Source: Propionibacteriaceae bacterium (GTDB taxonomy: Bacteria; Actinomycetota; Actinomycetes; Propionibacteriales; Propionibacteriaceae). From it: a DNA stretch of 64,000 nucleotides. The position numbers were made by a program, and so were the translations under genes. Positions 1 to 64,000 of this stretch are shown one piece after another. Position 1 is the first letter of the stretch. The number at the start of each line of letters is the position of its first letter. The notes below the pieces were generated by a model. It did not search any database. It was not told the DNA's origin and saw only the letters and a list, made by a program, of their open reading frames with translations. Where the stretch lies: the NCBI GenBank assembly GCA_025965155.1, contig JAOPXN010000130.1:1-64000 (forward strand). Direction: 5' to 3'.

Positions 1-1
1 C

Positions 2-118
2 AAACTCGGCCAAGCCGTCCTCGACAAAAAACGATCCCAAGTCGAACTCGACGAACTCACCCGACAAATGGCCGGCGGCGACGAACTCACCGAACTCTCC
101 CACGAACTCCAACGCTAA
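2..118 (+). CDS. C-terminal end of an unidentified protein
   Basis: An open frame enters from the left edge and ends at TAA 116-118, giving 38 visible residues. The tail is charged and heptad-like (ELDELTRQMAGGDELTELSH), consistent with a short coiled coil at a C-terminus. Codon choice is odd for this GC-rich window: Lys, Gln and Glu are all AAA, CAA and GAA, which hints at a horizontally acquired gene or a phage or mobile-element gene. Too little is visible to name it. Confidence 0.5.
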   Translation, partial: KLGQAVLDKKRSQVELDELTRQMAGGDELTELSHELQR

Positions 119-180
119 ACCCAGCACTACAGCGCCGAGAGGAATGCCTTACCGCACAGCAGTCTGAGCGCTAAGGAGTG

Positions 181-226
181 GAAATGACGCGACCGACCTA
201 GGAAACTAGGTCGGTCGACTCATTTC
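181..226. terminator. Long stem-loop between convergent genes
   Basis: A 12-bp perfect stem (CGACCGACCTAG at 190-201 with CTAGGTCGGTCG at 206-217) closes on a GAAA tetraloop. It is extended by an outer 7-bp stem (GAAATGA 181-187 with TCATTTC 220-226) across a 2-nt internal loop. It lies between the end of the left-edge gene and the end of the ChaB gene, so a bidirectional terminator is likely. There is no clean U-tract. Confidence 0.7.
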
Positions 227-260
227 ATGCTTGCTGGCGCGTCCTATTCACCAGCAGGAC

Positions 261-680
261 TTACTTGCGCGCTTGAGCGCTCTTACGGTTGTTCGCCTTT
301 TGTAGCGCCTCGACGAGCTCTTCCTTAGTCATCGTGGACCGGCCAGGAATATCGAGCCGAGTGGCCAGCTCGTACAAATGCTTCTTGGACGCATTCGCAT
401 CTACCCCGCCGGCCGTGGGGCGGTCGGTGTCCCTGCCTCCTTCGGCCTGGCGGTCGGAAGGGCCCTTGTGTTCTTTCGGCTCCCAGTGGTCGCCGACTTT
501 CTCGTGGGTGTGTTTCAACGCGCTGAAAGCCACCTGGTTCGCACGTCGTTCATCGCCGTACTGCTCCTCGGCCGAGTCGTGCGCCTTGGCATAGGTGCGC
601 TTGGCCTTGTCGTCGGAGCGTTGCAGCGTGGAGGGCAGTTCGCTCTCCTTGGCGTTCCCGGACTTGTCCGTCTTGGGCAT
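261..680 (-). CDS. ChaB-family protein with C-terminal Rho-N/SAP-like domain
   Basis: The 139-residue product begins MPKTDKSG at an ATG preceded by AAGGAG six bases upstream; the in-frame TTG two codons earlier is less likely. The first half matches the ChaB pattern: LPSTLQRSDDKAKRTYAKAHDSA, then an AFSALKHTHEK segment. The last ~40 residues (KKHLYELATRLDIPGRSTMTKEELVEAL) form a short helix-extended-loop-helix motif of the Rho N-terminal/SAP kind, often nucleic-acid binding. ChaB was named from the E. coli cation-transport region, but its biochemical role is unclear. Actinobacterial versions with this tail are common. The protein is very hydrophilic, without signal or membrane segment. Family call is firm, function is not. 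Confidence 0.85.
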   Translation of the reverse strand: MPKTDKSGNAKESELPSTLQRSDDKAKRTYAKAHDSAEEQYGDERRANQVAFSALKHTHEKVGDHWEPKEHKGPSDRQAEGGRDTDRPTAGGVDANASKKHLYELATRLDIPGRSTMTKEELVEALQKANNRKSAQARK

Positions 681-819
681 GATCAACTCCTTCCACGTGG
701 GCTGGAACTGCTGTCCTTGTCCTGCTACCCCCCGTTGCGGGTCTTGTCCCGCGGGAACCTGCAGCGACTGCCGCCCCGGTACCCGAGACCTCTAATGGCC
801 CCGGGCAGGGGTGGCAGAG

Positions 820-1611
820 TCAGCTGACCTCGGACAGCCCGTCGATCGTGGCGACCTCGTCATCGGTGAGCTCGATGTGAGCCCCTACGGCGTTGGAGAC
901 GATCCGCTCTCGCTTGGTGGACTTCGGGATGACCACGAACTCGTGCTTCACGTGCCAGGCGACGATGATCTGCGCAGGGGTGGCATCGTGCGCCTCGGCG
1001 ATGGACGTCAGTGCAGGGTCGTCCATGTTGCTCAGCTTGAAGGGGCTGTAGCCCTCCAGCACCACGTTGCGCTCCTTCAGCCCGGCAACGAGCGCTGGGT
1101 CGTACTTGGTCGGAGCCCAGGGGATCTGGTTCACGGCCGGAGCGACGCCGGTAGCAGCAATAAGCTCATCGATCTGGTCCAGCGAGTAGTTGCTGACCCC
1201 GATCGACTTCGTGAGTCCGTCCTGCTGCGCCTTGATGAACTGCTCCCACGCCTCGGGCGTGGCCTGCTTGTTCGGCGGCCAGTGCACGAGCCACAGGTCC
1301 ACGTGGTCAAGACCAAGCTTCGTCAGGCTCTCCTCCAGCGTCTCGCGCTCCTTGCCGACGTTGTCCGGCGGCATCTTGGTGGTCACGAAGATCGAGTCGC
1401 GCGGCAGCCCGACGGCCATCAGGCCCTCTCCGATCCCGGCCTCGTTCTGGTAGCCGGTGGCCGTGTCGATGTGTCGGTAGCCGGCCTCGAGTGCGGTCTG
1501 GACGGCTTCGGAGGCGTCCGCGTTGTCGATCTGCCAGGTGCCGAACCCGAGCAGTGGCATCTCGCCGGAGCTGAGGGCGACTGCGGGCTTGGTGTAGTCG
1601 GATGTAGTCAT
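820..1611 (-). CDS. Aldo/keto reductase (AKR5-like)
   Basis: A 263-residue NADPH-dependent oxidoreductase of the aldo/keto reductase barrel family, resembling 2,5-diketo-D-gluconate reductases. The catalytic tetrad is visible: Asp and Tyr in HIDTATGYQNE, Lys in FVTTKMP, His in LWLVHWPP. The cofactor-binding C-terminus contains VIPKSTKRERI. The start MTTSDYTK gives the normal family length; the frame stays open upstream but that extension has no AKR similarity. It is a single gene between the ChaB gene and a small-ORF region. Substrate cannot be read from sequence. Confidence 0.93.
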   Translation of the reverse strand: MTTSDYTKPAVALSSGEMPLLGFGTWQIDNADASEAVQTALEAGYRHIDTATGYQNEAGIGEGLMAVGLPRDSIFVTTKMPPDNVGKERETLEESLTKLGLDHVDLWLVHWPPNKQATPEAWEQFIKAQQDGLTKSIGVSNYSLDQIDELIAATGVAPAVNQIPWAPTKYDPALVAGLKERNVVLEGYSPFKLSNMDDPALTSIAEAHDATPAQIIVAWHVKHEFVVIPKSTKRERIVSNAVGAHIELTDDEVATIDGLSEVS

Positions 1612-1786
1612 GACCGCAGTCTTTCGTGACCCACACCAAAGCAGCGCTCGGGGGTAGATCCGGTACGCCCAGCGGCGGTTCAGTCTGGCGGCTTCCAGCC
1701 AGCAGCACCCCGGGTGACATAAACCGGTTGCGAGCCGATCACCCTCTTCCTTACGCTCGGGGTTGCACGCGTCCACACCGTCCCAC

Positions 1787-1942
1787 ATGGGGCTGCTCTT
1801 CGAGATTGACGCGTACGGCCAACGCTCCAGAGAGGAGGTGCTCGACTTGTTCCTTATCACCATCGCGACCGGCGTGGACGCCGTGACCGGCCTCCTTGCC
1901 GCGCTCGGCTCGGGCACCGCTCTGGACCTGCGTCGCCGCTGA
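1787..1942 (+). CDS. Possible 51-residue hypothetical protein
   Basis: An ATG-initiated frame (MGLLFEIDAYGQRSREEVLD...) with a plausible amphipathic middle (LFLITIATGVDAVTGLLAAL) and a basic tail DLRRR. No convincing ribosome binding site precedes it and no homologue is recognised. It is the only reasonable short gene in the 1612-2107 interval. It may equally be non-coding. Confidence 0.25.
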   Translation: MGLLFEIDAYGQRSREEVLDLFLITIATGVDAVTGLLAALGSGTALDLRRR

Positions 1943-2012
1943 GACCGCACTCGATCCGACGCTGTTACCCCCATGGGGCGCCCGCACTCAGCTGCGCCCC
2001 CCCATTCATTTG

Positions 2013-2085
2013 TGACGTCGTACTGACGTCGCGCATCTTGAAGTTGACGCCGCAGTAGTGTCACACTGATGTCACGATGACGTCA
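2013..2085. promoter_or_regulatory. Cluster of TGACGTC repeats upstream of a small gene
   Basis: TGACGTC occurs at 2013-2019, 2024-2030 and 2078-2084, with a variant TGATGTC at 2068-2074. The last copy is part of the full palindrome TGACGTCA (2078-2085). All lie within 100 bases upstream of the small ORF starting at 2108. Repeated palindromic heptamers so close to a start look like an operator array, but the binding protein is unknown. Confidence 0.45.
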
Positions 2086-2107
2086 CTTACTCGACGAGGA
2101 GTTCGAC

Positions 2108-2335
2108 ATGTACGCAGATCACGGGGTCTACGACCTCGACTCACCTGCGCTTCGCGAAGCTCATCTGGCTTCGTCGCGTGGGGATGCGGGAAGAGAGGTC
2201 AGCCGACTGGCTGCCGAACGATCCGCACTACTCCAGGCCCTCGCCGACCGGCGAACGGCGCGCCCGGACCAAGCACGGGCTCGTCGTCAGCCAGGTCTGG
2301 GGTGGGCACGGGCAGCGCTCGGCAAGCTCGCGTGA
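2108..2335 (+). CDS. Small hypothetical protein, 75 residues
   Basis: The frame starts MYADHGVYDLDSPALREAHL and is preceded by GACGAGGAG with good spacing to the ATG, directly downstream of the TGACGTC repeat cluster. The product is charged, Ala/Arg rich and probably helical, with no membrane segment or signal. It converges with the epimerase gene ending at 2388. No family is recognised. The RBS is the main argument for it being real. Confidence 0.5.
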   Translation: MYADHGVYDLDSPALREAHLASSRGDAGREVSRLAAERSALLQALADRRTARPDQARARRQPGLGWARAALGKLA

Positions 2336-2387
2336 CCGTCCCTCCAGGTCTCGGCGGCGCTCCGTTCAGAGCCGAACGAGGCGCCGC

Positions 2388-3245
2388 TCACTGCCGCCAA
2401 GAGTGTTGCGGTTCCCAACCGATAACCTCCCGGGCGCGGTCGATCGAGAATCCGCCGGCCGTCTCGTCGAGCTCGGCACGCACCTGAACATGGGGCGCGT
2501 GAGAAGCCAGCAACTGCTTGAGTGGCCGCTTCGCCAGCACATCCGCAGCGACGATGTTGATCGGCACGAAGCCGAGCGACTGATCCGCTGCGGCCTCGAG
2601 CGCCAGCCGACAGGCTCGGGCAGCATCCCGAACGTCGACGTACCCCCACAGCACGCGCAGATCGTCGGCCGAACCCTCCTCGGGCTGAGTCCGAACCCGC
2701 TCCTGCTGCTCCTCGGGTGTGGCGAGCCAATGAAAACGCAGCGCCACCACCGTCATCGGGGCCCGTCGGCTGAACATCTCCGCCGTCCGCTCGTCGACCT
2801 CCTTGGACAGCCCGTATGGATCAGCGTTTCGCATCGGATGATCCTCGTCCACCGGTACGTAATCGAACGTCGTTGGCTCCGCTGACCAGGCGGTGCCGTA
2901 GGCCGAGACGCTGGACGCGATCACGACCCTCGTGATGCCCGCCATGACAGCCGCCTGCAGGGCAGCGAAGGTGGCCCCGGTGTTGTTGCCGAAGACGACC
3001 TCCTCCTTCCCCTCGACGGGGTGCGGGATGGCGGCCAGGTGCACCACTCCGGAGCATCCCTGCATGGCGCTGACGAGGCCCGGCACGTCATTCCCCTCGA
3101 GGTGGTGGAAGCGGGCGGCCGATGTAAGGGTAGGTAGCGGGGTGCGGTCCACCGCGACGACATCGATGCCGTGGCTGGCGAACTCGTCCACAACCGCGCT
3201 GCCCAGCCTTCCGTTGGCGCCCGTGACCAGCACCGATTGCCTCAT
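2388..3245 (-). CDS. NAD-dependent epimerase/dehydratase
   Basis: A 285-residue extended short-chain dehydrogenase. The N-terminal Rossmann motif is VLVTGANGRLGSAVVDEF (GxxGxxG). The active-site Ser sits in VIASSVSAYG and the YxxxK pair in DPYGLSKEVDE. An AAAGGGA site precedes the ATG. Members act on nucleotide sugars or related substrates; the precise reaction is not predictable. It stands alone, upstream of the HerA-like ATPase on the same strand with a 58-base gap, so co-transcription is possible. Confidence 0.93.
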   Translation of the reverse strand: MRQSVLVTGANGRLGSAVVDEFASHGIDVVAVDRTPLPTLTSAARFHHLEGNDVPGLVSAMQGCSGVVHLAAIPHPVEGKEEVVFGNNTGATFAALQAAVMAGITRVVIASSVSAYGTAWSAEPTTFDYVPVDEDHPMRNADPYGLSKEVDERTAEMFSRRAPMTVVALRFHWLATPEEQQERVRTQPEEGSADDLRVLWGYVDVRDAARACRLALEAAADQSLGFVPINIVAADVLAKRPLKQLLASHAPHVQVRAELDETAGGFSIDRAREVIGWEPQHSWRQ

Positions 3246-3303
3246 TGCGTTGTCCCTTTCCGCCGACTCCCACGAAGCCCAGTCATCCCCGGCAACCGGT
3301 CGG

Positions 3304-4914
3304 TCATCTCCGACGAGCGGTCGCGAACAAGCTGCGTACGATCTCCCGGCCGGCCGACCGGGCGAACTGCTTGAACGTGGAGGACGAGACCACCTCTTCT
3401 ACTATGCTCCTCGACTCCCGAGCGCGGGTGCCCGACCGGGAGCGCGACGACTGCTCAGCAGGAGCCTCGCTCCGCCGTGCCGGGGTTGCCGGCTTCGCGG
3501 CTTCCTTGGCTTGCTGCTCGGCGGCGGCAGCCTCCGCGCCGGCCGCCAGTTTGGCCGCCAGGATCTCCCGAGCCGACTCCCGATCCAACGCAGCACCGTA
3601 CCGAGCCATCAGGCGGGACGCGGCGACACCCGGCTGCAGCGTCTCGGCTGGAGTCGGCGCCATCAAGGACTGCGGAGCACGCATCCGGGTCCAGGCAACC
3701 GGAGTCGGGGCCCCGTCTGGGTCCATGACGGTCACCACCGCCTCCCCGATCCCCAGCTGTTGAAGCGCCTCGGCTAGGTCGTAGTGCGATCTCGGGAAGG
3801 TGGCCACCGTCTGCTTCAGCGCCTTGGCATCATTCGGGGTGTGGGCCCGCAGCTGATGCTGTACCCGCGACCCCAGCTGAGCCAAGACCTCGTCCGGAAC
3901 GTCGCGCGGGCTCTGGGTGACGAAGAAGACCCCCACCCCCTTGGAGCGGATCAGCCGCACGGTCTGCGCGATCGCGTCCAGGAACGCCTTCGACGCGTCG
4001 TTGAACAGCAGATGTGCCTCGTCAAAGAAGAAGACCAGTCTGGGCGCGGCCGTGTCGCCGACCTCGGGCAGGTCGTGGAACAGGTCGGCCAGCAGCCACA
4101 TCAAGAAAGTCGAGAAGACAGCCGGCCGGTCCTGGAGGTTCGGGAGTTCGAGCAGAGACACCACACCCCGACCGTCGGCCGTCACCCGCAGCAGGTCGGC
4201 GGTGTCGAACTCCGGCTCCCCGAAGAACGCCTCGGCACCCTGATCGGCGAACGTGATCAGCGACCGGAGGATGACACCCACCGTGGCGCTGGACAGCCCG
4301 CCGATGTTTTTCAGCTCCGATTTCCCCTCATCGCTGGTGAGGTGCTGCAGCACGGCCCGCAGGTCGGCCACGTCCAGCAGAGGCAGGCCCGCCGCGTCGG
4401 CATAGTGGAACACCAGCCCCAACGAGGACTCCTGCACTGCGTTCAGACCCAGCACCTTCGACAACAGCACCGGACCGAACGAGCTCATAGTCGCGCGGAG
4501 CGGAACCCCGATTCCCTGCCCGCCCAGGGCGAAGAACTCGGCCGGGCAGGCAGCCGGCTGCCACTGCTGTCCGATCTTCCGTGTCCTGGCCAGCAGTTTG
4601 TCCGACGGTTGGCCCGCAGACGCCAGGCCGGAGAGATCGCCCTTGATGTCGGCCGCGAACACGGGCACTCCGGCGGCCGAGATCTGCTCAGCCATCAGCT
4701 GCAGCGTCTTGGTCTTCCCGGTGCCGGTGGCGCCCGCCACCAGACCGTGCCGGTTCAGCATCGACAGCGGGATCCGCACGCCGGCCGACGGTACGGGCTC
4801 GTCGTTCTCCACCACGACGCCGAGCTCGATCGCGGGCTCCTCGAAGGTGTAACCCTTGACGATGGCCGCGACATCGTCGGACATCGGGGCGGGCGCAGGC
4901 GTCGGCTCGGTCAC
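3304..4914 (-). CDS. HerA-like ATPase, DUF853 family
   Basis: A FtsK/HerA-fold P-loop ATPase of about 536 residues. Walker A is GLVAGATGTGKTKTLQL, Walker B is RLVFFFDEAHLLF, and a QSPRDVPDEVLAQLGSRVQH segment follows as in DUF853 proteins. After the ATPase core there is an Ala/Glu-rich linker and a basic, Ser/Arg-rich tail ending in an SLFATARRR-type terminus. Such proteins are widespread in bacteria as putative DNA-translocating helicases, with no settled role. The start is uncertain: GTG at 4932, GTG at 4914 (used here) or ATG at 4884 (MSDDVAAIV), none with a clear SD. Confidence 0.88.
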   Translation of the reverse strand: MTEPTPAPAPMSDDVAAIVKGYTFEEPAIELGVVVENDEPVPSAGVRIPLSMLNRHGLVAGATGTGKTKTLQLMAEQISAAGVPVFAADIKGDLSGLASAGQPSDKLLARTRKIGQQWQPAACPAEFFALGGQGIGVPLRATMSSFGPVLLSKVLGLNAVQESSLGLVFHYADAAGLPLLDVADLRAVLQHLTSDEGKSELKNIGGLSSATVGVILRSLITFADQGAEAFFGEPEFDTADLLRVTADGRGVVSLLELPNLQDRPAVFSTFLMWLLADLFHDLPEVGDTAAPRLVFFFDEAHLLFNDASKAFLDAIAQTVRLIRSKGVGVFFVTQSPRDVPDEVLAQLGSRVQHQLRAHTPNDAKALKQTVATFPRSHYDLAEALQQLGIGEAVVTVMDPDGAPTPVAWTRMRAPQSLMAPTPAETLQPGVAASRLMARYGAALDRESAREILAAKLAAGAEAAAAEQQAKEAAKPATPARRSEAPAEQSSRSRSGTRARESRSIVEEVVSSSTFKQFARSAGREIVRSLFATARRR

Positions 4915-5020
4915 TGCGTCAGCGTCGCACACCGCCGCAGCCAGCGGTAAGGCGACCGGCCGCGGAAATCGTAACTTCGCCGTGTTCGGCCTACCTCCGA
5001 TTGTTCAATAGAGTGTCACA

Positions 5021-5314
5021 GTGATTTTCAAGCGCGTTGGTGACGTACGCCCGTACCCCGACCACAGTTACGTGCAGAAGCAGTGGGCCGCCATTGCTCC
5101 GCACCAGGTGCGCTTGGACCAGCTCGTCACCACAAAGCGAACGCTCGACCTGGAGGCCCTGCTCGAGGAGGACTCCACCTTCTACGGTGATCTGTTCGCA
5201 CACGTCGTGGCGTGGCGAGGAGAGCTGTACCTCGAGGACGGCCTGCATCGTGCACTCCGGGCGGCTCTCCAACAACGTCAGACCATGCATGCGCGAGTTC
5301 TCGACCTGAAATAG
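5021..5314 (+). CDS. VapB-like small actinobacterial protein
   Basis: A 97-residue protein beginning at GTG (MIFKRVGDVRPYPDHSY). The conserved YPDH opening and the RLDQLVTTKRTLDLEALLEED core match a small actinobacterial family usually annotated as a VapB-type antitoxin. No PIN-domain toxin is adjacent, so a toxin-antitoxin function is doubtful. It immediately precedes the LytR_C membrane protein, an arrangement I recall from other actinobacteria, which suggests an envelope- or regulation-related role instead. Confidence 0.75.
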   Translation: MIFKRVGDVRPYPDHSYVQKQWAAIAPHQVRLDQLVTTKRTLDLEALLEEDSTFYGDLFAHVVAWRGELYLEDGLHRALRAALQQRQTMHARVLDLK

Positions 5315-5373
5315 CCGATCGCTCAGGTAGGCTCACGCGCACCGGCACCAGTGTCCACGGAAGGAGACCGGCA

Positions 5374-5901
5374 GTGATTGGTCGCGTCTTCCGCCTTGTG
5401 CGGACGCCCCTGACGCTGCTCGCCCTGCTGGCCGTCCTTTGCTACGGCGCCTGGTGGGGGTACAGCAACGTGCTGAGGCCGGTGCCGGCGCTTCCGCCTG
5501 AACCGTGCGTGAACCAGACGGTGCCGAAAGGTCAGCTGCTGAGCAGCCAGGTGGTGGTGAGTGTCTACAACGGCGGCACCAAGAAGGGTCTGGCCGGGGA
5601 CGTCGGCAGGATGCTGCGGGAGCGGCAGTTCAAGGTACAGCGCACCACGAACACCAACGAGAAGATCCAGAAGACGGTGATCGTCGGCGCCGGGGCCAAG
5701 AACCCGGAGGTGCTGCTGGTGAAGGGGTTCTTCAAGGATGCTCAGGTCCGCGCCGACAAGCGGCCGGACCACACGGTTGATGTGCTGGTCGGCAACAGGT
5801 ACGCGGGCTTCAACAAGAACGCTGCGACCTCTTTGGCGGTGAGGACGAAGACCGTCTGCCTGCCGCCGACTGCCACGGCGACACCGACACTGGGCAACTG
5901 A
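5374..5901 (+). CDS. Membrane-anchored LytR_C domain protein
   Basis: A 175-residue protein with an N-terminal transmembrane segment (LTLLALLAVLCYGAWWGYS) and an extracytoplasmic LytR_C domain starting near VVVSVYNGGTKKGLAGDVG, a pattern seen in mycobacterial VirR/Cei-type envelope proteins. The start chosen is GTG 5374, preceded by GGAAGGAG; the open frame continues upstream through the VapB-like gene but that part is out of register with any domain. It probably binds or modulates cell-wall glycopolymers at the membrane. It sits 59 bases after the VapB-like gene and converges with the antiporter. Confidence 0.85.
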   Translation: MIGRVFRLVRTPLTLLALLAVLCYGAWWGYSNVLRPVPALPPEPCVNQTVPKGQLLSSQVVVSVYNGGTKKGLAGDVGRMLRERQFKVQRTTNTNEKIQKTVIVGAGAKNPEVLLVKGFFKDAQVRADKRPDHTVDVLVGNRYAGFNKNAATSLAVRTKTVCLPPTATATPTLGN

Positions 5902-5947
5902 GCCCGTCAGCCGCCGGTCAACCCCGACGTCAACCGCCGGAAGCTGA

Positions 5948-7474
5948 TCAACTGTGCAGCGAGTTGCGCCACCGAGCCAGCCGGCCTCCACGGCCGAGGG
6001 TACGGAGCCGCTCCTCTGTCTGCAACCGTTGCGTGCTGGGGGTCACGATCAGCAGCTCGTCGCCGATCTTGATCCGATCTCGAGGCGAGGGAACGAAGGG
6101 CGCACCGTCCCGGATGATCAACGACACCACCGTGAGCTTGTCCAGGCGCAGCTCTGAGATTTCAACGCCGGCGAGCCGCGACCTGCTGGGGATTCGTACC
6201 TGAAGCAGGTCGGCGGAGATCTTGTCCAGTGGCGCCGCCTCTACCTCGACGTCGGTGGGGCCGTCGTCGTCGGAGAAGCCAAGCAGCCGGGCAACAAATG
6301 GCAGCGTTGGGGCCTGCAGGCAGGTGAACACCACCACGAAGACCAAGACAACGTAGAACAGGTACTCGGACCCGGCGACGTTGTCGGCCAGCGGAATAGT
6401 CGCCAGCACAATGGGCACGGCCCCCCGGAGCCCGGCCCAGGAGAGGAACGCCTGCTCGCGCGCGGGCAGTTTGAACCAGACGGTGGAGGCCCAGACCGAC
6501 AACGGCCGCGCCACGAAGGTCAGAAATGCACCGGTCGCCACAGCGTGACCGACGTACAGCAGGGTGACTTTGGTTGGGGTCGCCAGCAGGCCAAGCATCA
6601 CAAACAGCCCGATCTGGGCGATCCAACCGATGCCTTCCACGAACGATCTGGTGGCACCTCGGTGCGGGAGCTGGGCGTTGCCGAGCATCAGCGCACACAC
6701 GTAGACCGCGGCGAAGCCGCTGGCGTGGGCCTCGGCCCCCACTGCGTAGGTGAACACGGTCCAGACCAACGCCGCCAACGGGTACAGGCCCGAGGACGGC
6801 AGGGCCACCCTGCGCAGGATCTGGACGCCGACCCACCCCAGGGCCACTCCGATGAGCAGACCCAAGACAAGCTCGACGGCAATGAGGCCGATCAGACCTG
6901 GAACGCCGCCGCTAGGCTCCTTGCCCGCTGCCGCGGCGCTGGCCAGCATGACCAGCAGGACGGTGGGGGCGTCGTTGAGTCCAGACTCCGCTTCCAGCGC
7001 GCCTCGCAACCGTCGCGGGATTGGGACCCGGCGCAGCACCGAGAAAACAGCAGCCGCATCTGTCGGCGAGGTGACCGCCCCGAGCAGCACGGCGAGCCAG
7101 ATGGGCAGGTCGAGAACGTAGAAGCCGAACAGCGTCATCAGGCCCACACTGACGCCAGTTCCGACAGTCGCCAGCGCCGCGGCGATGCCGACGGTGGGTT
7201 TGATGTCGTCCCACTTGGTGGTGAGGCCCCCCTCGGCGAGAATCAGCACCAATGCTCCGAAGCCGAGCGCGTGAGCCAGTTTTTCGTCGTTGAAGTGGAC
7301 GATGAGCCTAGGTTCGTTCAGCCACGCTCCGATCCCGGAGTCGCCAATCAGCATGCCGAGGCCGAGGAAGAGCAGCAGCGAGGGAAGCCCAATCCGGGCG
7401 CCGAGGCGGGCCGCGAGAATCGCTGCTATCAGCACCACGGTACCTACTAGGAGGATGCCATCGAGATCGATCAT
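5948..7474 (-). CDS. Potassium/proton antiporter, NhaP2/CvrA type
   Basis: A 508-residue CPA1 antiporter. About 12 hydrophobic segments fill residues 5-390, including the conserved LGLGMLIGDSGIG region and TSPTDAAAVFSVLR, where the Asp of the TD pair is the expected ion-binding residue. The C-terminal ~110 residues form a cytosolic RCK_C/TrkA-C domain (ISELRLDKLTVVSLIIRDG ... IKIGDELLIV), typical of K+-coupled NhaP2 proteins. It should extrude K+ or Na+ in exchange for protons at the inner membrane, supporting osmotic and pH balance. It is single-gene, transcribed toward the LytR_C gene. Confidence 0.93.
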   Translation of the reverse strand: MIDLDGILLVGTVVLIAAILAARLGARIGLPSLLLFLGLGMLIGDSGIGAWLNEPRLIVHFNDEKLAHALGFGALVLILAEGGLTTKWDDIKPTVGIAAALATVGTGVSVGLMTLFGFYVLDLPIWLAVLLGAVTSPTDAAAVFSVLRRVPIPRRLRGALEAESGLNDAPTVLLVMLASAAAAGKEPSGGVPGLIGLIAVELVLGLLIGVALGWVGVQILRRVALPSSGLYPLAALVWTVFTYAVGAEAHASGFAAVYVCALMLGNAQLPHRGATRSFVEGIGWIAQIGLFVMLGLLATPTKVTLLYVGHAVATGAFLTFVARPLSVWASTVWFKLPAREQAFLSWAGLRGAVPIVLATIPLADNVAGSEYLFYVVLVFVVVFTCLQAPTLPFVARLLGFSDDDGPTDVEVEAAPLDKISADLLQVRIPSRSRLAGVEISELRLDKLTVVSLIIRDGAPFVPSPRDRIKIGDELLIVTPSTQRLQTEERLRTLGRGGRLARWRNSLHS

Positions 7475-7605
7475 GGCCTCAACTCCTGGTCAACTGCGCG
7501 CGCCTCAGGCGAGAAGCGTACCGGGCGGCCCGGGTTCAAAACTTCGATGGCCGCCTGCCGCTGCCGACCGGCACTGTGCTACGCGGGCTGAGTGGCAGAC
7601 ATGCA

Positions 7606-7636
7606 ACAGCCCCGGTCCGACAAGGACCGGGGCTGT
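7606..7636 (-). terminator. Stem-loop terminator after the GlsB-like gene
   Basis: A perfect 13-bp stem (ACAGCCCCGGTCC with GGACCGGGGCTGT) closes on a 5-nt loop, 18 bases past the stop codon of the GlsB-like gene on the minus strand. There is no long U-tract, as is common in actinomycetes. Confidence 0.75.
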
Positions 7637-7653
7637 CGGCAGACCGACGTGAC

Positions 7654-7926
7654 TTACACGCGGCGAGCGGTGTTCCGGCCGGTGACGGTGGAGGCGATGA
7701 TGACCAGGATGGCCGCAACCACAATGGCTACGATCCAGCGAACCCAGTCAATTCCAGCGCTGCCGTTGCCGCCGAACGCGGTGTAGATGAACCACCCAAT
7801 GATGACGCCGCCGATCCCACACAGGATCGTCAGCCACAGCGGGATGTTGTCCTTGTCTCCCGGCGCCACAAACTTACCGAGCACGCCAATGATGATGCCC
7901 GCGATGATTACCCCAATTATTTCCAT
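7654..7926 (-). CDS. GlsB/YeaQ/YmgE-family membrane protein
   Basis: A 90-residue, very hydrophobic protein with three predicted membrane helices separated by short glycine-rich loops. The first is IIGVIIAGIIIGVLGKFV and the middle is ILCGIGGVIIGWFIYTAFGG. This is the transglycosylase-associated/stress-response small membrane protein family. The protein has no catalytic domain despite its historical name. GlsB-like proteins often accompany Asp23/Gls24 stress loci, and such an operon begins 660 bases away, though on the opposite strand. Confidence 0.9.
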   Translation of the reverse strand: MEIIGVIIAGIIIGVLGKFVAPGDKDNIPLWLTILCGIGGVIIGWFIYTAFGGNGSAGIDWVRWIVAIVVAAILVIIASTVTGRNTARRV

Positions 7927-8585
7927 CGTTCACCCTCTCTCTGTTCTGTCTAGTCGGATGTTGCTTCCGATCATCTCCCTATGTACCCCACTGTGCTCTC
8001 CCAACACACCGGAACCACCGGAAACTCAGCTTGGCGCCGGAGCTCCACACCCACATCGGGTGATGATCAGGGCTCAACCCGCGTAGACGACCTGCCATGC
8101 GGCCGCCAACACCGCCGGCAGTGGTGGCGCAACCAAGACGCCCCGACAGGCAGGTCTCTGTGTCGATCCGCGGCTCGGAGTCCGTACGAATCCACAGCTG
8201 GCGGTGGCGCCAGGATCTGAACCCGCGGCGGTCTTACCCTCACGCGCTTTCGAGTTCTGCCGCCGGTGGTTCAGACCGCGCGCGTCCACCCCGGCATTAG
8301 CCCGCATCGTGCGTTCGCGTCCGTCGTTGCAGCTCCGTAGGCTGCGCGCTGGCTGCCGTGTCAGGCACGCTGCAGAAGTGGTACCGGCGGTCGAGGTGAA
8401 TTCCCATCATGCCGACCGCACCGCCGCGGCACCCCGCGCCCAGCTCACGGTTCAGGGGATTGCTCACCGCCGGATAGGTAGACCGCCAAGACACCCGCTC
8501 GAATGCTGTGACGGTTCGTTTGGCGGTGTCCTCCTGACTTATATATGGCATTCCAACCCGTGTTTCCCAGTCTTGAGGAGTTCGT
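7927..8585. other. Intergenic region with tRNA-derived fragment
   Basis: No convincing protein gene is seen in these 659 bases. The stretch holds the partial tRNA-Ser copy described separately (8199-8254). It ends in the leader of the Asp23 operon, where a short AT-rich segment (TTATATATGG near 8539) could be part of the promoter. Confidence 0.5.
8199..8254 (-). repeat. Partial tRNA-Ser copy (att-like direct repeat)
   Basis: These 56 bases match the 3' part of the intact tRNA-Ser gene (14159-14214) at 47 of 56 positions in the same orientation. They run from the encoded CCA end through T-arm and variable arm to the anticodon. Similarity stops abruptly inside the anticodon arm, and the 5' half of the tRNA is absent. 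A 3' tRNA fragment directly repeated about 6 kb from an intact copy is the classic footprint of a tyrosine-recombinase element integrated into a tRNA gene. The nine mismatches imply age or a diverged incoming att. Confidence 0.8.
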
Positions 8586-9089
8586 ATGAGCACCACGACG
8601 ACCCCGGCCGCCACCGAGCAGAGCAAGGCCGGCGATGACACCAACGCCCCGGAGCCGAAGCCGTTGGACGCCCTGCACACCGCGCACGGCGACACCACGA
8701 TCGCCGACCAGGTTGTGGAGAAGATCGCTGGAATTGCAGCCCGTGAGGTTCCCGGCGTCTTCGCCATGGGTTCCGCCGTCGGGCGGGCATTCTCGAGCAT
8801 GACACAACGCATGCCGGGCCAGCAGCAGAGCGTGTCCGGCGGAGTGAGCATCGAGAAGGGTGAGCGTCAGACCGCGATCGATGTGTCGATCGTGGTGGAC
8901 TACGGCGTCTCCGTCGTCCAGGTCGCCGACAACATCCGCGACGTGGTCACCAGGAGTGTGGAGTATGGCACCGGGCTAGAGGTCGTCTCGGTCGATGTGA
9001 ACGTCACCGACGTGCACCTCCCCGAGGAGTACGAGGCAGGTGCCAGCGACACCGCCGCCCCGGCGCAGGGCTCTGCAACCCTCGTCTGA
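8586..9089 (+). CDS. Asp23/Gls24 family envelope stress protein (1)
   Basis: A 167-residue protein with a Gln/Pro-rich, hydrophilic N-terminus and an Asp23/Gls24 domain from about residue 38 (TTIADQVVEKIAGIAAREV) to GLEVVSVDVNVTDVHLP. RBS GAGGAG lies before ATG. Asp23 of Staphylococcus aureus forms a filament on the membrane held by AmaP and signals cell-wall stress; here a potential anchor is encoded four genes downstream. This is the first gene of the eight-gene operon and the best match to canonical Gls24 within it. No signal peptide or membrane helix. Confidence 0.92.
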   Translation: MSTTTTPAATEQSKAGDDTNAPEPKPLDALHTAHGDTTIADQVVEKIAGIAAREVPGVFAMGSAVGRAFSSMTQRMPGQQQSVSGGVSIEKGERQTAIDVSIVVDYGVSVVQVADNIRDVVTRSVEYGTGLEVVSVDVNVTDVHLPEEYEAGASDTAAPAQGSATLV

Positions 9090-9203
9090 GCCTACGCGGC
9101 GGCCGGCGCCTTGGGCGCTGGTGGCCAGGTCGGCACGGGCGGCCCCACGTTCGGCCTCGCGTCTCCTGATCGCCAAACATTCATCACAAAGGAACCCGAC
9201 TGT

Positions 9204-9386
9204 ATGTCCACATCCCAGTTCGCCGTGATCGTTGGGATCGCGCTCGGCGCGGTGGCCGTCTTCGCCGGTTTTGTCTCGTTCGTGACCGTCTTGCTGTTTG
9301 CGGCGGCCGGGCTGGTGGTCGGTCGGATGCTTGAGGGCAAAGTCGACCTCAAGGCGCTGGTCGGCCGGTCCACCGAACGGCGCTGA
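9204..9386 (+). CDS. DUF2273-like small membrane protein
   Basis: A 60-residue protein with two closely spaced hydrophobic helices (VIVGIALGAVAVFAGFVSF and VTVLLFAAAGLVVGRML) and a short charged tail (EGKVDLKALVGRSTERR). This pattern fits DUF2273-type proteins that accompany Gls24 genes in both Firmicutes and Actinobacteria. ATG 9204 is preceded by AAAGGA. It probably acts as a membrane component of the Asp23 assembly. The 114-base gap after the first Asp23 gene holds nothing else obvious. Confidence 0.85.
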   Translation: MSTSQFAVIVGIALGAVAVFAGFVSFVTVLLFAAAGLVVGRMLEGKVDLKALVGRSTERR

Positions 9387-9453
9387 CCCCGTGGCATCCA
9401 CCGTTGGGGCCATGCCACCCCGAGCAGCATCGCCCGGCCGGGGACGGCTGATC

Positions 9454-9786
9454 ATGGACCACAAAGTGATCGAGAAGATTGCCAGCCAGGCCGCCAGCGA
9501 GGTCGCCACCGCGGGCGGCAGCAGCGGCGGGTTTCTCGGCATCGGCTCGCACACCGACCTTTCGGCCCGCCCCAAGGTCCGCGTCGAGTTGTCGGGCGGG
9601 ACCGCCTCGGTCGACCTCGCGATTACCGTCGCCTATCCGACTCCGATCCGCAAGGTCACCGAGCAGGTCCGCCAGCATCTGATCGACCGGGTCGGTGAGT
9701 TGACCGGGGTCGAGGTGACCCGGGTCGATATCACCGTTTCTGCTTTCCACCGCGAGGCCAATCCGGGCACGGAGGCTCTTCGGTGA
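9454..9786 (+). CDS. Asp23/Gls24 family protein (2), short form
   Basis: A compact Asp23/Gls24 protein of about 110 residues (MDHKVIEKIASQAASEVA ... GVEVTRVDITVSAF). It lacks the long N-terminal tail of the first paralogue. The start at ATG 9454 puts the domain at the extreme N-terminus as usual; ATG 9411 and GTG 9391 are alternatives. A Ser/Gly-rich insertion (GGSSGGFLGIGSHTD) replaces the loop between the two halves of the domain. Its stop overlaps the GTG of the next gene (GTGA), so translation is coupled. Confidence 0.88.
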   Translation: MDHKVIEKIASQAASEVATAGGSSGGFLGIGSHTDLSARPKVRVELSGGTASVDLAITVAYPTPIRKVTEQVRQHLIDRVGELTGVEVTRVDITVSAFHREANPGTEALR

Positions 9787-10358
9787 GCCGCACCGACGGG
9801 CGTTCGAACAAGCTGCGCCGCCGCCCCACCCGGACCACGCCCGCCAGCATCGTGGGCGTGGTTGTGCTGGCGGTTGGCATCGGCCTGGTCTGGATCATGG
9901 TGTTGCGGCTGCTCAACGGCAGATGGCCGAGGTTCTTGGGTGACGTCCACGAATGGTTAGCCACGCTGACGTGGGGGTCCACCAGTACGCTCGCGATCAG
10001 CCTCGCAGCCATCGCGGTCGGGCTCATCTTGCTGTTCTGCGCCTGGAAGCCCGGGCAACCGAACGCCATTGTCCTGCGCGTCGACGGCAGCGGTGACGCG
10101 GCCGGGTCGACCGAGTTCGTGATGACGCGCCGCTCGGTCGCCCGACTGGCAGCGGGCCACGCCGATTTGGTCGACGGCGTAGATTCGGTCTCGGCCACCG
10201 TCAGATCGCGCAGGATCACCCTGTCCGTCAAGTCCCAGTCGGAACAGCGCGGCCAGCTCGCCGCTACGGTCACCGACGGGGTCCGTCAAGCCCTCCAGGG
10301 TGTTGGGCTGCAACCGATGCCGAAGATCACCACTACCGTCCACACCCAGCGGCTGTGA
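9783..10358 (+). CDS. DUF6286 membrane protein
   Basis: A 191-residue protein with a basic N-terminus and two transmembrane helices (ASIVGVVVLAVGIGLVWIMV and about residues 70-90, LAISLAAIAVGLILLFCAW). A cytosolic or exported C-terminal domain follows with alpha-beta character (FVMTRRSVARLAAGHADLVDG), resembling a degenerate Asp23 fold. The family is found almost only in Gls24 operons of actinobacteria. Start GTG 9783 overlaps the preceding stop. It is probably a structural membrane partner of the Asp23 proteins. No enzyme motif is visible. Confidence 0.85.
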   Translation: MSRTDGRSNKLRRRPTRTTPASIVGVVVLAVGIGLVWIMVLRLLNGRWPRFLGDVHEWLATLTWGSTSTLAISLAAIAVGLILLFCAWKPGQPNAIVLRVDGSGDAAGSTEFVMTRRSVARLAAGHADLVDGVDSVSATVRSRRITLSVKSQSEQRGQLAATVTDGVRQALQGVGLQPMPKITTTVHTQRL

Positions 10359-10398
10359 CCACCCGCGAGTTGGCTTTCTTCACGAAAGCAGGCACGAC

Positions 10399-11016
10399 AT
10401 GAGACAACGCTCGGGGCTCCTGAACCGGGCATGGCTGGCTGTCATCGGCCTCCTCCTGCTGCTGGGGGGGATCGTGGCGGCGCTGATCGCGCTGGGGCTC
10501 TTAGCCCGCATCGCCACCACCATCGGTATCCGTCTCGGCGTGCCGGCGACGTCGAGCAAGGTTCTAGGGTCCGGCGTCGACGCATTCTTCGACCGGCCGG
10601 TGGTCGTGGTGGCGGTCGGTCTTCTCGGGGTGATCCTAGGCGTTATCGGCCTGGCGTGGCTCCTGGCCCAGATCCCGCGGACCAATGCGGCCAAGCCGTT
10701 CCGGCTTCAAGACGACGCCGCTCGCGGTCTCACCATCTGCCGCGCAGACGTGCTGACCGACGCCGTCGAGGCCGACGCCGAGCGCCTGCTGGGTGTCGCC
10801 GACGCGTCTGCGGTCCTGCGGGGCACCGCCCTCCAGCCCGAACTGGCCCTGAAGGTCACCGTGAGCGACCGCGCCGACATCCAGCGGCTGCTGCACTCCC
10901 TGCAGGCCGAGACCGTGGCCCGCTTGGTCACCGTCATGGACACACCACTGAAGCACCTGGCCGTCCAGGTTGATGTCACCACTAGCCGGCATACCGCCGA
11001 CCAGATCACCGTCTAA
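10399..11016 (+). CDS. AmaP-like alkaline shock membrane anchor
   Basis: A 205-residue protein with two N-terminal membrane helices (WLAVIGLLLLLGGIVAALIA and residues 74-95, VVVVAVGLLGVILGVIGLAW) and a soluble C-terminal domain. The latter contains ADVLTDAVEADAERLLGVAD and ends LAVQVDVTTSRH, the same pattern as Asp23/AmaP-type domains. In Firmicutes AmaP anchors Asp23 at the membrane, so an equivalent role is likely here. Gene spacing of 40 bases after the DUF6286 gene keeps it within the operon. Confidence 0.85.
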   Translation: MRQRSGLLNRAWLAVIGLLLLLGGIVAALIALGLLARIATTIGIRLGVPATSSKVLGSGVDAFFDRPVVVVAVGLLGVILGVIGLAWLLAQIPRTNAAKPFRLQDDAARGLTICRADVLTDAVEADAERLLGVADASAVLRGTALQPELALKVTVSDRADIQRLLHSLQAETVARLVTVMDTPLKHLAVQVDVTTSRHTADQITV

Positions 11017-11120
11017 ATGACTTGAGGAAGCTCAGCAGCCCGTCCTGCAGAAGCGAGATGCCACAGCTCGACGCGACGATGCAAGGACACGAGGGCTTGT
11101 TCAGAGAGGGGGTTCAGTCT

Positions 11121-11819
11121 GTGAACTGTGCGATCGGTACCGGCCCCGACCAGGGATACCACCGCGAGCACCATTCGTCGGCTCCGGCGGCACCGGCTGA
11201 CTTTGCGGTGCCGTCCTCACCTGTCGCCGGGACAACCTCACCGCCTCGGGTGTTCAGTGAAGCGACCACGGTGGCCCGGGCCCAAGATGGTGACACCGAC
11301 GCCTTCGAGCAGCTGGTCCGCTCCTACGAAGCAGACTTGTTCCGGCTCGGCTTCCGGATGCTGGCCGATCGAGGCGAGGCACAAGACGCCGTGCAGGACA
11401 CGTTCGTTCTGGCCTGGCGTCGGCTGCCGAGCGTGCTCGATCCGGAGGCCTTCCGCGCCTGGATCTACCAACTGATGACTCGCCGCTGCCTCAATATCCT
11501 CCGGGTGCGCGTCCGGCGACATACCGGCGTCACCAATGGTCCCGACTTCGAGCTCGAAGCCCGGGCTGGCCGGCCCCTGCCTGGTGACAGCACAACGGAC
11601 CCAGAGGCGGCCGCCCAAACTAACGCCATGCAAGACTGCCTGACCGCGGTGCTGGCCACGCTGCCTCCGGACCAGCGAGCCTGCTGGGTGCTGCACGAGA
11701 TGCACGCACTGACCTACCCAGCGATCGCCTATGCCATCGGGGTCCCGGTCAGCACCGTCCGGGGTCGGATCGCCCGCGCACGACTCCAGCTTGCGAAAGG
11801 AATGACGGCATGGCGCTAA
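11121..11819 (+). CDS. ECF-type RNA polymerase sigma factor
   Basis: A sigma-70 family factor with only regions 2 and 4. Region 2 reads DAFEQLVRSYEADLFRLGF ... AQDAVQDTFVLAWRRL. Region 4 reads LPPDQRACWVLHEMHALTYP followed by an HTH (AIAYAIGVPVSTVRGRIARAR). GTG 11121 with AGAGGGGG upstream is my preferred start (232 residues); the frame is open to 11022. It lies within the Asp23 operon, and the stop overlaps the start of the next gene by 10 bases. That next gene carries an anti-sigma zinc motif, so the pair probably forms a sigma/anti-sigma switch controlling the operon. Confidence 0.93.
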   Translation: MNCAIGTGPDQGYHREHHSSAPAAPADFAVPSSPVAGTTSPPRVFSEATTVARAQDGDTDAFEQLVRSYEADLFRLGFRMLADRGEAQDAVQDTFVLAWRRLPSVLDPEAFRAWIYQLMTRRCLNILRVRVRRHTGVTNGPDFELEARAGRPLPGDSTTDPEAAAQTNAMQDCLTAVLATLPPDQRACWVLHEMHALTYPAIAYAIGVPVSTVRGRIARARLQLAKGMTAWR

Positions 11820-12466
11820 CCGGCACCACCTCGACCCCTCCCAGCCAGACCGACCCGAACTGGCTCGGCTGTGGACGCAGCATCGACGAGGTATGGGCCC
11901 GCGTCGATCTGCCACCCGACCCTCACGAACAGACCTGCCCCGACTGCCAGGCTGCCCGGCATGACCTGGGCGATCTGGCCACGGCCACGCGCGGCGTCGT
12001 CGCCGCCGACAAAGCTGATCCCGCACTGAGGCTCAACTCGGGGGCGATCACCGGCATCCTGGAGATCGCCCGCGCCGAAGTCCGCCGCGGCCGCCGAATC
12101 CCGATGGAGCAGCCCCGACCCGGCGCGGCCGGGGACGAGTTGACGGTCAGCGAGCAAACCCTCGCCAACCTCATCCGACGCACCAGCGACGAGATCGACG
12201 GCGTCGAAGCTCGCCGCTCCGCAGTCGCGCTCAGCAGGCACGACCTGCTGAATGAAGGTGCGCCAGGACCGGAGACGCGCCAGCCTGAGACGCTTGCGGC
12301 GCCCGCCGAGATCACCGTCGATCTGCGAATCAGCGTTGCCCCGAACGCGGCCATCCCTGCCCTCGCCCACCTGCTGCGGGAGCGGCTGCGTACAGCCATC
12401 GATCTTGAGGTTGGAATAACCGCAACTGTGATCAACATCACCGTCGAGGACATCAACCATGTCTGA
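11810..12466 (+). CDS. Anti-sigma-like zinc motif fused to Asp23 domain
   Basis: A 218-residue soluble protein. Residues 39-46 read HEQTCPDC, exactly the HxxxCxxC signature of zinc-associated anti-sigma factors, with a further Cys at 21. After a central region (about 75-150) the C-terminal ~65 residues (ITVDLRISVAPNAAIPALAHL ... TATVINITVEDI) resemble an Asp23/Gls24 half. The start overlaps the sigma gene by 10 bases and its end overlaps the next gene by 8, so all three are translationally coupled. It plausibly binds the ECF factor and senses Asp23 assembly. The fusion is inferred by eye. Confidence 0.8.
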   Translation: MALTGTTSTPPSQTDPNWLGCGRSIDEVWARVDLPPDPHEQTCPDCQAARHDLGDLATATRGVVAADKADPALRLNSGAITGILEIARAEVRRGRRIPMEQPRPGAAGDELTVSEQTLANLIRRTSDEIDGVEARRSAVALSRHDLLNEGAPGPETRQPETLAAPAEITVDLRISVAPNAAIPALAHLLRERLRTAIDLEVGITATVINITVEDINHV

Positions 12467-12926
12467 GCTCGAACCCTCGACGGTCGACGTCAGCACACCC
12501 GTCTCGCGGGCCACGCGGCAGCATGACCACCAGTACCCAGCCATCGACGCGGCCCTGCTGGACAGCCTGGCAGCTGCCGTGCTCGCCACCCACGGGGTGC
12601 TCCGGCTCGAACCCACCCTGCAAGGATCTTTGCCCAGGTTGATGACCGCCACCAAACAACGACCGCCCCGCCCCGGCCAGCCGTCCGCCACGGTCGCCGG
12701 CTCCGAAAGGATCACGGTCACCCACCGCCCTGGGCCGACTGGCCGGGCCGAAACCCAGGTCAGCGTCGACATCGCCACCTCAACCCTCGCCTCGGCACGG
12801 CAGATCGCCAGCACCGTCCGCGAGGCGATCGTCGACTGCCTGCAACTCACCCGACACCAGCCTGGCCTGATCCACGTCAACGTGCTGAGCATCGAGCCCG
12901 GCCCCGCCCAACCGAGCAGCAGGTGA
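12459..12926 (+). CDS. Asp23-like protein, last gene of operon
   Basis: A 155-residue protein opening with a Ser/Thr-rich tail, then a domain with LLDSLAAAVLATHGVLRLEP, a basic Pro-rich loop (RPPRPGQPSAT) and a segment ITVTHRPGP ... ETQVSVDIATSTLASARQIA ending LIHVNVLSIEPG. The order of strands and helices follows the Asp23/Gls24 domain, but the similarity is weak. Homologues lie at the same position in other actinobacterial Gls24 operons. No membrane segment is present, so it may join the Asp23 filament or modulate the anti-sigma protein. Confidence 0.75.
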   Translation: MSELEPSTVDVSTPVSRATRQHDHQYPAIDAALLDSLAAAVLATHGVLRLEPTLQGSLPRLMTATKQRPPRPGQPSATVAGSERITVTHRPGPTGRAETQVSVDIATSTLASARQIASTVREAIVDCLQLTRHQPGLIHVNVLSIEPGPAQPSSR

Positions 12927-13129
12927 GGCCGCGGAACCAACGTGCGGGACAAACGCGAGCTGGCGATGGAATGTGGCGTGTCGCGCTCGGTAGCCCTCCG
13001 GGTGACGGAACGGACGTAGTCATTGGGCCGGGTAACCATGCAGCCGCTTCGGCGTGCCGAACCGTTAGTCCACCGAGCCCCCGTCAGGGGCCGATCCACC
13101 GGTCGCCGTTTTCACCCAGTCGGTTGCGG

Positions 13130-13900
13130 TGAGCGCGACCATAATGGCGTCCAAGCTAGGCTGCGGTCTCTCTGCCAGAGTGGACGCGTCCCGGTCCAGG
13201 TACAAGCCGATTGCTTCGGGTCGGCCGTCGCGGAGTGCAAGGGTCGCGGCGCCTCGGCGGCGTCAGTGAACCGGTGCAGCTCACTCAGCCGGACCGCGCC
13301 ATGGCTAGCCTGGATGTCACGAAGCACACCACCGGCGCGGATCGCGGCGAGCTGTTGATCATCACCGACCAGCCGGACACCGCCGCCACGCTGCACAATG
13401 AGCTGGACGGCGGGGCCCAGGGTGAGGGTGTCGGCCATGCCGGCTTCGTCAATAATCGCCATCGTGGACCGGGCGATGCGGTTCGCCCAGTCGGGCAGGT
13501 CAGTGTGGTGGATGGATCACGTACGCCTGGCCAGCGTTTCGGCTAGTGCACCGGTCACGTCGCGGAGTTGCGCCGCGGCGGCGGCGGATGGGGCGAGCCT
13601 GAGAATCTAGCCGCCGCTGTTGGTCCACGCCCGAACCAGGGTGTCCATGGCGGCGGTTTTCCCGGCTCCAGCCGACGCGATCGCTGGCTGCAGCCGCGCC
13701 CCGGAGCTGCAGATGGAACGAACCAAAGCCGCCTGCCCGGCATCGAAAGCATTGCCGTTGGCGGCATATGCCAGCAGCGCCAGCTCGACCGTTCCCAACG
13801 TCTAGGATCCGCCCGTCGCTGCGACCCGCCGTGGTGACGAGTCGTTGTTCGGTAGCCAGGATGCGGGCGGAGGACCACGCTAAAGCTCAGACGGTCCAGA
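13130..13900 (-). pseudogene. Decayed MobF/TrwC-type conjugative relaxase-helicase
   Basis: Reading the minus strand from 13900, fragments of the TraA/TrwC helicase domain appear in order but in different frames. They are: SSARILATEQRLVTTAGR; AGQAALVRSICSSGARLQPA; a Walker A (ASAGAGKTAAM); APSAAAAAQLRDVTGALAET; an in-frame TGA; then DLPDWANRI and a Walker B-like IIDEAGMADT; VRLVGDDQQLAAIRAGGVL; ELHRFTDAAEA; and after another frameshift TLALRDGRPEAIGLYLDRD. At least three frameshifts and two stops are visible, and the relaxase domain is missing. It is a dead remnant of a conjugative element inside the tRNA-Ser island. Confidence 0.88.
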
Positions 13901-14111
13901 GACGGGCGCCCGCTCAGCTGTGGGAGACGCGATGGCCGACTCCACGACGCGCGGCACACCGCCTCGACGGTGCTCTTGCTCCCGGGAGTGCACGAGCGCA
14001 CGATGACGAGCGTTTTGGGATGGTCAACGACGATGGTAAGCCGCTACGCACACGTCGCTGCTCCGATTCATGGCGACGTGGCGAGTCGGCTCGACGACCA
14101 AAGAACTCGAA

Positions 14112-14144
14112 CGCCGGCGCCGCCCCGAGGGCTGCGCCGGCGTC
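14112..14144 (-). terminator. Stem-loop after tRNA-Ser
   Basis: A 10-bp GC-rich stem (ACGCCGGCGC with GCGCCGGCGT) and a 13-nt loop, about 15 bases downstream of the tRNA 3' end on the minus strand. Its position suggests termination of the tRNA transcript. Confidence 0.6.
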
Positions 14145-14158
14145 GTGCCTAGTCAAGC

Positions 14159-14246
14159 TGGCGGTGGCGGAGAGATTTGAACTCTCGGAGGTTTTACCCT
14201 CACGCGCTTTCGAGGCGCGCTCTTTAGGCCGCTCAGACACGCCACC
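14159..14246 (-). tRNA. tRNA-Ser (anticodon CGA)
   Basis: On the minus strand the acceptor stem GGTGGCG pairs with CGCCACC, followed by a discriminator G and an encoded CCA. The anticodon arm is CGCGC-CTCGAAA-GCGCG with anticodon CGA, reading UCG. The T arm is GAGAG-TTCAAAT-CTCTC, and a long variable arm is present as in class II tRNAs. The length is 88 nt including CCA. It is also the likely integration site of the neighbouring island (see the repeat at 8199-8254). Confidence 0.95.
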
Positions 14247-14320
14247 GCGGGGAAGATTACCTGACTCCACGCGTGCGGTGCCAATCGAGCGCCGGAACCA
14301 CCGGCACCCAGCTCCCCGGC

Positions 14321-14782
14321 TCATCCGTCGCGATGGCTCCGGAAGAAGTCCACCAGCAGTTGACCACAGTCGTCGGCCAAGATGCCGCTCATAACCTCGA
14401 CCCGGTGGTTCAGGCGCGAGTCCCGGACCACATCCCAGAGGGAGGCGATCGCACCAGCTTTCGGGTCGAACGCACCGAAGACGACCCGCTCGACCCGGGC
14501 CAGCACCAAGGCACCGGCGCACATGGTGCACGGCTCCAGGGTCACGACCAGAGTGTGCCCATCCAGTCGCCAGACGCCGGCGGCTTCGGCGGCCCGCCGC
14601 AGCACCAGGATCTCGGCGTGCGCAGTGGGGTCCTGGGCGTACTCACGTTCGTTCCCTGCGGCAGCGACCGGCTGCCCGGCCGGATCCAGCAGGACCGCCC
14701 CGACCGGGACATCGGACCGCTGCTCGGCCAGCCGGGCGTGCTCGATGGCAGTCCGCATCGCGGCGTCCCACTGGCTGGCCAA
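14321..14782 (-). CDS. tadA: tRNA adenosine(34) deaminase TadA
   Basis: A 153-residue zinc-dependent deaminase that converts A34 of tRNA-Arg(ACG) to inosine in the cytoplasm. The catalytic motif TAHAEILVL (His55, Glu57) and the zinc cysteines in LEPCTMCAG (Cys85, Cys88) are intact. DAAMRTAIEHARLA at the N-terminus and DPKAGAIASLWDVV near the C-terminus are typical of bacterial TadA. The gene lies two bases after its conserved partner gene on the same strand, so the two form an operon. Confidence 0.96.
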   Translation of the reverse strand: MASQWDAAMRTAIEHARLAEQRSDVPVGAVLLDPAGQPVAAAGNEREYAQDPTAHAEILVLRRAAEAAGVWRLDGHTLVVTLEPCTMCAGALVLARVERVVFGAFDPKAGAIASLWDVVRDSRLNHRVEVMSGILADDCGQLLVDFFRSHRDG

Positions 14783-14784
14783 GA

Positions 14785-15426
14785 TCAGGAGTTGAAGGCT
14801 GCTTCGGCGACCTTACGGAACTGGGGGCCGATGTTGATCTTGTCCGCAATGTCCATCAGCATCTGGTCGCTGCCGAGGTCAAGGTCGTCGATGATGCCTG
14901 CCAGGTCGAACTCGCTCACCCCAAGATCGGCGAGCAGCCCCAGGTCGCCCATCGGCTCGTCCTCGTCCTCAGCGTCGGGGATGTCCGCGCCCAGGAAGTC
15001 CGCTACGTCGCGGGCGATCGGCCAGTCGGCCGCAGCCGCGGCATCAGACAGCAGCACCTGAACATGCTGACCACGAACCCGGACGATGACGAAAACTTCC
15101 TCCACCAAGCTGACGAAACCGATCGCACCGGCGTCTCCCGGTAGCCGACGCAGCTGGCCAACCAGCTCCTCAAGATCGTTGGCCAGCTCGCCACTCAGGC
15201 CCTGGACCTGCGGCTGGCCGTCCTCGCGGTAGGCCGCGATGACGAAGTCGATCTCGTCGTCGGCGGCGTCTTCAAGATCATCATCATCGTCGTCGAGGTC
15301 GTCATCGTCGTCGTCCTCGTCGGAGTCCTCGGCGCTGTCGGCGAGTGCACGCTGGGCGGCCTTGTCCTCGTCGGAGCCGTCCAGATCGAAGGATACGTAT
15401 TCGTCGTCATCGAACTCCGTCATCAT
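14785..15426 (-). CDS. tRNA adenosine deaminase-associated protein
   Basis: A 213-residue acidic protein encoded just before tadA, as in many actinobacteria. Residues about 30-60 are an extreme Asp/Glu run, almost pure Asp in two blocks of six. A folded domain then follows ([18 protein letters not shown] ... [21 protein letters not shown]). Function is unproven; gene order suggests it assists TadA. GGAGGACGA before ATG supports the start. The GAC/GAT run is a low-complexity tract and could be unstable in length. Confidence 0.9.
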
Positions 15427-15543
15427 TCGTCCTCCGCCCTCCTGGTTGCGCCCGAGCTTCGCGCGGCCCCGTACATCGTGTCAGAGATTGGCGTCAGACA
15501 CGACTTGGTATCCAGTCTGCGCCGAAGTCGCTACGGTTCAACA

Positions 15544-16185
15544 GTGGAACTCTGCATCGTGGAACACCCTCTAGTCGCCCACAAGCTCACGACACTGCGG
15601 GACGAGCGGACCGACTCGCCGACGTTCCGTCGGCTGACGGAGGAACTGGTCACCCTGCTGGCGTACGAGGCGACCCGTGAGGTGCGGGTGGTGGATCACA
15701 CGGTCCGGACCCCGGTCGCAGACGCACATGGGGTCAAGCTGGCGGCGCCCCGGCCGCTGGTGGTACCCATCCTGCGGGCCGGCCTCGGCATGTTGGAGGG
15801 GATGACCCGGCTGGTGCCGACCGCCGAGGTGGGCTTCCTCGGGATGGTCCGCAACGAAGAGACCCTGGAGGCATCCTCGTACGCGGAACGGCTGCCGGAC
15901 GACCTGTCCGGGCGCCAATGCTACGTCCTGGACCCGATGCTGGCCACCGGTGGCACGCTGGCCGCGGCGGTGAAGTTCTTGGTCAACCGCGGCGCCGACC
16001 ACATCACCTGTATCTGCCTACTGGCGGCGCCGGAGGGTATCGACCGGCTCACCCACCTGCTGGAAGACCTGCATGTGCCCTGCACGCTCGTGACCGCGGC
16101 CGTCGACGAGCGGCTGAACGAGCTGGGATACATCGTTCCCGGCCTGGGCGACGCGGGCGACCGGCTGTACGGATTAGCCGGCTAG
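15544..16185 (+). CDS. upp: Uracil phosphoribosyltransferase
   Basis: A 213-residue pyrimidine salvage enzyme making UMP from uracil and PRPP. The type I PRPP-binding loop is [19 protein letters not shown]. The uracil-binding C-terminus reads [15 protein letters not shown], and the N-terminal [11 protein letters not shown] motif is also present. GTG 15544 gives the standard length starting [11 protein letters not shown]; the frame is open further upstream without homology. It is divergent from the tadA operon and converges with menB, with a gap of 13 bases. Confidence 0.96.
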
Positions 16186-16198
16186 CCGCATCTTGGGA

Positions 16199-17113
16199 TC
16201 AGTAGTAGTACGGGAACGCCGACCAGTCCGGCGCCCGCTTCTCCAAGAACGCGTCCCGCCCCTCGACCGCCTCGTCGGTCATGTACGCCAGCCGGGTGGC
16301 CTCTCCGGCGAAGATCTGCTGGCCCACCAGCCCGTCGTCGATGGCGTTGAACGCGAACTTCAGCATCCGCTGCGCGGTCGGGCTCTTGGCACAGATCTTG
16401 CGACCCCAGTCCAGGCCGACCTCCTCGAGCTGCTGGTGCGGCACTACCCGGTTGACCATGCCCATCCGGTGGGCGTCCTCGGCGTCGTAGACCTCACCGA
16501 GGAAGAAGATCTCGCGGGCAAACTTCTGACCCACCTGGCGCGCCAGGTACGCCGAGCCGAAGCCGCCGTCGAACGAGCCGACGTCGGCGTCGGTCTGCTT
16601 GAACCGGGCGTGCTCCGCGCTGGCGAGGGTGAGGTCGCAGACGACGTGCAGGCTGTGTCCGCCGCCGGCCGCCCAGCCGTTGACCAGGGCGATCACGACC
16701 TTGGGCATGAACCGGATCAGCCGCTGCACCTCGAGGATGTGGAGCCGACCCAGCGCGGCCGGGTCTACCGAGTCCGCCTCGTCGCCGGCGGCGTACTGAT
16801 AGCCGGCGCGGCCCCGGATGCGTTGGTCACCACCACTGCAGAACGCCCAGCCGCCGTCCTTCGGCGACGGCCCGTTCCCGGTCAGCAGGACGCAGCCCAC
16901 GTCGGAGGACATCCGGGCATGGTCCAGAGCCCGGTACAGCTCGTCCACCGTGTGGGGGCGGAAGGCGTTACGTACCTCCGGCCGGTCAAAGGCGATGCGG
17001 ACCACTGGGGCGTCGACGGCGCGATGGTAGGTGATATCGGTGAAGTCGAAGTCGGGAACCGTCACCCAGCGGGACGGGTCGAAGGTGGCGTCAGGCTCGG
17101 CTGCAGATGGCAC
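16199..17113 (-). CDS. menB: 1,4-dihydroxy-2-naphthoyl-CoA synthase
   Basis: A 304-residue crotonase-fold enzyme of menaquinone synthesis, cyclising O-succinylbenzoyl-CoA. Visible signatures are the oxyanion-hole segment GWAFCSGGDQRIRG, VVIALVNGWAAGGGHSLHVV, the substrate segment FKQTDADVGSFDGGFGSAY, and the C-terminal KRAPDWSAFPYYY. These are diagnostic for MenB rather than generic enoyl-CoA hydratases. The ~300-residue actinobacterial length, with an N-terminal extension, is as expected. No other men genes are nearby. Confidence 0.96.
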   Translation of the reverse strand: MPSAAEPDATFDPSRWVTVPDFDFTDITYHRAVDAPVVRIAFDRPEVRNAFRPHTVDELYRALDHARMSSDVGCVLLTGNGPSPKDGGWAFCSGGDQRIRGRAGYQYAAGDEADSVDPAALGRLHILEVQRLIRFMPKVVIALVNGWAAGGGHSLHVVCDLTLASAEHARFKQTDADVGSFDGGFGSAYLARQVGQKFAREIFFLGEVYDAEDAHRMGMVNRVVPHQQLEEVGLDWGRKICAKSPTAQRMLKFAFNAIDDGLVGQQIFAGEATRLAYMTDEAVEGRDAFLEKRAPDWSAFPYYY

Positions 17114-17141
17114 CCGCCCACGGTAGCGGCCGCCGGTCAGA

Positions 17142-17188
17142 CGTCAGCTCCGTACCGACACACCGGACGGAGCGCGGCGGAGCTGACG
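17142..17188 (-). terminator. Stem-loop after the VOC gene
   Basis: An 11-bp stem (CGTCAGCTCCG 17142-17152 with CGGAGCTGACG 17178-17188) spans a 25-nt loop, 17 bases beyond the VOC stop on the minus strand and before menB. It probably ends the DedA-VOC transcript. Confidence 0.6.
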
Positions 17189-17204
17189 CGTCGGCGGGAG
17201 GCGG

Positions 17205-17621
17205 TTACTGGATGCAAAACTCGTTGCCTTCGGGATCCTTCATTACGATGAAGTGCCCGCTCTTCTCGTTGATCTCCTGCACCCGCACCGCTCCCAGTCC
17301 GACCAGCCGCTCCATCTCGGCCTGCAGCTGTGCGGTGCCGACGTTGAGGTCGATGTGCCAGCGGTTCTTGGCAGTCTTCGGCTCAGGGACCGTATGGAAC
17401 AAGATTCGCCGCCCCTCGCCACGGATCGCTTCGAACCCGGCCCAGGCGCGGACACCATCGATGACGACGGTGTCGCTCTCCTCGGCGTAGCCCTGCGCCA
17501 GCACCTGCTCGATCGCTGCTGCGTTGTCCTCCTTGGTGTAGTGCAGAGCCTCGGCCCAGAAGTCGGCCAACGTGTGGGCGTCCACCGCGTCGACCGCCAA
17601 CTGCCAGTTGATCGGGTTCAT
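17205..17621 (-). CDS. VOC family (glyoxalase-like) protein
   Basis: A 138-residue vicinal-oxygen-chelate protein with one full pair of beta-alpha-beta-beta-beta units: NWQLAVDAVDAHTLADFWAE at the start and NRWHIDLNVGT ... FIVMKDPEGNEFCIQ at the end. The latter retains the metal-type His and Glu positions. Small actinobacterial VOC proteins are often annotated as glyoxalase or bleomycin-resistance-like, but substrate is unknown. AAGGAGGAG precedes the ATG, which overlaps the DedA stop by four bases, so the genes are translationally coupled. Confidence 0.85.
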   Translation of the reverse strand: MNPINWQLAVDAVDAHTLADFWAEALHYTKEDNAAAIEQVLAQGYAEESDTVVIDGVRAWAGFEAIRGEGRRILFHTVPEPKTAKNRWHIDLNVGTAQLQAEMERLVGLGAVRVQEINEKSGHFIVMKDPEGNEFCIQ

Positions 17622-18097
17622 GCCTTCTCCTCCTTGGAGTTGCGGATCTGGAGCGCGATAAATCCGCTAACACCCAGGATCAGCAGTACCAACAACACTG
17701 TGGCAGTGACCGGTGACAGCTCGTAGAGCCTGCCCAGCGCCTCGATGGTCACGAAGCCGACGGTCGCGTACAGGACGGCCCAGAGCACGCAGCCGACGGC
17801 CATCGCGGGCAGGTAGCGGCGCAGCGGCATCCGGATCACTCCAGCCGCCAGGTTGACCGCCGTCTGGAAACCGATGGTCAGGAAGGAGAGGGTGATCACC
17901 GGCGCACCCCAGCGGCAGATCCAAGACTCGGCCGTCCGGAACCTGCGGGAGGCCAGCGCCTTGTGAGCGCGGGTTCGACCCGCGCCGGCGTAGGCGGCCC
18001 GCCCGAGCCAGTAGGTTGCGCTGGCGCGAAGCAGCACCACGACGAACAGCACGGTGACCGCCAGCGGGAACGGGAGGTCTTTGGTGAAGTCCATCAT
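17618..18097 (-). CDS. DedA-like (VTT domain) membrane protein, short form
   Basis: A 159-residue membrane protein with about four hydrophobic segments. It carries the DedA/SNARE-associated core: RFRTAESWICRWGAPVITLS, then FQTAVNLAAGVIRMPLRRYL, matching the FxRWGxxxxxxxRFxPxxRxxxxxxAG-type arrangement in reduced form. Family members are lipid scramblase/flippase-like and support membrane homeostasis. It is shorter than the usual ~200 residues and lacks the acidic N-terminal re-entrant motif. First gene of a two-gene operon with the VOC protein. Confidence 0.8.
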   Translation of the reverse strand: MMDFTKDLPFPLAVTVLFVVVLLRASATYWLGRAAYAGAGRTRAHKALASRRFRTAESWICRWGAPVITLSFLTIGFQTAVNLAAGVIRMPLRRYLPAMAVGCVLWAVLYATVGFVTIEALGRLYELSPVTATVLLVLLILGVSGFIALQIRNSKEEKA

Positions 18098-18191
18098 CGC
18101 GACATCGGACTGCGGTCAGCGGACACCGGGACAGTCTAGGGCGGCGAATCGCCCGTCCAGGTTCGCTGAGTCGGTGCCTACGACGGGTGTC

Positions 18192-18509
18192 TCAGCGGTC
18201 CTCACCGGTGGCTGGCGGCGGGTCCGCATCGCGGCGGGTGCGGCCGTCGTCAGCATCCGACACGGGAACCGGACTTGGTCCACTGTCCCCCGTGATGGTT
18301 GTAGGCCCGGGTTCGTCAGGCAGCGGCGCAGCAGTGAGCGGGTCAACTATCGGCGGGATGCCGGCGGCCGGCGGAATCGGCGGCGGCACCGAAAGGGGTG
18401 TCCCGGGTTCGCCAGTGATGCGATCGGTGGACGCGGCCTGCGCACGGCGCCAGAGAGCGAGGCCGATGACGATGATCACCAGAACAAGAATCAGCAGTAG
18501 CCACTTCAT
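18192..18509 (-). CDS. Small single-pass membrane protein, Pro-rich tail
   Basis: A 105-residue protein starting MKWLLLILVLVIIVIGLALW, one N-terminal transmembrane helix, followed by a Pro/Asp-rich, disordered tail. The RBS GAGAGGAG before ATG is strong. No domain is recognised. It is encoded upstream of the DedA gene on the same strand with a 94-base gap. Confidence 0.7.
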   Translation of the reverse strand: MKWLLLILVLVIIVIGLALWRRAQAASTDRITGEPGTPLSVPPPIPPAAGIPPIVDPLTAAPLPDEPGPTTITGDSGPSPVPVSDADDGRTRRDADPPPATGEDR

Positions 18510-18606
18510 CAGAACTCCTCTCGGAGCACCTGAGCGGTGCCCGGCTGGTTCTGGTCAAGCCTACGCCGGTGGAGTGACCTCAACCGCACGACTCGGTGGG
18601 CGCACA

Positions 18607-18662
18607 AAAAGACGGCTCCCGACCTGTCTTGGGAGGACAGCGTCCCCGTGGAGCCGTCTTTT
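18607..18662. terminator. Bidirectional intrinsic terminator-like hairpin
   Basis: AAAAGACGGCTCC (18607-18619) pairs perfectly with GGAGCCGTCTTTT (18650-18662), giving a 13-bp stem with a T-run on either strand. The 30-nt apical part contains a second small hairpin (CTGTC/GACAG). It lies in the 359-base gap between divergent genes, an unusual place for a terminator. It may end antisense or upstream transcripts. Nothing else is seen in this gap. Confidence 0.65.
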
Positions 18663-18868
18663 CATGGTCGACTATCTGGTCACCGTGCCGTGCTTTCTCC
18701 CCCCGCGAGTCGGGCCCCCCGCCCTGCACGCCGTGCTTCCTTAGGTCGATTCCGCCTTAAGTGTTGGCCTACCGCACGGTGCTCACCACGAACAACGAAC
18801 GAACAATCGACGCAGACTGATTAGACTGGTTCGCCCCCGACCATTACCGACCAGACTTGAGGGACCGC

Positions 18869-21379
18869 GTGGCCTATTTCGGCGATGAGCTGCGGCGACT
18901 CAGAAAGCATTTCGGCCTGTCCCAGGAGGCCTTGGCACACCGCGCCGGCCTGACCCCTGAGGCAGTGTCCCTGCTTGAACGTGGTCGGCGGGAACCGCGG
19001 ATGAGCACCTTGCAGCTGCTCGCACAGGCGATGCGGCTGCCCGACGCTGACGCTCAGGCGCTGTTCGCCAGCGCCTCGCGCCGGAGCGCTCGCTCCAACG
19101 ACCTTCCGATCCTGACCGACGTCTTGGTCGGCGCCGACCAGAGTGTGGCGGACCTGGTCCGGCTGCTGGAGAACCCCCAACAGCGCCTCATCACCGTGAC
19201 CGGACCTCCGGGGGTGGGCAAGACGCGCGTCGCCATCAGTGCGGCGCACCAGCTCGCGGACCGGGTGCTTGATGGCATCCACTGGTTGCCCCTGAGCTCG
19301 ATGACGGATCCCGATGCATTGGCGCCGGCGCTGGCCGCCTCCTTGGGGCTGCGGCAGTCCCAACATCGTTCGATTTCCGCGATCATTGACCAGCTCGCTG
19401 ATCGACACACCCTGTTGGTGGTCGACGGTGGGCAGCACCTCGGCCACTTCCGGACCGAGCTCTGCGCAGCGGTGCTGGAACGGACCCACGGTGTCCGGAT
19501 CCTGCTAACCAGCCGGGAACTGCTGCATCTCCCCGGCGAGGTGGTGTTCCCAGTACGGACGCTGCCGCTACCCCCTCGGCGTCCGACCCGCCAGCAGCTG
19601 AACGATGCCGCAGCGGGCCGGCTCTTCCTCACCAGGGCACAGGCTCACGACTCCGACTTTGCGGTGTCGGAGGCCGATCTGACCTCCATCGCCGAAATCT
19701 GCCGGCGGTTGGACGGACTACCGCTGGCGATCGAGTTGGCCGCCGCGCGGACCAGCGTATTGACAGTGGAACAGCTCGCACAGGCCCTGGGTGACACCCT
19801 GGACATCCTGCGCAGCCCGGCCGACGGTGGGCAGAGCCGGCTGGACGCGACGCTGGAGTGGAGCTACCAACTGTTGGATGCCGACGAACGCCGGCTGTTG
19901 GAGGATCTCTCGGTGTTCGGCAGGTCCTTCACGGTCGAGGCTGCAGCTCAGGTATCTGCTTGCGGCGGTCCGACGGTGGGCATGGTCAACCTGATCTCCT
20001 CCCTGGTGGCGAAGTCGCTGGTGCTCCGGATGGAGGACGCCGCCGGTGCCGCTCAGTTCACTCTGCTCCAGCTGGTCCGCCACTACGCCGGGGAGCGGCT
20101 GGTGCAGTCTGGTAGAGCGAACGCGGTGCGTCGCCGGCATGCCGAGTACTTCGCTGCGCTCGCCCGTCAAGCGGAACCGCATCTGACTACCGGGGACCAG
20201 CACCACTGGCTTGCCCTGCTGGACTCTGAGTTCAGCAACCTGCGCCGGGCGGTGCAATGGCTCACCGCGCACCAGCCCGCCGGCGCCCTGACGATGATCA
20301 ACTTGTTGTGGCGCTGGTGCTACGTTCGCGGTCTGTACACCGAGGGTCGGGCGTGGGCAGACGCTGCGCTCTCGGCGGGCCGGGATGCCCCGGCGGCTGT
20401 TCGCGCCACTGCACTGGCCGGCGCCGGGATGTTGGCCTTTCTGCAGTGCGACTACGAGACGGCCGAGAAGCAGACACGGTCGGCGCTGGAGCTCTACACC
20501 GCGCTGGAGGACGAGGTGGGGATTGCTCGGACCCTGTCCCGGCTTGGTGCGCTGGCGCGTGAGCAGGCCGACTACGTCGGTGCCGAAAAGCTGCACAACC
20601 GCGCGCTCGAGCTCGCGATCGCTCATCATGATCGACACGGTGCGGCGACCCAGCTCAACTACCTGAGCTTCGTGGCCTGGTTGCGGGGTGATCTTGATCG
20701 GGCGCACGATCTCAGCAGCAAGGCGCTGACCACGATGACCCGGTTAGGGGACAGGGAAGGCATTGCCTGGGCCTTGATCAACTCGGGCGTGGTGGCGCAC
20801 CATCGTGGCGATCTGGTGGGTGCCGACCTGCTGCTGGAGCAGAGTTTGGAGGTGTGCGAAGAGATCCGCTTCCGCGAAGGAGTTGCCTGGTCGCTCAACC
20901 AGCTCGGTGTCGTGGCGCGGCTGCGTGGCGACCCTGCTCACGCCGCAGACATTCAACGCGCCAGTCTGGCCGAGCACCGTGATCTGGGCGACCGGTGGCG
21001 GGCCGCCAGCGTGATGGAGGAGCTCGCCGCCAACGCGGCCGCGACTGGTGATGCGATCCACGCGGCCCGGTGGCTGGGGGCCGCTGAAGGGTTACGGGAA
21101 CTGATCGGAACTCCGGTCCCCGCAATTGAACGGCCCGTCGTGGATGAGACGACGGCGCGCGCCCGAACCCTGCTCGGCCCGACGTTCGACGCAGCGCGGA
21201 TTGCCGGCATGTCGCAACCTCTGTCCTTTCCCGAACCGGACGCTGACCCCGCCGCCCCCGATCTGTTCGATGTTGCCGCCACTAGCGCCCACCCCTCTCT
21301 TACTGACCCGGCTGGCGCCGACCCCACTGATTCAGACCCGGCTGGCGGAACCTTCTGGACTAAAGCTGGCCGACGCTGA
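18869..21379 (+). CDS. XRE-STAND transcriptional regulator with TPR repeats
   Basis: A large regulator of about 836 residues. An N-terminal XRE helix-turn-helix (LRRLRKHFGLSQEALAHRAG ... LLERGRREPR) leads into a STAND/NB-ARC ATPase (Walker A VTGPPGVGKTRVA, Walker B LLVVDGGQHL, RILLTSRELL, and GLPLAIELAAART). The C-terminal half has TPR-like helical repeats (GIARTLSRLGALAREQ, GIAWALINSGVVAHHRGD, GVAWSLNQLGVVARLRGD). Actinobacterial proteins of this plan are AfsR/SARP-related switches whose ligand is usually unknown. GTG 18869 or TTG 18857 could start it. The stop overlaps the convergent helicase gene by 20 bases. Confidence 0.9.
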   Translation: MAYFGDELRRLRKHFGLSQEALAHRAGLTPEAVSLLERGRREPRMSTLQLLAQAMRLPDADAQALFASASRRSARSNDLPILTDVLVGADQSVADLVRLLENPQQRLITVTGPPGVGKTRVAISAAHQLADRVLDGIHWLPLSSMTDPDALAPALAASLGLRQSQHRSISAIIDQLADRHTLLVVDGGQHLGHFRTELCAAVLERTHGVRILLTSRELLHLPGEVVFPVRTLPLPPRRPTRQQLNDAAAGRLFLTRAQAHDSDFAVSEADLTSIAEICRRLDGLPLAIELAAARTSVLTVEQLAQALGDTLDILRSPADGGQSRLDATLEWSYQLLDADERRLLEDLSVFGRSFTVEAAAQVSACGGPTVGMVNLISSLVAKSLVLRMEDAAGAAQFTLLQLVRHYAGERLVQSGRANAVRRRHAEYFAALARQAEPHLTTGDQHHWLALLDSEFSNLRRAVQWLTAHQPAGALTMINLLWRWCYVRGLYTEGRAWADAALSAGRDAPAAVRATALAGAGMLAFLQCDYETAEKQTRSALELYTALEDEVGIARTLSRLGALAREQADYVGAEKLHNRALELAIAHHDRHGAATQLNYLSFVAWLRGDLDRAHDLSSKALTTMTRLGDREGIAWALINSGVVAHHRGDLVGADLLLEQSLEVCEEIRFREGVAWSLNQLGVVARLRGDPAHAADIQRASLAEHRDLGDRWRAASVMEELAANAAATGDAIHAARWLGAAEGLRELIGTPVPAIERPVVDETTARARTLLGPTFDAARIAGMSQPLSFPEPDADPAAPDLFDVAATSAHPSLTDPAGADPTDSDPAGGTFWTKAGRR

Positions 21380-23861
21380 CGATCTCGACGACGGCCGTCC
21401 CCAGGTCGTCGCTGCGGGCGAGATCAACCACGGCGCTGATTCCCCAGTCGTGATCCCCTGCCGGGTCGTCGATGATCTGCCGGACCACCCACCGCTCCGG
21501 CTGCTGGTCGATGATCAACATCGCCGGACCGCGGGCGTCCGCACCGGTCAGGATGGTGCTCTGCTCAGCAAAGTACGGTTCCAGCGCAGCGGACCATGCG
21601 GTCGCATCCCACCCGGAGTCCGCGTCCAGCTCCCCCAGCTCGCTCCACCGTCGGCGAGCGGCCAGCTCGACCCGGCGGAACAGCGCGTTCCGGACCAGGA
21701 CCCGGAAGGCACGCTCATTCGCAGTGACCGGCGGCGGTCGCTCGTCCACCGGCGCAACGACGATCGGCTCGTCCGGGTTGCGGAGCCGCTCCCACTCGTC
21801 CAGCAGGCTCGAGTCCACTTGACGGACCAGCTCGCCTAGCCAGACGATCAGATCCGTCAGCTCCTCGGTCCGTCGGGTGTCGGGAACCGTCTGCCGCAGC
21901 GCCTTGTAGGCGTCGGCCAGGTAGCGCAGTACCAGGCCCTCGGACCGGGCCAGACCGTAGAAGCTGACGTACTCCGTGAACGTCATCGCCTTCTCCGACA
22001 GGTCCCGCGCCACCGACTTCGGGGACAGCGTGTAATCCGCGACCCACGGGTGCCCCTTCGCGTATGCGGCGAAAGCCGTGGTCAGCAAGGGTTCCAACGG
22101 CTTCGGATAGGTGACGTCCTCGAGCAGCTCCATTCGTTCCTCATAGTCCATCCCCTCGGCCTTCATCGCCTCGACCGCCTCCCCGCGGGCCTTCGACCGT
22201 TGGGCGCTGAGCACCGTACGCGGGTCCTCCAACGAGGACTCGATCACCGAGAGGACGTCGAGGGCGTAACTGTCCTCGGCGGGGTCGAGCAGATCAAGGG
22301 CCGCCAAGGCGAATGGCGACAGCGGCTGGTTCAGGGCGAAGTCGGCCTGCAGCTCCACGGTCAGCCGGGCCATTCGGCCAAGGGCGTCGGGTTCGGGCAG
22401 CTGCTCCACCACGCCGGATCCCAGCAGGCCGCGGTAGATGGCCACGGCACGGGAGATGTGGCGGCGTCGGCGCTCGGGCGGCTCATCGTTGTCCGTCAGC
22501 AGGTGCCGCATGGCCTGGTAGCAGTTGCCGGGCCGGTTGATCACGTTCAGCAGCATCGAGTGGCTAACGGCGAAGCTGGAAGTCAGTGGCTCGGGCTCGG
22601 CCTCGACCAACCGGTCATAGGTCGGCCTGCCGTATCCGACCACGCCGTCGGGAGGACGCTTGCGGACCACCTTGCGTCGCTTCTTGGGGTCGTCGCCTGC
22701 CTTGGCGAGCGCCTTCTCGTTGGCCACCACATGGTCGGGTGCCTGGATCACCACAGTGCCGGAGGCGTCGTAGCCGGCCCGGCCAGCTCGGCCGCCGATC
22801 TGGTGGAACTCGCGGGCGGTGAGCAGCCGCGGTCGGACGCCGTCGTACTTGCTGAGCGAGGTCAGCAGCACTGTGCGGATCGGTACGTTGATGCCGACGC
22901 CGAGGGTGTCGGTGCCGCAGATGATCTTGAGCAGCCCGGCCTGGGCCAGCAGCTCGACCAGTCGGCGGTACTTGGGCAGCATCCCGGCGTGGTGCACGCC
23001 GATCCCGTTGCGTACGAGGCGCGACAACGTCTTGCCGAAGCCGGCGGTGAACCGGAAGTTACCGATCAGGTCGGCGATCTGGTCCTTCTCCTGCCGGGTA
23101 CAGACCTTGAGGCTGGTCAGGGCCTGCGCCTGCTCGATCGCGGCCGCCCGACTGAAGTGCACGACATAGATCGGCGCCTGGTGCGTGGCGAGCCGTTCCT
23201 CGATGGTCTCGTGCATGGTGGTGGTGACGTACTCGTAGTGCAGCGGCACCGGTCGTTCGACCGAGGTGACCACGGCAGTCGGCCGCCCGGTGCGGCGGGT
23301 GAGGTCGCGCTCGAAGCGGTCTACGTTGCCCAACGTTGCCGACATCAGCACGAACTGGGCTTTCGGCAGCTCCAGCAGCGGGATCTGCCAGGCCCAGCCG
23401 CGGTCCGGGTCGGCGTAGTAGTGGAACTCGTCCATTACCACCAGCTCCACGTCGGCATCGGAGCCCTCGCGGAGGGCGATATTGGCCAGGATCTCGGCGG
23501 TACAGCAGATGATCGGCGCGGTCGGGTTGACGCTGGCGTCGCCGGTCATCATGCCGACAGCGTCGCTGCCGAAGATCTCCACCGCGGCGAAGAACTTCTC
23601 CGAGACCAGTGCCTTGATCGGAGCTGTGTAGAAGGTGCGGCCACCGGAGGCGAGGGTGGCGAACTGGGCGCCGGTCGCCACCAGGCTCTTCCCGGACCCG
23701 GTGGGGGTCGACAAGATCACGTTGGAGCCCGACACGATCTCGATCAGCGCCTCGGTCTGCGCCGGATAAGGCGTCAGCCCGCGCTCGGTGGCCCAGCCGG
23801 TGAAGGTCTCGAAGATCGAGTCAGGGTCGGCGTCGGGCGGGATCAGGTCGGTCAGAGTCAT
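21360..23861 (-). CDS. DEAD/DEAH-box helicase with DUF3516
   Basis: An 833-residue SF2 helicase. Motif I is LSTPTGSGKSLVA, motif II VVMDEFHYY, motif III MSATLGN, and motif VI HQIGGRAGRAGYD. The C-terminal ~350 residues, after the KKRRKVVRKRPPDG junction, correspond to DUF3516, which is confined to actinobacterial Ski2/HelY-like RNA helicases. It is expected to act on RNA or RNA-DNA hybrids. ATG 23861 (MTLTDLIPPDADPDS) starts the protein; the longer open frame upstream overlaps the divergent Nudix gene. Confidence 0.94.
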   Translation of the reverse strand: MTLTDLIPPDADPDSIFETFTGWATERGLTPYPAQTEALIEIVSGSNVILSTPTGSGKSLVATGAQFATLASGGRTFYTAPIKALVSEKFFAAVEIFGSDAVGMMTGDASVNPTAPIICCTAEILANIALREGSDADVELVVMDEFHYYADPDRGWAWQIPLLELPKAQFVLMSATLGNVDRFERDLTRRTGRPTAVVTSVERPVPLHYEYVTTTMHETIEERLATHQAPIYVVHFSRAAAIEQAQALTSLKVCTRQEKDQIADLIGNFRFTAGFGKTLSRLVRNGIGVHHAGMLPKYRRLVELLAQAGLLKIICGTDTLGVGINVPIRTVLLTSLSKYDGVRPRLLTAREFHQIGGRAGRAGYDASGTVVIQAPDHVVANEKALAKAGDDPKKRRKVVRKRPPDGVVGYGRPTYDRLVEAEPEPLTSSFAVSHSMLLNVINRPGNCYQAMRHLLTDNDEPPERRRRHISRAVAIYRGLLGSGVVEQLPEPDALGRMARLTVELQADFALNQPLSPFALAALDLLDPAEDSYALDVLSVIESSLEDPRTVLSAQRSKARGEAVEAMKAEGMDYEERMELLEDVTYPKPLEPLLTTAFAAYAKGHPWVADYTLSPKSVARDLSEKAMTFTEYVSFYGLARSEGLVLRYLADAYKALRQTVPDTRRTEELTDLIVWLGELVRQVDSSLLDEWERLRNPDEPIVVAPVDERPPPVTANERAFRVLVRNALFRRVELAARRRWSELGELDADSGWDATAWSAALEPYFAEQSTILTGADARGPAMLIIDQQPERWVVRQIIDDPAGDHDWGISAVVDLARSDDLGTAVVEIVSVGQL

Positions 23862-23996
23862 CGTGGTCCCATGGTGCCCTGACTTCCGCCGCTGGTCACA
23901 TCCGCCCGGGCGCGCGACCACGAGGCGTGCACGGGGACTCCGGGCCGACCGTGGGTGCCTGGGTGTGTCTGTGTGGGCGACTGGCAGACTCCCGGT

Positions 23997-24416
23997 GTGA
24001 GCGGCAGGCAGCTGGTGGTGGCAGCGATCATCGTGGACGACCTGCGCCGCCCCCGCCGGGTCCTCGCCGCCGAACGCAGCACCCCGCCCGCTCTTCGGGG
24101 TCGATGGGAGTTCCCGGGGGGCAAGGTGGAGCCGCGCGAGCACCCCGTCGCAGCGCTGGTACGCGAAACGGCCGAGGAACTCGCTGTCGACATCGAGGTC
24201 GGTGCGGAGCTGGTGCACCCGGGAGCCGCCTGCTGGCCGATCTCAGCGGCGTACGAGCTGCGCTGCTGGTTCGCCGAAGTCGTCCGGGGGATCCCGACGC
24301 CGGGTGACTCCCACCATGCGGTCCGCTGGCTCGCTGCCGACGACCTGGCCACCGTGGACTGGCTGGACGCCGACCGGCCGGTGGCTGCGCTGCTGCGCTC
24401 CCGGCTCGGCTGCTAG
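23997..24416 (+). CDS. Nudix hydrolase, MutT-like
   Basis: A 139-residue Nudix pyrophosphohydrolase, probably cleaving (deoxy)nucleoside triphosphates such as oxidised dGTP. The Nudix box is complete: GKVEPREHPVAALVRE followed by TAEEL, with FPGG before it. An N-terminal VVAAIIVDD strand and C-terminal HHAVRWLAADDLATVDWLDAD are typical of MutT. GTG 23997 is the best start. It is divergent from the helicase with a 135-base gap. Confidence 0.93.
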   Translation: MSGRQLVVAAIIVDDLRRPRRVLAAERSTPPALRGRWEFPGGKVEPREHPVAALVRETAEELAVDIEVGAELVHPGAACWPISAAYELRCWFAEVVRGIPTPGDSHHAVRWLAADDLATVDWLDADRPVAALLRSRLGC

Positions 24417-24531
24417 TGGGCGGGCGAAGTCCCTAGCTTCCGGCAGAACCTCCATCTCGAGCACCCGGGACAGCAGGCCCAGCGCGAAGTTGGCCGTCCG
24501 GTACACCGACCGAACTGGCAGGATCATCAGC

Positions 24532-25311
24532 ATGAGGGTTCGGCGGATCGGGGTAACTCCGATCAAGGGCACCCGGCACCAGGCGCGTGCCGAGATCGAG
24601 CTGGCTCCGACCGGCCCGGTCGGGGATCGGGTGTTCGGTCTGGTGGACCTAGAACGTCGACAGGTGCTGCGGACTGTCGCCACCGGGTCGCTACTGGCCG
24701 TGGCGGCCTCCTGGCAGCACGGGCGGCTGACGGTGGACCTTGGCGGGACCGAGGTGACCGGTCTGCCCCGGGCCACCGGGGCTACGGCCGGTGTGGACTA
24801 CTGGGGACGCCAGATCACCGGGGAGATCGTGGACGGGCCGTGGTCTGCTGCCTTCTCGGAGTATCTGAACCGTCCGGTGGTCCTGACCGCCAACCGGGTC
24901 GGGGACATCGTCTACGGTGACAGCGTCTCCATCATCACCACCGGCTCACTGACGGCGCTGCGACTCGGCGCTGAGTCGCACCCGTCTGCACAACCCGCCG
25001 TCGACAGCGCCCGGTTCCGGGCGACCTTCGTGATCGACACTGCAGGAAGCCGATATGCCGAACCGGGCACCGAGCGCAGCTGGATCGGTCAGGACCTGAT
25101 CTTGGGATCGGCACGCGTCCACGTCACCGGCGTGATCGTGCGATGTGCCGTGGTCGACCTCAACCCGCTCACCGGCCAGCGCGACCTGCGGTTGCTCAGC
25201 AGGCTGCCTCGGAACGCTGCCGGAGAACCGGTGTTCGGTCTGCAGGGCGAGGTGGTGCAGCCGGGACGGGTGTACAGCGAGGAGATGGTCACGGTACGCC
25301 AGCCATCCTGA
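24532..25311 (+). CDS. MOSC domain protein
   Basis: A 259-residue protein with an N-terminal MOSC beta-barrel-like part (RIGVTPIKGTRHQA ... GPVGDRVFGLVDLERRQVL) and a catalytic MOSC domain around VYGDSVSIITTGSLTALRLG ... RFRATFVIDT. The ending IVRCAVVDLNPLTGQRDLRLL contains a single Cys where molybdenum-cofactor sulfur carriers have their essential residue. Family members handle sulfur transfer or N-hydroxylated compounds via Moco. No molybdenum genes are adjacent. Substrate unknown. Confidence 0.88.
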   Translation: MRVRRIGVTPIKGTRHQARAEIELAPTGPVGDRVFGLVDLERRQVLRTVATGSLLAVAASWQHGRLTVDLGGTEVTGLPRATGATAGVDYWGRQITGEIVDGPWSAAFSEYLNRPVVLTANRVGDIVYGDSVSIITTGSLTALRLGAESHPSAQPAVDSARFRATFVIDTAGSRYAEPGTERSWIGQDLILGSARVHVTGVIVRCAVVDLNPLTGQRDLRLLSRLPRNAAGEPVFGLQGEVVQPGRVYSEEMVTVRQPS

Positions 25312-25320
25312 CCAGCTCGC

Positions 25321-26520
25321 TCAGACCAAGGCTGACTCCTCCTTCGCCGGCACCAGGGGAGTCGCCAGCAGGGGGAACAAGGCGGTGATCGCGAAGGTCA
25401 ACGGAAAACCCAGCACGGTGATCATGGCGCCCATGGCCGGTGGAACGAGCGAGGCGGCCAGAAACTGTGCGGTGTTCTGCGTGCCGAGCGCACGCCCCGA
25501 CCAGAAAGGTCCGCTCACTTCGGCGATGGAGGTGAAGGCGAGACCGTTGTCCGCCACCGTGACCACCGTCGCCACGACCAAGATCACCACTGACATCGAG
25601 AGGTCAAGCTGGTCGGTCACGGCCAGGGCCAGCATCGTGATCGCTGCCGCGATCGCCACCCAGCGGAGCGGCCGCATCCGGCTGCCGACCAGGTCCGACA
25701 GCACGCCCACCGCGATCCGCCCCAAAGCGCCCAGTACCTGTGTCGCGGCGACCAGCAGCCCGGCCGCGGGTGCGCTCCAGTCTCGATCGCTGATCAACCA
25801 GACAAGGGCAAAGGTCCAGACCGTGAACTGCGGCACGACCAGCAGCACCGACACCGCGTGGATGCGCCACAGGAAGGAGCTCTGCCGGTACGGGTTAGTG
25901 AGATGGCCGGAGAGCTTGGCCTCGGCCCGAGTCGGCCGCGGCGGATCCATGATCAGCACCTGGCATAGAACGGCGGCCAGGATCGCGAGCGCGGCCGGCA
26001 CCGCGAGCGCGGCGCCGATGCCGGCACGGGACGCCACGGTCGGCACGATGAAGGCGGCCATCCCGACCCCCAACGGTTGCGCCATCTGCCGGATACCCAT
26101 CGCGAGACCGCGGCGGTGCCGTGGGAACCAGCCCACCACGACCCGGCCGCTGGCCGAGCTCGTGCTGGCCGCCGCCATGCCACCGACCAGTAGAAACACG
26201 CACAGCGCAACAACTCCGTCCGCCAGGGCCGCGCCGATGCCGGCGGCGCCGGTGAGCAGCAACCCGCTGACCAGGATCAGGCGCTCCCCGAACCGGTCCA
26301 CGGCCGCACCCCACGCGATCAGGGTCAGCGTCACCCCGACGGTCGGCATGGCGGCCACCAGACCGGCCTCAGCCAGTGTCAACCCGCCCCGATCTTGGAG
26401 CACTGGAATGAGAAACGCCGCACCGTGGATGAAGAAGGCGCTGGTTGCCTGCGCCAGCATGCTCATCGCGAGCATCACCCACCGGCGGGTGGAACCGACG
26501 TCTGTCAACTGTCTCACCAT
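25321..26520 (-). CDS. MFS transporter
   Basis: A 399-residue major facilitator with 12 predicted helices. The loop 2-3 signature appears as GAAVDRFGERLILVSG, and the mid-protein loop carries DPPRPTRAEAKLSG. ATG 26520 (MVRQLTDVG) with AGGATATCGA upstream is the likely start; an upstream in-frame ATG exists. Overall similarity is to the NarK/OFA-like nitrate or oxalate-type MFS group, but the substrate is not predictable. It is convergent with the MOSC gene (9 bases apart) and divergent from the GH13 gene. Confidence 0.9.
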   Translation of the reverse strand: MVRQLTDVGSTRRWVMLAMSMLAQATSAFFIHGAAFLIPVLQDRGGLTLAEAGLVAAMPTVGVTLTLIAWGAAVDRFGERLILVSGLLLTGAAGIGAALADGVVALCVFLLVGGMAAASTSSASGRVVVGWFPRHRRGLAMGIRQMAQPLGVGMAAFIVPTVASRAGIGAALAVPAALAILAAVLCQVLIMDPPRPTRAEAKLSGHLTNPYRQSSFLWRIHAVSVLLVVPQFTVWTFALVWLISDRDWSAPAAGLLVAATQVLGALGRIAVGVLSDLVGSRMRPLRWVAIAAAITMLALAVTDQLDLSMSVVILVVATVVTVADNGLAFTSIAEVSGPFWSGRALGTQNTAQFLAASLVPPAMGAMITVLGFPLTFAITALFPLLATPLVPAKEESALV

Positions 26521-26649
26521 TCGATATCCTGATCTCATCATGCGGGCTTCCACCGTAGCCGCCCTTGCTGCCCGTGGTGCCGGGCCCCATGCGGATGTGA
26601 GATTGTGCCGAAGGACAGTCGGCTATGGCAGCCACGACGAGAGGATCCT

Positions 26650-27969
26650 GTGGACACGCGCTACTTTCCCGCTCCCGAGGTTCACATCGAGCATCCGCAG
26701 TGGTGCCGGAACGCCACCATCTACCAGATCAACACTCGGGTTTTCACCCCCGAGGGCACGTTCACCGCTGCGCAGCAGCAGCTGCCGCGGCTGAAGGATC
26801 TTGGTGTGACCATCTTGTGGCTGATGCCGGTGCACCCGATCGGCGAGGTCAACCGCAAGGGCGAGCTGGGCTCCCCGTACGCAGTGCGGGACTACTTCGG
26901 GATCAACCCCGAGTTCGGAACGTCGGAGGATCTTAAGACCTTGGTGCAGGCGGCCCATGACCTGGGGATGTACGTGATCTTGGACTGGGTGGCCAACCAC
27001 ACAGCGTGGGACAGCAACCTGGTCACCGAGCATCCCGAGTGGTATCGGCGCGACTACAAGGGCGACTTCTGCCCTACTCCCTGGTGGGACTGGGACGACA
27101 TCATCGACCTGGACTACAACCAGCCGGCGCTGCGGGAGTACATGACCCAAGCTCTGACCCACTGGGTTCGCGAGTACGGCATCGACGGCTACCGGTGTGA
27201 CGTCGCCGGCTTTGTCCCGCTGGACTTCTGGGAGAACGCGCGCGCGGAGCTCGACGCGATCAAGCCGGTGTTCCTGCTCGCCGAATGGGAGACGCGGGAC
27301 CTGCACCGTGCCGCTTTCGACGCCAGCTATGCGTGGAGCTGGAACGAGATCCTGCACAAGATCGCTCACGGTAAGGCCGACGTTGAAGCGCTCCGGGTGT
27401 TCTACTCCTGGGACCTGAAGTCGTTCCCTGAGGACAGCTTGCGGATGATGTTCGTCAGCAACCACGACAAGAACGCCTGGGAAGGCACCGAGTACGAGCA
27501 GTTCGGCGACGCCCTGGATGCGGCGATCGTCCTGTCGGTGGTGGGCAAGGGCATCCCGATGCTCTACAACGGCCAGGAGGCCGGGAACGACCGACGGCTC
27601 GAGTTCTTCAAGAAGGACGTGATCGAGTGGCAGGACGACCACCCGATGGCCGATTTCTACCGCCGCCTGATCGCGCTTCGCACCCAGACGCCCGCGCTCT
27701 GGAGCGGCCGCTGGGGAGCACCGATGATCCCGGTACCCAATGACCGGCCCAGTCAGGTGCTGAGCTTCGTCCGACAGGATGACCAGCACAAGGTGCTTGC
27801 GGTCTTCAACTTCAGCCCCGAGCCGACCCAGGTCACCCTGTCCGAGGAGTTGTACGTCGGCCGGTACAACGACTTCTTCTCCGGAGAGCAGCGAGACCTC
27901 GAGCCGGGAGCGGCGCTCACGCTGGACCCGTGGGGCTACCGGCTGCTGATCACCGCCCAGCCGGGCTGA
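26650..27969 (+). CDS. GH13 alpha-glucan hydrolase (alpha-amylase-like)
   Basis: A 439-residue glycoside hydrolase family 13 enzyme without signal peptide, so cytoplasmic. The conserved regions are DWVANHTAWD, GYRCDVAG (nucleophile Asp184), LLAEWE (acid/base Glu212) and FVSNHDKN (Asp273). The C-terminal beta domain includes VLAVFNFSPEPTQV. It probably cleaves intracellular malto-oligosaccharides or glycogen-derived glucans. GTG 26650 gives the standard N-terminus ending before WCRNATIYQINTR. The ROK kinase follows 68 bases downstream, consistent with a glucan-to-glucose-6-phosphate route. Confidence 0.93.
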   Translation: MDTRYFPAPEVHIEHPQWCRNATIYQINTRVFTPEGTFTAAQQQLPRLKDLGVTILWLMPVHPIGEVNRKGELGSPYAVRDYFGINPEFGTSEDLKTLVQAAHDLGMYVILDWVANHTAWDSNLVTEHPEWYRRDYKGDFCPTPWWDWDDIIDLDYNQPALREYMTQALTHWVREYGIDGYRCDVAGFVPLDFWENARAELDAIKPVFLLAEWETRDLHRAAFDASYAWSWNEILHKIAHGKADVEALRVFYSWDLKSFPEDSLRMMFVSNHDKNAWEGTEYEQFGDALDAAIVLSVVGKGIPMLYNGQEAGNDRRLEFFKKDVIEWQDDHPMADFYRRLIALRTQTPALWSGRWGAPMIPVPNDRPSQVLSFVRQDDQHKVLAVFNFSPEPTQVTLSEELYVGRYNDFFSGEQRDLEPGAALTLDPWGYRLLITAQPG

Positions 27970-28037
27970 AGCCAGTGGCGTCGAGCGATATCCACCTGGC
28001 ACAAGAAAAGGCGAGTTCAACGCAAGGGGCGGTGGCC

Positions 28038-28934
28038 ATGACCACTCTGGGACTCGACGTCGGGGCGACCACCATCAAAGGAGCCGCAGTCGACGACGAC
28101 GGGATGATCTTGGCCCGGCACACCGAGTACACACCCAGCGAAGGCACCAGCCGCGAGATCGAGGACGCCATCGTCAGGTGTCTGGAGATCCTGCGGGACG
28201 AGGTTCCGACGGCTCGGGCCGTCGGGCTCGCGGCAGCGGGCTGGATCGGTGCCGACCGTCGGTCGGTCATCTTCTCCGCCAACTTCCCGTCCTGGCGGGA
28301 GGAGCCGCTGGTTGAGCAGCTGGAGGCCCGGTCCGGGCTGCCAGTGGTGCTGGAGAACGACGCCAACGCCGCCGCCTGGGGCGAGTTCCGGTTCGGCGCG
28401 GGCGCCGGGACGAACTCGATGGCCGCGATAACCCTTGGCAGCGGTGTCGGCGGCGCGCTGGTCGTCAACGGGGCGCTGGTCCGCGGCTTTCAAGGCGCAG
28501 CCGGCGAGATCGGGCACTCGGTCATGATCACCGACGGCTACCCGTGCAACTGCGGACGGCACGGCTGCATGGAGAACTACGTCAGCGGCCGCTCGATCAA
28601 CCGCCGCGCGCTGCCTGTCCTTGGTGATGCCGATCTGTACGCGCTGGCCCGGGCGGGTGATGAGCGCGCGCTGGAGCTGTACACCCAGTTCGGCGGTTAC
28701 CTCGGCCGCGGGCTGGCCAACGTTGCCATGCTGGTCAACCCGGAGCGTGTAGTCGTAAGCGGCGGCGTCGCTGAGGCGTTCGACCTGTTTGTGGAACCGG
28801 CCATGGCGGCTATGCGGGCCGAGCTTGGTCCGGCCTGGCAGGCGCTGGCCCCCACGTTTGCAGTGGGCATGCTGGGCTCGGACGCGGGCCGGCTCGGAGC
28901 AGCAGACCTTGCCCGCTCGGCGGTGACGCACTGA
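28038..28934 (+). CDS. ROK family sugar kinase (glucokinase-like)
   Basis: A 298-residue kinase that probably phosphorylates glucose. The phosphate loop is TLGLDVGATTIKGA. The catalytic Asp is in VVLENDANAAAWGEF, the adenosine motif region is ITLGSGVGGALV, and the ROK zinc cluster is CNCGRHGCMENYVSGRS. No DNA-binding domain is present, so it is an enzyme and not a NagC-type repressor. Placement after the GH13 gene supports a role in using glucose released from glucans. Confidence 0.93.
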   Translation: MTTLGLDVGATTIKGAAVDDDGMILARHTEYTPSEGTSREIEDAIVRCLEILRDEVPTARAVGLAAAGWIGADRRSVIFSANFPSWREEPLVEQLEARSGLPVVLENDANAAAWGEFRFGAGAGTNSMAAITLGSGVGGALVVNGALVRGFQGAAGEIGHSVMITDGYPCNCGRHGCMENYVSGRSINRRALPVLGDADLYALARAGDERALELYTQFGGYLGRGLANVAMLVNPERVVVSGGVAEAFDLFVEPAMAAMRAELGPAWQALAPTFAVGMLGSDAGRLGAADLARSAVTH

Positions 28935-28985
28935 GCCTGCTCGAACGGACTCCCTCACAGTGGTGCTTGCTGGCACAATCAAACA

Positions 28986-30086
28986 ATGAAGGCCACGGCG
29001 GTGATCATGGTGATACTTCTGGGGATGACCGGATGCAGTAGGCCCGCTACCTCGCCCCCGCCGGCCGCCTCCGCGTCGGATCTGCCGACGGTGCAGACAT
29101 CGACGGGCGGCGCGCCGGGAGCTGTGCCCGATACAACGACGAGCTCCCGCCCGACCGCCTCCCCGGCGCCCAGCACTGCAGCACCGAAGCCGACGATCCC
29201 GACACCGCCGCCGCACCCGATCTCGGTCCAGGCCCTGATCGACAAGAAGTACAACGGCGGCGCGCTGAAGCTGGGCGATCTGCTCGACGACTTCGGTGCG
29301 TACAAGCGGTACCTGATCACCTACCGCAGTGAGACGCTGACTATCTCCGGCGTGATGAACGTGCCCGACGGTCCAGGCCCGTTCCCCGTGCTGGTCCTCA
29401 ACCACGGGTACATCAACCCGCGCACCTACTTCCCCGGGCAGGGGATGCCGCGCGAGCATGACTATCTGGCCCGGCAGGGCTACGTGGTGCTGCACACCGA
29501 CTACCGCGGGCACGCTACCTCCGACAACGACCCGAGCGTCGACTACGAGCTGCGGCTGCCGTACGCCGTCGACGCCATCAACGCAGTCCTCGCCGTCAAG
29601 AACTCCAAGCTGAAGTTCCTGGACGGCGAGCGGGTGGGCTGGCTCGGTCGGTCGATGGGTGGCAACGTGACGTTGACCGCGCTGGTGGCCAAACCTGGTC
29701 TGGTGGATGCCGCGGTCATCTACGCCTCGACCAGCTCGCTGGCCGCAGACAACTGGAAGCAGTTCTACCGGCCCAGTGCCGACCGGGCTCGGGTCAACCG
29801 ACGGATCGAACGGACCTATGGTCTTCCGGACAAGTCGCCGGAGTTCTGGCGTGCGGCCTCGCCGCGGCCCTACTTCGGCCGGGTCACCGAACCTCTGCTG
29901 GTCCACCACGGAACAGCGGACGACACCTGCCCGATCGAGTGGTCGCGCGACACCGTTGCAGCCCTGCGTAAGGAAGGCAAGGACGTCGAGCTGGTGCGCT
30001 ACCGCGGAGAGGGTCACACCTTCGAGGGACAGTGGCGTGCATCGATCAGGCGTACCGTCGACTTTTTCGACCAGCACCTCAACTGA
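28986..30086 (+). CDS. Secreted alpha/beta hydrolase, probable lipoprotein
   Basis: A 366-residue protein with a lipoprotein-like signal (VIMVILLGMTGCS) and a long Pro/Ser/Thr linker (about residues 20-80). The catalytic domain has LVLNHGYINPR (oxyanion), GWLGRSMGGNV (nucleophile Ser), HHGTADDTCP (Asp) and YRGEGHTFEG (His). This is the prolyl-oligopeptidase/acetyl-xylan-esterase-like hydrolase group. It is probably anchored to the outer face of the membrane and acts on an ester or peptide. It ends convergent with the GH15 gene. Confidence 0.88.
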   Translation: MKATAVIMVILLGMTGCSRPATSPPPAASASDLPTVQTSTGGAPGAVPDTTTSSRPTASPAPSTAAPKPTIPTPPPHPISVQALIDKKYNGGALKLGDLLDDFGAYKRYLITYRSETLTISGVMNVPDGPGPFPVLVLNHGYINPRTYFPGQGMPREHDYLARQGYVVLHTDYRGHATSDNDPSVDYELRLPYAVDAINAVLAVKNSKLKFLDGERVGWLGRSMGGNVTLTALVAKPGLVDAAVIYASTSSLAADNWKQFYRPSADRARVNRRIERTYGLPDKSPEFWRAASPRPYFGRVTEPLLVHHGTADDTCPIEWSRDTVAALRKEGKDVELVRYRGEGHTFEGQWRASIRRTVDFFDQHLN

Positions 30087-30167
30087 GTCGCCGAGACGCT
30101 TCGGCCGCCGGCATCCGAACACTGCTCTGCGACCGGCGCGGCAGGACCGGAGTCAGCGGTCTCGAAG

Positions 30168-32099
30168 TCAGCCGCGTTCCATCGATCCGGCCCACGAGCC
30201 CGAGCCGCTGTGGTGCTGGCGGCCCTCTAGCTTGATCACGTGCTGGACGGCGTTGATCAGGGCCAGGTGGGTGAACGCCTGCGGGAAGTTGCCGAGGTGC
30301 TGCCCGGTGTGGGGATCAATCTCCTCGCCGTACAGCTCCAACGGGCCGGCGAAGGAGAGGAGCTTGGCACAGAGCCTGCGCGCCCGCTGGTACTCGCCGA
30401 TCTCGCACAGCGCGGAGACGAGCCAGAAGGAGCAAATCGTGAAGCTACCCTCCTCGCCGGCGAACCCGTCGTCGGTCTCCTCCACCCGGTAGCGCAGCAC
30501 CAACCCGTGCACCGTCAGCTCGTCCGCGATCGCCAGGACGGTGGCTCGGATCCGGGGATCGTCCGCGGGTAGGAAGCGGACCAGCGGTGCGAGCAGCAAG
30601 GATGCGTCCAGCGCCTTGGTGCCGTAGTACTGGGTCAACACCCCACGCTCGTCCACACCGTTGGCAAGGACGTCAGCCTTGATCTCTTCGGCGGCCATCT
30701 GCCACTCATCCGCCTTGGCGTCCTCACCACTGAGCCGGGCCAGCCGGGCCCCTCGGTCGACGGCGACCCAGCACATGATCTTGGACGAGGTGAAGTGCTT
30801 CAGCTCGCCACGTACCTCCCAGATCCCCGCGTCCGGCTCCCGCCAGTGCTTCAACGCCTGGTTCACCTGCTTGTCCAGCATCGGCCAGATCCGGCCGTCC
30901 AGATGGTCGGCTGCCTTGGAGTGCAGGTAGACCGAATCCAGCAGCGCTCCCCACACATCGTGTTGCTCCTGAGCGTAGGCGGCATTACCGACCCGCACCG
31001 GTCGTGAGCCGGCGTAGCCGGGCAGGTGGTCGAGCTCGCGCTCCTCGAGGTTCCGTTCGCCGCCGATGCCGTACATGATCTGCAGATCCTCGTCCCGGTC
31101 GGCTAGGTCAGCGATGAAGGCGAAGAAGTCGATCGCCTCCCAGTCGAACCCGAGCGAGTAGAGGCCCCACAAGGCGAAGGTCGCGTCCCGGATCCAGGTG
31201 AACCGGTAGTCGTAGTTGCGTTCTCCTCCAGGCGTCTCCGGCAGCGAGGTCGTGCCAGCCGCGGCGATGGCGCCGGTCGGCACGTAGGTCAGCCCCTTCA
31301 ACGTCAACGCGCTCCGCTGGAGGTAACTGCGCCAGGGGTGGTCGGCAAACTCACCCCGGGCCAGCCAGTGCTGCCAGTGGTGCGCCGTCCACACCAGACG
31401 CGAGTACGCCTCGGCGAAGTCCATTGGGGGCGGCTTCGATCCCCACGACAACGCGATGTAGCGGACGTCGCCTTCCTTCAGCAGCGTCCGCGCGCTCGCC
31501 TGCCCACCCTCGAAGCCGAGCCTGAGGTCGGTAGTCAGAGTCAAAGCGAGGTCGATTCCCTCGGCTGTTGCCACCCCCTGGTGGTAGCCGTGCTCGGTGT
31601 AGCCCCAGCTGGCGTGGGTCAGCCCGTAGTTGAAGACCGGCTCGCAGTCCACCACCGTCTGCACCTCACCCGAGACGCAGCGAATGGTGCGGAGCAGGAT
31701 GTGCTCGGCGTCGTAGTCGTTGGGAGTCCGTCGATGGGTCTTGGACCGCTTATCCTCGTGCCGCCACGGACCGAGCAGCAGCGCGTCGCGGACGATGATC
31801 CAGCCGGTGGCAGTCGCCCAGCTGGTCTCCAGAATCATCGTCCCCGGTAGATACCGGTGGTCCGCCGGCACCGTCGCGTCCGCCGGGGCTATCCGGTAGG
31901 CGCCGGCGTGCCGGCCAAGGATGTTGCCGAAGACGCTCGGCGAGTCGAATCGCGGCACACACATCCAGTCCACCGATCCGCCCGGTGCCACCAAGGCCGA
32001 GACCTCTCCGTCGCTGAGGAACCCGTAGTCGCCGATCGGAACGTCGCGCGCGTGGTCGTGGGCGGACGTCATATGGACGCTGGTGTTCTTCTTCGCCAT
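30168..32099 (-). CDS. Glycoside hydrolase family 15 (glucoamylase/trehalase)
   Basis: A 643-residue GH15 protein. The N-terminal beta-sandwich contains GDYGFLSDGEVSALVAPGGS and VDWMCVPRFDSPSVFG. The (alpha/alpha)6 catalytic barrel contains NYDYRFTWIRDATFALWGL, a region EERELDHLPGYAGSRPVRVG with Glu candidates, and TICSFWLVSALCEIGEY. In actinobacteria proteins of this architecture are glucoamylases or GH15 trehalases, which cannot be separated by eye. No signal peptide, so intracellular. ATG 32099 (MAKKNTSV) is the best start. It is divergent from the GCS2/ATP-grasp gene over a 122-base shared promoter region. Confidence 0.93.
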   Translation of the reverse strand: MAKKNTSVHMTSAHDHARDVPIGDYGFLSDGEVSALVAPGGSVDWMCVPRFDSPSVFGNILGRHAGAYRIAPADATVPADHRYLPGTMILETSWATATGWIIVRDALLLGPWRHEDKRSKTHRRTPNDYDAEHILLRTIRCVSGEVQTVVDCEPVFNYGLTHASWGYTEHGYHQGVATAEGIDLALTLTTDLRLGFEGGQASARTLLKEGDVRYIALSWGSKPPPMDFAEAYSRLVWTAHHWQHWLARGEFADHPWRSYLQRSALTLKGLTYVPTGAIAAAGTTSLPETPGGERNYDYRFTWIRDATFALWGLYSLGFDWEAIDFFAFIADLADRDEDLQIMYGIGGERNLEERELDHLPGYAGSRPVRVGNAAYAQEQHDVWGALLDSVYLHSKAADHLDGRIWPMLDKQVNQALKHWREPDAGIWEVRGELKHFTSSKIMCWVAVDRGARLARLSGEDAKADEWQMAAEEIKADVLANGVDERGVLTQYYGTKALDASLLLAPLVRFLPADDPRIRATVLAIADELTVHGLVLRYRVEETDDGFAGEEGSFTICSFWLVSALCEIGEYQRARRLCAKLLSFAGPLELYGEEIDPHTGQHLGNFPQAFTHLALINAVQHVIKLEGRQHHSGSGSWAGSMERG

Positions 32100-32221
32100 G
32101 AACGAAGCATGGCTGCGTCTGCCGCCGCTGACAAGAGAGCTGGACGATGCCATCAGCACCATAGAGCGGACGATCCGAGCCGAAGACACGCGCATGTAAC
32201 AAATGGTTCTTACGATCGGGT

Positions 32222-34753
32222 ATGGCCTCACCGCTGACGCTCGGAGTTGAGGAAGAACTGCATCTGATTGACATGGCCACCTTCCGCCTCGCGGGACGCG
32301 CCCCCGCGCTGCTGGCGCAGCTTCCCGTCGAGCACTTTTCCTCCGAGCTGCAGCGGACCACTGTTGAGATCAACACCGATGTCTGCGACACCCTGTCCGA
32401 GCTGCGGGATGAGCTGGTCCGGCACCGTCGCGAGCTGGTAGCGGTAGCCGCCGGGGAGGGCATCGGCATCGCTGCGGTGGGCACCGTGCCGCTGTCCACG
32501 GCCGGCGACTTCGAGCTCACCAGCAACGGCCGGTTCGCTCGGATGCAGGAGGACTACCGTCTACTGGTGGACGAGCAGCTGATCTGCGGCACCCAGTTCC
32601 ACGTCGGCGTCGCCGACCGCGACGTCGCCGTACGGGTGATCCAGCGGCTCAGCCGAGACCTGCCGCCGCTGCTGGCGCTGTCGGCCAGCTCCCCGCTGTG
32701 GCACGGCTCGGACACCGGGTACGCCAGCATCCGTACCATCATCTGGCAACGCTGGCCGACCGCGGGAGCGACCGGGACCATCGGCTCCGCGGCCGAGTAC
32801 GACGAGCTGCTGGCCGACCTGATCGCCTCCGGTGTCATCACCGACGCCAAGATGGCCTACTTCGACGTCCGGCCGTCATCGCACGTACCCACGCTGGAGC
32901 TGCGGATCTGCGACGCCATCCCGCTGGTCGAAGACTCAGTGCTGGTGGCCGGTCTGTTTCGAGCGCTGGTGGCGGAAGCCATCGCCGCGGACGAGGCCGG
33001 GATCCCCAGTATTCCCCAGGCTCTGCCGCTGCAGCGGGCAGCGATGTGGCGGGCGGCACGAAGCGGTCTCACCGGTCAACTGCTCGACCACAGCCCTCGG
33101 CCGCAGCCCCGGCCGGCGCACGAGGTGATCCGCGCCCTGGTGGACCGTCTCCGGCCCTGCCTCGAGGAGCTGGGCGACTACGAAGCGGTTCAACAGCTGG
33201 CCGAGCGCACACTGCAGCGCGGCAACTCGGCTGACCGGCAGCGTGGGTCGCTGGCGGAGCGCGGGCGGCTGGCCGACGTGGTGCTGCAGGTCGTCGCCGA
33301 GACTCAGGATGAGTCGACCGGCCCCGACCAGCCGCCGCAGTCTCACAGCGACTATCCAGCCACCCCGGGCGACGAGGCGTTCACGCCATCCGGCGTGGTA
33401 CGCCCGCTCTACCGCGCCGTCGTCAGCGGGCTGGAGTCGCTCGGCCCGTTCATGCTCAGGGACCGGCTGGACGAACGCAACCGGTGGCTGTCCGGCGCCG
33501 GAATGACCTTCGGGGTGGACGCCGACCAACGGCCCTTCGAGGTGGACCTGGTGCCGCGGCTGATCTCAGCGCATGAGTGGCGCACCCTCAAGGCTGGACT
33601 GATCCAGCGCGCGCGGACCCTCGAGATGTTCCTCCAGGACGTGTACGGACCCGGCGAGGTGGTCCGTGACGGCGTGCTGCCGGGAGCGGCCGTCTATGAA
33701 TGTTCCGGTTGGCGCCAGGAAGCACGGATGCTACCGCGCGGAACCGTGCATGCACCGGTGATCGGGTTCGACCTGGTCCGGGACGACTCGGCCGGCTGGC
33801 GGGTGTTGGAGGACAACGCCCGGGTCCCGTCCGGGATCGGATATGCGATGGCCACCCGACAGCTGATGGATGCGGTGATGCCCGAGCTGCCCAGACCCCC
33901 GGACCTGCAGCCCTCCCACACCGCGCCCGTTCTGCTGCGTCGCACCATGGCCGCGCTGACAGCGGTGACGAACCCGGTGATCGCGCTGCTGTCCGACGGC
34001 GCCGGCAACTCGGCCTGGTTCGAGCACCGGCTGCTGGCCGAGCGGGCCGGGTTCCTGCTCGCCCAGCCGGCTGACATCGAGGTACAGGGACCCGTCGTGA
34101 CGGTGCGGGGACGACGGGTCGATGTGCTCTATCTGCGCCTCGACGTCGAGCTCGACGACCTGACCGCACCCGACGGTCGCCCGATCGGCACGCAGCTACT
34201 GCAGTCGGCGGCACGAGGCTCGGTGAGCCTGGCGAACCCGCCCGGCAACGGCGTGGCGGACGACAAGTCCATGTACTGCAACGTGCCCGATCTGATCGCC
34301 TACTACCTGGGCGAGCGTCCGCTGCTCGACCCGACGCCCACCTACCGCTGCGCTGACCCGGTCGAGCGCAGCTCGGTGCTGGACCGGCTCGACAAGCTGG
34401 TGACCAAACCGGTCGACGGCTACGGCGGTGGCGGCGTACTGATCGGTCCACGGGCCGATGCCGACGAGATCGAGCGGCGCCGGAAGGAGATCATCGCCGA
34501 GCCGGCCCTATGGATTGCGCAGGAGATGGTGAACCTCTCCACCCACCCGACGCTGACCCGCGACGGGATGCAGCCGCGCCATGTTGACCTCCGGGCCTTC
34601 GTCTACCTGACCGGCACCGCCGAGTCCGACGCCGTAGTCGCCGACCTGGGGCTGACCCGGGTAGCTCCGGAAGGAAGCATGCTGGTGAACTCGTCTCGAG
34701 GCGGTGGCGCCAAGGACACCTGGATCCTGGCGGATTCGCCCGAGGAACCGTAA
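32222..34753 (+). CDS. GCS2 carboxylate-amine ligase fused to permuted ATP-grasp
   Basis: An 843-residue two-domain fusion. Residues 1-~370 are a GCS2/YbdK-type carboxylate-amine ligase (LGVEEELHLIDMATF, ELQRTTVEINTD, STPLEL-like HVPTLELRICDAIPL). Residues ~390-843 are a circularly permuted type-2 ATP-grasp (EVDLVPRLISAHEWRTLKAG, MFLQDVYGPGEVV, YCNVPDLIAYYLGERPLL, VTKPVDGYGGGGVLIGP, QPRHVDLRAFVYL). Each domain makes an amide bond between a carboxylate and an amine, so the fusion can form two successive peptide-like bonds. The amidotransferase follows after 41 bases. The product is unknown; see the finding on this cluster. Confidence 0.92.
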   Translation: MASPLTLGVEEELHLIDMATFRLAGRAPALLAQLPVEHFSSELQRTTVEINTDVCDTLSELRDELVRHRRELVAVAAGEGIGIAAVGTVPLSTAGDFELTSNGRFARMQEDYRLLVDEQLICGTQFHVGVADRDVAVRVIQRLSRDLPPLLALSASSPLWHGSDTGYASIRTIIWQRWPTAGATGTIGSAAEYDELLADLIASGVITDAKMAYFDVRPSSHVPTLELRICDAIPLVEDSVLVAGLFRALVAEAIAADEAGIPSIPQALPLQRAAMWRAARSGLTGQLLDHSPRPQPRPAHEVIRALVDRLRPCLEELGDYEAVQQLAERTLQRGNSADRQRGSLAERGRLADVVLQVVAETQDESTGPDQPPQSHSDYPATPGDEAFTPSGVVRPLYRAVVSGLESLGPFMLRDRLDERNRWLSGAGMTFGVDADQRPFEVDLVPRLISAHEWRTLKAGLIQRARTLEMFLQDVYGPGEVVRDGVLPGAAVYECSGWRQEARMLPRGTVHAPVIGFDLVRDDSAGWRVLEDNARVPSGIGYAMATRQLMDAVMPELPRPPDLQPSHTAPVLLRRTMAALTAVTNPVIALLSDGAGNSAWFEHRLLAERAGFLLAQPADIEVQGPVVTVRGRRVDVLYLRLDVELDDLTAPDGRPIGTQLLQSAARGSVSLANPPGNGVADDKSMYCNVPDLIAYYLGERPLLDPTPTYRCADPVERSSVLDRLDKLVTKPVDGYGGGGVLIGPRADADEIERRRKEIIAEPALWIAQEMVNLSTHPTLTRDGMQPRHVDLRAFVYLTGTAESDAVVADLGLTRVAPEGSMLVNSSRGGGAKDTWILADSPEEP

Positions 34754-34794
34754 GAGACCTTTTCCGTTCCCGACGTCGACCACAAGGAGATCTG

Positions 34795-36579
34795 ATGTGC
34801 GGGCTTGCTGGTGAGATGCGATTCGACGGTGGCCGCGCCGACGTGGCAGCCGTGGACTGTGGCTGCGCCCGGCTGGCCCCGCGCGGCCCGGACGGCAGCG
34901 GGGTATGGGCGAACGGGCCGGTGGCGCTGGGGCACCGCCGCCTGTCCATCATCGACCTGAGCCTCGCGGGATCTCAGCCGATGGTCGACTCCGGGCACGG
35001 GCTGACCGTAGTGTTCAACGGCTGCATCTACAACTACCAGGAGCTGCGGGAGCTGCTGACCGGCCGTGGCCACCGTTTCTTCTCCACCTCCGACACCGAG
35101 GTGATTCTCCGGTCGTACCTGGAGTGGGGTGTTCGCTGCGTGGAGAAGTTCATGGGAATGTTCGCCTTCGCTATCGCCGAGCGCGACACCGGCCGCCTGA
35201 TCCTGGGCCGGGACCGGCTCGGGATCAAACCGCTCTATCTGGACCAGAACGCCGAACGGCTCCGCTTTGCCTCCACCCTGCCCGCGCTGCTGGCGGCCGG
35301 GGGGACCGACACGTCGATCGACAAGGTCGCTCTGGCGCATTACATGACCTTCCACTCAGTCGTACCGGCGCCGCGCACGATCCTCAACGGCGTGCGGAAG
35401 CTGCCGCCCGCGACCGTACGGACGATCGAGCCGGATGGTCGCAGTACCGACCTGGTCTACTGGACTCCGGCCTTCAGTCGCGATCCGGCCGACGCTTCGA
35501 TGACCGAGCGGGACTGGCAGGAGGCTCTGCTGGACAGCCTGCGGACCGCCGTCCAGCGCCGGATGGTGGCCGATGTCCCGGTCGGCGTGCTGCTGTCTGG
35601 CGGGATCGACTCCAGCCTGGTGGTCGCGTTGCTGGCCGAGCAGGGGCAGCAGGACCTGAACACCTTCAGCATCGGGTTCGAGTCAGCCGGGGGCGAGTCC
35701 GGGGAGGAGTTCGAGTACTCGGGGCTGGTCGCCCAGCACTTCGGCACGGTGCACCACCGGATCGAGATCGACAGCACCCGACTGCTGCCGGCGATCGACT
35801 CGGCCATCGAGGCGATGAGCGAGCCGATGGTCAGCCATGACTGCGTCGCCTTCTATCTGCTCAGCCAGGAGGTGTCCCGCCACGTCAAGGTGGTTCAGTC
35901 CGGCCAGGGAGCGGACGAGGTGCTGGCCGGCTACGACTGGTACCCGCCGCTGGCGGACGTACCGCGGGCGGACGCGGTGGAGGCGTACGCCCGGGTCTTC
36001 TTCGACCGGCGGGACGCTGATCTCCGCAAGCTGCTCAGCCCCGACTGGCTGGTCGACCAGGACGCTCCGCTGCACTTCATCACCGAACAGTTCGCCCGGC
36101 CGGGCGCGCAGACGTCGGTGGATGCGGCGCTGCGCAACGACACCACGATCATGCTGGTCGATGACCCAGTGAAGCGGGTGGACAACATGACCATGGCCTG
36201 GGGCCTCGAGGCGCGGGTGCCGTTCCTGGACCACCAGTTCGTCGAGCTCGCCGGGCGGATCCCGCCGGAGCTGAAGCTGGCCGATGGCGGCAAGGGCGTG
36301 CTCAAGCGGGCCAGCCGCGGGGTGGTTCCGGATGCGGTGATCGACCGGACCAAGGGAAGCTTCCCGGTGCCGGCGATCCGCCAGCTGGACGGACCGTACC
36401 TGGAACGGGTTCGGGAGGCACTGTCCGACCCGGCGGCACGTCAGCGCGGCCTGTTCGACCAGGCCGCGGCGGACCGAATGCTGGCCGATCCGAACACCAC
36501 CAGGACGACCCTCGGCTCCAATGCGCTGTGGCAGCTGGCACTGCTGGAGATGTGGCTGCAGAAGATGGGGATCCGCTGA
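34795..36579 (+). CDS. Asparagine synthase-type amidotransferase, NAGGN-like
   Basis: A 594-residue class II glutamine amidotransferase. It begins MCGLAGEMRF, so Cys2 is the N-terminal nucleophile after Met removal. The PP-loop is VLLSGGIDSSLV. The sequence closely follows the AsnB relatives that amidate N-acetylglutaminylglutamine (RRLSIIDLSLAGSQPM, GRDRLGIKPLYLDQ, MTMAWGLEARVPFLDHQFVE). It uses glutamine-derived ammonia and ATP to amidate a carboxylate. RBS AAGGAGATCT precedes ATG. It is flanked by a peptide-bond-forming ligase and a peptidase, with two bases between it and the latter. Confidence 0.92.
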   Translation: MCGLAGEMRFDGGRADVAAVDCGCARLAPRGPDGSGVWANGPVALGHRRLSIIDLSLAGSQPMVDSGHGLTVVFNGCIYNYQELRELLTGRGHRFFSTSDTEVILRSYLEWGVRCVEKFMGMFAFAIAERDTGRLILGRDRLGIKPLYLDQNAERLRFASTLPALLAAGGTDTSIDKVALAHYMTFHSVVPAPRTILNGVRKLPPATVRTIEPDGRSTDLVYWTPAFSRDPADASMTERDWQEALLDSLRTAVQRRMVADVPVGVLLSGGIDSSLVVALLAEQGQQDLNTFSIGFESAGGESGEEFEYSGLVAQHFGTVHHRIEIDSTRLLPAIDSAIEAMSEPMVSHDCVAFYLLSQEVSRHVKVVQSGQGADEVLAGYDWYPPLADVPRADAVEAYARVFFDRRDADLRKLLSPDWLVDQDAPLHFITEQFARPGAQTSVDAALRNDTTIMLVDDPVKRVDNMTMAWGLEARVPFLDHQFVELAGRIPPELKLADGGKGVLKRASRGVVPDAVIDRTKGSFPVPAIRQLDGPYLERVREALSDPAARQRGLFDQAAADRMLADPNTTRTTLGSNALWQLALLEMWLQKMGIR

Positions 36580-36580
36580 C

Positions 36581-38527
36581 GTGGAGAAGTTCATCTCCGA
36601 CCTGGTCGAAGCCTGGGGCAGCTGGGCGCCGACCCTGTCGCACGACGGGCAGCAGGTGGCCTTTGTCAGTGACCGGCGCGGCCGCCCGGAGCTCTGGGTC
36701 TGCCCGGCCGGCCCGGTCGGCGACGGCGCGACGTCCAGCGCGCGGGTCATCGAGATCTCCGACGATCCGGTGACCTCGGTCTCCTGGTCCGCGGACGGTG
36801 AGTGGCTGGCCTGCACGGTCGCCCCGGACGGCGGCGTCCGGACCCACGTGTGGGTGGTGCGTCCGGACGGGTCCGACGTCCGCCGGCTCGCCGGCAGCGC
36901 CTATCAGCACGCAGCCTTGGGGCCGTGGTCCAGGTACGACCATCAGCTGGTGGTGTCAGTGCCCCGGGCCAGCGTCGGCTCGGTCAGCCGGTGCGACCTG
37001 ATCGACCCGGCCACCGGAGAACGAGAGCGGATCGCTCACGGCGGGCTGGTCGAGGTGCTCGACATTGCGGCGGACGAGCGGTTCGCGCTGCTCCGCGGTG
37101 GGCGCCGCGGTCAGCACTATTGCGTCACCCTGGATCGGGTCCGCGACCACGACTACCCACTGCTGCCGTACCCGCACATCGGCTCAACGGAGAGCGGTCT
37201 GCTCCGCCCGGCTGCCTGGTCGGAGCACCCGGATCACCTGACCGCTTATCTGGTGACCGACGCAGGCCAGCCCCGGGCTGCGCTCGCTGGGGTAGATCTG
37301 GAGCGGGACGGCGTTCGAGGGACCGTCGGTATCCTGGCTGCCCGGGACGACGGCGAGCTGGAGCGGGTCGACGCCGACGACGCGGGACGGCTGCTGACCC
37401 TGGTCTGGAACGTCGCCGGGAGGAGTGTGCTGGAGCTGTTCGACACCTGCACCGAGGCCCGGACCGAGGTGCCGGATCTCCCGGGCGCGGTGATCACCGG
37501 CTGCATCCTGGCGCGGAACGGGAAGTCCGCGGTGCTGAGCATGGAGGGCCCGCTTACGCCGCCGCGGCTGTGGCGGCTCGACACGGCCACCTTGGCGTGG
37601 ACCCCTATCGACATCGGGCCCCAGGCGATCCCGGAGCAGCTGGTCGAACCGACGCTGGAGCATTTCGACGCCTACGACGGGCTGCCACTGACTGGCTGGC
37701 TGTACCGTCCGATTGGTGCTGCCGGTGCCGGACCGGTTCTGTTAAGCCTGCACGGCGGACCGGAGTCGCAGGAGCGGCCGACGTTCAGCGCCCAGCATCA
37801 GGCAGTGGTGGCCGCCGGCATCTCGGTGTTCGCGCCGAACGTGCGCGGTTCGACCGGCTTCGGACGGCAGTTCGCCCACCTCGACGACCGCAACGGGCGC
37901 TACAACGGCATCGCCGACGTCGCATCGTGTGTGGGCTACCTGGTGCAGGCGGGGATCGGTGAACCGGGCCGGATCGCCGTTTCGGGACGCTCCTACGGCG
38001 GCTATTTGACTCTGGCGGCGCTGGTGCGTTTCCCGTCGCTTTTCGCGGCTGGGGTCGACATCTGCGGCATGTCTGACCTGCTCACCTTTTACCGCGACAC
38101 GGAGCCCTGGATCGCCGAGGCCGCCGTCACCAAGTACGGCCATCCCGAGCGGGACCGTGCGCTGCTGGAAGATCTGTCCCCGCTGCCGAAGGCTGCCTCG
38201 ATCGCCGCCCCACTCTTGGTGGTGCACGGCGAGCACGACACGAATGTGCCGATCGGCGAGGCGCGCCAGATTGTCGCCGCGCTGGAGGCGCTGGATTCTG
38301 AAGTGGAGTTTCTGGAACTCGCCGGCGAAGGACACGAGTACCGGATGCAGTCGTCGCGAAAAATCCTCATCTCCCACCTGCTGGACTTCCTCAATGGTCA
38401 TCTGCTGCGTTCTCACCGCGAGCCTGCCAGCGATGGGGTTGTGGGCAGCGAACCTGGCGGTACGGTGACCGCGCTGCGCCATCGGACGGCCGATGACCAG
38501 GGCTCGCGCCGCGCCTTTTCTGACTGA
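36581..38527 (+). CDS. S9 (prolyl oligopeptidase-type) peptidase
   Basis: A 648-residue serine peptidase. Residues 10-~360 form a WD-like beta-propeller (SWAPTLSHDGQQVAFVSDRR). The C-terminal alpha/beta hydrolase domain has the nucleophile in VSGRSYGGYLTLAA, Asp in VVHGEHDTNVP and His in AGEGHEYRM. There is no signal peptide, so it works in the cytoplasm. GTG 36581 starts one base after the amidotransferase stop. It may trim or recycle the short amidated peptide made by the two preceding enzymes. The last ~45 residues (SHREPASDGV...) exceed the usual family end. Confidence 0.92.
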   Translation: MEKFISDLVEAWGSWAPTLSHDGQQVAFVSDRRGRPELWVCPAGPVGDGATSSARVIEISDDPVTSVSWSADGEWLACTVAPDGGVRTHVWVVRPDGSDVRRLAGSAYQHAALGPWSRYDHQLVVSVPRASVGSVSRCDLIDPATGERERIAHGGLVEVLDIAADERFALLRGGRRGQHYCVTLDRVRDHDYPLLPYPHIGSTESGLLRPAAWSEHPDHLTAYLVTDAGQPRAALAGVDLERDGVRGTVGILAARDDGELERVDADDAGRLLTLVWNVAGRSVLELFDTCTEARTEVPDLPGAVITGCILARNGKSAVLSMEGPLTPPRLWRLDTATLAWTPIDIGPQAIPEQLVEPTLEHFDAYDGLPLTGWLYRPIGAAGAGPVLLSLHGGPESQERPTFSAQHQAVVAAGISVFAPNVRGSTGFGRQFAHLDDRNGRYNGIADVASCVGYLVQAGIGEPGRIAVSGRSYGGYLTLAALVRFPSLFAAGVDICGMSDLLTFYRDTEPWIAEAAVTKYGHPERDRALLEDLSPLPKAASIAAPLLVVHGEHDTNVPIGEARQIVAALEALDSEVEFLELAGEGHEYRMQSSRKILISHLLDFLNGHLLRSHREPASDGVVGSEPGGTVTALRHRTADDQGSRRAFSD

Positions 38528-38817
38528 CGCCATCCGCAGATGGGAGTGAGCGACCAGCTCTATCGGCCGGCGACAGATTCGCGCCGAGCGCCTACCGCAG
38601 ATTCGGCGGAGCGCCGGCGGGTACCAGTGCCACGCTGTCCGGGTTCAGCAGCGCAGCCCGGGCAGTTCTTCGTCGCCACGTTCGGTACGAGCGCTCCACG
38701 CGGGGTCGCACCGCGCTTCAACCCATGTCGATCATCCGGCAGCACGTCAGGCACGTCCTCGTCAGACGCCGCACCTCCCACGGCAAAGGACGCCTCAGCA
38801 TCCTGCTGGTCCGGCAG
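38528..38817. other. Intergenic region between convergent genes
   Basis: These 290 bases hold no supported gene. A minus-strand frame (about 38560-38781) reads ATPRGALVPNVATKNCPGCA near its middle, which could be a degraded coding fragment. It lacks a good start signal. No repeat or terminator-like hairpin stands out. Confidence 0.4.
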
Positions 38818-39438
38818 CTACGCGTGCACTGACGGAGACGTGTTGTCTACTGACGGATTCAAGAACGAGTGCAGGTATCCAATACGCTCATGTCTGATAT
38901 CCCTGGACCAGTCGGTCCAGCCGTAGGAATAGGCGGCGAAGACGGCGCGCAGCGCGTCAGAATCTGGAGGGAGGGCGACCTGACCCTCACTCAGTGTCTC
39001 GCCCTCAGCCCGGAACCGTGCCTGGAACTTGCTTGCGATGAACTTCCCAAGCACTTCGTCAGTGTCTTTGGCCGAGACAAACAGTCCAGCGATGAGCGCT
39101 GTCAGGGAAGAGCTCAGAGTGCTGAGCAGCGTCTTCTGCGGATCGAGCGAACCCGCAAGCTCGGTGAAGTAGATGGTGATCAGCACGGTGAAACAGCTAG
39201 CGACCGCGGACAGTATGCCTATTGCCAACGCGCGGTATTCGTACAAGAACAACGAGATCTTTGGTTTCGACGTGATGAGTCGGTCTGCGACAACGCCGAG
39301 TACAACGGCCACGATCAGGGCCGCCACGCCAAGACCTAGTGCGACCTCACGCATCCCGCTGTACCACAGCGCCGCCAAGCCGACTCCGATCAGTGAGTAG
39401 ATCGCCGTAAGAACGGGGATCCTCAAGGCGTCGATCAT
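38818..39438 (-). CDS. Unknown membrane protein with C-terminal soluble domain
   Basis: A 206-residue protein with four predicted transmembrane helices: about residues 8-26, 30-52, 70-93 and 100-120 (LLSTLSSSLTALIAGLFVSA). A hydrophilic C-terminal domain of ~80 residues follows (SDALRAVFAAYSYGWTDWSR). No family is recognised. Its ATG overlaps the stop of the preceding small gene (ATGA), so the two are translationally coupled. It is the last gene of a four-gene operon of unknown function (38818-40300). Confidence 0.75.
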   Translation of the reverse strand: MIDALRIPVLTAIYSLIGVGLAALWYSGMREVALGLGVAALIVAVVLGVVADRLITSKPKISLFLYEYRALAIGILSAVASCFTVLITIYFTELAGSLDPQKTLLSTLSSSLTALIAGLFVSAKDTDEVLGKFIASKFQARFRAEGETLSEGQVALPPDSDALRAVFAAYSYGWTDWSRDIRHERIGYLHSFLNPSVDNTSPSVHA

Positions 39439-39626
39439 GGAGCGGGGTACTCATGCGGCGGGCGATGAGTGCAGCTGACCCACTGCTTGCCGTCGCGCGT
39501 CACGAAGAAAGTTTCACCCCACGGCGTCTCCTCCTCGCACTGCCCAGTGAAGTCGGAGCGTCTGGCCGCGTCAGCACGGTCGACGGCGCGGTCCATTGCC
39601 TCTCGCTCGTTGCGCCCATCTGTCAC
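39435..39626 (-). CDS. Unknown small protein with two Cys
   Basis: A 63-residue hydrophilic protein starting at GTG 39626, preceded by AAAGGA with seven-base spacing. The C-terminal half, QCEEETPWGETFFVTRDGKQ followed by WVSCTHRPP, looks like a small beta-rich fold with two Cys. No homologue is recognised. It overlaps the membrane protein gene by four bases and belongs to the unknown operon. Confidence 0.6.
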   Translation of the reverse strand: MTDGRNEREAMDRAVDRADAARRSDFTGQCEEETPWGETFFVTRDGKQWVSCTHRPPHEYPAP

Positions 39627-39676
39627 ATCAAGTCCTTTCGAGGTATGAGCAGGCACTGGAGGCAGACACCCGCCGG

Positions 39677-39997
39677 CTAGAAACAGTTACAGACCCACAC
39701 CCAGTACACCCGGCCGTGCTTTTCGCGCTGCTCGCGCCAGCAATGGCCTTGAGAGCCGTCCGGGCACTCCATCCTTGCCGGTTCCGCTCCGAGATCCACC
39801 ACTGAGGAATGGGCAGTCAACCGTGAACCAGCTGGCGCGAACTGGCCCAGCGATCCAGCGGGATCGGGCAGCTCAGTCGCCGAGTCCGTCTCGAGGAGGT
39901 CGATGCAGTGGCTGAAATAGTCGCGCAAAGCAGCGCGACCCTCAGGCTTGCTCAGGTCCGTTTGCCAGTCAGCCTGCTTATGTGAGTAAGACTCCAT
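39677..39997 (-). CDS. Unknown small protein with Cys-rich aromatic C-terminus
   Basis: A 106-residue protein starting MESYSHKQADWQTDLSKPEG after CAGGAG. The N-terminal half is predicted helical (ALRDYFSHCIDLLETD). The C-terminus (ECPDGSQGHCWREQREKHGR, then VYWVWVCNCF) has four Cys and several aromatic residues, suggesting a small metal-binding or disulfide-linked beta hairpin. No signal peptide or family is recognised. It sits 50 bases before the 63-residue gene. Confidence 0.65.
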   Translation of the reverse strand: MESYSHKQADWQTDLSKPEGRAALRDYFSHCIDLLETDSATELPDPAGSLGQFAPAGSRLTAHSSVVDLGAEPARMECPDGSQGHCWREQREKHGRVYWVWVCNCF

Positions 39998-40012
39998 GAA
40001 TGCTCCTGGCCG

Positions 40013-40300
40013 TCAACAGATATTGACACAACGTAGCCGACGCCCGGACCCATCGCAGTAGCAGGTTCGGCATCGAATCGGGTCATAGAAACAGACGTCG
40101 AGACCCCTGGAAAGAGCTTCGGCGGCGACGCTAGCGGGCACATTGAGTGCGGCCGAGTGGCGACCAACATCACCGGCCAGCTCGAAGGAGGCGCCCTGCC
40201 CATCAGGCCAAGAACCTACGATGTCGACGATGTGGTCATCCTCGTCGAGTTGAATCTCGAAGTCTGCTCCCTCATTCGACGCCATCGTGAAGTGAGCCAT
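40013..40300 (-). CDS. Unknown small protein with Cys-rich tail
   Basis: A 95-residue protein. ATG 40300 (MAHFTMASNEGADF) is preceded by AGAGG; an in-frame GTG at 40312 is less favoured. The N-terminal part is acidic with strand-like segments (DFEIQLDEDDHIVDIVGSW). The tail, DVCFYDPIRCRTCYCDGSGR plus RLRCVNIC, holds six Cys in 28 residues, a likely zinc site. First gene of the four-gene unknown operon. No homologue recognised. Confidence 0.65.
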   Translation of the reverse strand: MAHFTMASNEGADFEIQLDEDDHIVDIVGSWPDGQGASFELAGDVGRHSAALNVPASVAAEALSRGLDVCFYDPIRCRTCYCDGSGRRLRCVNIC

Positions 40301-40623
40301 CGGGAAAATCACCTCTCTACGGAGTCTGCATGGTTGTGGACCGGAGCGTACTGCGAGCGGGGACGATCCGCAGCAAGATCACCAGGCGCGTCGCCGGATC
40401 CGGGCCCCGGTGGCGACACTGTGATGACCGATGCCAACGCCCAGGCGACGACGTGCCCTCGCCTCGCTGCTTCGCGGTACTAGGACGAAGGTCCTAACGA
40501 CGCCGACCACCGCTCGGTCCTACGGTGAGGGTGGCGTTATCGTCCGTCGTCCTCGCACAGCCCCCGAGTTGCGACCGTGCGGCTCCTGACGCCGCCCACC
40601 GAGGACTGGAAGGCGGCTTGGCA
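40301..40623. other. Intergenic region between divergent genes
   Basis: About 320 bases separating the unknown operon from the large secreted repeat protein. No gene is supported. The main structure is the palindrome at 40481-40496, listed separately. Confidence 0.5.
40481..40496. promoter_or_regulatory. Palindrome TAGGAC-GAAG-GTCCTA, possible operator
   Basis: Perfect 6-bp arms with a 4-bp spacer, 128 bases upstream of the repeat-protein start. The GGAC-N4-GTCC layout resembles DosR/DevR-type boxes (GGGAC-N4-GTCCC) but differs in spacer bases and arm ends. A response-regulator site is possible and unproven. Confidence 0.4.
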
Positions 40624-43600
40624 GTGACAACACATCGGGTAAGGATCGCGACGAGGAGGGCGCTCGTCTCCGCGCTGGTGACGGTGCTCGCGTTGGTGGG
40701 CGTGGTCGGTACGGCGGTCGCCGTGCCGCCCGCTTCCCCGGTCCTCGCCGGACCAGCGGACGGCGCCAGTGTCACCATTCCGTTCACGATCTCGTGGTCG
40801 GCGGTGAGCGGTGCCGGCGGCTACAACTGGCAGCTCAGCCGCACGTCGGACTTCGGTACGGTGATCGAACAGAGCCCGGCGCTGCTGGCGGGCGCCGACA
40901 CCACCGAGGACGTGGTCAGCGGCATTCCTGCGGGCAGCTACTTCTGGCGCGCGCAGGCCGTCAGCCGCGATCTCGAACCTGGTACCTGGTCTACGGCCCG
41001 AAGCGTGGTCGTCACCGGGGCCGGCGCCGGGGTGCCGGCGTCCCCGACGCTCAACCCGCCGACGGACGCAACCCAGTTCCGCCCCTCGGAGAACATGACC
41101 TTCTCCTGGAGCGCCGTTCCGGGTGCGGTCAGCTACATCCTGCAGGAGTCAACCGACCCGGCTTTCCCCGTCGGCACGCGGGTGCGGCAGGTCGGCCTTC
41201 TTGAGACCACCGAGCGCATATCGTTCAACTCAGGCAACCAGGGCAGCTTCCAGGCGCGGGTCCTCGCCGTCAACGCGGACGGCCTGGTAGGCGCGCCGTC
41301 CAACCTCGTCAGCTTCAGCGTCAGTGACACCAACCCGCTGCCTGCGCCGCCAAGCCTGCGCGGCCCGGCCAATCAGACGACGAGCCAGCTCCCGTTGACC
41401 CTTTCCTGGAGCCATGTGCCCAACCACCAGGACGACGGGTACCAGGTCCAGATCTCCACTAGCTCCGCTTTCACCACAGCCGAGAAGACGTTCCGAACAA
41501 GCAACAACGAACTGGCCGTGCCGACCCTGACGCCCGGCAACAAGTTCTGGCGGGTGCGTTCGCAACACGGCTACAACGCCGACGCCGAGGCGTACACCGC
41601 CTGGTCCGCGACGGGCACGTTCACCGTGTCACCGCAACCGCTCGCCATGGCCGCGGTGACCTTTGCTACTGAGAAGTTCAGCGGCGGCGAGGCCCGCGGG
41701 AGCATCGACCTGACCGGGCTAGCGCCGGCGGGTGGCGTCACCGTCACCTTCAGCACTGACCGCCCGGATCTGCTGCCCGAGCTCCCGGCCTCCCGCGAGA
41801 TCGCGGCCGGCACGTCCTCCTCGCTGGTGTTCGTCTATCCCACCGGGGCCATCAACTCCCAGCGCGGGATGCGGGTCGGGTTCGTGACCACGCCGACGCC
41901 TGCCACCGTGACCGCGACATACAACGGGACCACCGCAACCACCACGATCACCGTACTGCCCCCGAAGCTCAACACCACGCCCCTCCAGCTCTTCCCCGTG
42001 AAGGCAACCGGTGGCGACGACCTGCTCGGGATCGTGGACCTCGAGGGAGGATGCTTCGCCAGCTTCTGTGACGGCCTGGCCCCTCCCGGCGGTTTCCAGG
42101 TGAACCTGTCGACATCATCACCGGCCGCCATCGTCCCCGCGACGTTTACGATCGAGTCGCCCCGCGGCGGTGACCAGTTCCCGATCCGTACCAACCCCGT
42201 CGACAAGCCCACTCATGTCACCATCTTTGCCCGGGCTGGCGGAGTCACGGCGAGCTGGACCCTGACGCTCACACCTGCGCCGGAGCCCGCCGCGCTGCGG
42301 CTGGTGCCTGCCTCGACCACCAACGGCTCCCAGGGCCAGATCACCATCCCGCCATCGGAGATGAAGGGATACGACCAGCGCGTGCAGGTGACCAGCAGCA
42401 ACCCTTCCGTCGCCTCGGTCCCGGAGTTTGCGACTATCACGTCGGACTTGGGCCGCTTCAACATCACCACCGGCCCCGTCGACGTGCCCACTGACGTCAC
42501 CATCTCGGTCACCGGCCGCGGAGTGACCCGGTCAGCAACCCTGACGGTCTCCCCAACGCTGCCGCCGCTGACCGGGCTCAGTCTGAACCCCACTAGCGTG
42601 ACCGGTGGGACACCATCAACCGGCACGGTGACCCTCGGAAGCCCGGCCCCAGCAGGCGGGGCTACCGTCAGCCTGGCCAGCAGGCTGCCCGGTTCGGCCA
42701 GCGTTCCGGCCACCGTGACGGTGCCCGCCGGAGCGACCAGTGCCAGCTTCGGAATCACCACCTTCCCCGTCGACAACACCACGGTCGAGATCTCCGCCAC
42801 GTTGGGTGGCACGACGCAGTTCGCCGCCCTCAACATCACCCGCTCCACCTCCGTGGCCCTGAGCTCGGTTTCGGTCAACCCGACGACCGTGGTTGGAGGC
42901 AGTTCCTCGACAGGTACCGTCACGCTGAGCGCGGCCGCACCGACGGGGGGCACCGTGGTGACGCTGTCCGACAACTCGGCGTCCGCCAGTGTGCCGGCCA
43001 GCGTCACCGTGGCGGCCGGGGCGACCAGCCGAACCTTCACGGTCACCACCTCGGCGGTCACGGCATCGACGCCTGTGGTGGTCTCGGCCACCTCGGCCGG
43101 AGTGACCAGAACCGCGACGTTGACACTCAACCCGCCGACCCCGGCCGCACCCACCCTGCAGGCCCCCGCCAACGGCGCGACCGCGGTGGCCCAACCGGTC
43201 ACGCTGAACTGGAACGACGTTCCTAACGCGACCAGCTACGAGGTGATAGTCGACGACAGCTCCACCATCGCGGCACCCTTCGTAGCCAACCCCACCGTCA
43301 CCGCCTCCCAAGCAGTCCTCAGCGGACTGCCAGCGCGTCAGCTGTGGTGGCGAGTACGCGCCCGCAACGCGGCCGGTGTCTTCGGACCCTTCTCCGCCAC
43401 CCGCAGCTTCACCCCGCAGGCGCCCGCCAGCACCACGTCGACCCTCTCATCACTGGCACTCGCACCGACCAGCGTGACCGGCGGTGCTGCATCCACCGGC
43501 ACCGTCACCCTCACCGCGGCCGCTCCCCCGGCGGGCATTTCGGTCAGCCTGGCCAGCTCGAATGCCGCGGTCTCGGTGCCGGCGAGCGTCACCATCCCGG

Positions 43601-44016
43601 GTGGCCAGGCCAGCGCGACCTTCACGGCGTCCACCGGCACCGTGAGCTCGCCGAGCGCGGTGACCGTCACGGCGACCGCGGGCGGTATCTCCCGAACGGC
43701 TACGTTGACCGTGAACCCACCCGGCTCCGGCACCCTCGCAGCTCCGTCGGTGCTGTCACCCGCCGCCGACGCACGCTTCACGGTTGGCCAGAACGCCGTC
43801 TTCGACTGGTCCGACGTGACCGGTGCCGCGAACTACACGATCGCCATCGACGACCAGGAGACCTTCGCCTCCCCGACGGTCCTCGCCACGGTGACGGCCT
43901 CGACGTTCTCGACCACCACTCTCCCGGCGGCTCGCATGTGGTTCCGGGTTCGGGCACTGGACGCCTCCGGTGTCGCCGGAGCGTGGTCGGGCTCGCGTCG
44001 GTTCGAGGTGCGGTAG
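40624..44016 (+). CDS. Large secreted repeat protein (Fn3/Ig-like)
   Basis: A ~1130-residue exported protein. The signal peptide follows a basic start (VTTHRVRIATRRALVSALVT ... VGTAVA). Two module types alternate. One is Fn3-like with the opening PASPVLAGPADGASVTIPF and PTLQAPANGATAVAQPVTLN, each carrying W and RVRA-type strands. The other is a ~90-residue beta-sandwich beginning like LSSVSVNPTTVVGGSSSTG and ending TATLT, present at least four times from about residue 580. No LPXTG anchor or membrane helix ends it, so it is secreted or loosely bound, perhaps for adhesion. GTG 40624 is preferred; the frame is open to 40525. Confidence 0.88.
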   Translation: MTTHRVRIATRRALVSALVTVLALVGVVGTAVAVPPASPVLAGPADGASVTIPFTISWSAVSGAGGYNWQLSRTSDFGTVIEQSPALLAGADTTEDVVSGIPAGSYFWRAQAVSRDLEPGTWSTARSVVVTGAGAGVPASPTLNPPTDATQFRPSENMTFSWSAVPGAVSYILQESTDPAFPVGTRVRQVGLLETTERISFNSGNQGSFQARVLAVNADGLVGAPSNLVSFSVSDTNPLPAPPSLRGPANQTTSQLPLTLSWSHVPNHQDDGYQVQISTSSAFTTAEKTFRTSNNELAVPTLTPGNKFWRVRSQHGYNADAEAYTAWSATGTFTVSPQPLAMAAVTFATEKFSGGEARGSIDLTGLAPAGGVTVTFSTDRPDLLPELPASREIAAGTSSSLVFVYPTGAINSQRGMRVGFVTTPTPATVTATYNGTTATTTITVLPPKLNTTPLQLFPVKATGGDDLLGIVDLEGGCFASFCDGLAPPGGFQVNLSTSSPAAIVPATFTIESPRGGDQFPIRTNPVDKPTHVTIFARAGGVTASWTLTLTPAPEPAALRLVPASTTNGSQGQITIPPSEMKGYDQRVQVTSSNPSVASVPEFATITSDLGRFNITTGPVDVPTDVTISVTGRGVTRSATLTVSPTLPPLTGLSLNPTSVTGGTPSTGTVTLGSPAPAGGATVSLASRLPGSASVPATVTVPAGATSASFGITTFPVDNTTVEISATLGGTTQFAALNITRSTSVALSSVSVNPTTVVGGSSSTGTVTLSAAAPTGGTVVTLSDNSASASVPASVTVAAGATSRTFTVTTSAVTASTPVVVSATSAGVTRTATLTLNPPTPAAPTLQAPANGATAVAQPVTLNWNDVPNATSYEVIVDDSSTIAAPFVANPTVTASQAVLSGLPARQLWWRVRARNAAGVFGPFSATRSFTPQAPASTTSTLSSLALAPTSVTGGAASTGTVTLTAAAPPAGISVSLASSNAAVSVPASVTIPGGQASATFTASTGTVSSPSAVTVTATAGGISRTATLTVNPPGSGTLAAPSVLSPAADARFTVGQNAVFDWSDVTGAANYTIAIDDQETFASPTVLATVTASTFSTTTLPAARMWFRVRALDASGVAGAWSGSRRFEVR

Positions 44017-44270
44017 CTGGGGTCTCGCCCGGCGGGGTGTGTACCGGTCACTCTGCCGGCATTAGCCCATTCCCACTACTGGCGCCGAGAGTCGGCCTCT
44101 CGAATACGGTGGCCGCAGGTCAGCTCCACGACGAACGATGCCGCTACGACATGCGCCCCGACCCCAGGAGAAGGACTCTGTCGCCTTGAAACACCGACGG
44201 CCCGACCACTAAACCATATCTGGTTGGGCAGCGCCCTCGCCGCAGCTGGATACCGTCTCGACATAACGAG

Positions 44271-44312
44271 ATGTACCCACCGACGCGGGCGCGCCCGCTT
44301 AGGTGGGTACAT
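44271..44312 (-). terminator. Strong inverted repeat, probable terminator
   Basis: ATGTACCCACC (44271-44281) pairs perfectly with GGTGGGTACAT (44302-44312), and inside it GCGGGC pairs with GCCCGC around a 2-nt loop. It lies 22 bases beyond the stop of the small secreted peptide gene on the minus strand. The rest of 44017-44334 shows no gene. Confidence 0.65.
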
Positions 44313-44334
44313 CTGGAATCCGGGTGCTATTCGG

Positions 44335-44487
44335 TCATCCGCCGTGGCAGACGCCGCACAGTGGGCTACCCATGAGCTGGGCCGCAGGGGTTGCGTTGGC
44401 CACGTCGTTCGCGCCTAGTAGCAGCGCGCTTACGACAGCCACGGTCGTGGCCATACCGATGCTCGTCTTACGGATGAAATGCTTCAT
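44335..44487 (-). CDS. Small secreted peptide ending in a CXXCH motif
   Basis: A 50-residue preprotein with a textbook signal peptide: basic start MKHFIRKTS, hydrophobic TTVAVVSALLLG, and a predicted cleavage after NDVANA. The mature part is only about 18 residues (TPAAQLMGSPLCGVCHGG). It contains CGVCH (Cys44, Cys47, His48), the form of a c-type haem attachment site. The RBS GGGAAGGA is well placed before ATG. It lies next to and divergent from a histidine kinase gene. Function unknown; peptide signal, haem peptide or metal ligand are all possible. Confidence 0.7.
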   Translation of the reverse strand: MKHFIRKTSIGMATTVAVVSALLLGANDVANATPAAQLMGSPLCGVCHGG

Positions 44488-44765
44488 TGTCTTGTTCCTT
44501 CCCCTCGGGGCTCGATTTACTACGATCCTCCCAGTGGCCCGCGACCGTTTCATCCGACACTGGTCTGATCTTAAGTGCGCCGTCTCCGGCTGCAGTCGTA
44601 AGCGCCGGAGATGACGGCATGCTCCTTTGCCATGCAAAAGGAAGTAGCGGCTCCTGGCGAAGGCTGGGCGCTGTGAGATCGACCGTCCTTTACAGGGCCG
44701 GTAGCCAGGTGTCTCATGGACGGAAGAGGCATGCCAAACCGTGGTGGTAATCGTGGGGGTTCAGT

Positions 44766-46052
44766 GTGGCGGTCACGTTGATGGGGCGCACCCTGCGCCT
44801 GCCACCGACGGCCAGCGACGTTGCCGTCGCAACCGGGGCGGTGCTCGCGGATCTAACTGTGTTCTCCGCGGATCTGGTGCGAGACCTCCCGGCCGTCGCT
44901 TACGCCAGCGTCGCCGGTCTGGCCTTGGTATGGAGACGCCGCGCGCCCTTCGCGATCTTTATCTTTGTGTGGCTGCACGCGCTGACTGGCCTGATCCTGT
45001 TTCCGGGCTACGGTCCAATCGTTGGTCTACTGCTTGCGCTCTACACGGTAGCCGCCCACTCCAGCACGATCGCGGCCCGCATTACTCTCATTCTGGCCTC
45101 TATCTCGGTGATGACCTATGCCGCCCACGAAGCCTTCTTCGCCTCGCAACTGGGGGCAGAAGGTGCACACGGACCGGCGCACCGGGGAGTAGGCGCGTTC
45201 CTGGCGTTTGCCCTGTTCTATGGCTTGCTAGTCGGTCCGGCGTGGGCCGCTGGCCGCTGGGTCAAGGAACGCCGACTGCGGGTGCAGGCGGATGAGGCTC
45301 TCGCCACCGAGCGTGTCCGGATTGCACGGGAGTTGCACGACATCGTCGCGCATTCAGTGACGGTGATGATGTTGGAGGCCGCCATCGCCAAGCGGATGAT
45401 CGATACGGATCCAGGTCAAGCCGCCAAGGCGTTAGCGGACATAGATGATCAAGGCCAGCAGGCGATGAGTGAACTACGCCGAATGCTGGTCGTGTTGCGA
45501 GCCGATCAGCCGACAAACGAGTCCCAGTTGGACAGCGGTCAGCAGCGCGGACTTGCACAAGTGGATGCTCTGGTGAGCGCCGTGAACCGTACCGGAGTGG
45601 CGGTCGACCTGGAATCGGTCGGTGACCGCCCTCGACTCGATCCGAGCGTCGACCTCGCGGCCTACCGGGTGGTGCAGGAGGCGCTGACCAACACCTCAAA
45701 GCACGCGGGAGTGGGCGCTCACGCCGTTGTCCGCTGGACCTGGACAGGGCACGGAGACCTGACCGTCCAGGTGAGCGATGACGGCGAAGGTCGACCGGAT
45801 CCGGCTACCCAGACTCTTTCCACCGGCCACGGCCTACTCGGCCTTCGGGAGCGAGTAGCGGTAGTGGGCGGCAGCATCCACGCCGGCCCGACACCCAACG
45901 GTGGGTTCGAGGTCACGGCCACGCTGCCGGTCGTCGGAGAACTTGCGGGATCGGCAGTACGCGACTCTGGTGGCGTTGCGGCGTCGGGTGCCGGAGACGC
46001 CGAGGCTTCCCTACGACACGGCAGCCGACCGGGGACGGCGGGCATGCTATGA
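44766..46052 (+). CDS. NarL-type sensor histidine kinase
   Basis: A 428-residue HisKA_3 kinase. The N-terminal ~150 residues contain four or five membrane helices (e.g. FAIFIFVWLHALTGLILFPG) with short extracytoplasmic loops. The dimerisation/phosphoacceptor segment is RIARELHDIVAHSVTVMM with His191. The HATPase has YRVVQEALTNTSKHA and HGLLGLRERV. It presumably senses an envelope or extracellular signal and phosphorylates the adjacent regulator. The start is GTG 44766. The gene end overlaps the regulator's ATG by four bases. Confidence 0.92.
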   Translation: MAVTLMGRTLRLPPTASDVAVATGAVLADLTVFSADLVRDLPAVAYASVAGLALVWRRRAPFAIFIFVWLHALTGLILFPGYGPIVGLLLALYTVAAHSSTIAARITLILASISVMTYAAHEAFFASQLGAEGAHGPAHRGVGAFLAFALFYGLLVGPAWAAGRWVKERRLRVQADEALATERVRIARELHDIVAHSVTVMMLEAAIAKRMIDTDPGQAAKALADIDDQGQQAMSELRRMLVVLRADQPTNESQLDSGQQRGLAQVDALVSAVNRTGVAVDLESVGDRPRLDPSVDLAAYRVVQEALTNTSKHAGVGAHAVVRWTWTGHGDLTVQVSDDGEGRPDPATQTLSTGHGLLGLRERVAVVGGSIHAGPTPNGGFEVTATLPVVGELAGSAVRDSGGVAASGAGDAEASLRHGSRPGTAGML

Positions 46053-46735
46053 CGGTCCGGGTTCTCATCGCCGAGGACCAACCGTTGGTGCGGGCAGGCC
46101 TTGAGATGCTCCTGAATGCTGAGCCCGATATCCAGGTCGTCGCGACAGTTGGTGACGGCGCCCAAGCGATCGAAGAGGCTCGGCGACTACAACCGGATGT
46201 CATCGTGATGGACATCCGAATGCCTGGAACCGACGGCGTGGAGGCTACCCGGCATATCGCCAATGACATGTTTTCCAAGGAGGTCGATCGTCCAATCAAG
46301 ATCCTTGTCCTGACGACCTATAACCTCGACGAGGCCGTCTTTGCTGCGATTCGGGCGGGCGCCTCCGGCTTCCTGCTCAAAGATGCCATCCCTCGGGAGC
46401 TGATCAGTGCGATACACGCGGTCGCAGCCGGTGACGGCTGGCTAGACCCCGCGGTGACCCGCGCCTTCCTCAAGGAGTTCGCCGCCCGACCCGAGCCACT
46501 CCCGCGCACCAGCGCCGCGGTCGGGCAGCTCACGCCCCGGGAAATAGACGTCTTCGGCCTGGTGGGGCAAGGGCTGTCCAACGCCGAAATCGCTGAACAC
46601 CTGTTCATCAGCGAGGCCACCGTGAAGACCCACCTCGGCCGAGTCCTGATGAAACTCGGACTGCGCGATAGATCCCAAGCAATTGTCGCCGCCTATAGAA
46701 GCGGGCTGGTTGAGTTCGACGGCAACTCCCACTGA
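46049..46735 (+). CDS. NarL/LuxR-type response regulator
   Basis: A 228-residue response regulator. The receiver domain has the acidic EDQPLVRAG start and phosphoacceptor Asp55 in VIVMDIRMPGTDG. A Thr in ILVLTTYNLDE and Lys in GFLLKDA complete the active site. The C-terminal LuxR HTH is LTPREIDVFGLVGQGLSNAE followed by IAEHLFISEATVKTHL. It is translationally coupled to its kinase. Likely targets include the small secreted-protein genes on either side. Confidence 0.94.
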   Translation: MTVRVLIAEDQPLVRAGLEMLLNAEPDIQVVATVGDGAQAIEEARRLQPDVIVMDIRMPGTDGVEATRHIANDMFSKEVDRPIKILVLTTYNLDEAVFAAIRAGASGFLLKDAIPRELISAIHAVAAGDGWLDPAVTRAFLKEFAARPEPLPRTSAAVGQLTPREIDVFGLVGQGLSNAEIAEHLFISEATVKTHLGRVLMKLGLRDRSQAIVAAYRSGLVEFDGNSH

Positions 46736-46799
46736 GGTTGCAGACGTACCGTTCCTGGCCGCCAACCAGGAAGGGTACGCCTCCGCGGACACGATTAAG

Positions 46800-47102
46800 C
46801 TAGGCGTAAAGGTCCCAGTATCGAGTGCTGGTATTGAAGTGGCACCAGTATCCCTGCCACCATCCGTAGTAAACCCCGGTAAAGCCGGTGAGATCGCAGT
46901 CGTAGTACAACTGATAGGAGCCTCGGTAATAGGCCTGCTGGGCGTACTGAGTTTTCTTGCTACTGAGGCCGGCGAGCGACGCGCCGGTTACTGCCGCCGA
47001 CGCAGGGGCCGCCATTGTCGGCCCAGTAGCAATGGCCAGACCGAGCAAAGGCAAAACAAGCGCCTTGGCTGCCCTCCGACGTAAAGGGGAAGTTCCCGGC
47101 AT
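46800..47102 (-). CDS. Small secreted aromatic-rich protein (1)
   Basis: A 100-residue preprotein from ATG 47102. The signal peptide is RRRAAKALVLPLLGLAIATG with an AxA cleavage near APASAA. The mature ~60 residues are rich in Tyr, Trp and Gly (QAYYRGSYQLYYDCDLTGFT, GVYYGWWQGYWC) with two Cys. It follows the related small secreted gene with a five-base gap, so both share a transcript. It converges with the response-regulator gene. No homologue is recognised. Confidence 0.65.
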   Translation of the reverse strand: MPGTSPLRRRAAKALVLPLLGLAIATGPTMAAPASAAVTGASLAGLSSKKTQYAQQAYYRGSYQLYYDCDLTGFTGVYYGWWQGYWCHFNTSTRYWDLYA

Positions 47103-47107
47103 GATGC

Positions 47108-47404
47108 TCACCAGGTCCAAACCCATAAGACCCACGGATAGGATCCGCCGACGTAGCCGCAGTATGCGTAGCCGGGGAACGACGCCGCTGCAGCCTGGCA
47201 TTCCCCGTAGGTCTGGTATGCCGCGATCGGCGTCCAGGAACTCGTCCGAATTGCACCCGACCCTGCGGCAGCCGTCTTGATCGTGTGTGATTCCGTTCCG
47301 GTACTCGCATGTGCAGCACTCGCGACACCACCGGTCAGTGCGCCCGCGATTACCGCCGTCGCGGCTAGCCCTCGCAGGGACCGCCGCATTCGTCTACTTT
47401 TCAT
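47108..47404 (-). CDS. Small secreted aromatic-rich protein (2)
   Basis: A 98-residue preprotein starting MKSRRMRRSLRGLAATAVIA at an ATG preceded by a consensus AGGAGG. Signal cleavage is expected near SAAHA. The mature part contains a segment YQTYGECQAAAASFPGYAYC and an extremely aromatic end (SYPWVLWVWTW), with two Cys. The layout resembles small secreted or surface peptides. It forms a two-gene operon with the preceding entry. Confidence 0.72.
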   Translation of the reverse strand: MKSRRMRRSLRGLAATAVIAGALTGGVASAAHASTGTESHTIKTAAAGSGAIRTSSWTPIAAYQTYGECQAAAASFPGYAYCGYVGGSYPWVLWVWTW

Positions 47405-47947
47405 CTCGACCTCCTGATGTGTCGCGTCGGCAGAACTCCGTATCCTGCGGTTCGATCCGCGACGCTTCAATCGTGTCGCCAGTGTTTTCGGGTGCCGTCG
47501 GCCCCGGAGAGGATTTTCCTTGTCCACCGTGGAGAGGATTTCCGCGGTGGTATCTCCGATCACGGGTGGACCCGGTAAACCGATGTCGCCGGCGGGGCCG
47601 TTGACCTGCTCGACGGCGAGGCTACTCACGAGCAGCCCCCTGGTCGAGGGACGCCGCGGCGCGGACAGCACGGCCTGGATCCGAACCGCCGACGTGCCGT
47701 AAGGGCGGCTGATGCCACGGCGGTCCTGCCGGTGTGCCAGTTCCGTCGGACTGATCGCGGATGAAGCAAGTGGAAGGCCCTGGTGACGCATATCAGGTGG
47801 GCTACGCCACCAGGGCTGCGCAAAAGTAGCAAGCAAACCTCAGGGAAACCTCAAGGCGCCGGTCGGCCGGCGACGTGGGCGACGCAGGACGGGCCCACGG
47901 CGTACGTTCAGTACACCGGCGACCGGCGCTGCAACCAGCAGGTATCA
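47405..47947. other. Upstream region of the small secreted genes
   Basis: No gene is supported in 543 bases. Two near-identical 13-14 base elements, GGAGAGGATTTTCC near 47505 and GGAGAGGATTTCC near 47532, are about 13 bases apart, 100-130 bases upstream of the ATG at 47404. They are candidates for a tandem regulator site. The remainder shows no repeat or hairpin that stands out. Confidence 0.4.
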
Positions 47948-48559
47948 CTAGTGGTGCGACTTGCGGCAGTCACCGCAACGGCAGCCGGCACGGAATGCGG
48001 CCTTTGACCCGTGTCTGAGATCTGTGCGGCGCGTAGCCATAAGCGTCTCCTCGAGCTGGCGACGCCATTGCTCATCGCGGCGCGCCGAGCCCCACACGAT
48101 CCGGGCTGCCACACCTAGGTCGTCGAGTGCCTCGGCAAAGCCGAGGCCTCTAGCCAGCAGCTCCAGAAACCGGGTGCGTTGCTCGACCGGAAATCTCGCG
48201 TCCGCCAGGTCTCTATGTCGCTGACGGATGTCCACGGTGTGAGCCTGTGTGCAATCCGGGCAGCTACAGCCCGCCCTCCACCGACTTGCTGTCCCATGGG
48301 CCGCCGACAACCGGGTTGACTCTGGCGAACTGGTGGCCTCGGCCAGCTCCTCAAGAGTCCATGGCGGTTCGGGCAGCAGCCCAGATTTCACCCAGCTCGC
48401 CAAGGTATGCGCCGACACACCAGCTGCTTGCGCTGCGCGGCGATAGCTGGACACATCGCCGGCGGGTTCAGCCAGGTCGGGCACCTCCACCGTTGTCCCG
48501 AAAGGGACCGCAGGTGCTTGGCGCTCCGGGCTCGGTGCCCCGGTTGCGGGTAAATGCAT
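47948..48559 (-). CDS. HTH protein with two HG-x-AGC-x-C-x-x-C clusters
   Basis: A 203-residue protein. Residues ~40-75 form a MerR/AlpA-like helix-turn-helix (SYRRAAQAAGVSAHTLASWV). Two Cys-containing motifs follow: HGTASRWRAGCSCPDCTQAH (about residue 88) and HGSKAAFRAGCRCGDCRKSH at the extreme C-terminus. The same short pattern occurs in small actinophage and actinobacterial proteins and probably binds zinc. AGGAG precedes the ATG. The combination suggests a DNA-binding regulator of mobile-element origin. A long hairpin lies just upstream. Confidence 0.7.
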   Translation of the reverse strand: MHLPATGAPSPERQAPAVPFGTTVEVPDLAEPAGDVSSYRRAAQAAGVSAHTLASWVKSGLLPEPPWTLEELAEATSSPESTRLSAAHGTASRWRAGCSCPDCTQAHTVDIRQRHRDLADARFPVEQRTRFLELLARGLGFAEALDDLGVAARIVWGSARRDEQWRRQLEETLMATRRTDLRHGSKAAFRAGCRCGDCRKSHH

Positions 48560-48607
48560 GACGAACTCCTAGTTTCTTGATCTTTGGCCGCTGCACGGCG
48601 ATCAGCC

Positions 48608-48651
48608 GGACGGCCCTGGAATGGTCCGTCTGACCATGTCCAGGGCCGTCC
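48608..48651. repeat. 19-bp-arm hairpin upstream of the HTH/Cys gene
   Basis: GGACGGCCCTGGA (48608-48620) pairs with TCCAGGGCCGTCC (48639-48651). The inner ATGGTC pairs with GACCAT around a 5-nt loop, leaving one bulged G. It stands 49 bases before the start codon of the minus-strand gene. It could be a 5' leader structure, an operator or a terminator of an upstream transcript. Confidence 0.65.
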
Positions 48652-49172
48652 GTTAGCGACACCGTGTGCGCTAGGCCCGGTGGTGAAGCCCCATGTGGCC
48701 GCAGGCGTCTGCGGGTCGCCGGAGCGCATGTGTGCATCTAGGTGGTCCCCCAACTGATGGACGCGCCGCCCCGTCGGGCACCCGCCAGTCGGCCTATCGT
48801 CCGACTGCAGATAATTCTGGGGTTCGGGTTACAACGTGGGTACCCCTAGCCTGGGTGCACGCCTGCCCCCAACTCGTGGGGTGCGCACTCGGAGAGTCGA
48901 CAGCTGAGCGGCTTGGAATCGTCCCCTCCGCGGCCGTGACCAGAGCGGGACCGGTTCAAGCCGAAGCCGGCGAGGACAGTTGCGTGACTCCCCGCGCTTG
49001 GCCATTGACCACGTGCCAGACATCCGCCCGCGCCTGAGCCTGGTCGAGCCGGCGCCCAGGCGGTTGAGGGTTACTTCGACCGAGTGTATTTATCCGCGAC
49101 TGCGGCCGTCCGACCTATGAGCGTGCCCGACCGCCGGCGCTGCTCAACAGACCAGCCGTCAAGAGGAGTCGC
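48652..49172. other. Gene-free stretch
   Basis: 521 bases without a supported gene. Several frames are open but none has an RBS, recognisable domain or consistent codon use. No repeat is obvious. Confidence 0.4.
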
Positions 49173-49265
49173 ATGAAGAAACCTGTGGTTCTCCCACCCC
49201 TCGTTACCAGCGGCATTCCCCCGCCGGAGCAGCCGCGAGACTCTTATCGCAACGACCGAGTTTGA
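49173..49265 (+). CDS. 30-residue ORF with strong RBS
   Basis: AAGAGGAG sits four bases before an ATG that opens a 30-codon frame beginning MKKPVVLPPLVTSGIPPPEQ and ending DRV. It is Pro-rich and lacks a signal peptide. It ends 46 bases before the secreted protease gene and could be a leader peptide, a precursor peptide or the start of an inactive gene. The evidence is the RBS alone. Confidence 0.4.
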   Translation: MKKPVVLPPLVTSGIPPPEQPRDSYRNDRV

Positions 49266-49311
49266 TCTTGAAGCACGTTAACAACCAACTTTGTGCAATG
49301 AGGAGTTAATC

Positions 49312-50415
49312 ATGCCTGTCAGAAAAACGACGATTGAAAAACTACGAAAGGGTCTGCTGCCGATAGTCGCACTTGCAGTTGTCGGTACCGCGGCACCGGC
49401 CGCCTCGATGGCTGCGCCGGCTGGCCCAACGCACGACGCCACACCAGCCAGCGTATCGGGCACCACCTCCGTTCTCGCGCCGGTGAAGCTGCCGGGCCAG
49501 AAGCTGGCCCGAACCTACTCGCCGTCCGAAGCGAAAGCTTTCGAGCGCACCGGCGGCGACCCCGCGGTGCTGGCTTACTGGACGCCGGCGCGAATGAAGG
49601 CGGCCAAGCCGCTCGACATGCCGGGAGACGCGAAGGTCGTCGACCAGACCGTGCGGGCGATCGCCACCAAGCAACCGCAGGTTGCGGCCAGGGCCGTCTC
49701 CAGCAAGCTCTCAACGACGATGAAGAACTTCCCGGCGCCGGTGACCAACTTCTCCATCACCAACGGCAAGCTGTTCATCGGCGGCTACGAGAGCGGCTCC
49801 TGGTGCTCGGCGTCGGCCATCAATACGGCCTCCAAGCGGGTCCTGATCACCGCCGGCCACTGCGTCCACTCCGGCAGAGGCGGCGACTGGCGCAACAACC
49901 TGGTCTTCGTGCCCGGCTACAACGCGTTCAACCGCGACCACGACCCGGTGGGCCGTTTCCAGGCTTTCCGCCTGCGCACCTTCAACGCCTGGATCAACAA
50001 CAGCGACCTGAACCGTGACGTCGGTTTCGTCACCACCTACAACGGCGGCGACTGGAGCCGACGCGTCGTCGACACCGTCGGCGGTCACGGCCTCGCCTTC
50101 AACGGCGGCACCGAGTTCGACGTGTCCATCTTCGGCTACCCGAGCAACCGTGACGGCGGCAACAAGATGTGGGCCTGCTGGGGCGTCGCCACCGACAGCA
50201 GCTGGTGGGACAACCAGTCCAAGATCGGCTGCAACTTCGGCCCCGGCTCCTCAGGTGGTCCGTGGACGTGGAACTACAACAACGTCACCGGTCAGGGATT
50301 TGTGCGCTCGGTGATGTCGACCATCGACGGCAACGGGGTTAACCGGGGTCCGTACTTTGACACCGCCGTCCGCGACGCGCTGAACGCCGCCAACGGCGAC
50401 TGGCCCTTTGCATAA
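49312..50415 (+). CDS. Secreted trypsin-like serine protease
   Basis: A 367-residue exported S1-family protease. A Sec signal (PIVALAVVGTAAPAASMAAP) is followed by a ~120-residue propeptide region (SPSEAKAFERTGGDPAVLAY). The mature domain has the triad His183 in ITAGHCVHSG, Asp236 in NRDVGFV and Ser314 in FGPGSSGGPW. Cysteines around WCSASA/GHC and WACWG/IGCNF suggest two disulfides. GAGGAG precedes ATG 49312. It resembles the actinobacterial secreted glutamyl-endopeptidase-like/trypsin-like group; its specificity is not readable. Confidence 0.9.
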   Translation: MPVRKTTIEKLRKGLLPIVALAVVGTAAPAASMAAPAGPTHDATPASVSGTTSVLAPVKLPGQKLARTYSPSEAKAFERTGGDPAVLAYWTPARMKAAKPLDMPGDAKVVDQTVRAIATKQPQVAARAVSSKLSTTMKNFPAPVTNFSITNGKLFIGGYESGSWCSASAINTASKRVLITAGHCVHSGRGGDWRNNLVFVPGYNAFNRDHDPVGRFQAFRLRTFNAWINNSDLNRDVGFVTTYNGGDWSRRVVDTVGGHGLAFNGGTEFDVSIFGYPSNRDGGNKMWACWGVATDSSWWDNQSKIGCNFGPGSSGGPWTWNYNNVTGQGFVRSVMSTIDGNGVNRGPYFDTAVRDALNAANGDWPFA

Positions 50416-50469
50416 GGTGGCAGTCATGACTGGTCACAAGGGCAACCAGACACCACAGAAAGTGCACCA

Positions 50470-50892
50470 ATGACTCGACGGCCGCCCCGATACTCAGCCT
50501 GGCTGATCCTCGGGGCGGCCGTCGTGCTGGCTGCCTGCGGCCCGGGAGCCGACGACGCCGACAGCACCGCCACGGGTGCGCCGTCCTCCCCGGTCGCAGC
50601 ACCCACGCTTTCGGTCCGCGACGACCTAGTCCACGCACAGGTCGTACCGTGGCGCTCCTGGCGGGCCGTGGACGACATGACGCTGGAGTTCACCGTCACC
50701 GCGGGACCGGCCGACTGCTACGGTGCGCAGCCGAAAGTCATCGAGAGCGACACCGCTGTGAAGGTTCGGGTGCGGATCGGCCGGCTACCCGAGGCAGCGG
50801 ACCGCGCGTGCGCGGCCATCGCGCTCGAGTCGGTCGTACCCGTGCGGCTGACCAAGCCGTTGGGAGCACGACGGGTCGAGCCGCTGACCTGA
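50470..50892 (+). CDS. Putative lipoprotein
   Basis: A 140-residue protein with a lipobox (AAVVLAACGPG) after a hydrophobic segment, so anchored to the outer membrane face. A Ser/Ala/Asp linker leads to a beta-rich domain (LEFTVTAGPADCYGAQPKV ... VKVRVRIGRLPEA). It is downstream of the protease with a 54-base gap, possibly cotranscribed. No family name is certain. Confidence 0.75.
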   Translation: MTRRPPRYSAWLILGAAVVLAACGPGADDADSTATGAPSSPVAAPTLSVRDDLVHAQVVPWRSWRAVDDMTLEFTVTAGPADCYGAQPKVIESDTAVKVRVRIGRLPEAADRACAAIALESVVPVRLTKPLGARRVEPLT

Positions 50893-50968
50893 GTCCTCGC
50901 ACTGGGGGTCGAGGGCGATGATCCGTCCTCGGCCGCCCGCTCCGGAGGCGATCACGTCCAGCTATCGA

Positions 50969-51865
50969 TCACCGAGCCGCGTCGGTGTGGCGGGAGAGAT
51001 CTTGCTGTTGCCTGGCGGCCGCCTTGCGGGAGGCGGGCGACAGTAAAGGCCGCAGAACTGCGGCGTAGTGGACCGGGAGGAGCCGGGCGATCAGGTCGGG
51101 AGCGATGGCGGAGAACCCGATAAGGACGCGTCCCCGGCGCCGGTGCACGCCATGGAGGATCTTCTCGGCGGCCTTGTCGGCGGGGTAGCTCAGAAGCTTG
51201 GCGAAGGCCGCCTTTCCGGCTGCAGCCTTCTCGGCTGGAACGCTGGCCGGCACGCGGGCGCTCTCGGCGATGCGGGTCCGGATACCACCGGGATGCACTG
51301 AGGTGACGCCAATACCTTGGGGTGCCAGCTCCTGACGCAGTACCTCGCTGAAGCCACGGAGTGCGAACTTGCTGGCCGAGTACGCCGACTGCCCTGCGGG
51401 GCCGATCAGCCCGAAGAGGCTGGAAACGTTGACAATGTGGCCACCCGGTGACCGGCGCAGGGCGGGGAGCAGACCGCGGCACAGCGCAACCGGTGCGCGA
51501 AAGTTGATCGCCTGCACCCAGTCGAACTCCTCTGCGGTCAGGTCGGCGAAGCTGCCGCCGGCCAAGGCGACACCGGCGTTGTTGATCAGCAGGTCGACTC
51601 GCGGCGAGACTGCCAGGATGCGCTCGATCAGGGTGTCGACCGCTGCGGGTTCGGCGAGGTCCACGACCTCGGCGTGCACCTGGAGCGTCGAATGCGCATC
51701 CCGGATCTGGCCCGCAACGGTCTCCAGCCGGACCTGGTCGCGGTCGATCAGGACGAGGTTAGTTCCACGCTCGGCGAGTTGGTAAGCGATCTGCTCCCCG
51801 ATGCCGCTGGCAGCGCCGGTCAAGACGGCATGCGCGCCGTCGAAATGAAACGGGGGCAGCGACAT
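50969..51865 (-). CDS. Short-chain dehydrogenase/reductase
   Basis: A 298-residue classical SDR. The nucleotide site is AVLTGAASGIGEQIAYQL, followed by LINNAGVALAGG, catalytic Ser in VNVSSLFGL, and YxxxK in SAYSASKFALRGF. PGGIRTRI follows the active site. The C-terminal extension (~60 residues) is typical of actinobacterial SDRs acting on lipids. ATG 51865 with AAAGGA upstream is preferred to GTG 51883. Substrate unknown. Confidence 0.92.
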   Translation of the reverse strand: MSLPPFHFDGAHAVLTGAASGIGEQIAYQLAERGTNLVLIDRDQVRLETVAGQIRDAHSTLQVHAEVVDLAEPAAVDTLIERILAVSPRVDLLINNAGVALAGGSFADLTAEEFDWVQAINFRAPVALCRGLLPALRRSPGGHIVNVSSLFGLIGPAGQSAYSASKFALRGFSEVLRQELAPQGIGVTSVHPGGIRTRIAESARVPASVPAEKAAAGKAAFAKLLSYPADKAAEKILHGVHRRRGRVLIGFSAIAPDLIARLLPVHYAAVLRPLLSPASRKAAARQQQDLSRHTDAAR

Positions 51866-51923
51866 GACGGGTGTTCCTTTCACCGGATGACACCTTTAGT
51901 CTCTCGCGGCCACCGCACCCACG

Positions 51924-52180
51924 TCAGTCGGCCTCCTCCGGGCCGCCAGCATCCTTCTTCACGGTGGCGGTCTGAACCGCTGTCCCGCTGGCGCTCACCT
52001 GGACGGTCACGTTCAGCGCGTTGATATCGGTGTGATACAGACTGAACTGGTTGACCGGAAAATGGTCCGTGGCGCCTGTCTTGTCGAAGTGAGCGACGCG
52101 CTGGCCATTGGCGGGGATCTCGAAGGCGGCAGGAAGCTTGGCGTAATAGCTCTCCGACTCCTGCGTCTTCGAGGGACAAG
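51924..52180 (-). pseudogene. C-terminal remnant of an unknown protein
   Basis: In the minus strand a frame of about 85 codons ends at TGA 51924-51926. It contains [20 protein letters not shown] and [20 protein letters not shown], a beta-rich end. No start codon precedes it; the frame enters directly from response-regulator sequence. It appears to be the tail of a deleted gene joined to a regulator fragment. Confidence 0.6.
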
Positions 52181-52375
52181 AACGAGATCGCGGACGATGA
52201 GTCGCGTCGAGGAACGTGGCTCGCTGCGGCGCAACTGAGCGCGCACCCGAGCCAGCAGCTCAGCCAGGTTGAACGGCTTGCTGATGTAGTCAACCGCACC
52301 GGCATCCAAGCCCACGACCACGTCCAGCTCCTCATCGCGCGCAGTCAGTCATCGTCCTCAATCAAAAGATCTTGT
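52181..52375 (-). pseudogene. OmpR-type response regulator with internal deletion
   Basis: The minus strand starts with a receiver-like SADK...LLIEDD segment, then jumps after a frameshift and stop to [21 protein letters not shown] and [20 protein letters not shown]. The intervening ~60 residues, including the phosphoacceptor Asp, are missing, and the DNA-binding domain is absent. The sequence then runs into the neighbouring remnant. This is a deletion scar of a lost two-component system. Confidence 0.8.
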
Positions 52376-52698
52376 CGGCGCTCACCTGTCACCCCTCAAT
52401 GCTCGAAGTGCCCCCGCAAGACGACGTAATATCCCCGCCTGCTCAAACCTCCACGTCACCGTGCCGCAGTGCAGCCGTTCTGGTAACTGAAAGGCCACGT
52501 TTCGCTGGGTACTGGCCTGACATCGATTCCGACCTGCGTGTTTTCTCTTGACCTGCCTAGAGCCGGTCTCCTACTGTTCATGCTGGCTACAGCAAAAAGC
52601 TTGGGACCGCCCGCCGTAGAGGCGTGTCATGCAGACACCATTGACGATCTTCCTCCGACAGCACAATGTACCCATTGATAGTCAGAGGAAGGAGGGGC
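52376..52698. other. Gene-free stretch
   Basis: About 320 bases between the remnants and the DUF6394 gene. No gene, repeat or clear structure is seen except the RBS of the next gene (GGAAGGAGG). Confidence 0.4.
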
Positions 52699-53085
52699 AT
52701 GAATCTTGAGAAGGTTGTCTTCGGCTTCTTCGTGCTGCTCGCGGCGACGCTTAACTTCGGCTTCTTCATCGGCGACATCGCTAATCCCGATGTGCACAAC
52801 ATCTATGAGCTGTTTGCGGCGCTCGCTGTCAGCCTGATCGCCACCGTACTGAAGTTCGGTGATCGAACCCAGATCGGCGCCGTGCACCTTGCCACCAGCC
52901 TGGTAGCCGACCTGCAGCTGGTCGCGGCCAGCGTCGTCTGGGTCTGGGCCGAAGAAATTTCCGCGTACGGCATGAGCGCGGCCTCCACGGCAAGCGTGGT
53001 CTCCCTGTCCGGCGGAGCGCTACTGGCAAACCTGGTCTCCGTCGTGCTGCTGGTGATCGAGACCGTCACCTTCCACCGCGGATGA
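52699..53085 (+). CDS. DUF6394-type membrane protein
   Basis: A 128-residue protein with four hydrophobic helices (e.g. VVFGFFVLLAATLNFGFFIG and LSGGALLANLVSVVLLVIET). The segment NPDVHNIYELFAALAVSLIA is characteristic of a small family found next to RCK-type K+ channels, here 13 bases downstream. It is probably a partner or regulator of that channel. GGAAGGAGGGGC precedes ATG. Confidence 0.8.
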   Translation: MNLEKVVFGFFVLLAATLNFGFFIGDIANPDVHNIYELFAALAVSLIATVLKFGDRTQIGAVHLATSLVADLQLVAASVVWVWAEEISAYGMSAASTASVVSLSGGALLANLVSVVLLVIETVTFHRG

Positions 53086-53098
53086 AACTCGTGCACCG

Positions 53099-54937
53099 GT
53101 GAGCAACCCGCTGCTGATCTTCTGGGCTCAGCTGTTCAGCCCTCGCAAGCCTCCGAGCAAGGTTCCGCCCCACGCGCAGATAGAGTCGTCCAGCCAGGCA
53201 TCCTCGACCATCTTCCTAGTCATGCGGCGAATGCGGGCGCCGCTGATCACTCTCATCGTCATCTTCTCCATCAGCGTCGTCGGCCTCACGTTGATCACCG
53301 GTGTCGGCCCCGATGGGCAGCCGGCGCCCATCAGTCTCTTCGAGTCGTTCTACTTCATGAGCTACACGGCGACCACGATCGGGTTCGGCGAGCTGCCGTG
53401 GCCCTTCACACCCGCGCAGCGGCTCTGGGTCACCTTTGCGATCTACCTCTCGGTGATCGGCTGGGCGTATGCGATCGGCTCTTTGTTGACGCTGCTTCAG
53501 GACCGGTCGTTCCGGCAGGCGTTGGCGCTGCGGCGGTTCACTCGCAAGGTGGCGCGGCTCCGTGAGCCGTTTCTGCTGGTGGTCGGCTACGGGCGCGCGG
53601 GGGAGGTGCTGGCCAAGGCCTTCGACGCGCTCGGACAGCAGCTCGTGGTGATCGACGAGTCCTCCGACCGGGTCGACGCCCTGGATCTGGGGTCCTATCA
53701 CGCGGATATCCCCGGCCTGGTGGCCGACGCCGCCAATCCTCACCACCTGAGCGCGGCCGGCTTGGACCATCCCTTCTGCGCCGGCGTGCTGGCTCTCACC
53801 AACGACGACGAGACTAACCTCGCTGTCACGATGACGGCGGCGCTGCTGCGTCCTGACCTGCCGGTCGTGGCACGGACCGTTTCGGCCCCGATTGCGGACC
53901 GGATGCACGCCTTCGGGACGCCGACGGTGGTCAATCCGTTCGATCGATTCGGCGAGCATCTGCGGCTGGCGCTGAATGCGCCGGCCTCCTACCAGCTGCT
54001 CACCTGGCTCGAGGCCGGGCCGGGCGCGGAACTGCCCGGGCGCGGCAGTCCGCCCACCGACGGCCGATGGGTGATCTGCGGATACGGTCGCTTCGGTCGG
54101 GAGGTCACCGCTGACCTGCGGGCAGCGAACCTTGAGGTCACCATCATCGAACCGGTCGAGCGGGGCGAGCCGGAGCCGGGAGTGATTGTCGGGGACGCCT
54201 CCGAACCGGACGTGCTGGCCCGGGCCGACCTCGCCAGCGCCGTCGGCCTCGTGGCCGGCACCGACAACGACACGACCAACCTCTCGATGCTTGCCGCCGC
54301 ACGCCGTCTGAACCCTCAACTGTTTCTCGCCGCGCGACAGAACCGGCCGGCCAGCGCAGCCCTTTTCGACGCCATGCAAGTGGACGCCCTCCTGGTGCCG
54401 ACCGAGGTAGTTGCGCACGAGGTCTACGCCCAGATCAGCACGCCGATGCTGTGGCGTTTCATCCAGGAGATGCCGGCGCGAGGCGACCAGTGGGCGGCCG
54501 ATCTCATCCAGCGGCTGCGGCACAACTGCGGTCGCGAGCTTCCCGCCCTCTGGAAGATCAAGCTGGACCCCGAGCAGGCGCCGGCTCTGGGCGGCTGGCT
54601 CGGGGATGGCAGGGTCACCCTGGGTGACCTGCTGCGAAGCCCCGAGGATCGGGAGCGGCGACTCCGGGTCGTGCCGCTGCTGCTGCTCCGCGACGGCAAC
54701 GCCGTCCTCACACCCGACGGCGAGACAGTGCTTGCCCGGGACGATGAGCTGTTGTTCGCCGGGCAGGGCTCGGAGAGGCGAGAGCTCGAAAGCACCCTGG
54801 TGGTCGACTCAACCGCAGCCTATGTGCTGTTCGACCAGCACACTCCTTCCAGCTGGGTGTGGCGCAAGTTGTCCCGGAAGAGACTCACGCGGAGCACGCT
54901 GGACGACCGCGAAGGCAGGACCACCCACCATGGCTAG
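53099..54937 (+). CDS. Potassium channel with two RCK (TrkA-N) domains
   Basis: A 612-residue protein. The N-terminal ~150 residues form two membrane helices around a pore loop with selectivity filter TATTIGFGELP. Two Rossmann-type RCK domains follow: LLVVGYGRAGEVLAKAFDAL (about residue 160) and VICGYGRFGREVTADLRAAN (about 325). A C-terminal ~100-residue segment resembles TrkA-C (LTPDGETVLARDDELLF). It should conduct K+ under nucleotide or ligand control. GTG 53099 starts it. It is coupled to the DUF6394 gene. Confidence 0.93.
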   Translation: MSNPLLIFWAQLFSPRKPPSKVPPHAQIESSSQASSTIFLVMRRMRAPLITLIVIFSISVVGLTLITGVGPDGQPAPISLFESFYFMSYTATTIGFGELPWPFTPAQRLWVTFAIYLSVIGWAYAIGSLLTLLQDRSFRQALALRRFTRKVARLREPFLLVVGYGRAGEVLAKAFDALGQQLVVIDESSDRVDALDLGSYHADIPGLVADAANPHHLSAAGLDHPFCAGVLALTNDDETNLAVTMTAALLRPDLPVVARTVSAPIADRMHAFGTPTVVNPFDRFGEHLRLALNAPASYQLLTWLEAGPGAELPGRGSPPTDGRWVICGYGRFGREVTADLRAANLEVTIIEPVERGEPEPGVIVGDASEPDVLARADLASAVGLVAGTDNDTTNLSMLAAARRLNPQLFLAARQNRPASAALFDAMQVDALLVPTEVVAHEVYAQISTPMLWRFIQEMPARGDQWAADLIQRLRHNCGRELPALWKIKLDPEQAPALGGWLGDGRVTLGDLLRSPEDRERRLRVVPLLLLRDGNAVLTPDGETVLARDDELLFAGQGSERRELESTLVVDSTAAYVLFDQHTPSSWVWRKLSRKRLTRSTLDDREGRTTHHG

Positions 54938-55006
54938 CTGCTGGTGGCGAAGTCCACCAACGGAGCCGTCGGAAGTCCCGAGCGGCCGATGATCCGCCGA
55001 GCTGTC

Positions 55007-55537
55007 CTACCTCGTGTTGCGCAGGGTGAGTTGTCGGCGGTGATAGTCGTAATGCTGGGTTGCGTAGTGGTAGACGTCTTTGACGGTCATGAAGTCGTTG
55101 AAGTACGGGTCCCAACCAACGGGGAAGTGCATGCCTCGATTCAGGCCGTCGTCGGTCTCATTCGCGAGCGACGATTGAAGGTGCTGGGTTACGCGGTCCA
55201 TGAGCCGCTCCATGCCCGCGTAGCCAAGGACCCGCGCACCGCCCAGGGAGCCCAGGTAGTTGATGAAGTGGAACGGCCGGGTGGCCGCGTTGAGGCCCGC
55301 AGCGAAGTGACGTGAGACAGCCCCAGGCAGCCGGGCGAAAAAGCGGACCAGGACCATCAGGTTGCGAACGAGTAGGTAGCCGAAGAGCATGTGGAACAGC
55401 AACTGCTCGTTCGTCCATCTGGTGCCGTTCGTCGGCCTGCGTAGATCGGCGACGCTGGCGCCGTCGACAGTTCGGTGGAAGTCCAGCCTCGTCCGAGTTA
55501 TCTCCTCGGTGATGTCCCCACGGGTCGCTGGGCTCAT
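55007..55537 (-). CDS. DinB-superfamily protein
   Basis: A 176-residue four-helix-bundle protein. RRPTNGTRWTNEQLLFHMLF near residue 35 supplies the first His, and VYHYATQHYDYHRRQL near the end supplies the others, matching the three-His metal site of DinB/YfiT-like enzymes. Actinobacterial relatives include mycothiol-dependent transferases, but not all are. Its ATG overlaps the arsenic regulator stop (ATGA), so it shares the operon with the ArsR fusion. Confidence 0.85.
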   Translation of the reverse strand: MSPATRGDITEEITRTRLDFHRTVDGASVADLRRPTNGTRWTNEQLLFHMLFGYLLVRNLMVLVRFFARLPGAVSRHFAAGLNAATRPFHFINYLGSLGGARVLGYAGMERLMDRVTQHLQSSLANETDDGLNRGMHFPVGWDPYFNDFMTVKDVYHYATQHYDYHRRQLTLRNTR

Positions 55538-56235
55538 GATGCCTTTCGCAGGCCGGCTTCGAGGGCGGAGAGGTCGTGGACGCGCTGGTTGAGAGCGACG
55601 TAGGCGTCTTCGAAGGCTTCGTCGGTGTCAGAACCCGCTGGGTCGGGGACCGACCAGTGGAGTCGTTGCAACCCCTGCGGGAGTTCCTCGTGGGCGTTGT
55701 CGCAGACAGCCACGATCAGCTCATCGCCGCGGCGGACGCTCTCGATATCGGCTGGGACAGCGGACTCCAGGTCCATGCCGTGCCGGCGCGCCACTTGGAC
55801 TGCTCGCGGATGCACCTGGGCGGCCGGGTGGGTTCCGGCCGAGGCTGCCGGAATGGGGCTGACGCTGTTCCAGCTGGCCGCAGCGAGCTGGGATCGAGCG
55901 GAGTTGGCAGTGCAGACGAACAGAACGCGGTCGACTGTGGCGGGGAGGCCGACGAGTGCCGTGACTGTCCGGGCGACTGCGCGAATCGTCAGGTCGTCAC
56001 GGCGCAGCTGGATGTAGCTCCGGCGACGGTCGCCCTCCGACCGGGTCCGGCGGATGACGCCCGCCTCCTCGAGCACGCGCAGGTGGTGGGCGAGGAGATT
56101 TGTGCCCAGCCCCAGCGACCGGGCGAGCTCGCCCGGAGACTGGTCTCCCGCTATGAGCCTGTCGACCAGAGCCAGCCGGAGAGGCTCCCCGAGGGCAGCG
56201 AACAAGGCGGCCCGGCGTTCCAGCTGCTCAGACAA
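55534..56235 (-). CDS. ArsR repressor fused to LMW phosphatase/arsenate reductase
   Basis: A 233-residue fusion. Residues 1-~95 form an ArsR-type winged helix (LGEPLRLALVDRLIAGDQSP, LLAHHLRVLEEAGVI). Residues ~100-233 are a low-molecular-weight phosphatase/arsenate reductase fold with P-loop VLFVCTANSARSQLAAA and a general acid in VPDPAGSD. It probably represses the divergent arsenic genes through a palindrome at 56257-56270 while possibly reducing arsenate. The ArsR part lacks an obvious CxC sensor motif. Operon with the DinB gene. Confidence 0.93.
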   Translation of the reverse strand: MSEQLERRAALFAALGEPLRLALVDRLIAGDQSPGELARSLGLGTNLLAHHLRVLEEAGVIRRTRSEGDRRRSYIQLRRDDLTIRAVARTVTALVGLPATVDRVLFVCTANSARSQLAAASWNSVSPIPAASAGTHPAAQVHPRAVQVARRHGMDLESAVPADIESVRRGDELIVAVCDNAHEELPQGLQRLHWSVPDPAGSDTDEAFEDAYVALNQRVHDLSALEAGLRKAS

Positions 56236-56256
56236 TTTGCCTCCATCAGTATTGAG

Positions 56257-56270
56257 TCAAGTATGCTTGA
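56257..56270. promoter_or_regulatory. Candidate ArsR operator
   Basis: TCAAG-TATG-CTTGA, a perfect 5-bp inverted repeat with 4-bp spacer, lies in the 38-base gap between the divergent ArsR fusion and the MIP channel gene, four bases before the latter's ATG. Its position and symmetry fit autoregulation by the ArsR domain. Confidence 0.65.
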
Positions 56271-56273
56271 TAT

Positions 56274-57032
56274 ATGTCTACGGTCAAGCCCGAGCGCGCC
56301 GCGCTCGCTCGACGCCTGCTGGCGGAGTTCCTCGGCACCGCCCTGTTGGTCGCCGTCGTGGTCGGCTCGGGCATCGCGGCGGAACAGCTGTCCCCGTCTG
56401 ATGTAGGCCTGCAACTGTTGGAGAACAGCACCGCCACAGTGCTCGGTCTGGGGGTTCTGATCTTGATCTTCGGCCCGGTATCCGGGGCGCACTTCAACCC
56501 GCTGGTCTCGGCCGCAGACTGGCTGCTTGGCCGGCGTCTCGGAACGGGCCTGCCAGGCCGTGACGTTCTTGTCTACGCTGCCGCGCAGATCCTCGGCGGG
56601 ATCGCTGGTGCGGTCCTGGCTAATGTCATGTTCGATCTTCCGGCCGGCCAGATCGCCGATAAGGACCGAGTCAGTGTCGGGCACGGAGTCGGGGAGGTGG
56701 TCGCCACGGCCGGACTACTGCTGCTGATCTTCGCACTGGCACGCACCGGACGAGCCGCCCTGTCGGCAGCGTCGGTCGGCGCCTATATCGGAGCGGCCTA
56801 CTGGTTCACCAGCTCGACGTCGTTCGCGAACCCGGCGGTCACGATCGGCCGTACCTTCTCCGACACCTTCGCAGGCATCGCACCATCCTCGGTCCCGCTG
56901 TTCATCGGCGCCCAGATTCTTGGCGCCGGCGTAGCACTAGGCGTCCTGCACGTCCTGTTCCCCGACGCGGCCGCCACGGCCGACCGCGCCGTCGTTCCGC
57001 ACAACTCCACTCCCACAGCGAAAGAGGCTTGA
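56274..57032 (+). CDS. MIP/aquaporin family channel (AqpS-like)
   Basis: A 252-residue channel with six helices and two half-helix motifs: SGAHFNPLVS (NPL in place of NPA) and SFANPAVT. In other bacteria MIP channels inside ars operons conduct trivalent arsenic. Here it stands where an arsenite efflux pump would usually be, followed by arsenate reductase three bases downstream. It therefore probably lets arsenite leave down its gradient. The NPL variant may widen or alter selectivity. Confidence 0.9.
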   Translation: MSTVKPERAALARRLLAEFLGTALLVAVVVGSGIAAEQLSPSDVGLQLLENSTATVLGLGVLILIFGPVSGAHFNPLVSAADWLLGRRLGTGLPGRDVLVYAAAQILGGIAGAVLANVMFDLPAGQIADKDRVSVGHGVGEVVATAGLLLLIFALARTGRAALSAASVGAYIGAAYWFTSSTSFANPAVTIGRTFSDTFAGIAPSSVPLFIGAQILGAGVALGVLHVLFPDAAATADRAVVPHNSTPTAKEA

Positions 57033-57034
57033 TC

Positions 57035-57457
57035 ATGCCGAAACCGAGCGTGCTCTTCGTCTGCGTGCACAACGCCGGACGGTCGCAGATGGCAGCGGCA
57101 TTCCTCAACCGGCTGTCCGACGGTGCGATCGAGGTCGGCTCCGCCGGGTCCGAGCCCGCCGAACGGGTCAACCCGGCTGCTGTCGAGGCGATGGCGGAGG
57201 TCGGCATCGACATCCCCGCGGAGAAGCCAAAGATTCTGACCGACCAGGCGGTACGCGAGTCCGATGTCGTCATCACGATGGGCTGCGGCGACACCTGCCC
57301 GTTCTACCCCGGCAAGCGGTACGAGGACTGGGTCCTGGAAGACCCGGCCGGGAAGGGCGTCGACGCAGTCCGACCCATCAGGGACGAGATACGACGCCGC
57401 GTCGAGACGCTGATCGGCGAACTGACCGCCACTAGCCCGGAGAGCCAGAAGTCATGA
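57035..57457 (+). CDS. arsC: Arsenate reductase, LMW-PTP fold
   Basis: A 140-residue enzyme of the mycothiol-/thioredoxin-coupled ArsC type. The P-loop VLFVCVHNAGRSQMAAAFL supplies the nucleophile Cys. VVITMGCGDTCPFYPGKRYE contains two further Cys (separated CGDTC) used in the disulfide cascade, and DPAGKGVDAVRPIRDEI holds the general acid Asp. It reduces arsenate to arsenite for exit by the neighbouring channel. Its stop overlaps the next ATG. Confidence 0.95.
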   Translation: MPKPSVLFVCVHNAGRSQMAAAFLNRLSDGAIEVGSAGSEPAERVNPAAVEAMAEVGIDIPAEKPKILTDQAVRESDVVITMGCGDTCPFYPGKRYEDWVLEDPAGKGVDAVRPIRDEIRRRVETLIGELTATSPESQKS

Positions 57458-57645
57458 CTCAGGTCGCGACAGTGCTGTTCGTCTGCGAGCACAACGCCGG
57501 CCGGTCGCAACTGGCCGCGGGCCTGGCTGCCCACCGTGCGACGGCACAGTGAACGTGCTCTCGGCCGGCACGGCGCCCGACGACCAGGTGAGCGACGCGA
57601 TGCTCGCCTCCCTTCAGAATCAAGGAGATTGCGTGTCCCGTTCTC
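57454..57645 (+). pseudogene. Broken second arsenate reductase
   Basis: ATG 57454 overlaps the preceding stop and opens VLFVCEHNAGRSQLAAGLAA, a clear LMW-PTP P-loop. The frame is cut by TGA 57550-57552 after 32 codons. The continuation appears in the next frame: GTG AACGTG... giving NVLSAGTAPDDQVSDAMLAS, then similarity fades. A frameshift near 57540 and loss of the C-terminal half make it inactive. Confidence 0.8.
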
Positions 57646-57973
57646 CTCGTCGCCGCCTCATCATGATTCTGCTCAGCGCCGCTTTGGGATGGGCTTGCCT
57701 GTTGAGCCTGCCGCCAACGCCAACTGCTGCGCTCCGACCATGGCGGGAGAACTTCGTTCGCTGAGGTGCGACACCGCACCGGTTCGGCCACCTGAGTGGG
57801 ACGTCACCGTGGAAGATGCAGTCCCTTCGGGTCGGGAGTGGCCCTTGGTGTCTTGCTGTTCGAGCAGCGGTTGGATGCGCTCTGGGCGGTGCTCAGATCA
57901 AGCACCGGCAATCACCGTCATGGTCACCGAGGACACCCCTGCCACCGAGTTCCCTGACGGAGAAGTGCAGCTC

Positions 57974-58627
57974 ATGCGGCGCACGACTACAGCGCCTAAG
58001 GTTTCGCGTGTGACCACCGACGGATCGGATGTCCTTCGCCTGCGACGGATTGTGCTGATCGTCGCCCTGATCAACTTCGTCTACTTCTTCGTCGAGTTCA
58101 CCGTCGCATTGGCTGCCGGATCGGTGTCGCTGCTGGCGGACAGTGTCGACTTCCTTGAAGACACCTCCGTCAACCTGTTGGTCTTCATCGCTCTCGGTTG
58201 GCCGCTGGCCGGGCGCGCCCTGCTCGGTAAGGCCATGGCGCTGGTCATCTTGGTGCCCGCGTCCTTGGCCGGATGGCAGGCGATCCAGCGCTTCGACGAC
58301 CCGCAAGCTCCTAATGTCGTACCCCTAGTCCTGGTCTCCCTCGGCGCCATCGCCGTAAACGGAACCGCCGCAGCGTTGCTGGTCCGGGTCCGTCAGCACG
58401 GCGGATCGCTCAGCCGGGCAGCCTTCCTGTCGGCCCGCAACGACGTGCTCGTCAATCTCTCGATTATCGCCATGGGCGGCGTCACCCACTGGACCGACTC
58501 GGGCTGGCCAGACCTGGTACTCGGTTGCTTCATCATCGCCCTGGCACTGCATGCAGCGTGGGAGGTTTGGGAGGTCAGCGAAGAGGAACGCCTCGCCGCC
58601 AAAGCCCTCGAAGGCGAAGTTGGCTGA
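57974..58627 (+). CDS. Cation-diffusion-facilitator-like transporter
   Basis: A 217-residue membrane protein with six hydrophobic segments typical of CDF transporters (IVLIVALINFVYFFVEFTVA at the start). In place of the usual HxxxD pairs, the metal positions read SVDFLEDTS and SARNDVLVN, so the first His of each is missing. Zinc specificity is therefore doubtful. No C-terminal cytoplasmic domain is seen. ATG 57974 with GGAGAAG upstream is preferred; the frame is open upstream to the pseudogene. It lies after the arsenic genes and may be part of the resistance locus. Confidence 0.85.
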   Translation: MRRTTTAPKVSRVTTDGSDVLRLRRIVLIVALINFVYFFVEFTVALAAGSVSLLADSVDFLEDTSVNLLVFIALGWPLAGRALLGKAMALVILVPASLAGWQAIQRFDDPQAPNVVPLVLVSLGAIAVNGTAAALLVRVRQHGGSLSRAAFLSARNDVLVNLSIIAMGGVTHWTDSGWPDLVLGCFIIALALHAAWEVWEVSEEERLAAKALEGEVG

Positions 58628-58727
58628 TCACACAGCGCGGGCGATCGCCGACCCTCGCGACGCGGGAGGAAGGCCCCGGTGCATCTGGTCTGTCCGGTCA
58701 GTGTTGGAGTCACTGTCACCCGAAGTG

Positions 58728-59414
58728 TCAACCGTGGACCCTGCTCTCATTGCGAGGTAGATCTTCTCGGTCGTTGACGTTTGCAGCGACGAAAGCAGCG
58801 ACGTCAGCCAGTTTGGCCACTGAGTCGGTGTGTCCCATCTCGTACGTTCGCGCTGTCAGCGTGCTGTGCTGCAGAAGCCACTTCATAGTGCGCTCAACGT
58901 AGTCCTGCGGGATGACCGTGTCGTACCTGCCTCGTCCCCAGAACACCGGTGGCCTCGTACGCCGCAGTTCGGAGTCGCCTTCCTCTGTGCCAGGCAGGGA
59001 GTATCCCGACAGGTTGATCGCGTAGGCGAAACGGGACGGAGCAGTACGAAGCAGCTGGAACGCAATACAGGCACCTTGAGATGCGCCGAGGAGGCCGACC
59101 GAGCCAAAGGTTGGCAGGCGGTCCAGCCAGGCGAGGACTGATCGGGCAGCCTCGTTGCCGACAGCCGTCACTGCACTATCGGTGGCGGCGCTCCGTCTGG
59201 TCTCAGGTGATACCCATGAGTAGCCGCTGCCCTCGGATATCGGGCCGCGGACGGAAGCAACAGTCAGGTTGCGTGGAAGGAGTGGCACGAGGCGCGAGAA
59301 CAGGTCGCGCTCGCTGGATGTGGCACCATGCAGCAGCACGAGAAGATTGCCACCGTATCTAGCGGTCTCGTGCGCGGACCACAGAACCGCTTCGGGGTCG
59401 ATCGCCTCAGCCAC
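58728..59414 (-). CDS. Alpha/beta hydrolase (carboxylesterase-like)
   Basis: A 228-residue serine hydrolase of the phospholipase/carboxylesterase (PF02230-type) group. LLVLLHGATSSERDLFSRL carries the oxyanion HG, GLLGASQGACIAFQLLR the nucleophile Ser, RYDTVIPQDY the Asp, and YEMGHTDS the His. Start GTG 59414 follows AGAAGG. No signal peptide. Substrate unknown. Confidence 0.88.
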   Translation of the reverse strand: MAEAIDPEAVLWSAHETARYGGNLLVLLHGATSSERDLFSRLVPLLPRNLTVASVRGPISEGSGYSWVSPETRRSAATDSAVTAVGNEAARSVLAWLDRLPTFGSVGLLGASQGACIAFQLLRTAPSRFAYAINLSGYSLPGTEEGDSELRRTRPPVFWGRGRYDTVIPQDYVERTMKWLLQHSTLTARTYEMGHTDSVAKLADVAAFVAANVNDREDLPRNESRVHG

Positions 59415-60566
59415 AAAAATGCCTTCTTGAGCCGAGCATCTGCAACGTCGACGTGCTGCGTCTCGTTGTGCTCCTGGGTTGTCTACCCCTGCCATCGGCA
59501 CCTTCTGATCCGTAGTTCGCGACTATCCGTCCAACCTCGTCCATGGTGACTGTCGTTGAGCACGGTGTGCGGGAGGTAGTGGTCGCTAACGTTCCCCTGC
59601 GTGCGGACGTGTGCGACCCGTCTGGCTCCCAGAATGGCTCCCCGCAGCTGAGTGCTGCCGTATCCGCTCTGGCTCGGCACTCGCGACGTCCATCGAATGG
59701 CAACCCATCGACGCCGTCCCGCGCCGTTTCCGACGAACAGGCCGACATGAAGCCGCGGAGCTGCGGATGGAGCGTGATGTCCTCCTTGCATGAGTATTGG
59801 GCTTGCGGGCGCACTGCGGGCCACGCTTCTAGCATCGCCTCCATCGACCTCTACCGCGCGGTTCTCGACGAGGGTGTGCGCACCGTAGATGATCGCCGTG
59901 CGTGGAGCTGCCTCGCCTACCAACAGATATTGACCCGCTGAGGACCCCAGTGACCTTGCTTTGCGGCCACGAGCCTCGAACTGTTTCCGGCGGCCCCTTC
60001 GATCGGCAGCGCCAAGCCCCTACCTGTGGCCCCTCGTTCTGGGCGCTCTGGACATCCGTGATGACCCGCGCCGGCCAACTTACGCGGGCTCGCCACTGAA
60101 CGCCTGGTGGCAGGTCGCCACGCCGGGCGGGCTGACGGGAGGCTTTCCCTTGGAGGTCGCTCGCCACGCAGTCGCCCGCCCCACCAATTGCGATGGCCCT
60201 ACTGGCAGTCGCGATGACTCAGCGGCAAGCCCAGCAGTGCGTGACAGCACCGTGACGACGGTGGGGGCCCAGACCCAATCATTGCAGGCCGAAGCGGTTG
60301 GCTTGGGGCGAATCCAAGTTGTTGGGGTCTCCGCGGCGCGTGGGCGCACCTGCGGGGAGCGACCGCTTGCGAGTCGGTTAGGTGCCAGTAGGGTGCGGTG
60401 TCCCGCGACCTCGATTGCAGGACTGTCCGAGTCCAATCCGACTGCAACGGCGATGCCCTCAGCAACAACCGAAGGTCGCGTCAACCGGCCTCAGTGTATT
60501 TCCGCCAACTGAATGGCCTCAGTCATCGTGTGGCATACCACTGAGGTCCCTAGTGAGGAAGGAAGT
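59415..60566. other. Long stretch without a recognisable gene
   Basis: About 1.15 kb. Open frames exist on both strands (for example minus-strand frames over 59483-59923 and 60080-60484), but they overlap each other, lack RBS and show no domain I recognise. This could be a decayed region or contain an unknown gene. The last 70 bases hold the leader and RBS of the lectin gene. Confidence 0.5.
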
Positions 60567-61076
60567 ATGATGCGAAATCACCACCGACCCGCTACTCTAC
60601 TGTTCGCTTTCGCGATAGCAACTGTCGCCAGTCTGGGGGTCGCGTCGCCGGCCCGAGCCGAGAACGCCATCGTCAAGCTTGTCAGCGCCCAGAACGGCAA
60701 GTGTCTCCAGCCGGTGAACGGTTCTCTCGAGATGGGGGCTGAAATCGTTCAGCAGCCTTGCAATGGCAGCGTCGCTCAGCAATGGACAGTCACACCGGTA
60801 TCCTCAACGAAGGTCCACCTCGTCAACAGGTCCAGCCGTCTCTGCATGGACGTCCGCGGAACGGCTATCAACGGAACGCCCATCCAGCAATGGACGTGCA
60901 ACTGGATCAGCAACGAGAACTGGAACTTCGGCATCGCCAACAACTTGTTGGTGTCGGCCGTTTCCAACACCTTCAGCCACTGCGCCGCTACACCGGGAGA
61001 TCAGAACGGCCTGGCAATGGAGCTGCGGTTCTGCAACGGCGACTCCTCGCAATTCTGGAGGCGTCCCAATGGATGA
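60567..61076 (+). CDS. Secreted ricin-type lectin
   Basis: A 169-residue protein with a signal peptide (LLFAFAIATVASLGVASPAR-A). A single ricin B-type beta-trefoil follows, with QxW signatures in VAQQWTVTP, PIQQWTCNW and DSSQFWRR, and Cys pairs (GKCLQP, EIVQQPCNG; SRLCMDV, QWTC; HCAAT, RFC). It should bind galactose- or other carbohydrate-containing polymers outside the cell. GAGGAAGGAAGT precedes the double ATG. No enzyme domain is attached. Confidence 0.9.
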   Translation: MMRNHHRPATLLFAFAIATVASLGVASPARAENAIVKLVSAQNGKCLQPVNGSLEMGAEIVQQPCNGSVAQQWTVTPVSSTKVHLVNRSSRLCMDVRGTAINGTPIQQWTCNWISNENWNFGIANNLLVSAVSNTFSHCAATPGDQNGLAMELRFCNGDSSQFWRRPNG

Positions 61077-61190
61077 GGCACAACCGTGACCGTGAGCAAT
61101 CCGTGAGCAACGAGCCGAATCCGCGAGCGGGTCTTGGAACCACAAAACCAGCGACACCCCGTTTCCCCAGTCCAAGCGTCATTTGAATCG

Positions 61191-61229
61191 TGGGCCCCGT
61201 GGGACTCGAAACCCACAACCGCGGATTAA
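61191..61229 (-). repeat. tRNA-Lys 3'-end fragment (att-like)
   Basis: On the minus strand, the bases correspond to the 3' part of a tRNA-Lys: the anticodon-loop region through GCTGGTTGTGGGTTCGAG-like T arm to the GGGCCCA acceptor end. Window differences are a few substitutions and single-base indels, and the CCA is missing. The similarity stops inside the anticodon arm, where tRNA-targeting integrases leave their attachment-site breakpoint. The tRNA's other half is not in this window. Confidence 0.6.
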
Positions 61230-61423
61230 ACGGGCTAGGCAACCGGTCCGTCAGCGGGCGCGGGCGCCTAGTTGCGTTGCTCGATGTGCAGCCGGTTCGG
61301 GATCCCACGGCTGTTCGTGACCGGCAGCCGGCAAATACTTGTGTTTCATTGCAGAATTTGTGCCTTATTAGGGTGACTCCGGCGTGCCACCCTGCTGCGA
61401 CAGCTGTTCTTCGCTGGACGGCA
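61230..61423. other. Intergenic region
   Basis: No gene is seen. It lies between the tRNA-Lys fragment and the terminator of the copper oxidase gene. Confidence 0.4.
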
Positions 61424-61457
61424 GGGGCCCGCCGCGCGGCTGGCGCGGGCGGGCCCC
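61424..61457 (-). terminator. GC-rich terminator of the copper oxidase gene
   Basis: GGGGCCCGCC (61424-61433) pairs with GGCGGGCCCC (61448-61457), continued by an inner GCGC/GCGC with one bulge. It sits 42 bases past the multicopper oxidase stop on the minus strand. Confidence 0.7.
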
Positions 61458-61499
61458 GGGTGTGTACGCCGGACAGATCTGCCGGCGTAATGTCGATCC

Positions 61500-62732
61500 T
61501 CAGGCGACCACGCGGTAGCGGGTCACCATGCCCGCGGTGATGTGGTCGTTGACGTGACAGTGGAGCAGCCAGGTTCCGACAGCGTCCGGCGTCATGTCAG
61601 CCGTCATCATGGTCGCTGGCAGGAGGCCAACCACATCAGTCCGCATCCCGTTGGCGACCACCGTGTTGCCGTGCCAATGGGGGGTGTGGAGGTCGACCTC
61701 TGTGCCCATGCCCATCAGATACCAACGGACGTGCTCGCCCGCTTTCATCGTCATGGACGAGAGCGGCTGGTTCCCGTACACGTAGCCGTTGATGCTGTGC
61801 ATCAGGTTGCTTTCGTAGAACTCCTCGCCATCGGGGTTCACCGAGGCTGGGTTTGTCGCGAAGCGCTTGATGTTCCGTGCCAGGTACGGACTCTGGTTCT
61901 CATCGGACACCTTGTACTGCAGGACGATCTCCCGGTCGACGCCGATCGGCGTGCCGTCAGGCCGAGCCTGGTCCGCGGCGGTGATGATTATCGGGCCAAC
62001 CAGTCCGGAGTAATCGTCGGATACCTCGTCGGTGTGGGAGTGGTACATCCACATCACCGAGCTGCCGTCCATCGGACCGGGCCCGGCGCGCTCCGGCACC
62101 TCGTAGGAGTAGGTGTACTCACCCTTCGGCGCCACCGCATCGTCACGCTTGTCGGACTTCTTCGTGCCGTCGTCGTACGGAGCGCCCTCGGAGTCTTTGG
62201 CGTACTTGACCCCGTGCACATGGATGCTGGCCGGCTTGTCAGTGTTGTTGCGGAAGACGACCTTGATCGTGTCGCCCACGACGCCGCGGATCACCGGGCC
62301 GAGGAGTCCCAGGTGCTGCCACTCCGCGGGCACCGGCGCCAACTTGCTAAAGGTGGCATCGGTGTAGGCGCGATAGACCGCCTTGATGTACTTGTGACCG
62401 ATGCGATCCGGGCCCTGTTGGGTGAACACTCTGGCCGCTTCGGACAAAGGCTGCCCGGTGATGTCGTCCTTACCACTGGGTGCGTAGTCCCACACCACCT
62501 CGTCAGCGGCGATGAAGTACGTCCGGGTCTGCGGCACGTAGGCCGTCTCCGCTTCGGCATGGACCGGGGTCGGGATGGCGAACCGTCCCACAAGCAGCAC
62601 CAGGGCAGTGGCCATGGCGAACGCGATGATCAGCTGCCAGGGTCGTCGCCCGGCGATGCTGCCGGCTCGCCTGAAGGTCGTTGCCTGGCCGACGGCTTGA
62701 GCGTGGGCAAGCCCGCTCACATCATTATTCAT
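61500..62732 (-). CDS. Multicopper oxidase, hephaestin/ceruloplasmin-like
   Basis: A 410-residue enzyme with an N-terminal membrane/signal segment (about residues 33-57, LIIAFAMATALVLLVGRFAI). Copper motifs are complete: SIHVHGVKY, WMYHSHTDE, HTPHWHGNTV and HCHVNDHITAGM (Cys392, Met402 of the type-1 site). Two cupredoxin-like domains resemble hephaestin or coagulation-factor copper proteins rather than CueO. It probably oxidises Cu(I), Fe(II) or phenols outside the cell. No copper chaperone or ATPase gene is adjacent, and it lies between a tRNA-Lys fragment and a broken RepSA, so it may be mobile-element cargo. Confidence 0.92.
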   Translation of the reverse strand: MNNDVSGLAHAQAVGQATTFRRAGSIAGRRPWQLIIAFAMATALVLLVGRFAIPTPVHAEAETAYVPQTRTYFIAADEVVWDYAPSGKDDITGQPLSEAARVFTQQGPDRIGHKYIKAVYRAYTDATFSKLAPVPAEWQHLGLLGPVIRGVVGDTIKVVFRNNTDKPASIHVHGVKYAKDSEGAPYDDGTKKSDKRDDAVAPKGEYTYSYEVPERAGPGPMDGSSVMWMYHSHTDEVSDDYSGLVGPIIITAADQARPDGTPIGVDREIVLQYKVSDENQSPYLARNIKRFATNPASVNPDGEEFYESNLMHSINGYVYGNQPLSSMTMKAGEHVRWYLMGMGTEVDLHTPHWHGNTVVANGMRTDVVGLLPATMMTADMTPDAVGTWLLHCHVNDHITAGMVTRYRVVA

Positions 62733-63221
62733 TTCCTCAGTCCCCCATTGGATATTGAGCTGCTCCCCTTGCAGCTTCCATCGAGAGACTATGGGCTTCG
62801 GACGTGCATGGGTACACGTACATTGGGGGGTCGGAGTACCCCGAAATGGGGGTCAGGGGTGACGACCCGGACACAACGGGATCGGTCCGAAGCTGTGCGA
62901 GCGCCGGTCATTGGTGGGTGGACCGCCATGGATCATGCCCCCAACGACCTTGCTCCCACGCCGTCCGTGACTTCAGCACGTTAGGGGCAGCAGCCGTGAC
63001 CCCTCCTGCGGCACCATGTCAAGGGCGGCCGAAACCGCCCCCATGGTGGCCGGGTTCTAATCACGCCCCATCGTCTGAAGTGTCCGGGCCGCAGTTCACG
63101 GTCCACCTCTACGCCTTGGCTAGACGCGAAGTACGTCGAGCACCGCATCGAACTCTTAGCGGACCTGTCGAGCACCGCCGCGTAGCGGCCCGCAGCGCAG
63201 CGAGGACACGCGGAGCGGCGT
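62733..63221. other. Upstream region of the copper oxidase and element end
   Basis: 489 bases without a supported gene, holding the promoter of the copper oxidase and the 5' flank of the RepSA remnant. Small frames here are not supported. Confidence 0.4.
62827..62842. promoter_or_regulatory. Candidate copper-responsive operator
   Basis: GGGGT (62827-62831) and ACCCC (62838-62842) form an inverted repeat about 95 bases upstream of the multicopper oxidase start, next to a GTAC-A-CGTAC-type half palindrome. Metal-sensing CsoR-type sites often use such G/C blocks around a TA centre, but no strict match to a known consensus is claimed. Confidence 0.35.
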
Positions 63222-64000
63222 GTGAGTCCCCTCGTGTCACACCTGGCCCGGCCCGACCTGGGCCGCTGGCTGGGCCAGTCCAGCAGGTCCGCTCCTGCGC
63301 CCACCCCGTCCGCCTGGTCGGCACCACCGACACCATCGACCGGCGTACCGGCGAGGTGCTCAGCTCCTACGCTTCGACCGGCGAGCCGGACGGCGTCACC
63401 TACTTCCGCTGCGAAAACCGGCGAGCGTCGGTGTGCCCGTCCTGCTTTCATGAGTACAAGGGCGACGTCTGGCATGTGCTGATGGCCGGCGCCGCCCGCG
63501 GCATCAAAGACGTCCCCGACACCATCAGCCGGCATCCGCTGGTCTTCGCCACCTTCACCCGCACCCTCTTTCGGGCCGGTGCATGCGGCGAAGAAGCTGG
63601 GCCGGCCCGGCAGCCGTCGCTGTCTCCCCCGCACCGGCGACCGGCGGCAGCTGTGCCCGCACGGCCGGCCCCGCTGGTGCATGGCCATTCACGACCACAC
63701 CGACTCCATGGCCGGGCAGCCACTCTGCCCGGACTGTTACGACTACGCCGGTCATCTGATGTGGCAGTGGTGGGCGCCGGAGCTGTGGCGCCGCTTCACC
63801 ATCACCCTCCGCCGCCGGCTCGTCGCCCACCTCGGGCTGTCCGAGACCGCCGCACGACAGCGGGTGCGGGTGCAGTTTGCCAAGGTGGCGGAGTTCCAAC
63901 GCCGCGGCATCATCCACTTCCACGCCCTGATCCGGCTCGACGGACCGCCCACCTACGGCGGCTACGGACAACTGTCGGGGAACTTGCCGTTCGGGCGGCC
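63222..64000 (+). pseudogene. Frameshifted RepSA-type replication initiator, cut by window end
   Basis: The frames spell a RepSA/pSAM2-like initiator in order: LARPDLGRWLGQ, then in another frame RLVGTTDTIDRRTGEVLSSY and RCENRRASVCPSC...YKGDVWHVLMAG, IKDVPDTISRHPLVFATFT. One inserted base near 63557 shifts to the next frame: RQLCPHGRPRWCMAIHDHTD, PLCPDCYDYAGHLMWQWWAP, ELWRRFTITLRRRLVAHLGL, FQRRGIIHFHALIRLDG. At least two frameshifts inactivate it. The initiator belongs to actinobacterial integrative plasmids, so it marks a decayed element continuing rightward. Confidence 0.88.

Follow-up and report, generated by a model that had tools for sequence, protein, structure and literature searches.

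In Staphylococcus aureus, the asp23-amaP operon has a DUF2273 neighbour and is under SigB control; it is not known to include an ECF sigma or anti-sigma gene of its own. Its likeness to the operon analysed here lies in the Asp23 protein, which is described as membrane-associated, held at the membrane by AmaP from the same operon and filament-forming, with a molecular function that is still unclear (PMC6954212). In Streptomyces venezuelae, ethanol shock is reported to lower the expression of an Asp23-family gene (PMC9769785). A review describes ECF286 and ECF292 sigma factors as adjoining Asp23 proteins with a predicted anti-sigma role, and sets both groups aside for lack of data (PMC8999054). 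In zinc anti-sigma (ZAS) proteins, a fourth ligand (Cys or His) is described 23-26 residues before the HisXXXCysXXCys motif; in RsrA, the soluble partner of SigR whose gene follows the ECF sigma gene, this ligand is a cysteine that confers redox sensitivity, and the protein folds differently when free and when bound (PMC4960319). In ChrR, the partner of SigE in Rhodobacter sphaeroides, the zinc anti-sigma domain is combined with a separate sensor domain (PMC4960319). Anti-sigma helix 4 is described as binding sigma region 2, and helix 1 as binding region 4 (PMC7406223).

We analysed a window of 64,000 nucleotides (the whole stretch of DNA under study), in which positions 8586-12926 hold eight genes in the order Asp23, DUF2273-like, Asp23, DUF6286, AmaP-like, ECF sigma, ORF7 and ORF8, preceded by a candidate promoter:

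8508..8530, + strand: candidate ECF promoter GTGAC-N15-GTC, 55 nt upstream of the Asp23A start codon
8586..9089, + strand: Asp23A (Pfam PF03780, E 5.8e-28)
9204..9386, + strand: small membrane protein, DUF2273-like (PF10031, E 0.016, below cut-off; position kept in relatives)
9454..9786, + strand: Asp23B (PF03780, E 6.5e-14)
9783..10358, + strand: DUF6286 protein (PF19803, E 7.6e-24)
10399..11016, + strand: AmaP-like membrane anchor (NF033218, E 9.4e-10)
11121..11819, + strand: ECF sigma factor (Sigma70_r2, r4_2; GTG start at 11121 assumed)
11810..12466, + strand: ORF7, putative soluble anti-sigma factor (ZAS-like domain and Asp23 domain)
12459..12926, + strand: ORF8, Asp23-like but divergent (third cassette gene, after the sigma gene and ORF7; profile match)

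All eight ORFs are open at these coordinates, and the last three genes overlap (the sigma gene and ORF7 by 10 nt, 11810-11819; ORF7 and ORF8 by 8 nt, 12459-12466), as do Asp23B and the DUF6286 gene (4 nt, 9783-9786). The eight-gene Asp23 operon with a sigma gene that the earlier note on this DNA had proposed is therefore real, and its two clear Asp23 proteins are Asp23A and Asp23B. The description of a third, weaker one is fair for ORF8, which is without a Pfam Asp23 match but whose family profile matches that of Asp23A at 95.6% probability. At E 0.001, the only Pfam Asp23 matches in the 4.49 Mb assembly are those of this operon. The naming of the membrane genes held for DUF6286; DUF2273 and AmaP can be used in the sense of 'like' only, as both proteins score below the curated cut-offs (PF10031, 15.7 bits against 25.4; NF033218, 38.5 bits against 55). 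Read by eye, the DUF6286 protein has two hydrophobic stretches followed by a soluble part, and comparison of the profile of its family with the AmaP-like one gives a match of 97%. An Rfam search over 7400-14000 returned nothing at gathering score.

The sigma protein has sigma-70 regions 2 and 4 (Pfam E 5.7e-12 and 1.2e-11; Sigma70_r2 45.7 bits, cut-off 24; Sigma70_r4_2 44.5 bits, cut-off 25.7) and matches the sigma70-ECF family TIGR02937 (80.6 bits, cut-off 42.9). A region 3 family is absent among the seven Pfam matches listed for it, giving the domain layout of an ECF sigma factor. In a tree with an outgroup of only eight ECF sigmas, all from the same genome, it falls in a clade with 56 other Asp23-linked sigmas, away from those eight (support 0.893). 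Its gene lies next to that of a soluble Asp23-family protein, the same neighbourhood as that described for ECF286 and ECF292, with which we compare it by description (PMC8999054). The review passages on these groups are silent as to domains, and ZAS regulators are given under ECF270 and ECF271; ORF7 joins a ZAS-like and an Asp23 domain. The statement that no mechanism of this kind has been described does not hold, as the pairing of an ECF sigma factor with an Asp23 anti-sigma factor is predicted in print for ECF286 and ECF292 (PMC8999054).

ORF7 had been described as an Asp23-fused HxxxCxxC protein, and both parts are found: an N-terminal ZAS-like domain at about residues 19-95, with a CHCC ligand set of the zinc anti-sigma type (C21, H39, C43, C46), and a C-terminal Asp23 domain at residues 110-215 (E 5.5e-7, 30.4 bits, cut-off 28). 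ECF286 and ECF292 were reportedly founded in Casas-Pastor 2021, which may already describe the combination of ZAS-like and Asp23 domains. The motif reads HEQTCPDC at residues 39-46 and has the HisXXXCysXXCys form of ZAS proteins; the position of ORF7, directly downstream of the ECF sigma gene with the 10-nt overlap, is also theirs. Cys21 lies only 18 residues before His39 (17-22 in 73 relatives), outside the 23-26 of ZAS proteins and against 26 in RsrA, with which ORF7 has in common HxxxCxxC, an upstream Cys, solubility and gene position, and from which it differs by the added Asp23 domain (PMC4960319). ChrR likewise couples a zinc anti-sigma domain to a second domain, but this is cupin-like with an HHCC set, in place of Asp23 and CHCC (PMC4960319).

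HxxxCxxC is kept in 77 of 80 related loci and missing from three plasmid loci (L034, L036, L113), the search pattern for 75 of the 80 having required Cys21 and not His39, Cys43 or Cys46. C21, C43 and C46 are invariant across 12 homologues found without the pattern (alignment A1, which omitted L024, without C21 and C43, and six motif-bearing homologues, L010, L013, L015, L017, L021 and others). As judged from the 77 of 80 loci, the conservation of HxxxCxxC among related loci is more than chance. Alignment A3 comprises 62 of the 75 loci and the window locus; near-duplicates, truncated members and loci with no first-pass ORF7 were omitted and the plasmid loci, three of them without HxxxCxxC, left outside. 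Alignment A4 is A3 minus four members with long inserts.

Profile-profile comparison (hhalign) of the ORF7 N-domain with a ZAS profile built from 29 ZAS-type sequences of 21 genomes (its own and relatives) gave 94.3% (E 1e-7, score 44.0, 88 columns), and 20 column-shuffled controls scored 6.9-13.4. The match leans on the ligand residues, because masking them weakens it, to 51% (score 27.8) when masked on both sides and to 3.7% (score 18.3) when masked in the query only. The predicted helices (25-30, 38-42, 44-69, 77-91) have an order compatible with an anti-sigma domain, and the solved anti-sigma chains RsiW, DdvA and 3hug_B, the last of which we take to be RslA, are among the weak sequence matches (E 0.013-1.4). 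On the profile evidence, the N-domain is likely to be homologous to ZAS proteins.

Fold searches with the N-domain alone did not recover an anti-sigma structure among the 10 Foldseek matches listed (best E 4.9) or the 22 VIA chains listed (best Z 2.3). With full-length ORF7, the listed VIA matches lie almost all on the Asp23 half (best, the MamM C-terminal domain, Z 10.8, rmsd 1.7, 79 residues) and have no bearing on the N-domain. We do not take the N-domain search, which gave no usable match, as decisive, because the RsrA fold is reported to differ between the free and bound states. Pfam at E 0.1 on 63 ORF7 family members gave no zinc anti-sigma family among the 25 families listed. In sigma/ORF7 co-variation (92 non-redundant pairs), the N-domain accounts for 9 of the top 20 couplings (9.8 expected), 27 of the top 40 (19.7 expected) and 50 of the top 80 (39.3 expected).

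The cassette of sigma gene, ORF7 and ORF8 adjoins the Asp23 operon in three gene orders (colinear, divergent and downstream). Both genes were found in 75 loci; with the ORF7 start taken as that nearest the sigma stop, the two genes share 4 nt in 59 of these loci and 10 nt in 14. An ORF of at least 80 codons starts between -25 and +90 nt from the ORF7 stop in 76 of the 77 relatives examined. Of 80 loci, 71 have an Asp23A gene close to the cassette; this gene was undetected beside the cassette in L034, L088, L095, L097 and L099, within 12-13 kb each, and in L142 of the window genus.

Whether the sigma factor drives the operon, a question raised by the earlier note, was approached through the promoter. 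Scored with GTGA[CG] or GTCAC, a spacer of N14-18 and GTC, the motif GTGAC-N17-GTC is found upstream of Asp23A in 23 of the 36 loci that have a sigma gene and 4 of the 39 that have none (Fisher 2e-6), in an 80-locus control set that was drawn separately, yet includes the Streptomyces-like genus, and in which five loci (L215, L228, L248, L258, L267) are without a scored upstream stretch. With GTGA[CG] alone the counts are 21 of 36 against 2 of 39; a pattern that required C or G in front of GTC, a place at which the actual sites carry T, gives 2 of 36 against 1 of 39. Within the Streptomyces-like genus, the motif precedes Asp23A in seven of eight loci with the sigma gene and in none of 18 without. 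The motif also stands before the sigma gene itself, in 19 of the 31 loci of Nocardia and 17 of the 31 of Streptomyces (shuffles, 10%). These are the two genera in which the motif was first found, so that the counts are not independent of its discovery; it precedes the sigma gene in 0 of 8 Arthrobacter loci and 0 of 10 in the window genus. The window copy has an N15 spacer, 2 nt below the N17 usual in relatives; N15 also occurs in a congener (G391, locus L146). GTGACG-N11-GGTGTC matches once in the window (0.14 expected), and the pattern with N11-15 has 11 matches genome-wide against 2 for the reversed control. A common motif that tracks the sigma gene suggests that the sigma factor may drive the Asp23 genes, but with loci collapsed by genus the test is non-significant (9 of 16 genera with the sigma gene, 3 of 12 without it, p 0.14).

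The earlier note had made its idea depend on a zinc-associated anti-sigma fold, which was too strict: one set has 37 loci with a sigma gene, and 21 of these are without HxxxCxxC. With the groups (sigma and zinc partner, sigma without it, no sigma) assigned by hand, and profile matches starting at a position of at least 93 set aside as Asp23B-like, HxxxCxxC is present, among ORF7-like partners, in 16 of the 29 that have a sigma neighbour and in none of the 19 that have none. In 13 of the 21 sigma loci without HxxxCxxC the ORF7 profile matches the coupled partner; only one of these 13 partners has the zinc part in the match, and some partners retain a single helix before the Asp23 part. In six more of the 21 the partner is similar as judged by eye; for Asp23, Pfam reaches E 2e-4 (below cut-off) in one of the six and 0.18 in another, and finds nothing in four. 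The helix and Asp23 part thus remain in at least 13 of the 21, so zinc is dispensable to the arrangement; sigma-linked partners without the motif rule it out as an essential feature.

The most likely reading is that ORF7 acts as a soluble anti-sigma factor whose signal domain is Asp23, and that the sigma factor drives the operon. We regard it as moderately probable that the eight genes form a self-contained module for envelope maintenance, in which the sigma factor activates its own operon, ORF7 restrains the sigma factor and the Asp23 domain takes the input. The ECF sigma factor would activate the operon from the GTGAC-N15/17-GTC promoter before Asp23A, and the final helix of the zinc-stabilised helical domain of ORF7 would grip sigma region 2. 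The Asp23 domain, as the input domain, would most likely dock either on ORF8 or on the Asp23/AmaP assembly at the membrane; how much of this assembly there is, or what state it is in, would set whether ORF7 holds or frees the sigma factor, and the module would thereby control its own amount. The computational support consists of gene content, gene coupling, the likely ZAS homology, the persistence of the Asp23 part and a promoter motif whose occurrence follows that of the sigma gene; sigma binding, zinc binding and Asp23 assembly as the signal are what we infer. If the Asp23 domain is the anti-sigma input, the signal read by Asp23 would be measurable as promoter activity. The ECF groups set aside so far would gain a testable wiring (partner, promoter, operon, minimal conserved unit), and a structural envelope protein family would have been turned into a transcription regulator.

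A broader version of this reading, which we hold only tentatively, is that of a widespread actinobacterial anti-sigma family with Asp23 as its sensor, in which one sigma-binding helix and Asp23 are the constant unit and the zinc bundle an optional clamp. Transcription would read the membrane Asp23/AmaP assembly directly in a homeostatic loop: free assembly sites would capture ORF7 (or ORF8), the sigma factor would be released and more assembly made. The Pfam outcome for the six partners likened by eye makes this family reading slightly less likely.

ORF7 might instead be an RsrA-like thiol sensor, in which oxidation of Cys21 with either Cys43 or Cys46 expels zinc and frees the sigma factor, Asp23 serving only to tether or oligomerise. 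The CHCC set, the invariance of its three cysteines in alignment A1 (L024 omitted) and the part played by the corresponding cysteine of RsrA fit this switch. It is nonetheless unlikely, since sigma-linked partners of several lineages have lost the zinc set while keeping the helix and Asp23, which counts against the zinc part as the sensor. Still less probable is an ORF7 that does not inhibit at all and acts as a co-regulator or membrane-recruitment partner, with sigma activity set by expression alone: the negative N-domain fold searches and the single helix of some partners would agree with it, but a gene placed after and overlapping an ECF sigma gene, with a ZAS-like profile match, is the classical anti-sigma arrangement. 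Although no nearby sigma gene was found for 39 of the 75 promoter-scored Asp23 operons of actinobacteria, and some cassettes have no Asp23A close by, an ordinary Asp23 operon with an unrelated adjoining sigma gene and an incidental HxxxCxxC is highly improbable given the same cassette in three gene orders, the single sigma clade, the conserved zinc ligands and the promoter motif common to relatives.

The host of the operon is a soil actinobacterium. The operon looks to sit on an inserted DNA element, with two further features around it:

8196..8254, no strand assigned: putative attachment site, copy of the tRNA-Ser 3' end (59-nt direct repeat)
14159..14246, - strand: tRNA-Ser(CGA), putative insertion target (ARAGORN)

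The 59-nt repeat has 85% identity to positions 14156-14214.

The eight reading frames at 8586-12926 (plus strand) are open and follow the order that the earlier note had stated. Matches to curated families place Asp23 in proteins 1 and 3 (Asp23A and Asp23B) and in the C-terminal half of ORF7 (11810-12466); protein 4 matches DUF6286, and protein 6 has sigma regions 2 and 4. The AmaP and DUF2273 assignments stand as '-like' only, both being under the curated cut-off. ORF8 (12459-12926), proposed as Asp23, has a family profile that matches Asp23A at 95.6% and is without a Pfam Asp23 match. No further match to Pfam Asp23 (E 0.001) was found beyond the operon across the 4.49 Mb assembly.

The best reading is a sigma-driven, autoregulated operon. 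The sigma factor would drive its own operon, ORF7 would be the brake on the sigma, through a predicted contact between the two, and the ORF7 Asp23 domain would take its input from the Asp23/AmaP assembly. In S. aureus, AmaP tethers the filament-forming Asp23, and loss of Asp23 or of AmaP induces the cell-wall stress response (PMC6954212), which makes assembly state a plausible signal. A pairing of this sort has been predicted in print: a review (PMC8999054) places ECF286 and ECF292 sigma genes next to Asp23-family proteins that it takes for probable anti-sigma factors.

In Nocardia and Streptomyces a motif of two blocks, GTGAC or GTCAC and a GTC usually 17 nt further on, was found upstream of the sigma gene as well as of Asp23A. 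In a set of 80 Asp23A loci drawn separately, 75 of them scorable, the motif precedes Asp23A in 23 of the 36 with a sigma gene nearby versus 4 of the 39 without (Fisher 2e-6); it occurs in 10-14% of random segments from the same loci. The counts for the Streptomyces-like genus are 7/8 with the sigma and 0/18 without. Collapsed to genera, the comparison becomes 9/16 versus 3/12 (p 0.14), and the promoter test is therefore still weakened by shared ancestry. The motif is found in 9 of 11 scored Asp23A promoters of the window genus, and the window holds this candidate:

8508-8530: candidate promoter GTGAC-N15-GTC, with a spacer two nt shorter than usual, the same as in a congener (genome G391, locus L146)

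Before the sigma gene, none of 10 scored loci of the window genus, some colinear and some divergent, and none of 8 Arthrobacter loci has the motif. At colinear loci a single promoter may serve all genes.

The N-terminal domain of ORF7 carries the zinc motif. Twelve homologues retrieved without a motif pattern were aligned, leaving out a locus without C21 and C43 (L024); C21, C43 and C46 are invariant among the twelve and H39 is present in at least 90%. All four ligands are invariant in 63 aligned sequences (the window and 62 of 75 loci), for which the search pattern required C21, not H39, C43 or C46. HxxxCxxC occurs in 77 of the 80 related loci; the exceptions (L034, L036 and L113) are plasmid loci. 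At 6007-6606 of L034, a Microbacterium proteolyticum plasmid, a sigma and ORF7-like pair has the zinc-site His replaced and the three Cys kept, and no Asp23A was found within 6 kb of the pair. In the AlphaFold2 model of ORF7 (mean pLDDT 82.3, pTM 0.58), four helices (25-30, 38-42, 44-69 and 77-91) are followed by an alpha/beta domain that spans the Asp23 part. This part resembles the C-terminal domain of a CDF metal transporter (VIA Z 10.8, rmsd 1.7 over 79 residues), and its closest operon profile is Asp23A (97%).

The earlier note had read the HxxxCxxC segment as an anti-sigma signature, and a profile match of the N-domain to zinc anti-sigma (ZAS) proteins favours this. Against 29 ZAS-type sequences from the same genome and relatives, hhalign gives 94.3% and a score of 44, and the Cys, HxxxCxxC and last helix line up; the scores of 20 column-shuffled controls are 6.9-13.4. 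Solved anti-sigma chains are among weak sequence matches, in one search ranked below a designed protein (E 4.6e-4). Masking the zinc ligands lowers the profile match to 51% or 3.7%, fold searches with the N-domain alone gave no anti-sigma structure, and the 25 Pfam families listed for 63 members include none of zinc anti-sigma type. The Cys-His spacing of 18 is outside the ZAS range, given as 23-26 in PMC4960319. Because the fold, Pfam, spacing and masking results oppose the profile match, we name the domain only 'ZAS-like'.

HxxxCxxC is present in 16 of 29 ORF7-like partners with a sigma neighbour versus 0 of 19 without. Among the 21 sigma loci without it, 13 partners match the ORF7 profile, the matches beginning at ~69-76, the start of the fourth helix, in 10, at 51-52 in two, and at 37 in L267, whose zinc part is degenerate. 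The reading frames of these 13 partners begin within the end of the sigma gene, with an overlap of 4 or 10 nt. Six further partners lie in the equivalent place and are similar by eye, Pfam Asp23 being found in one alone (E 2e-4, below cut-off); the remaining two are different. Anti-sigma domains generally contact sigma region 4 by helix 1 and sigma region 2 by helix 4 (PMC7406223). Judged by sequence, the partner core looks like helix plus Asp23, with zinc optional, and the retention of both by zinc-less partners is the main argument for an Asp23 signal domain over a zinc-thiol switch. Streptomyces-like Asp23 operons without a nearby sigma (L189, L191, L193, L194, L196 and similar loci) carry an ORF7-like gene that lacks the zinc domain; the promoter motif was found in 0 of 17 such operons scored. 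In L026 and L027 an ORF8-like second part is, by eye, fused to a zinc-less ORF7-like gene.

Of 296 genomes of the class, 31 have an ORF7 match, which extends into the N-domain in 18 and covers the Asp23 half in the rest. In the family, 17 of 147 genomes have a match. Named carriers are Arthrobacter, Microlunatus, Nocardia, Amycolatopsis, Sciscionella and Streptomyces, with plasmid carriers in Microbacterium, Dietzia, Arthrobacter and Streptomyces (seven records, five inspected). The cassette (sigma, ORF7, ORF8) is colinear with the Asp23 operon in the window, Microlunatus, and a Dietzia and an Arthrobacter plasmid, divergent from it in other Arthrobacter, Streptomyces and Sciscionella, and upstream of it in Nocardia and Amycolatopsis. 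Asp23A is close to the cassette in 71 of 80 loci; it was not detected in nine, four of them on short contigs. The cassette can stand alone, since the other five (L034, L088, L095, L097 and L099) show no Asp23A in the 12-13 kb examined. Of the 75 loci where both genes were found, 59 have a sigma/ORF7 overlap of 4 nt and 14 one of 10 nt; the ORF7 start was picked closest to the sigma stop, a choice that favours these overlaps. A small ORF (at least 80 codons) comes after ORF7 in 76 of 77. In a tree, the Asp23-linked sigmas (n=57) form one clade (support 0.893) apart from eight other ECF sigmas encoded by the window's own genome. Among congeners, L145 (genome G381) and L148 (G352) each have two cassettes and two Asp23 operons adjoining, and genome G428 has three ORF7 matches.

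The surroundings of the operon bear on its origin:

8196-8254 and 14156-14214: two direct copies (59 nt) of the tRNA-Ser(CGA) 3' end, one on either side of the operon
13112-13798, minus strand: AAA_30 pieces in two separate ORFs (E 2e-19 and 5e-10)
7654-7926, minus strand: small membrane protein, Transgly_assoc-like (PF04226 E 0.0015, below cut-off)

tRNA-Ser(CGA) adjoins tadA in 14 of the 17 congener tadA loci inspected. A Na/H exchanger gene follows within ~200-320 bases in three of the 17 (G367, G443 and G334) and lies 1.3 kb away in one more; in the rest it is outside the stretch examined. The operon probably came in by insertion at tRNA-Ser on an integrative element, because of the flanking repeat and because tadA, tRNA-Ser and the exchanger are adjacent in those three loci. 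The family search of 147 genomes found no ORF7 match in G367 or G334; G443 was outside that sample. The AAA_30 pieces are presumably of the relaxase-helicase type, and their ORFs are a broken helicase gene within the putative element. The 7654-7926 protein, which we take to be GlsB-like, was not found in the three congeners (G367, G443 and G334) whose exchanger gene comes after tRNA-Ser. A second promoter-like site, from ~8513 to 8491 on the minus strand, is directed towards its ORF.
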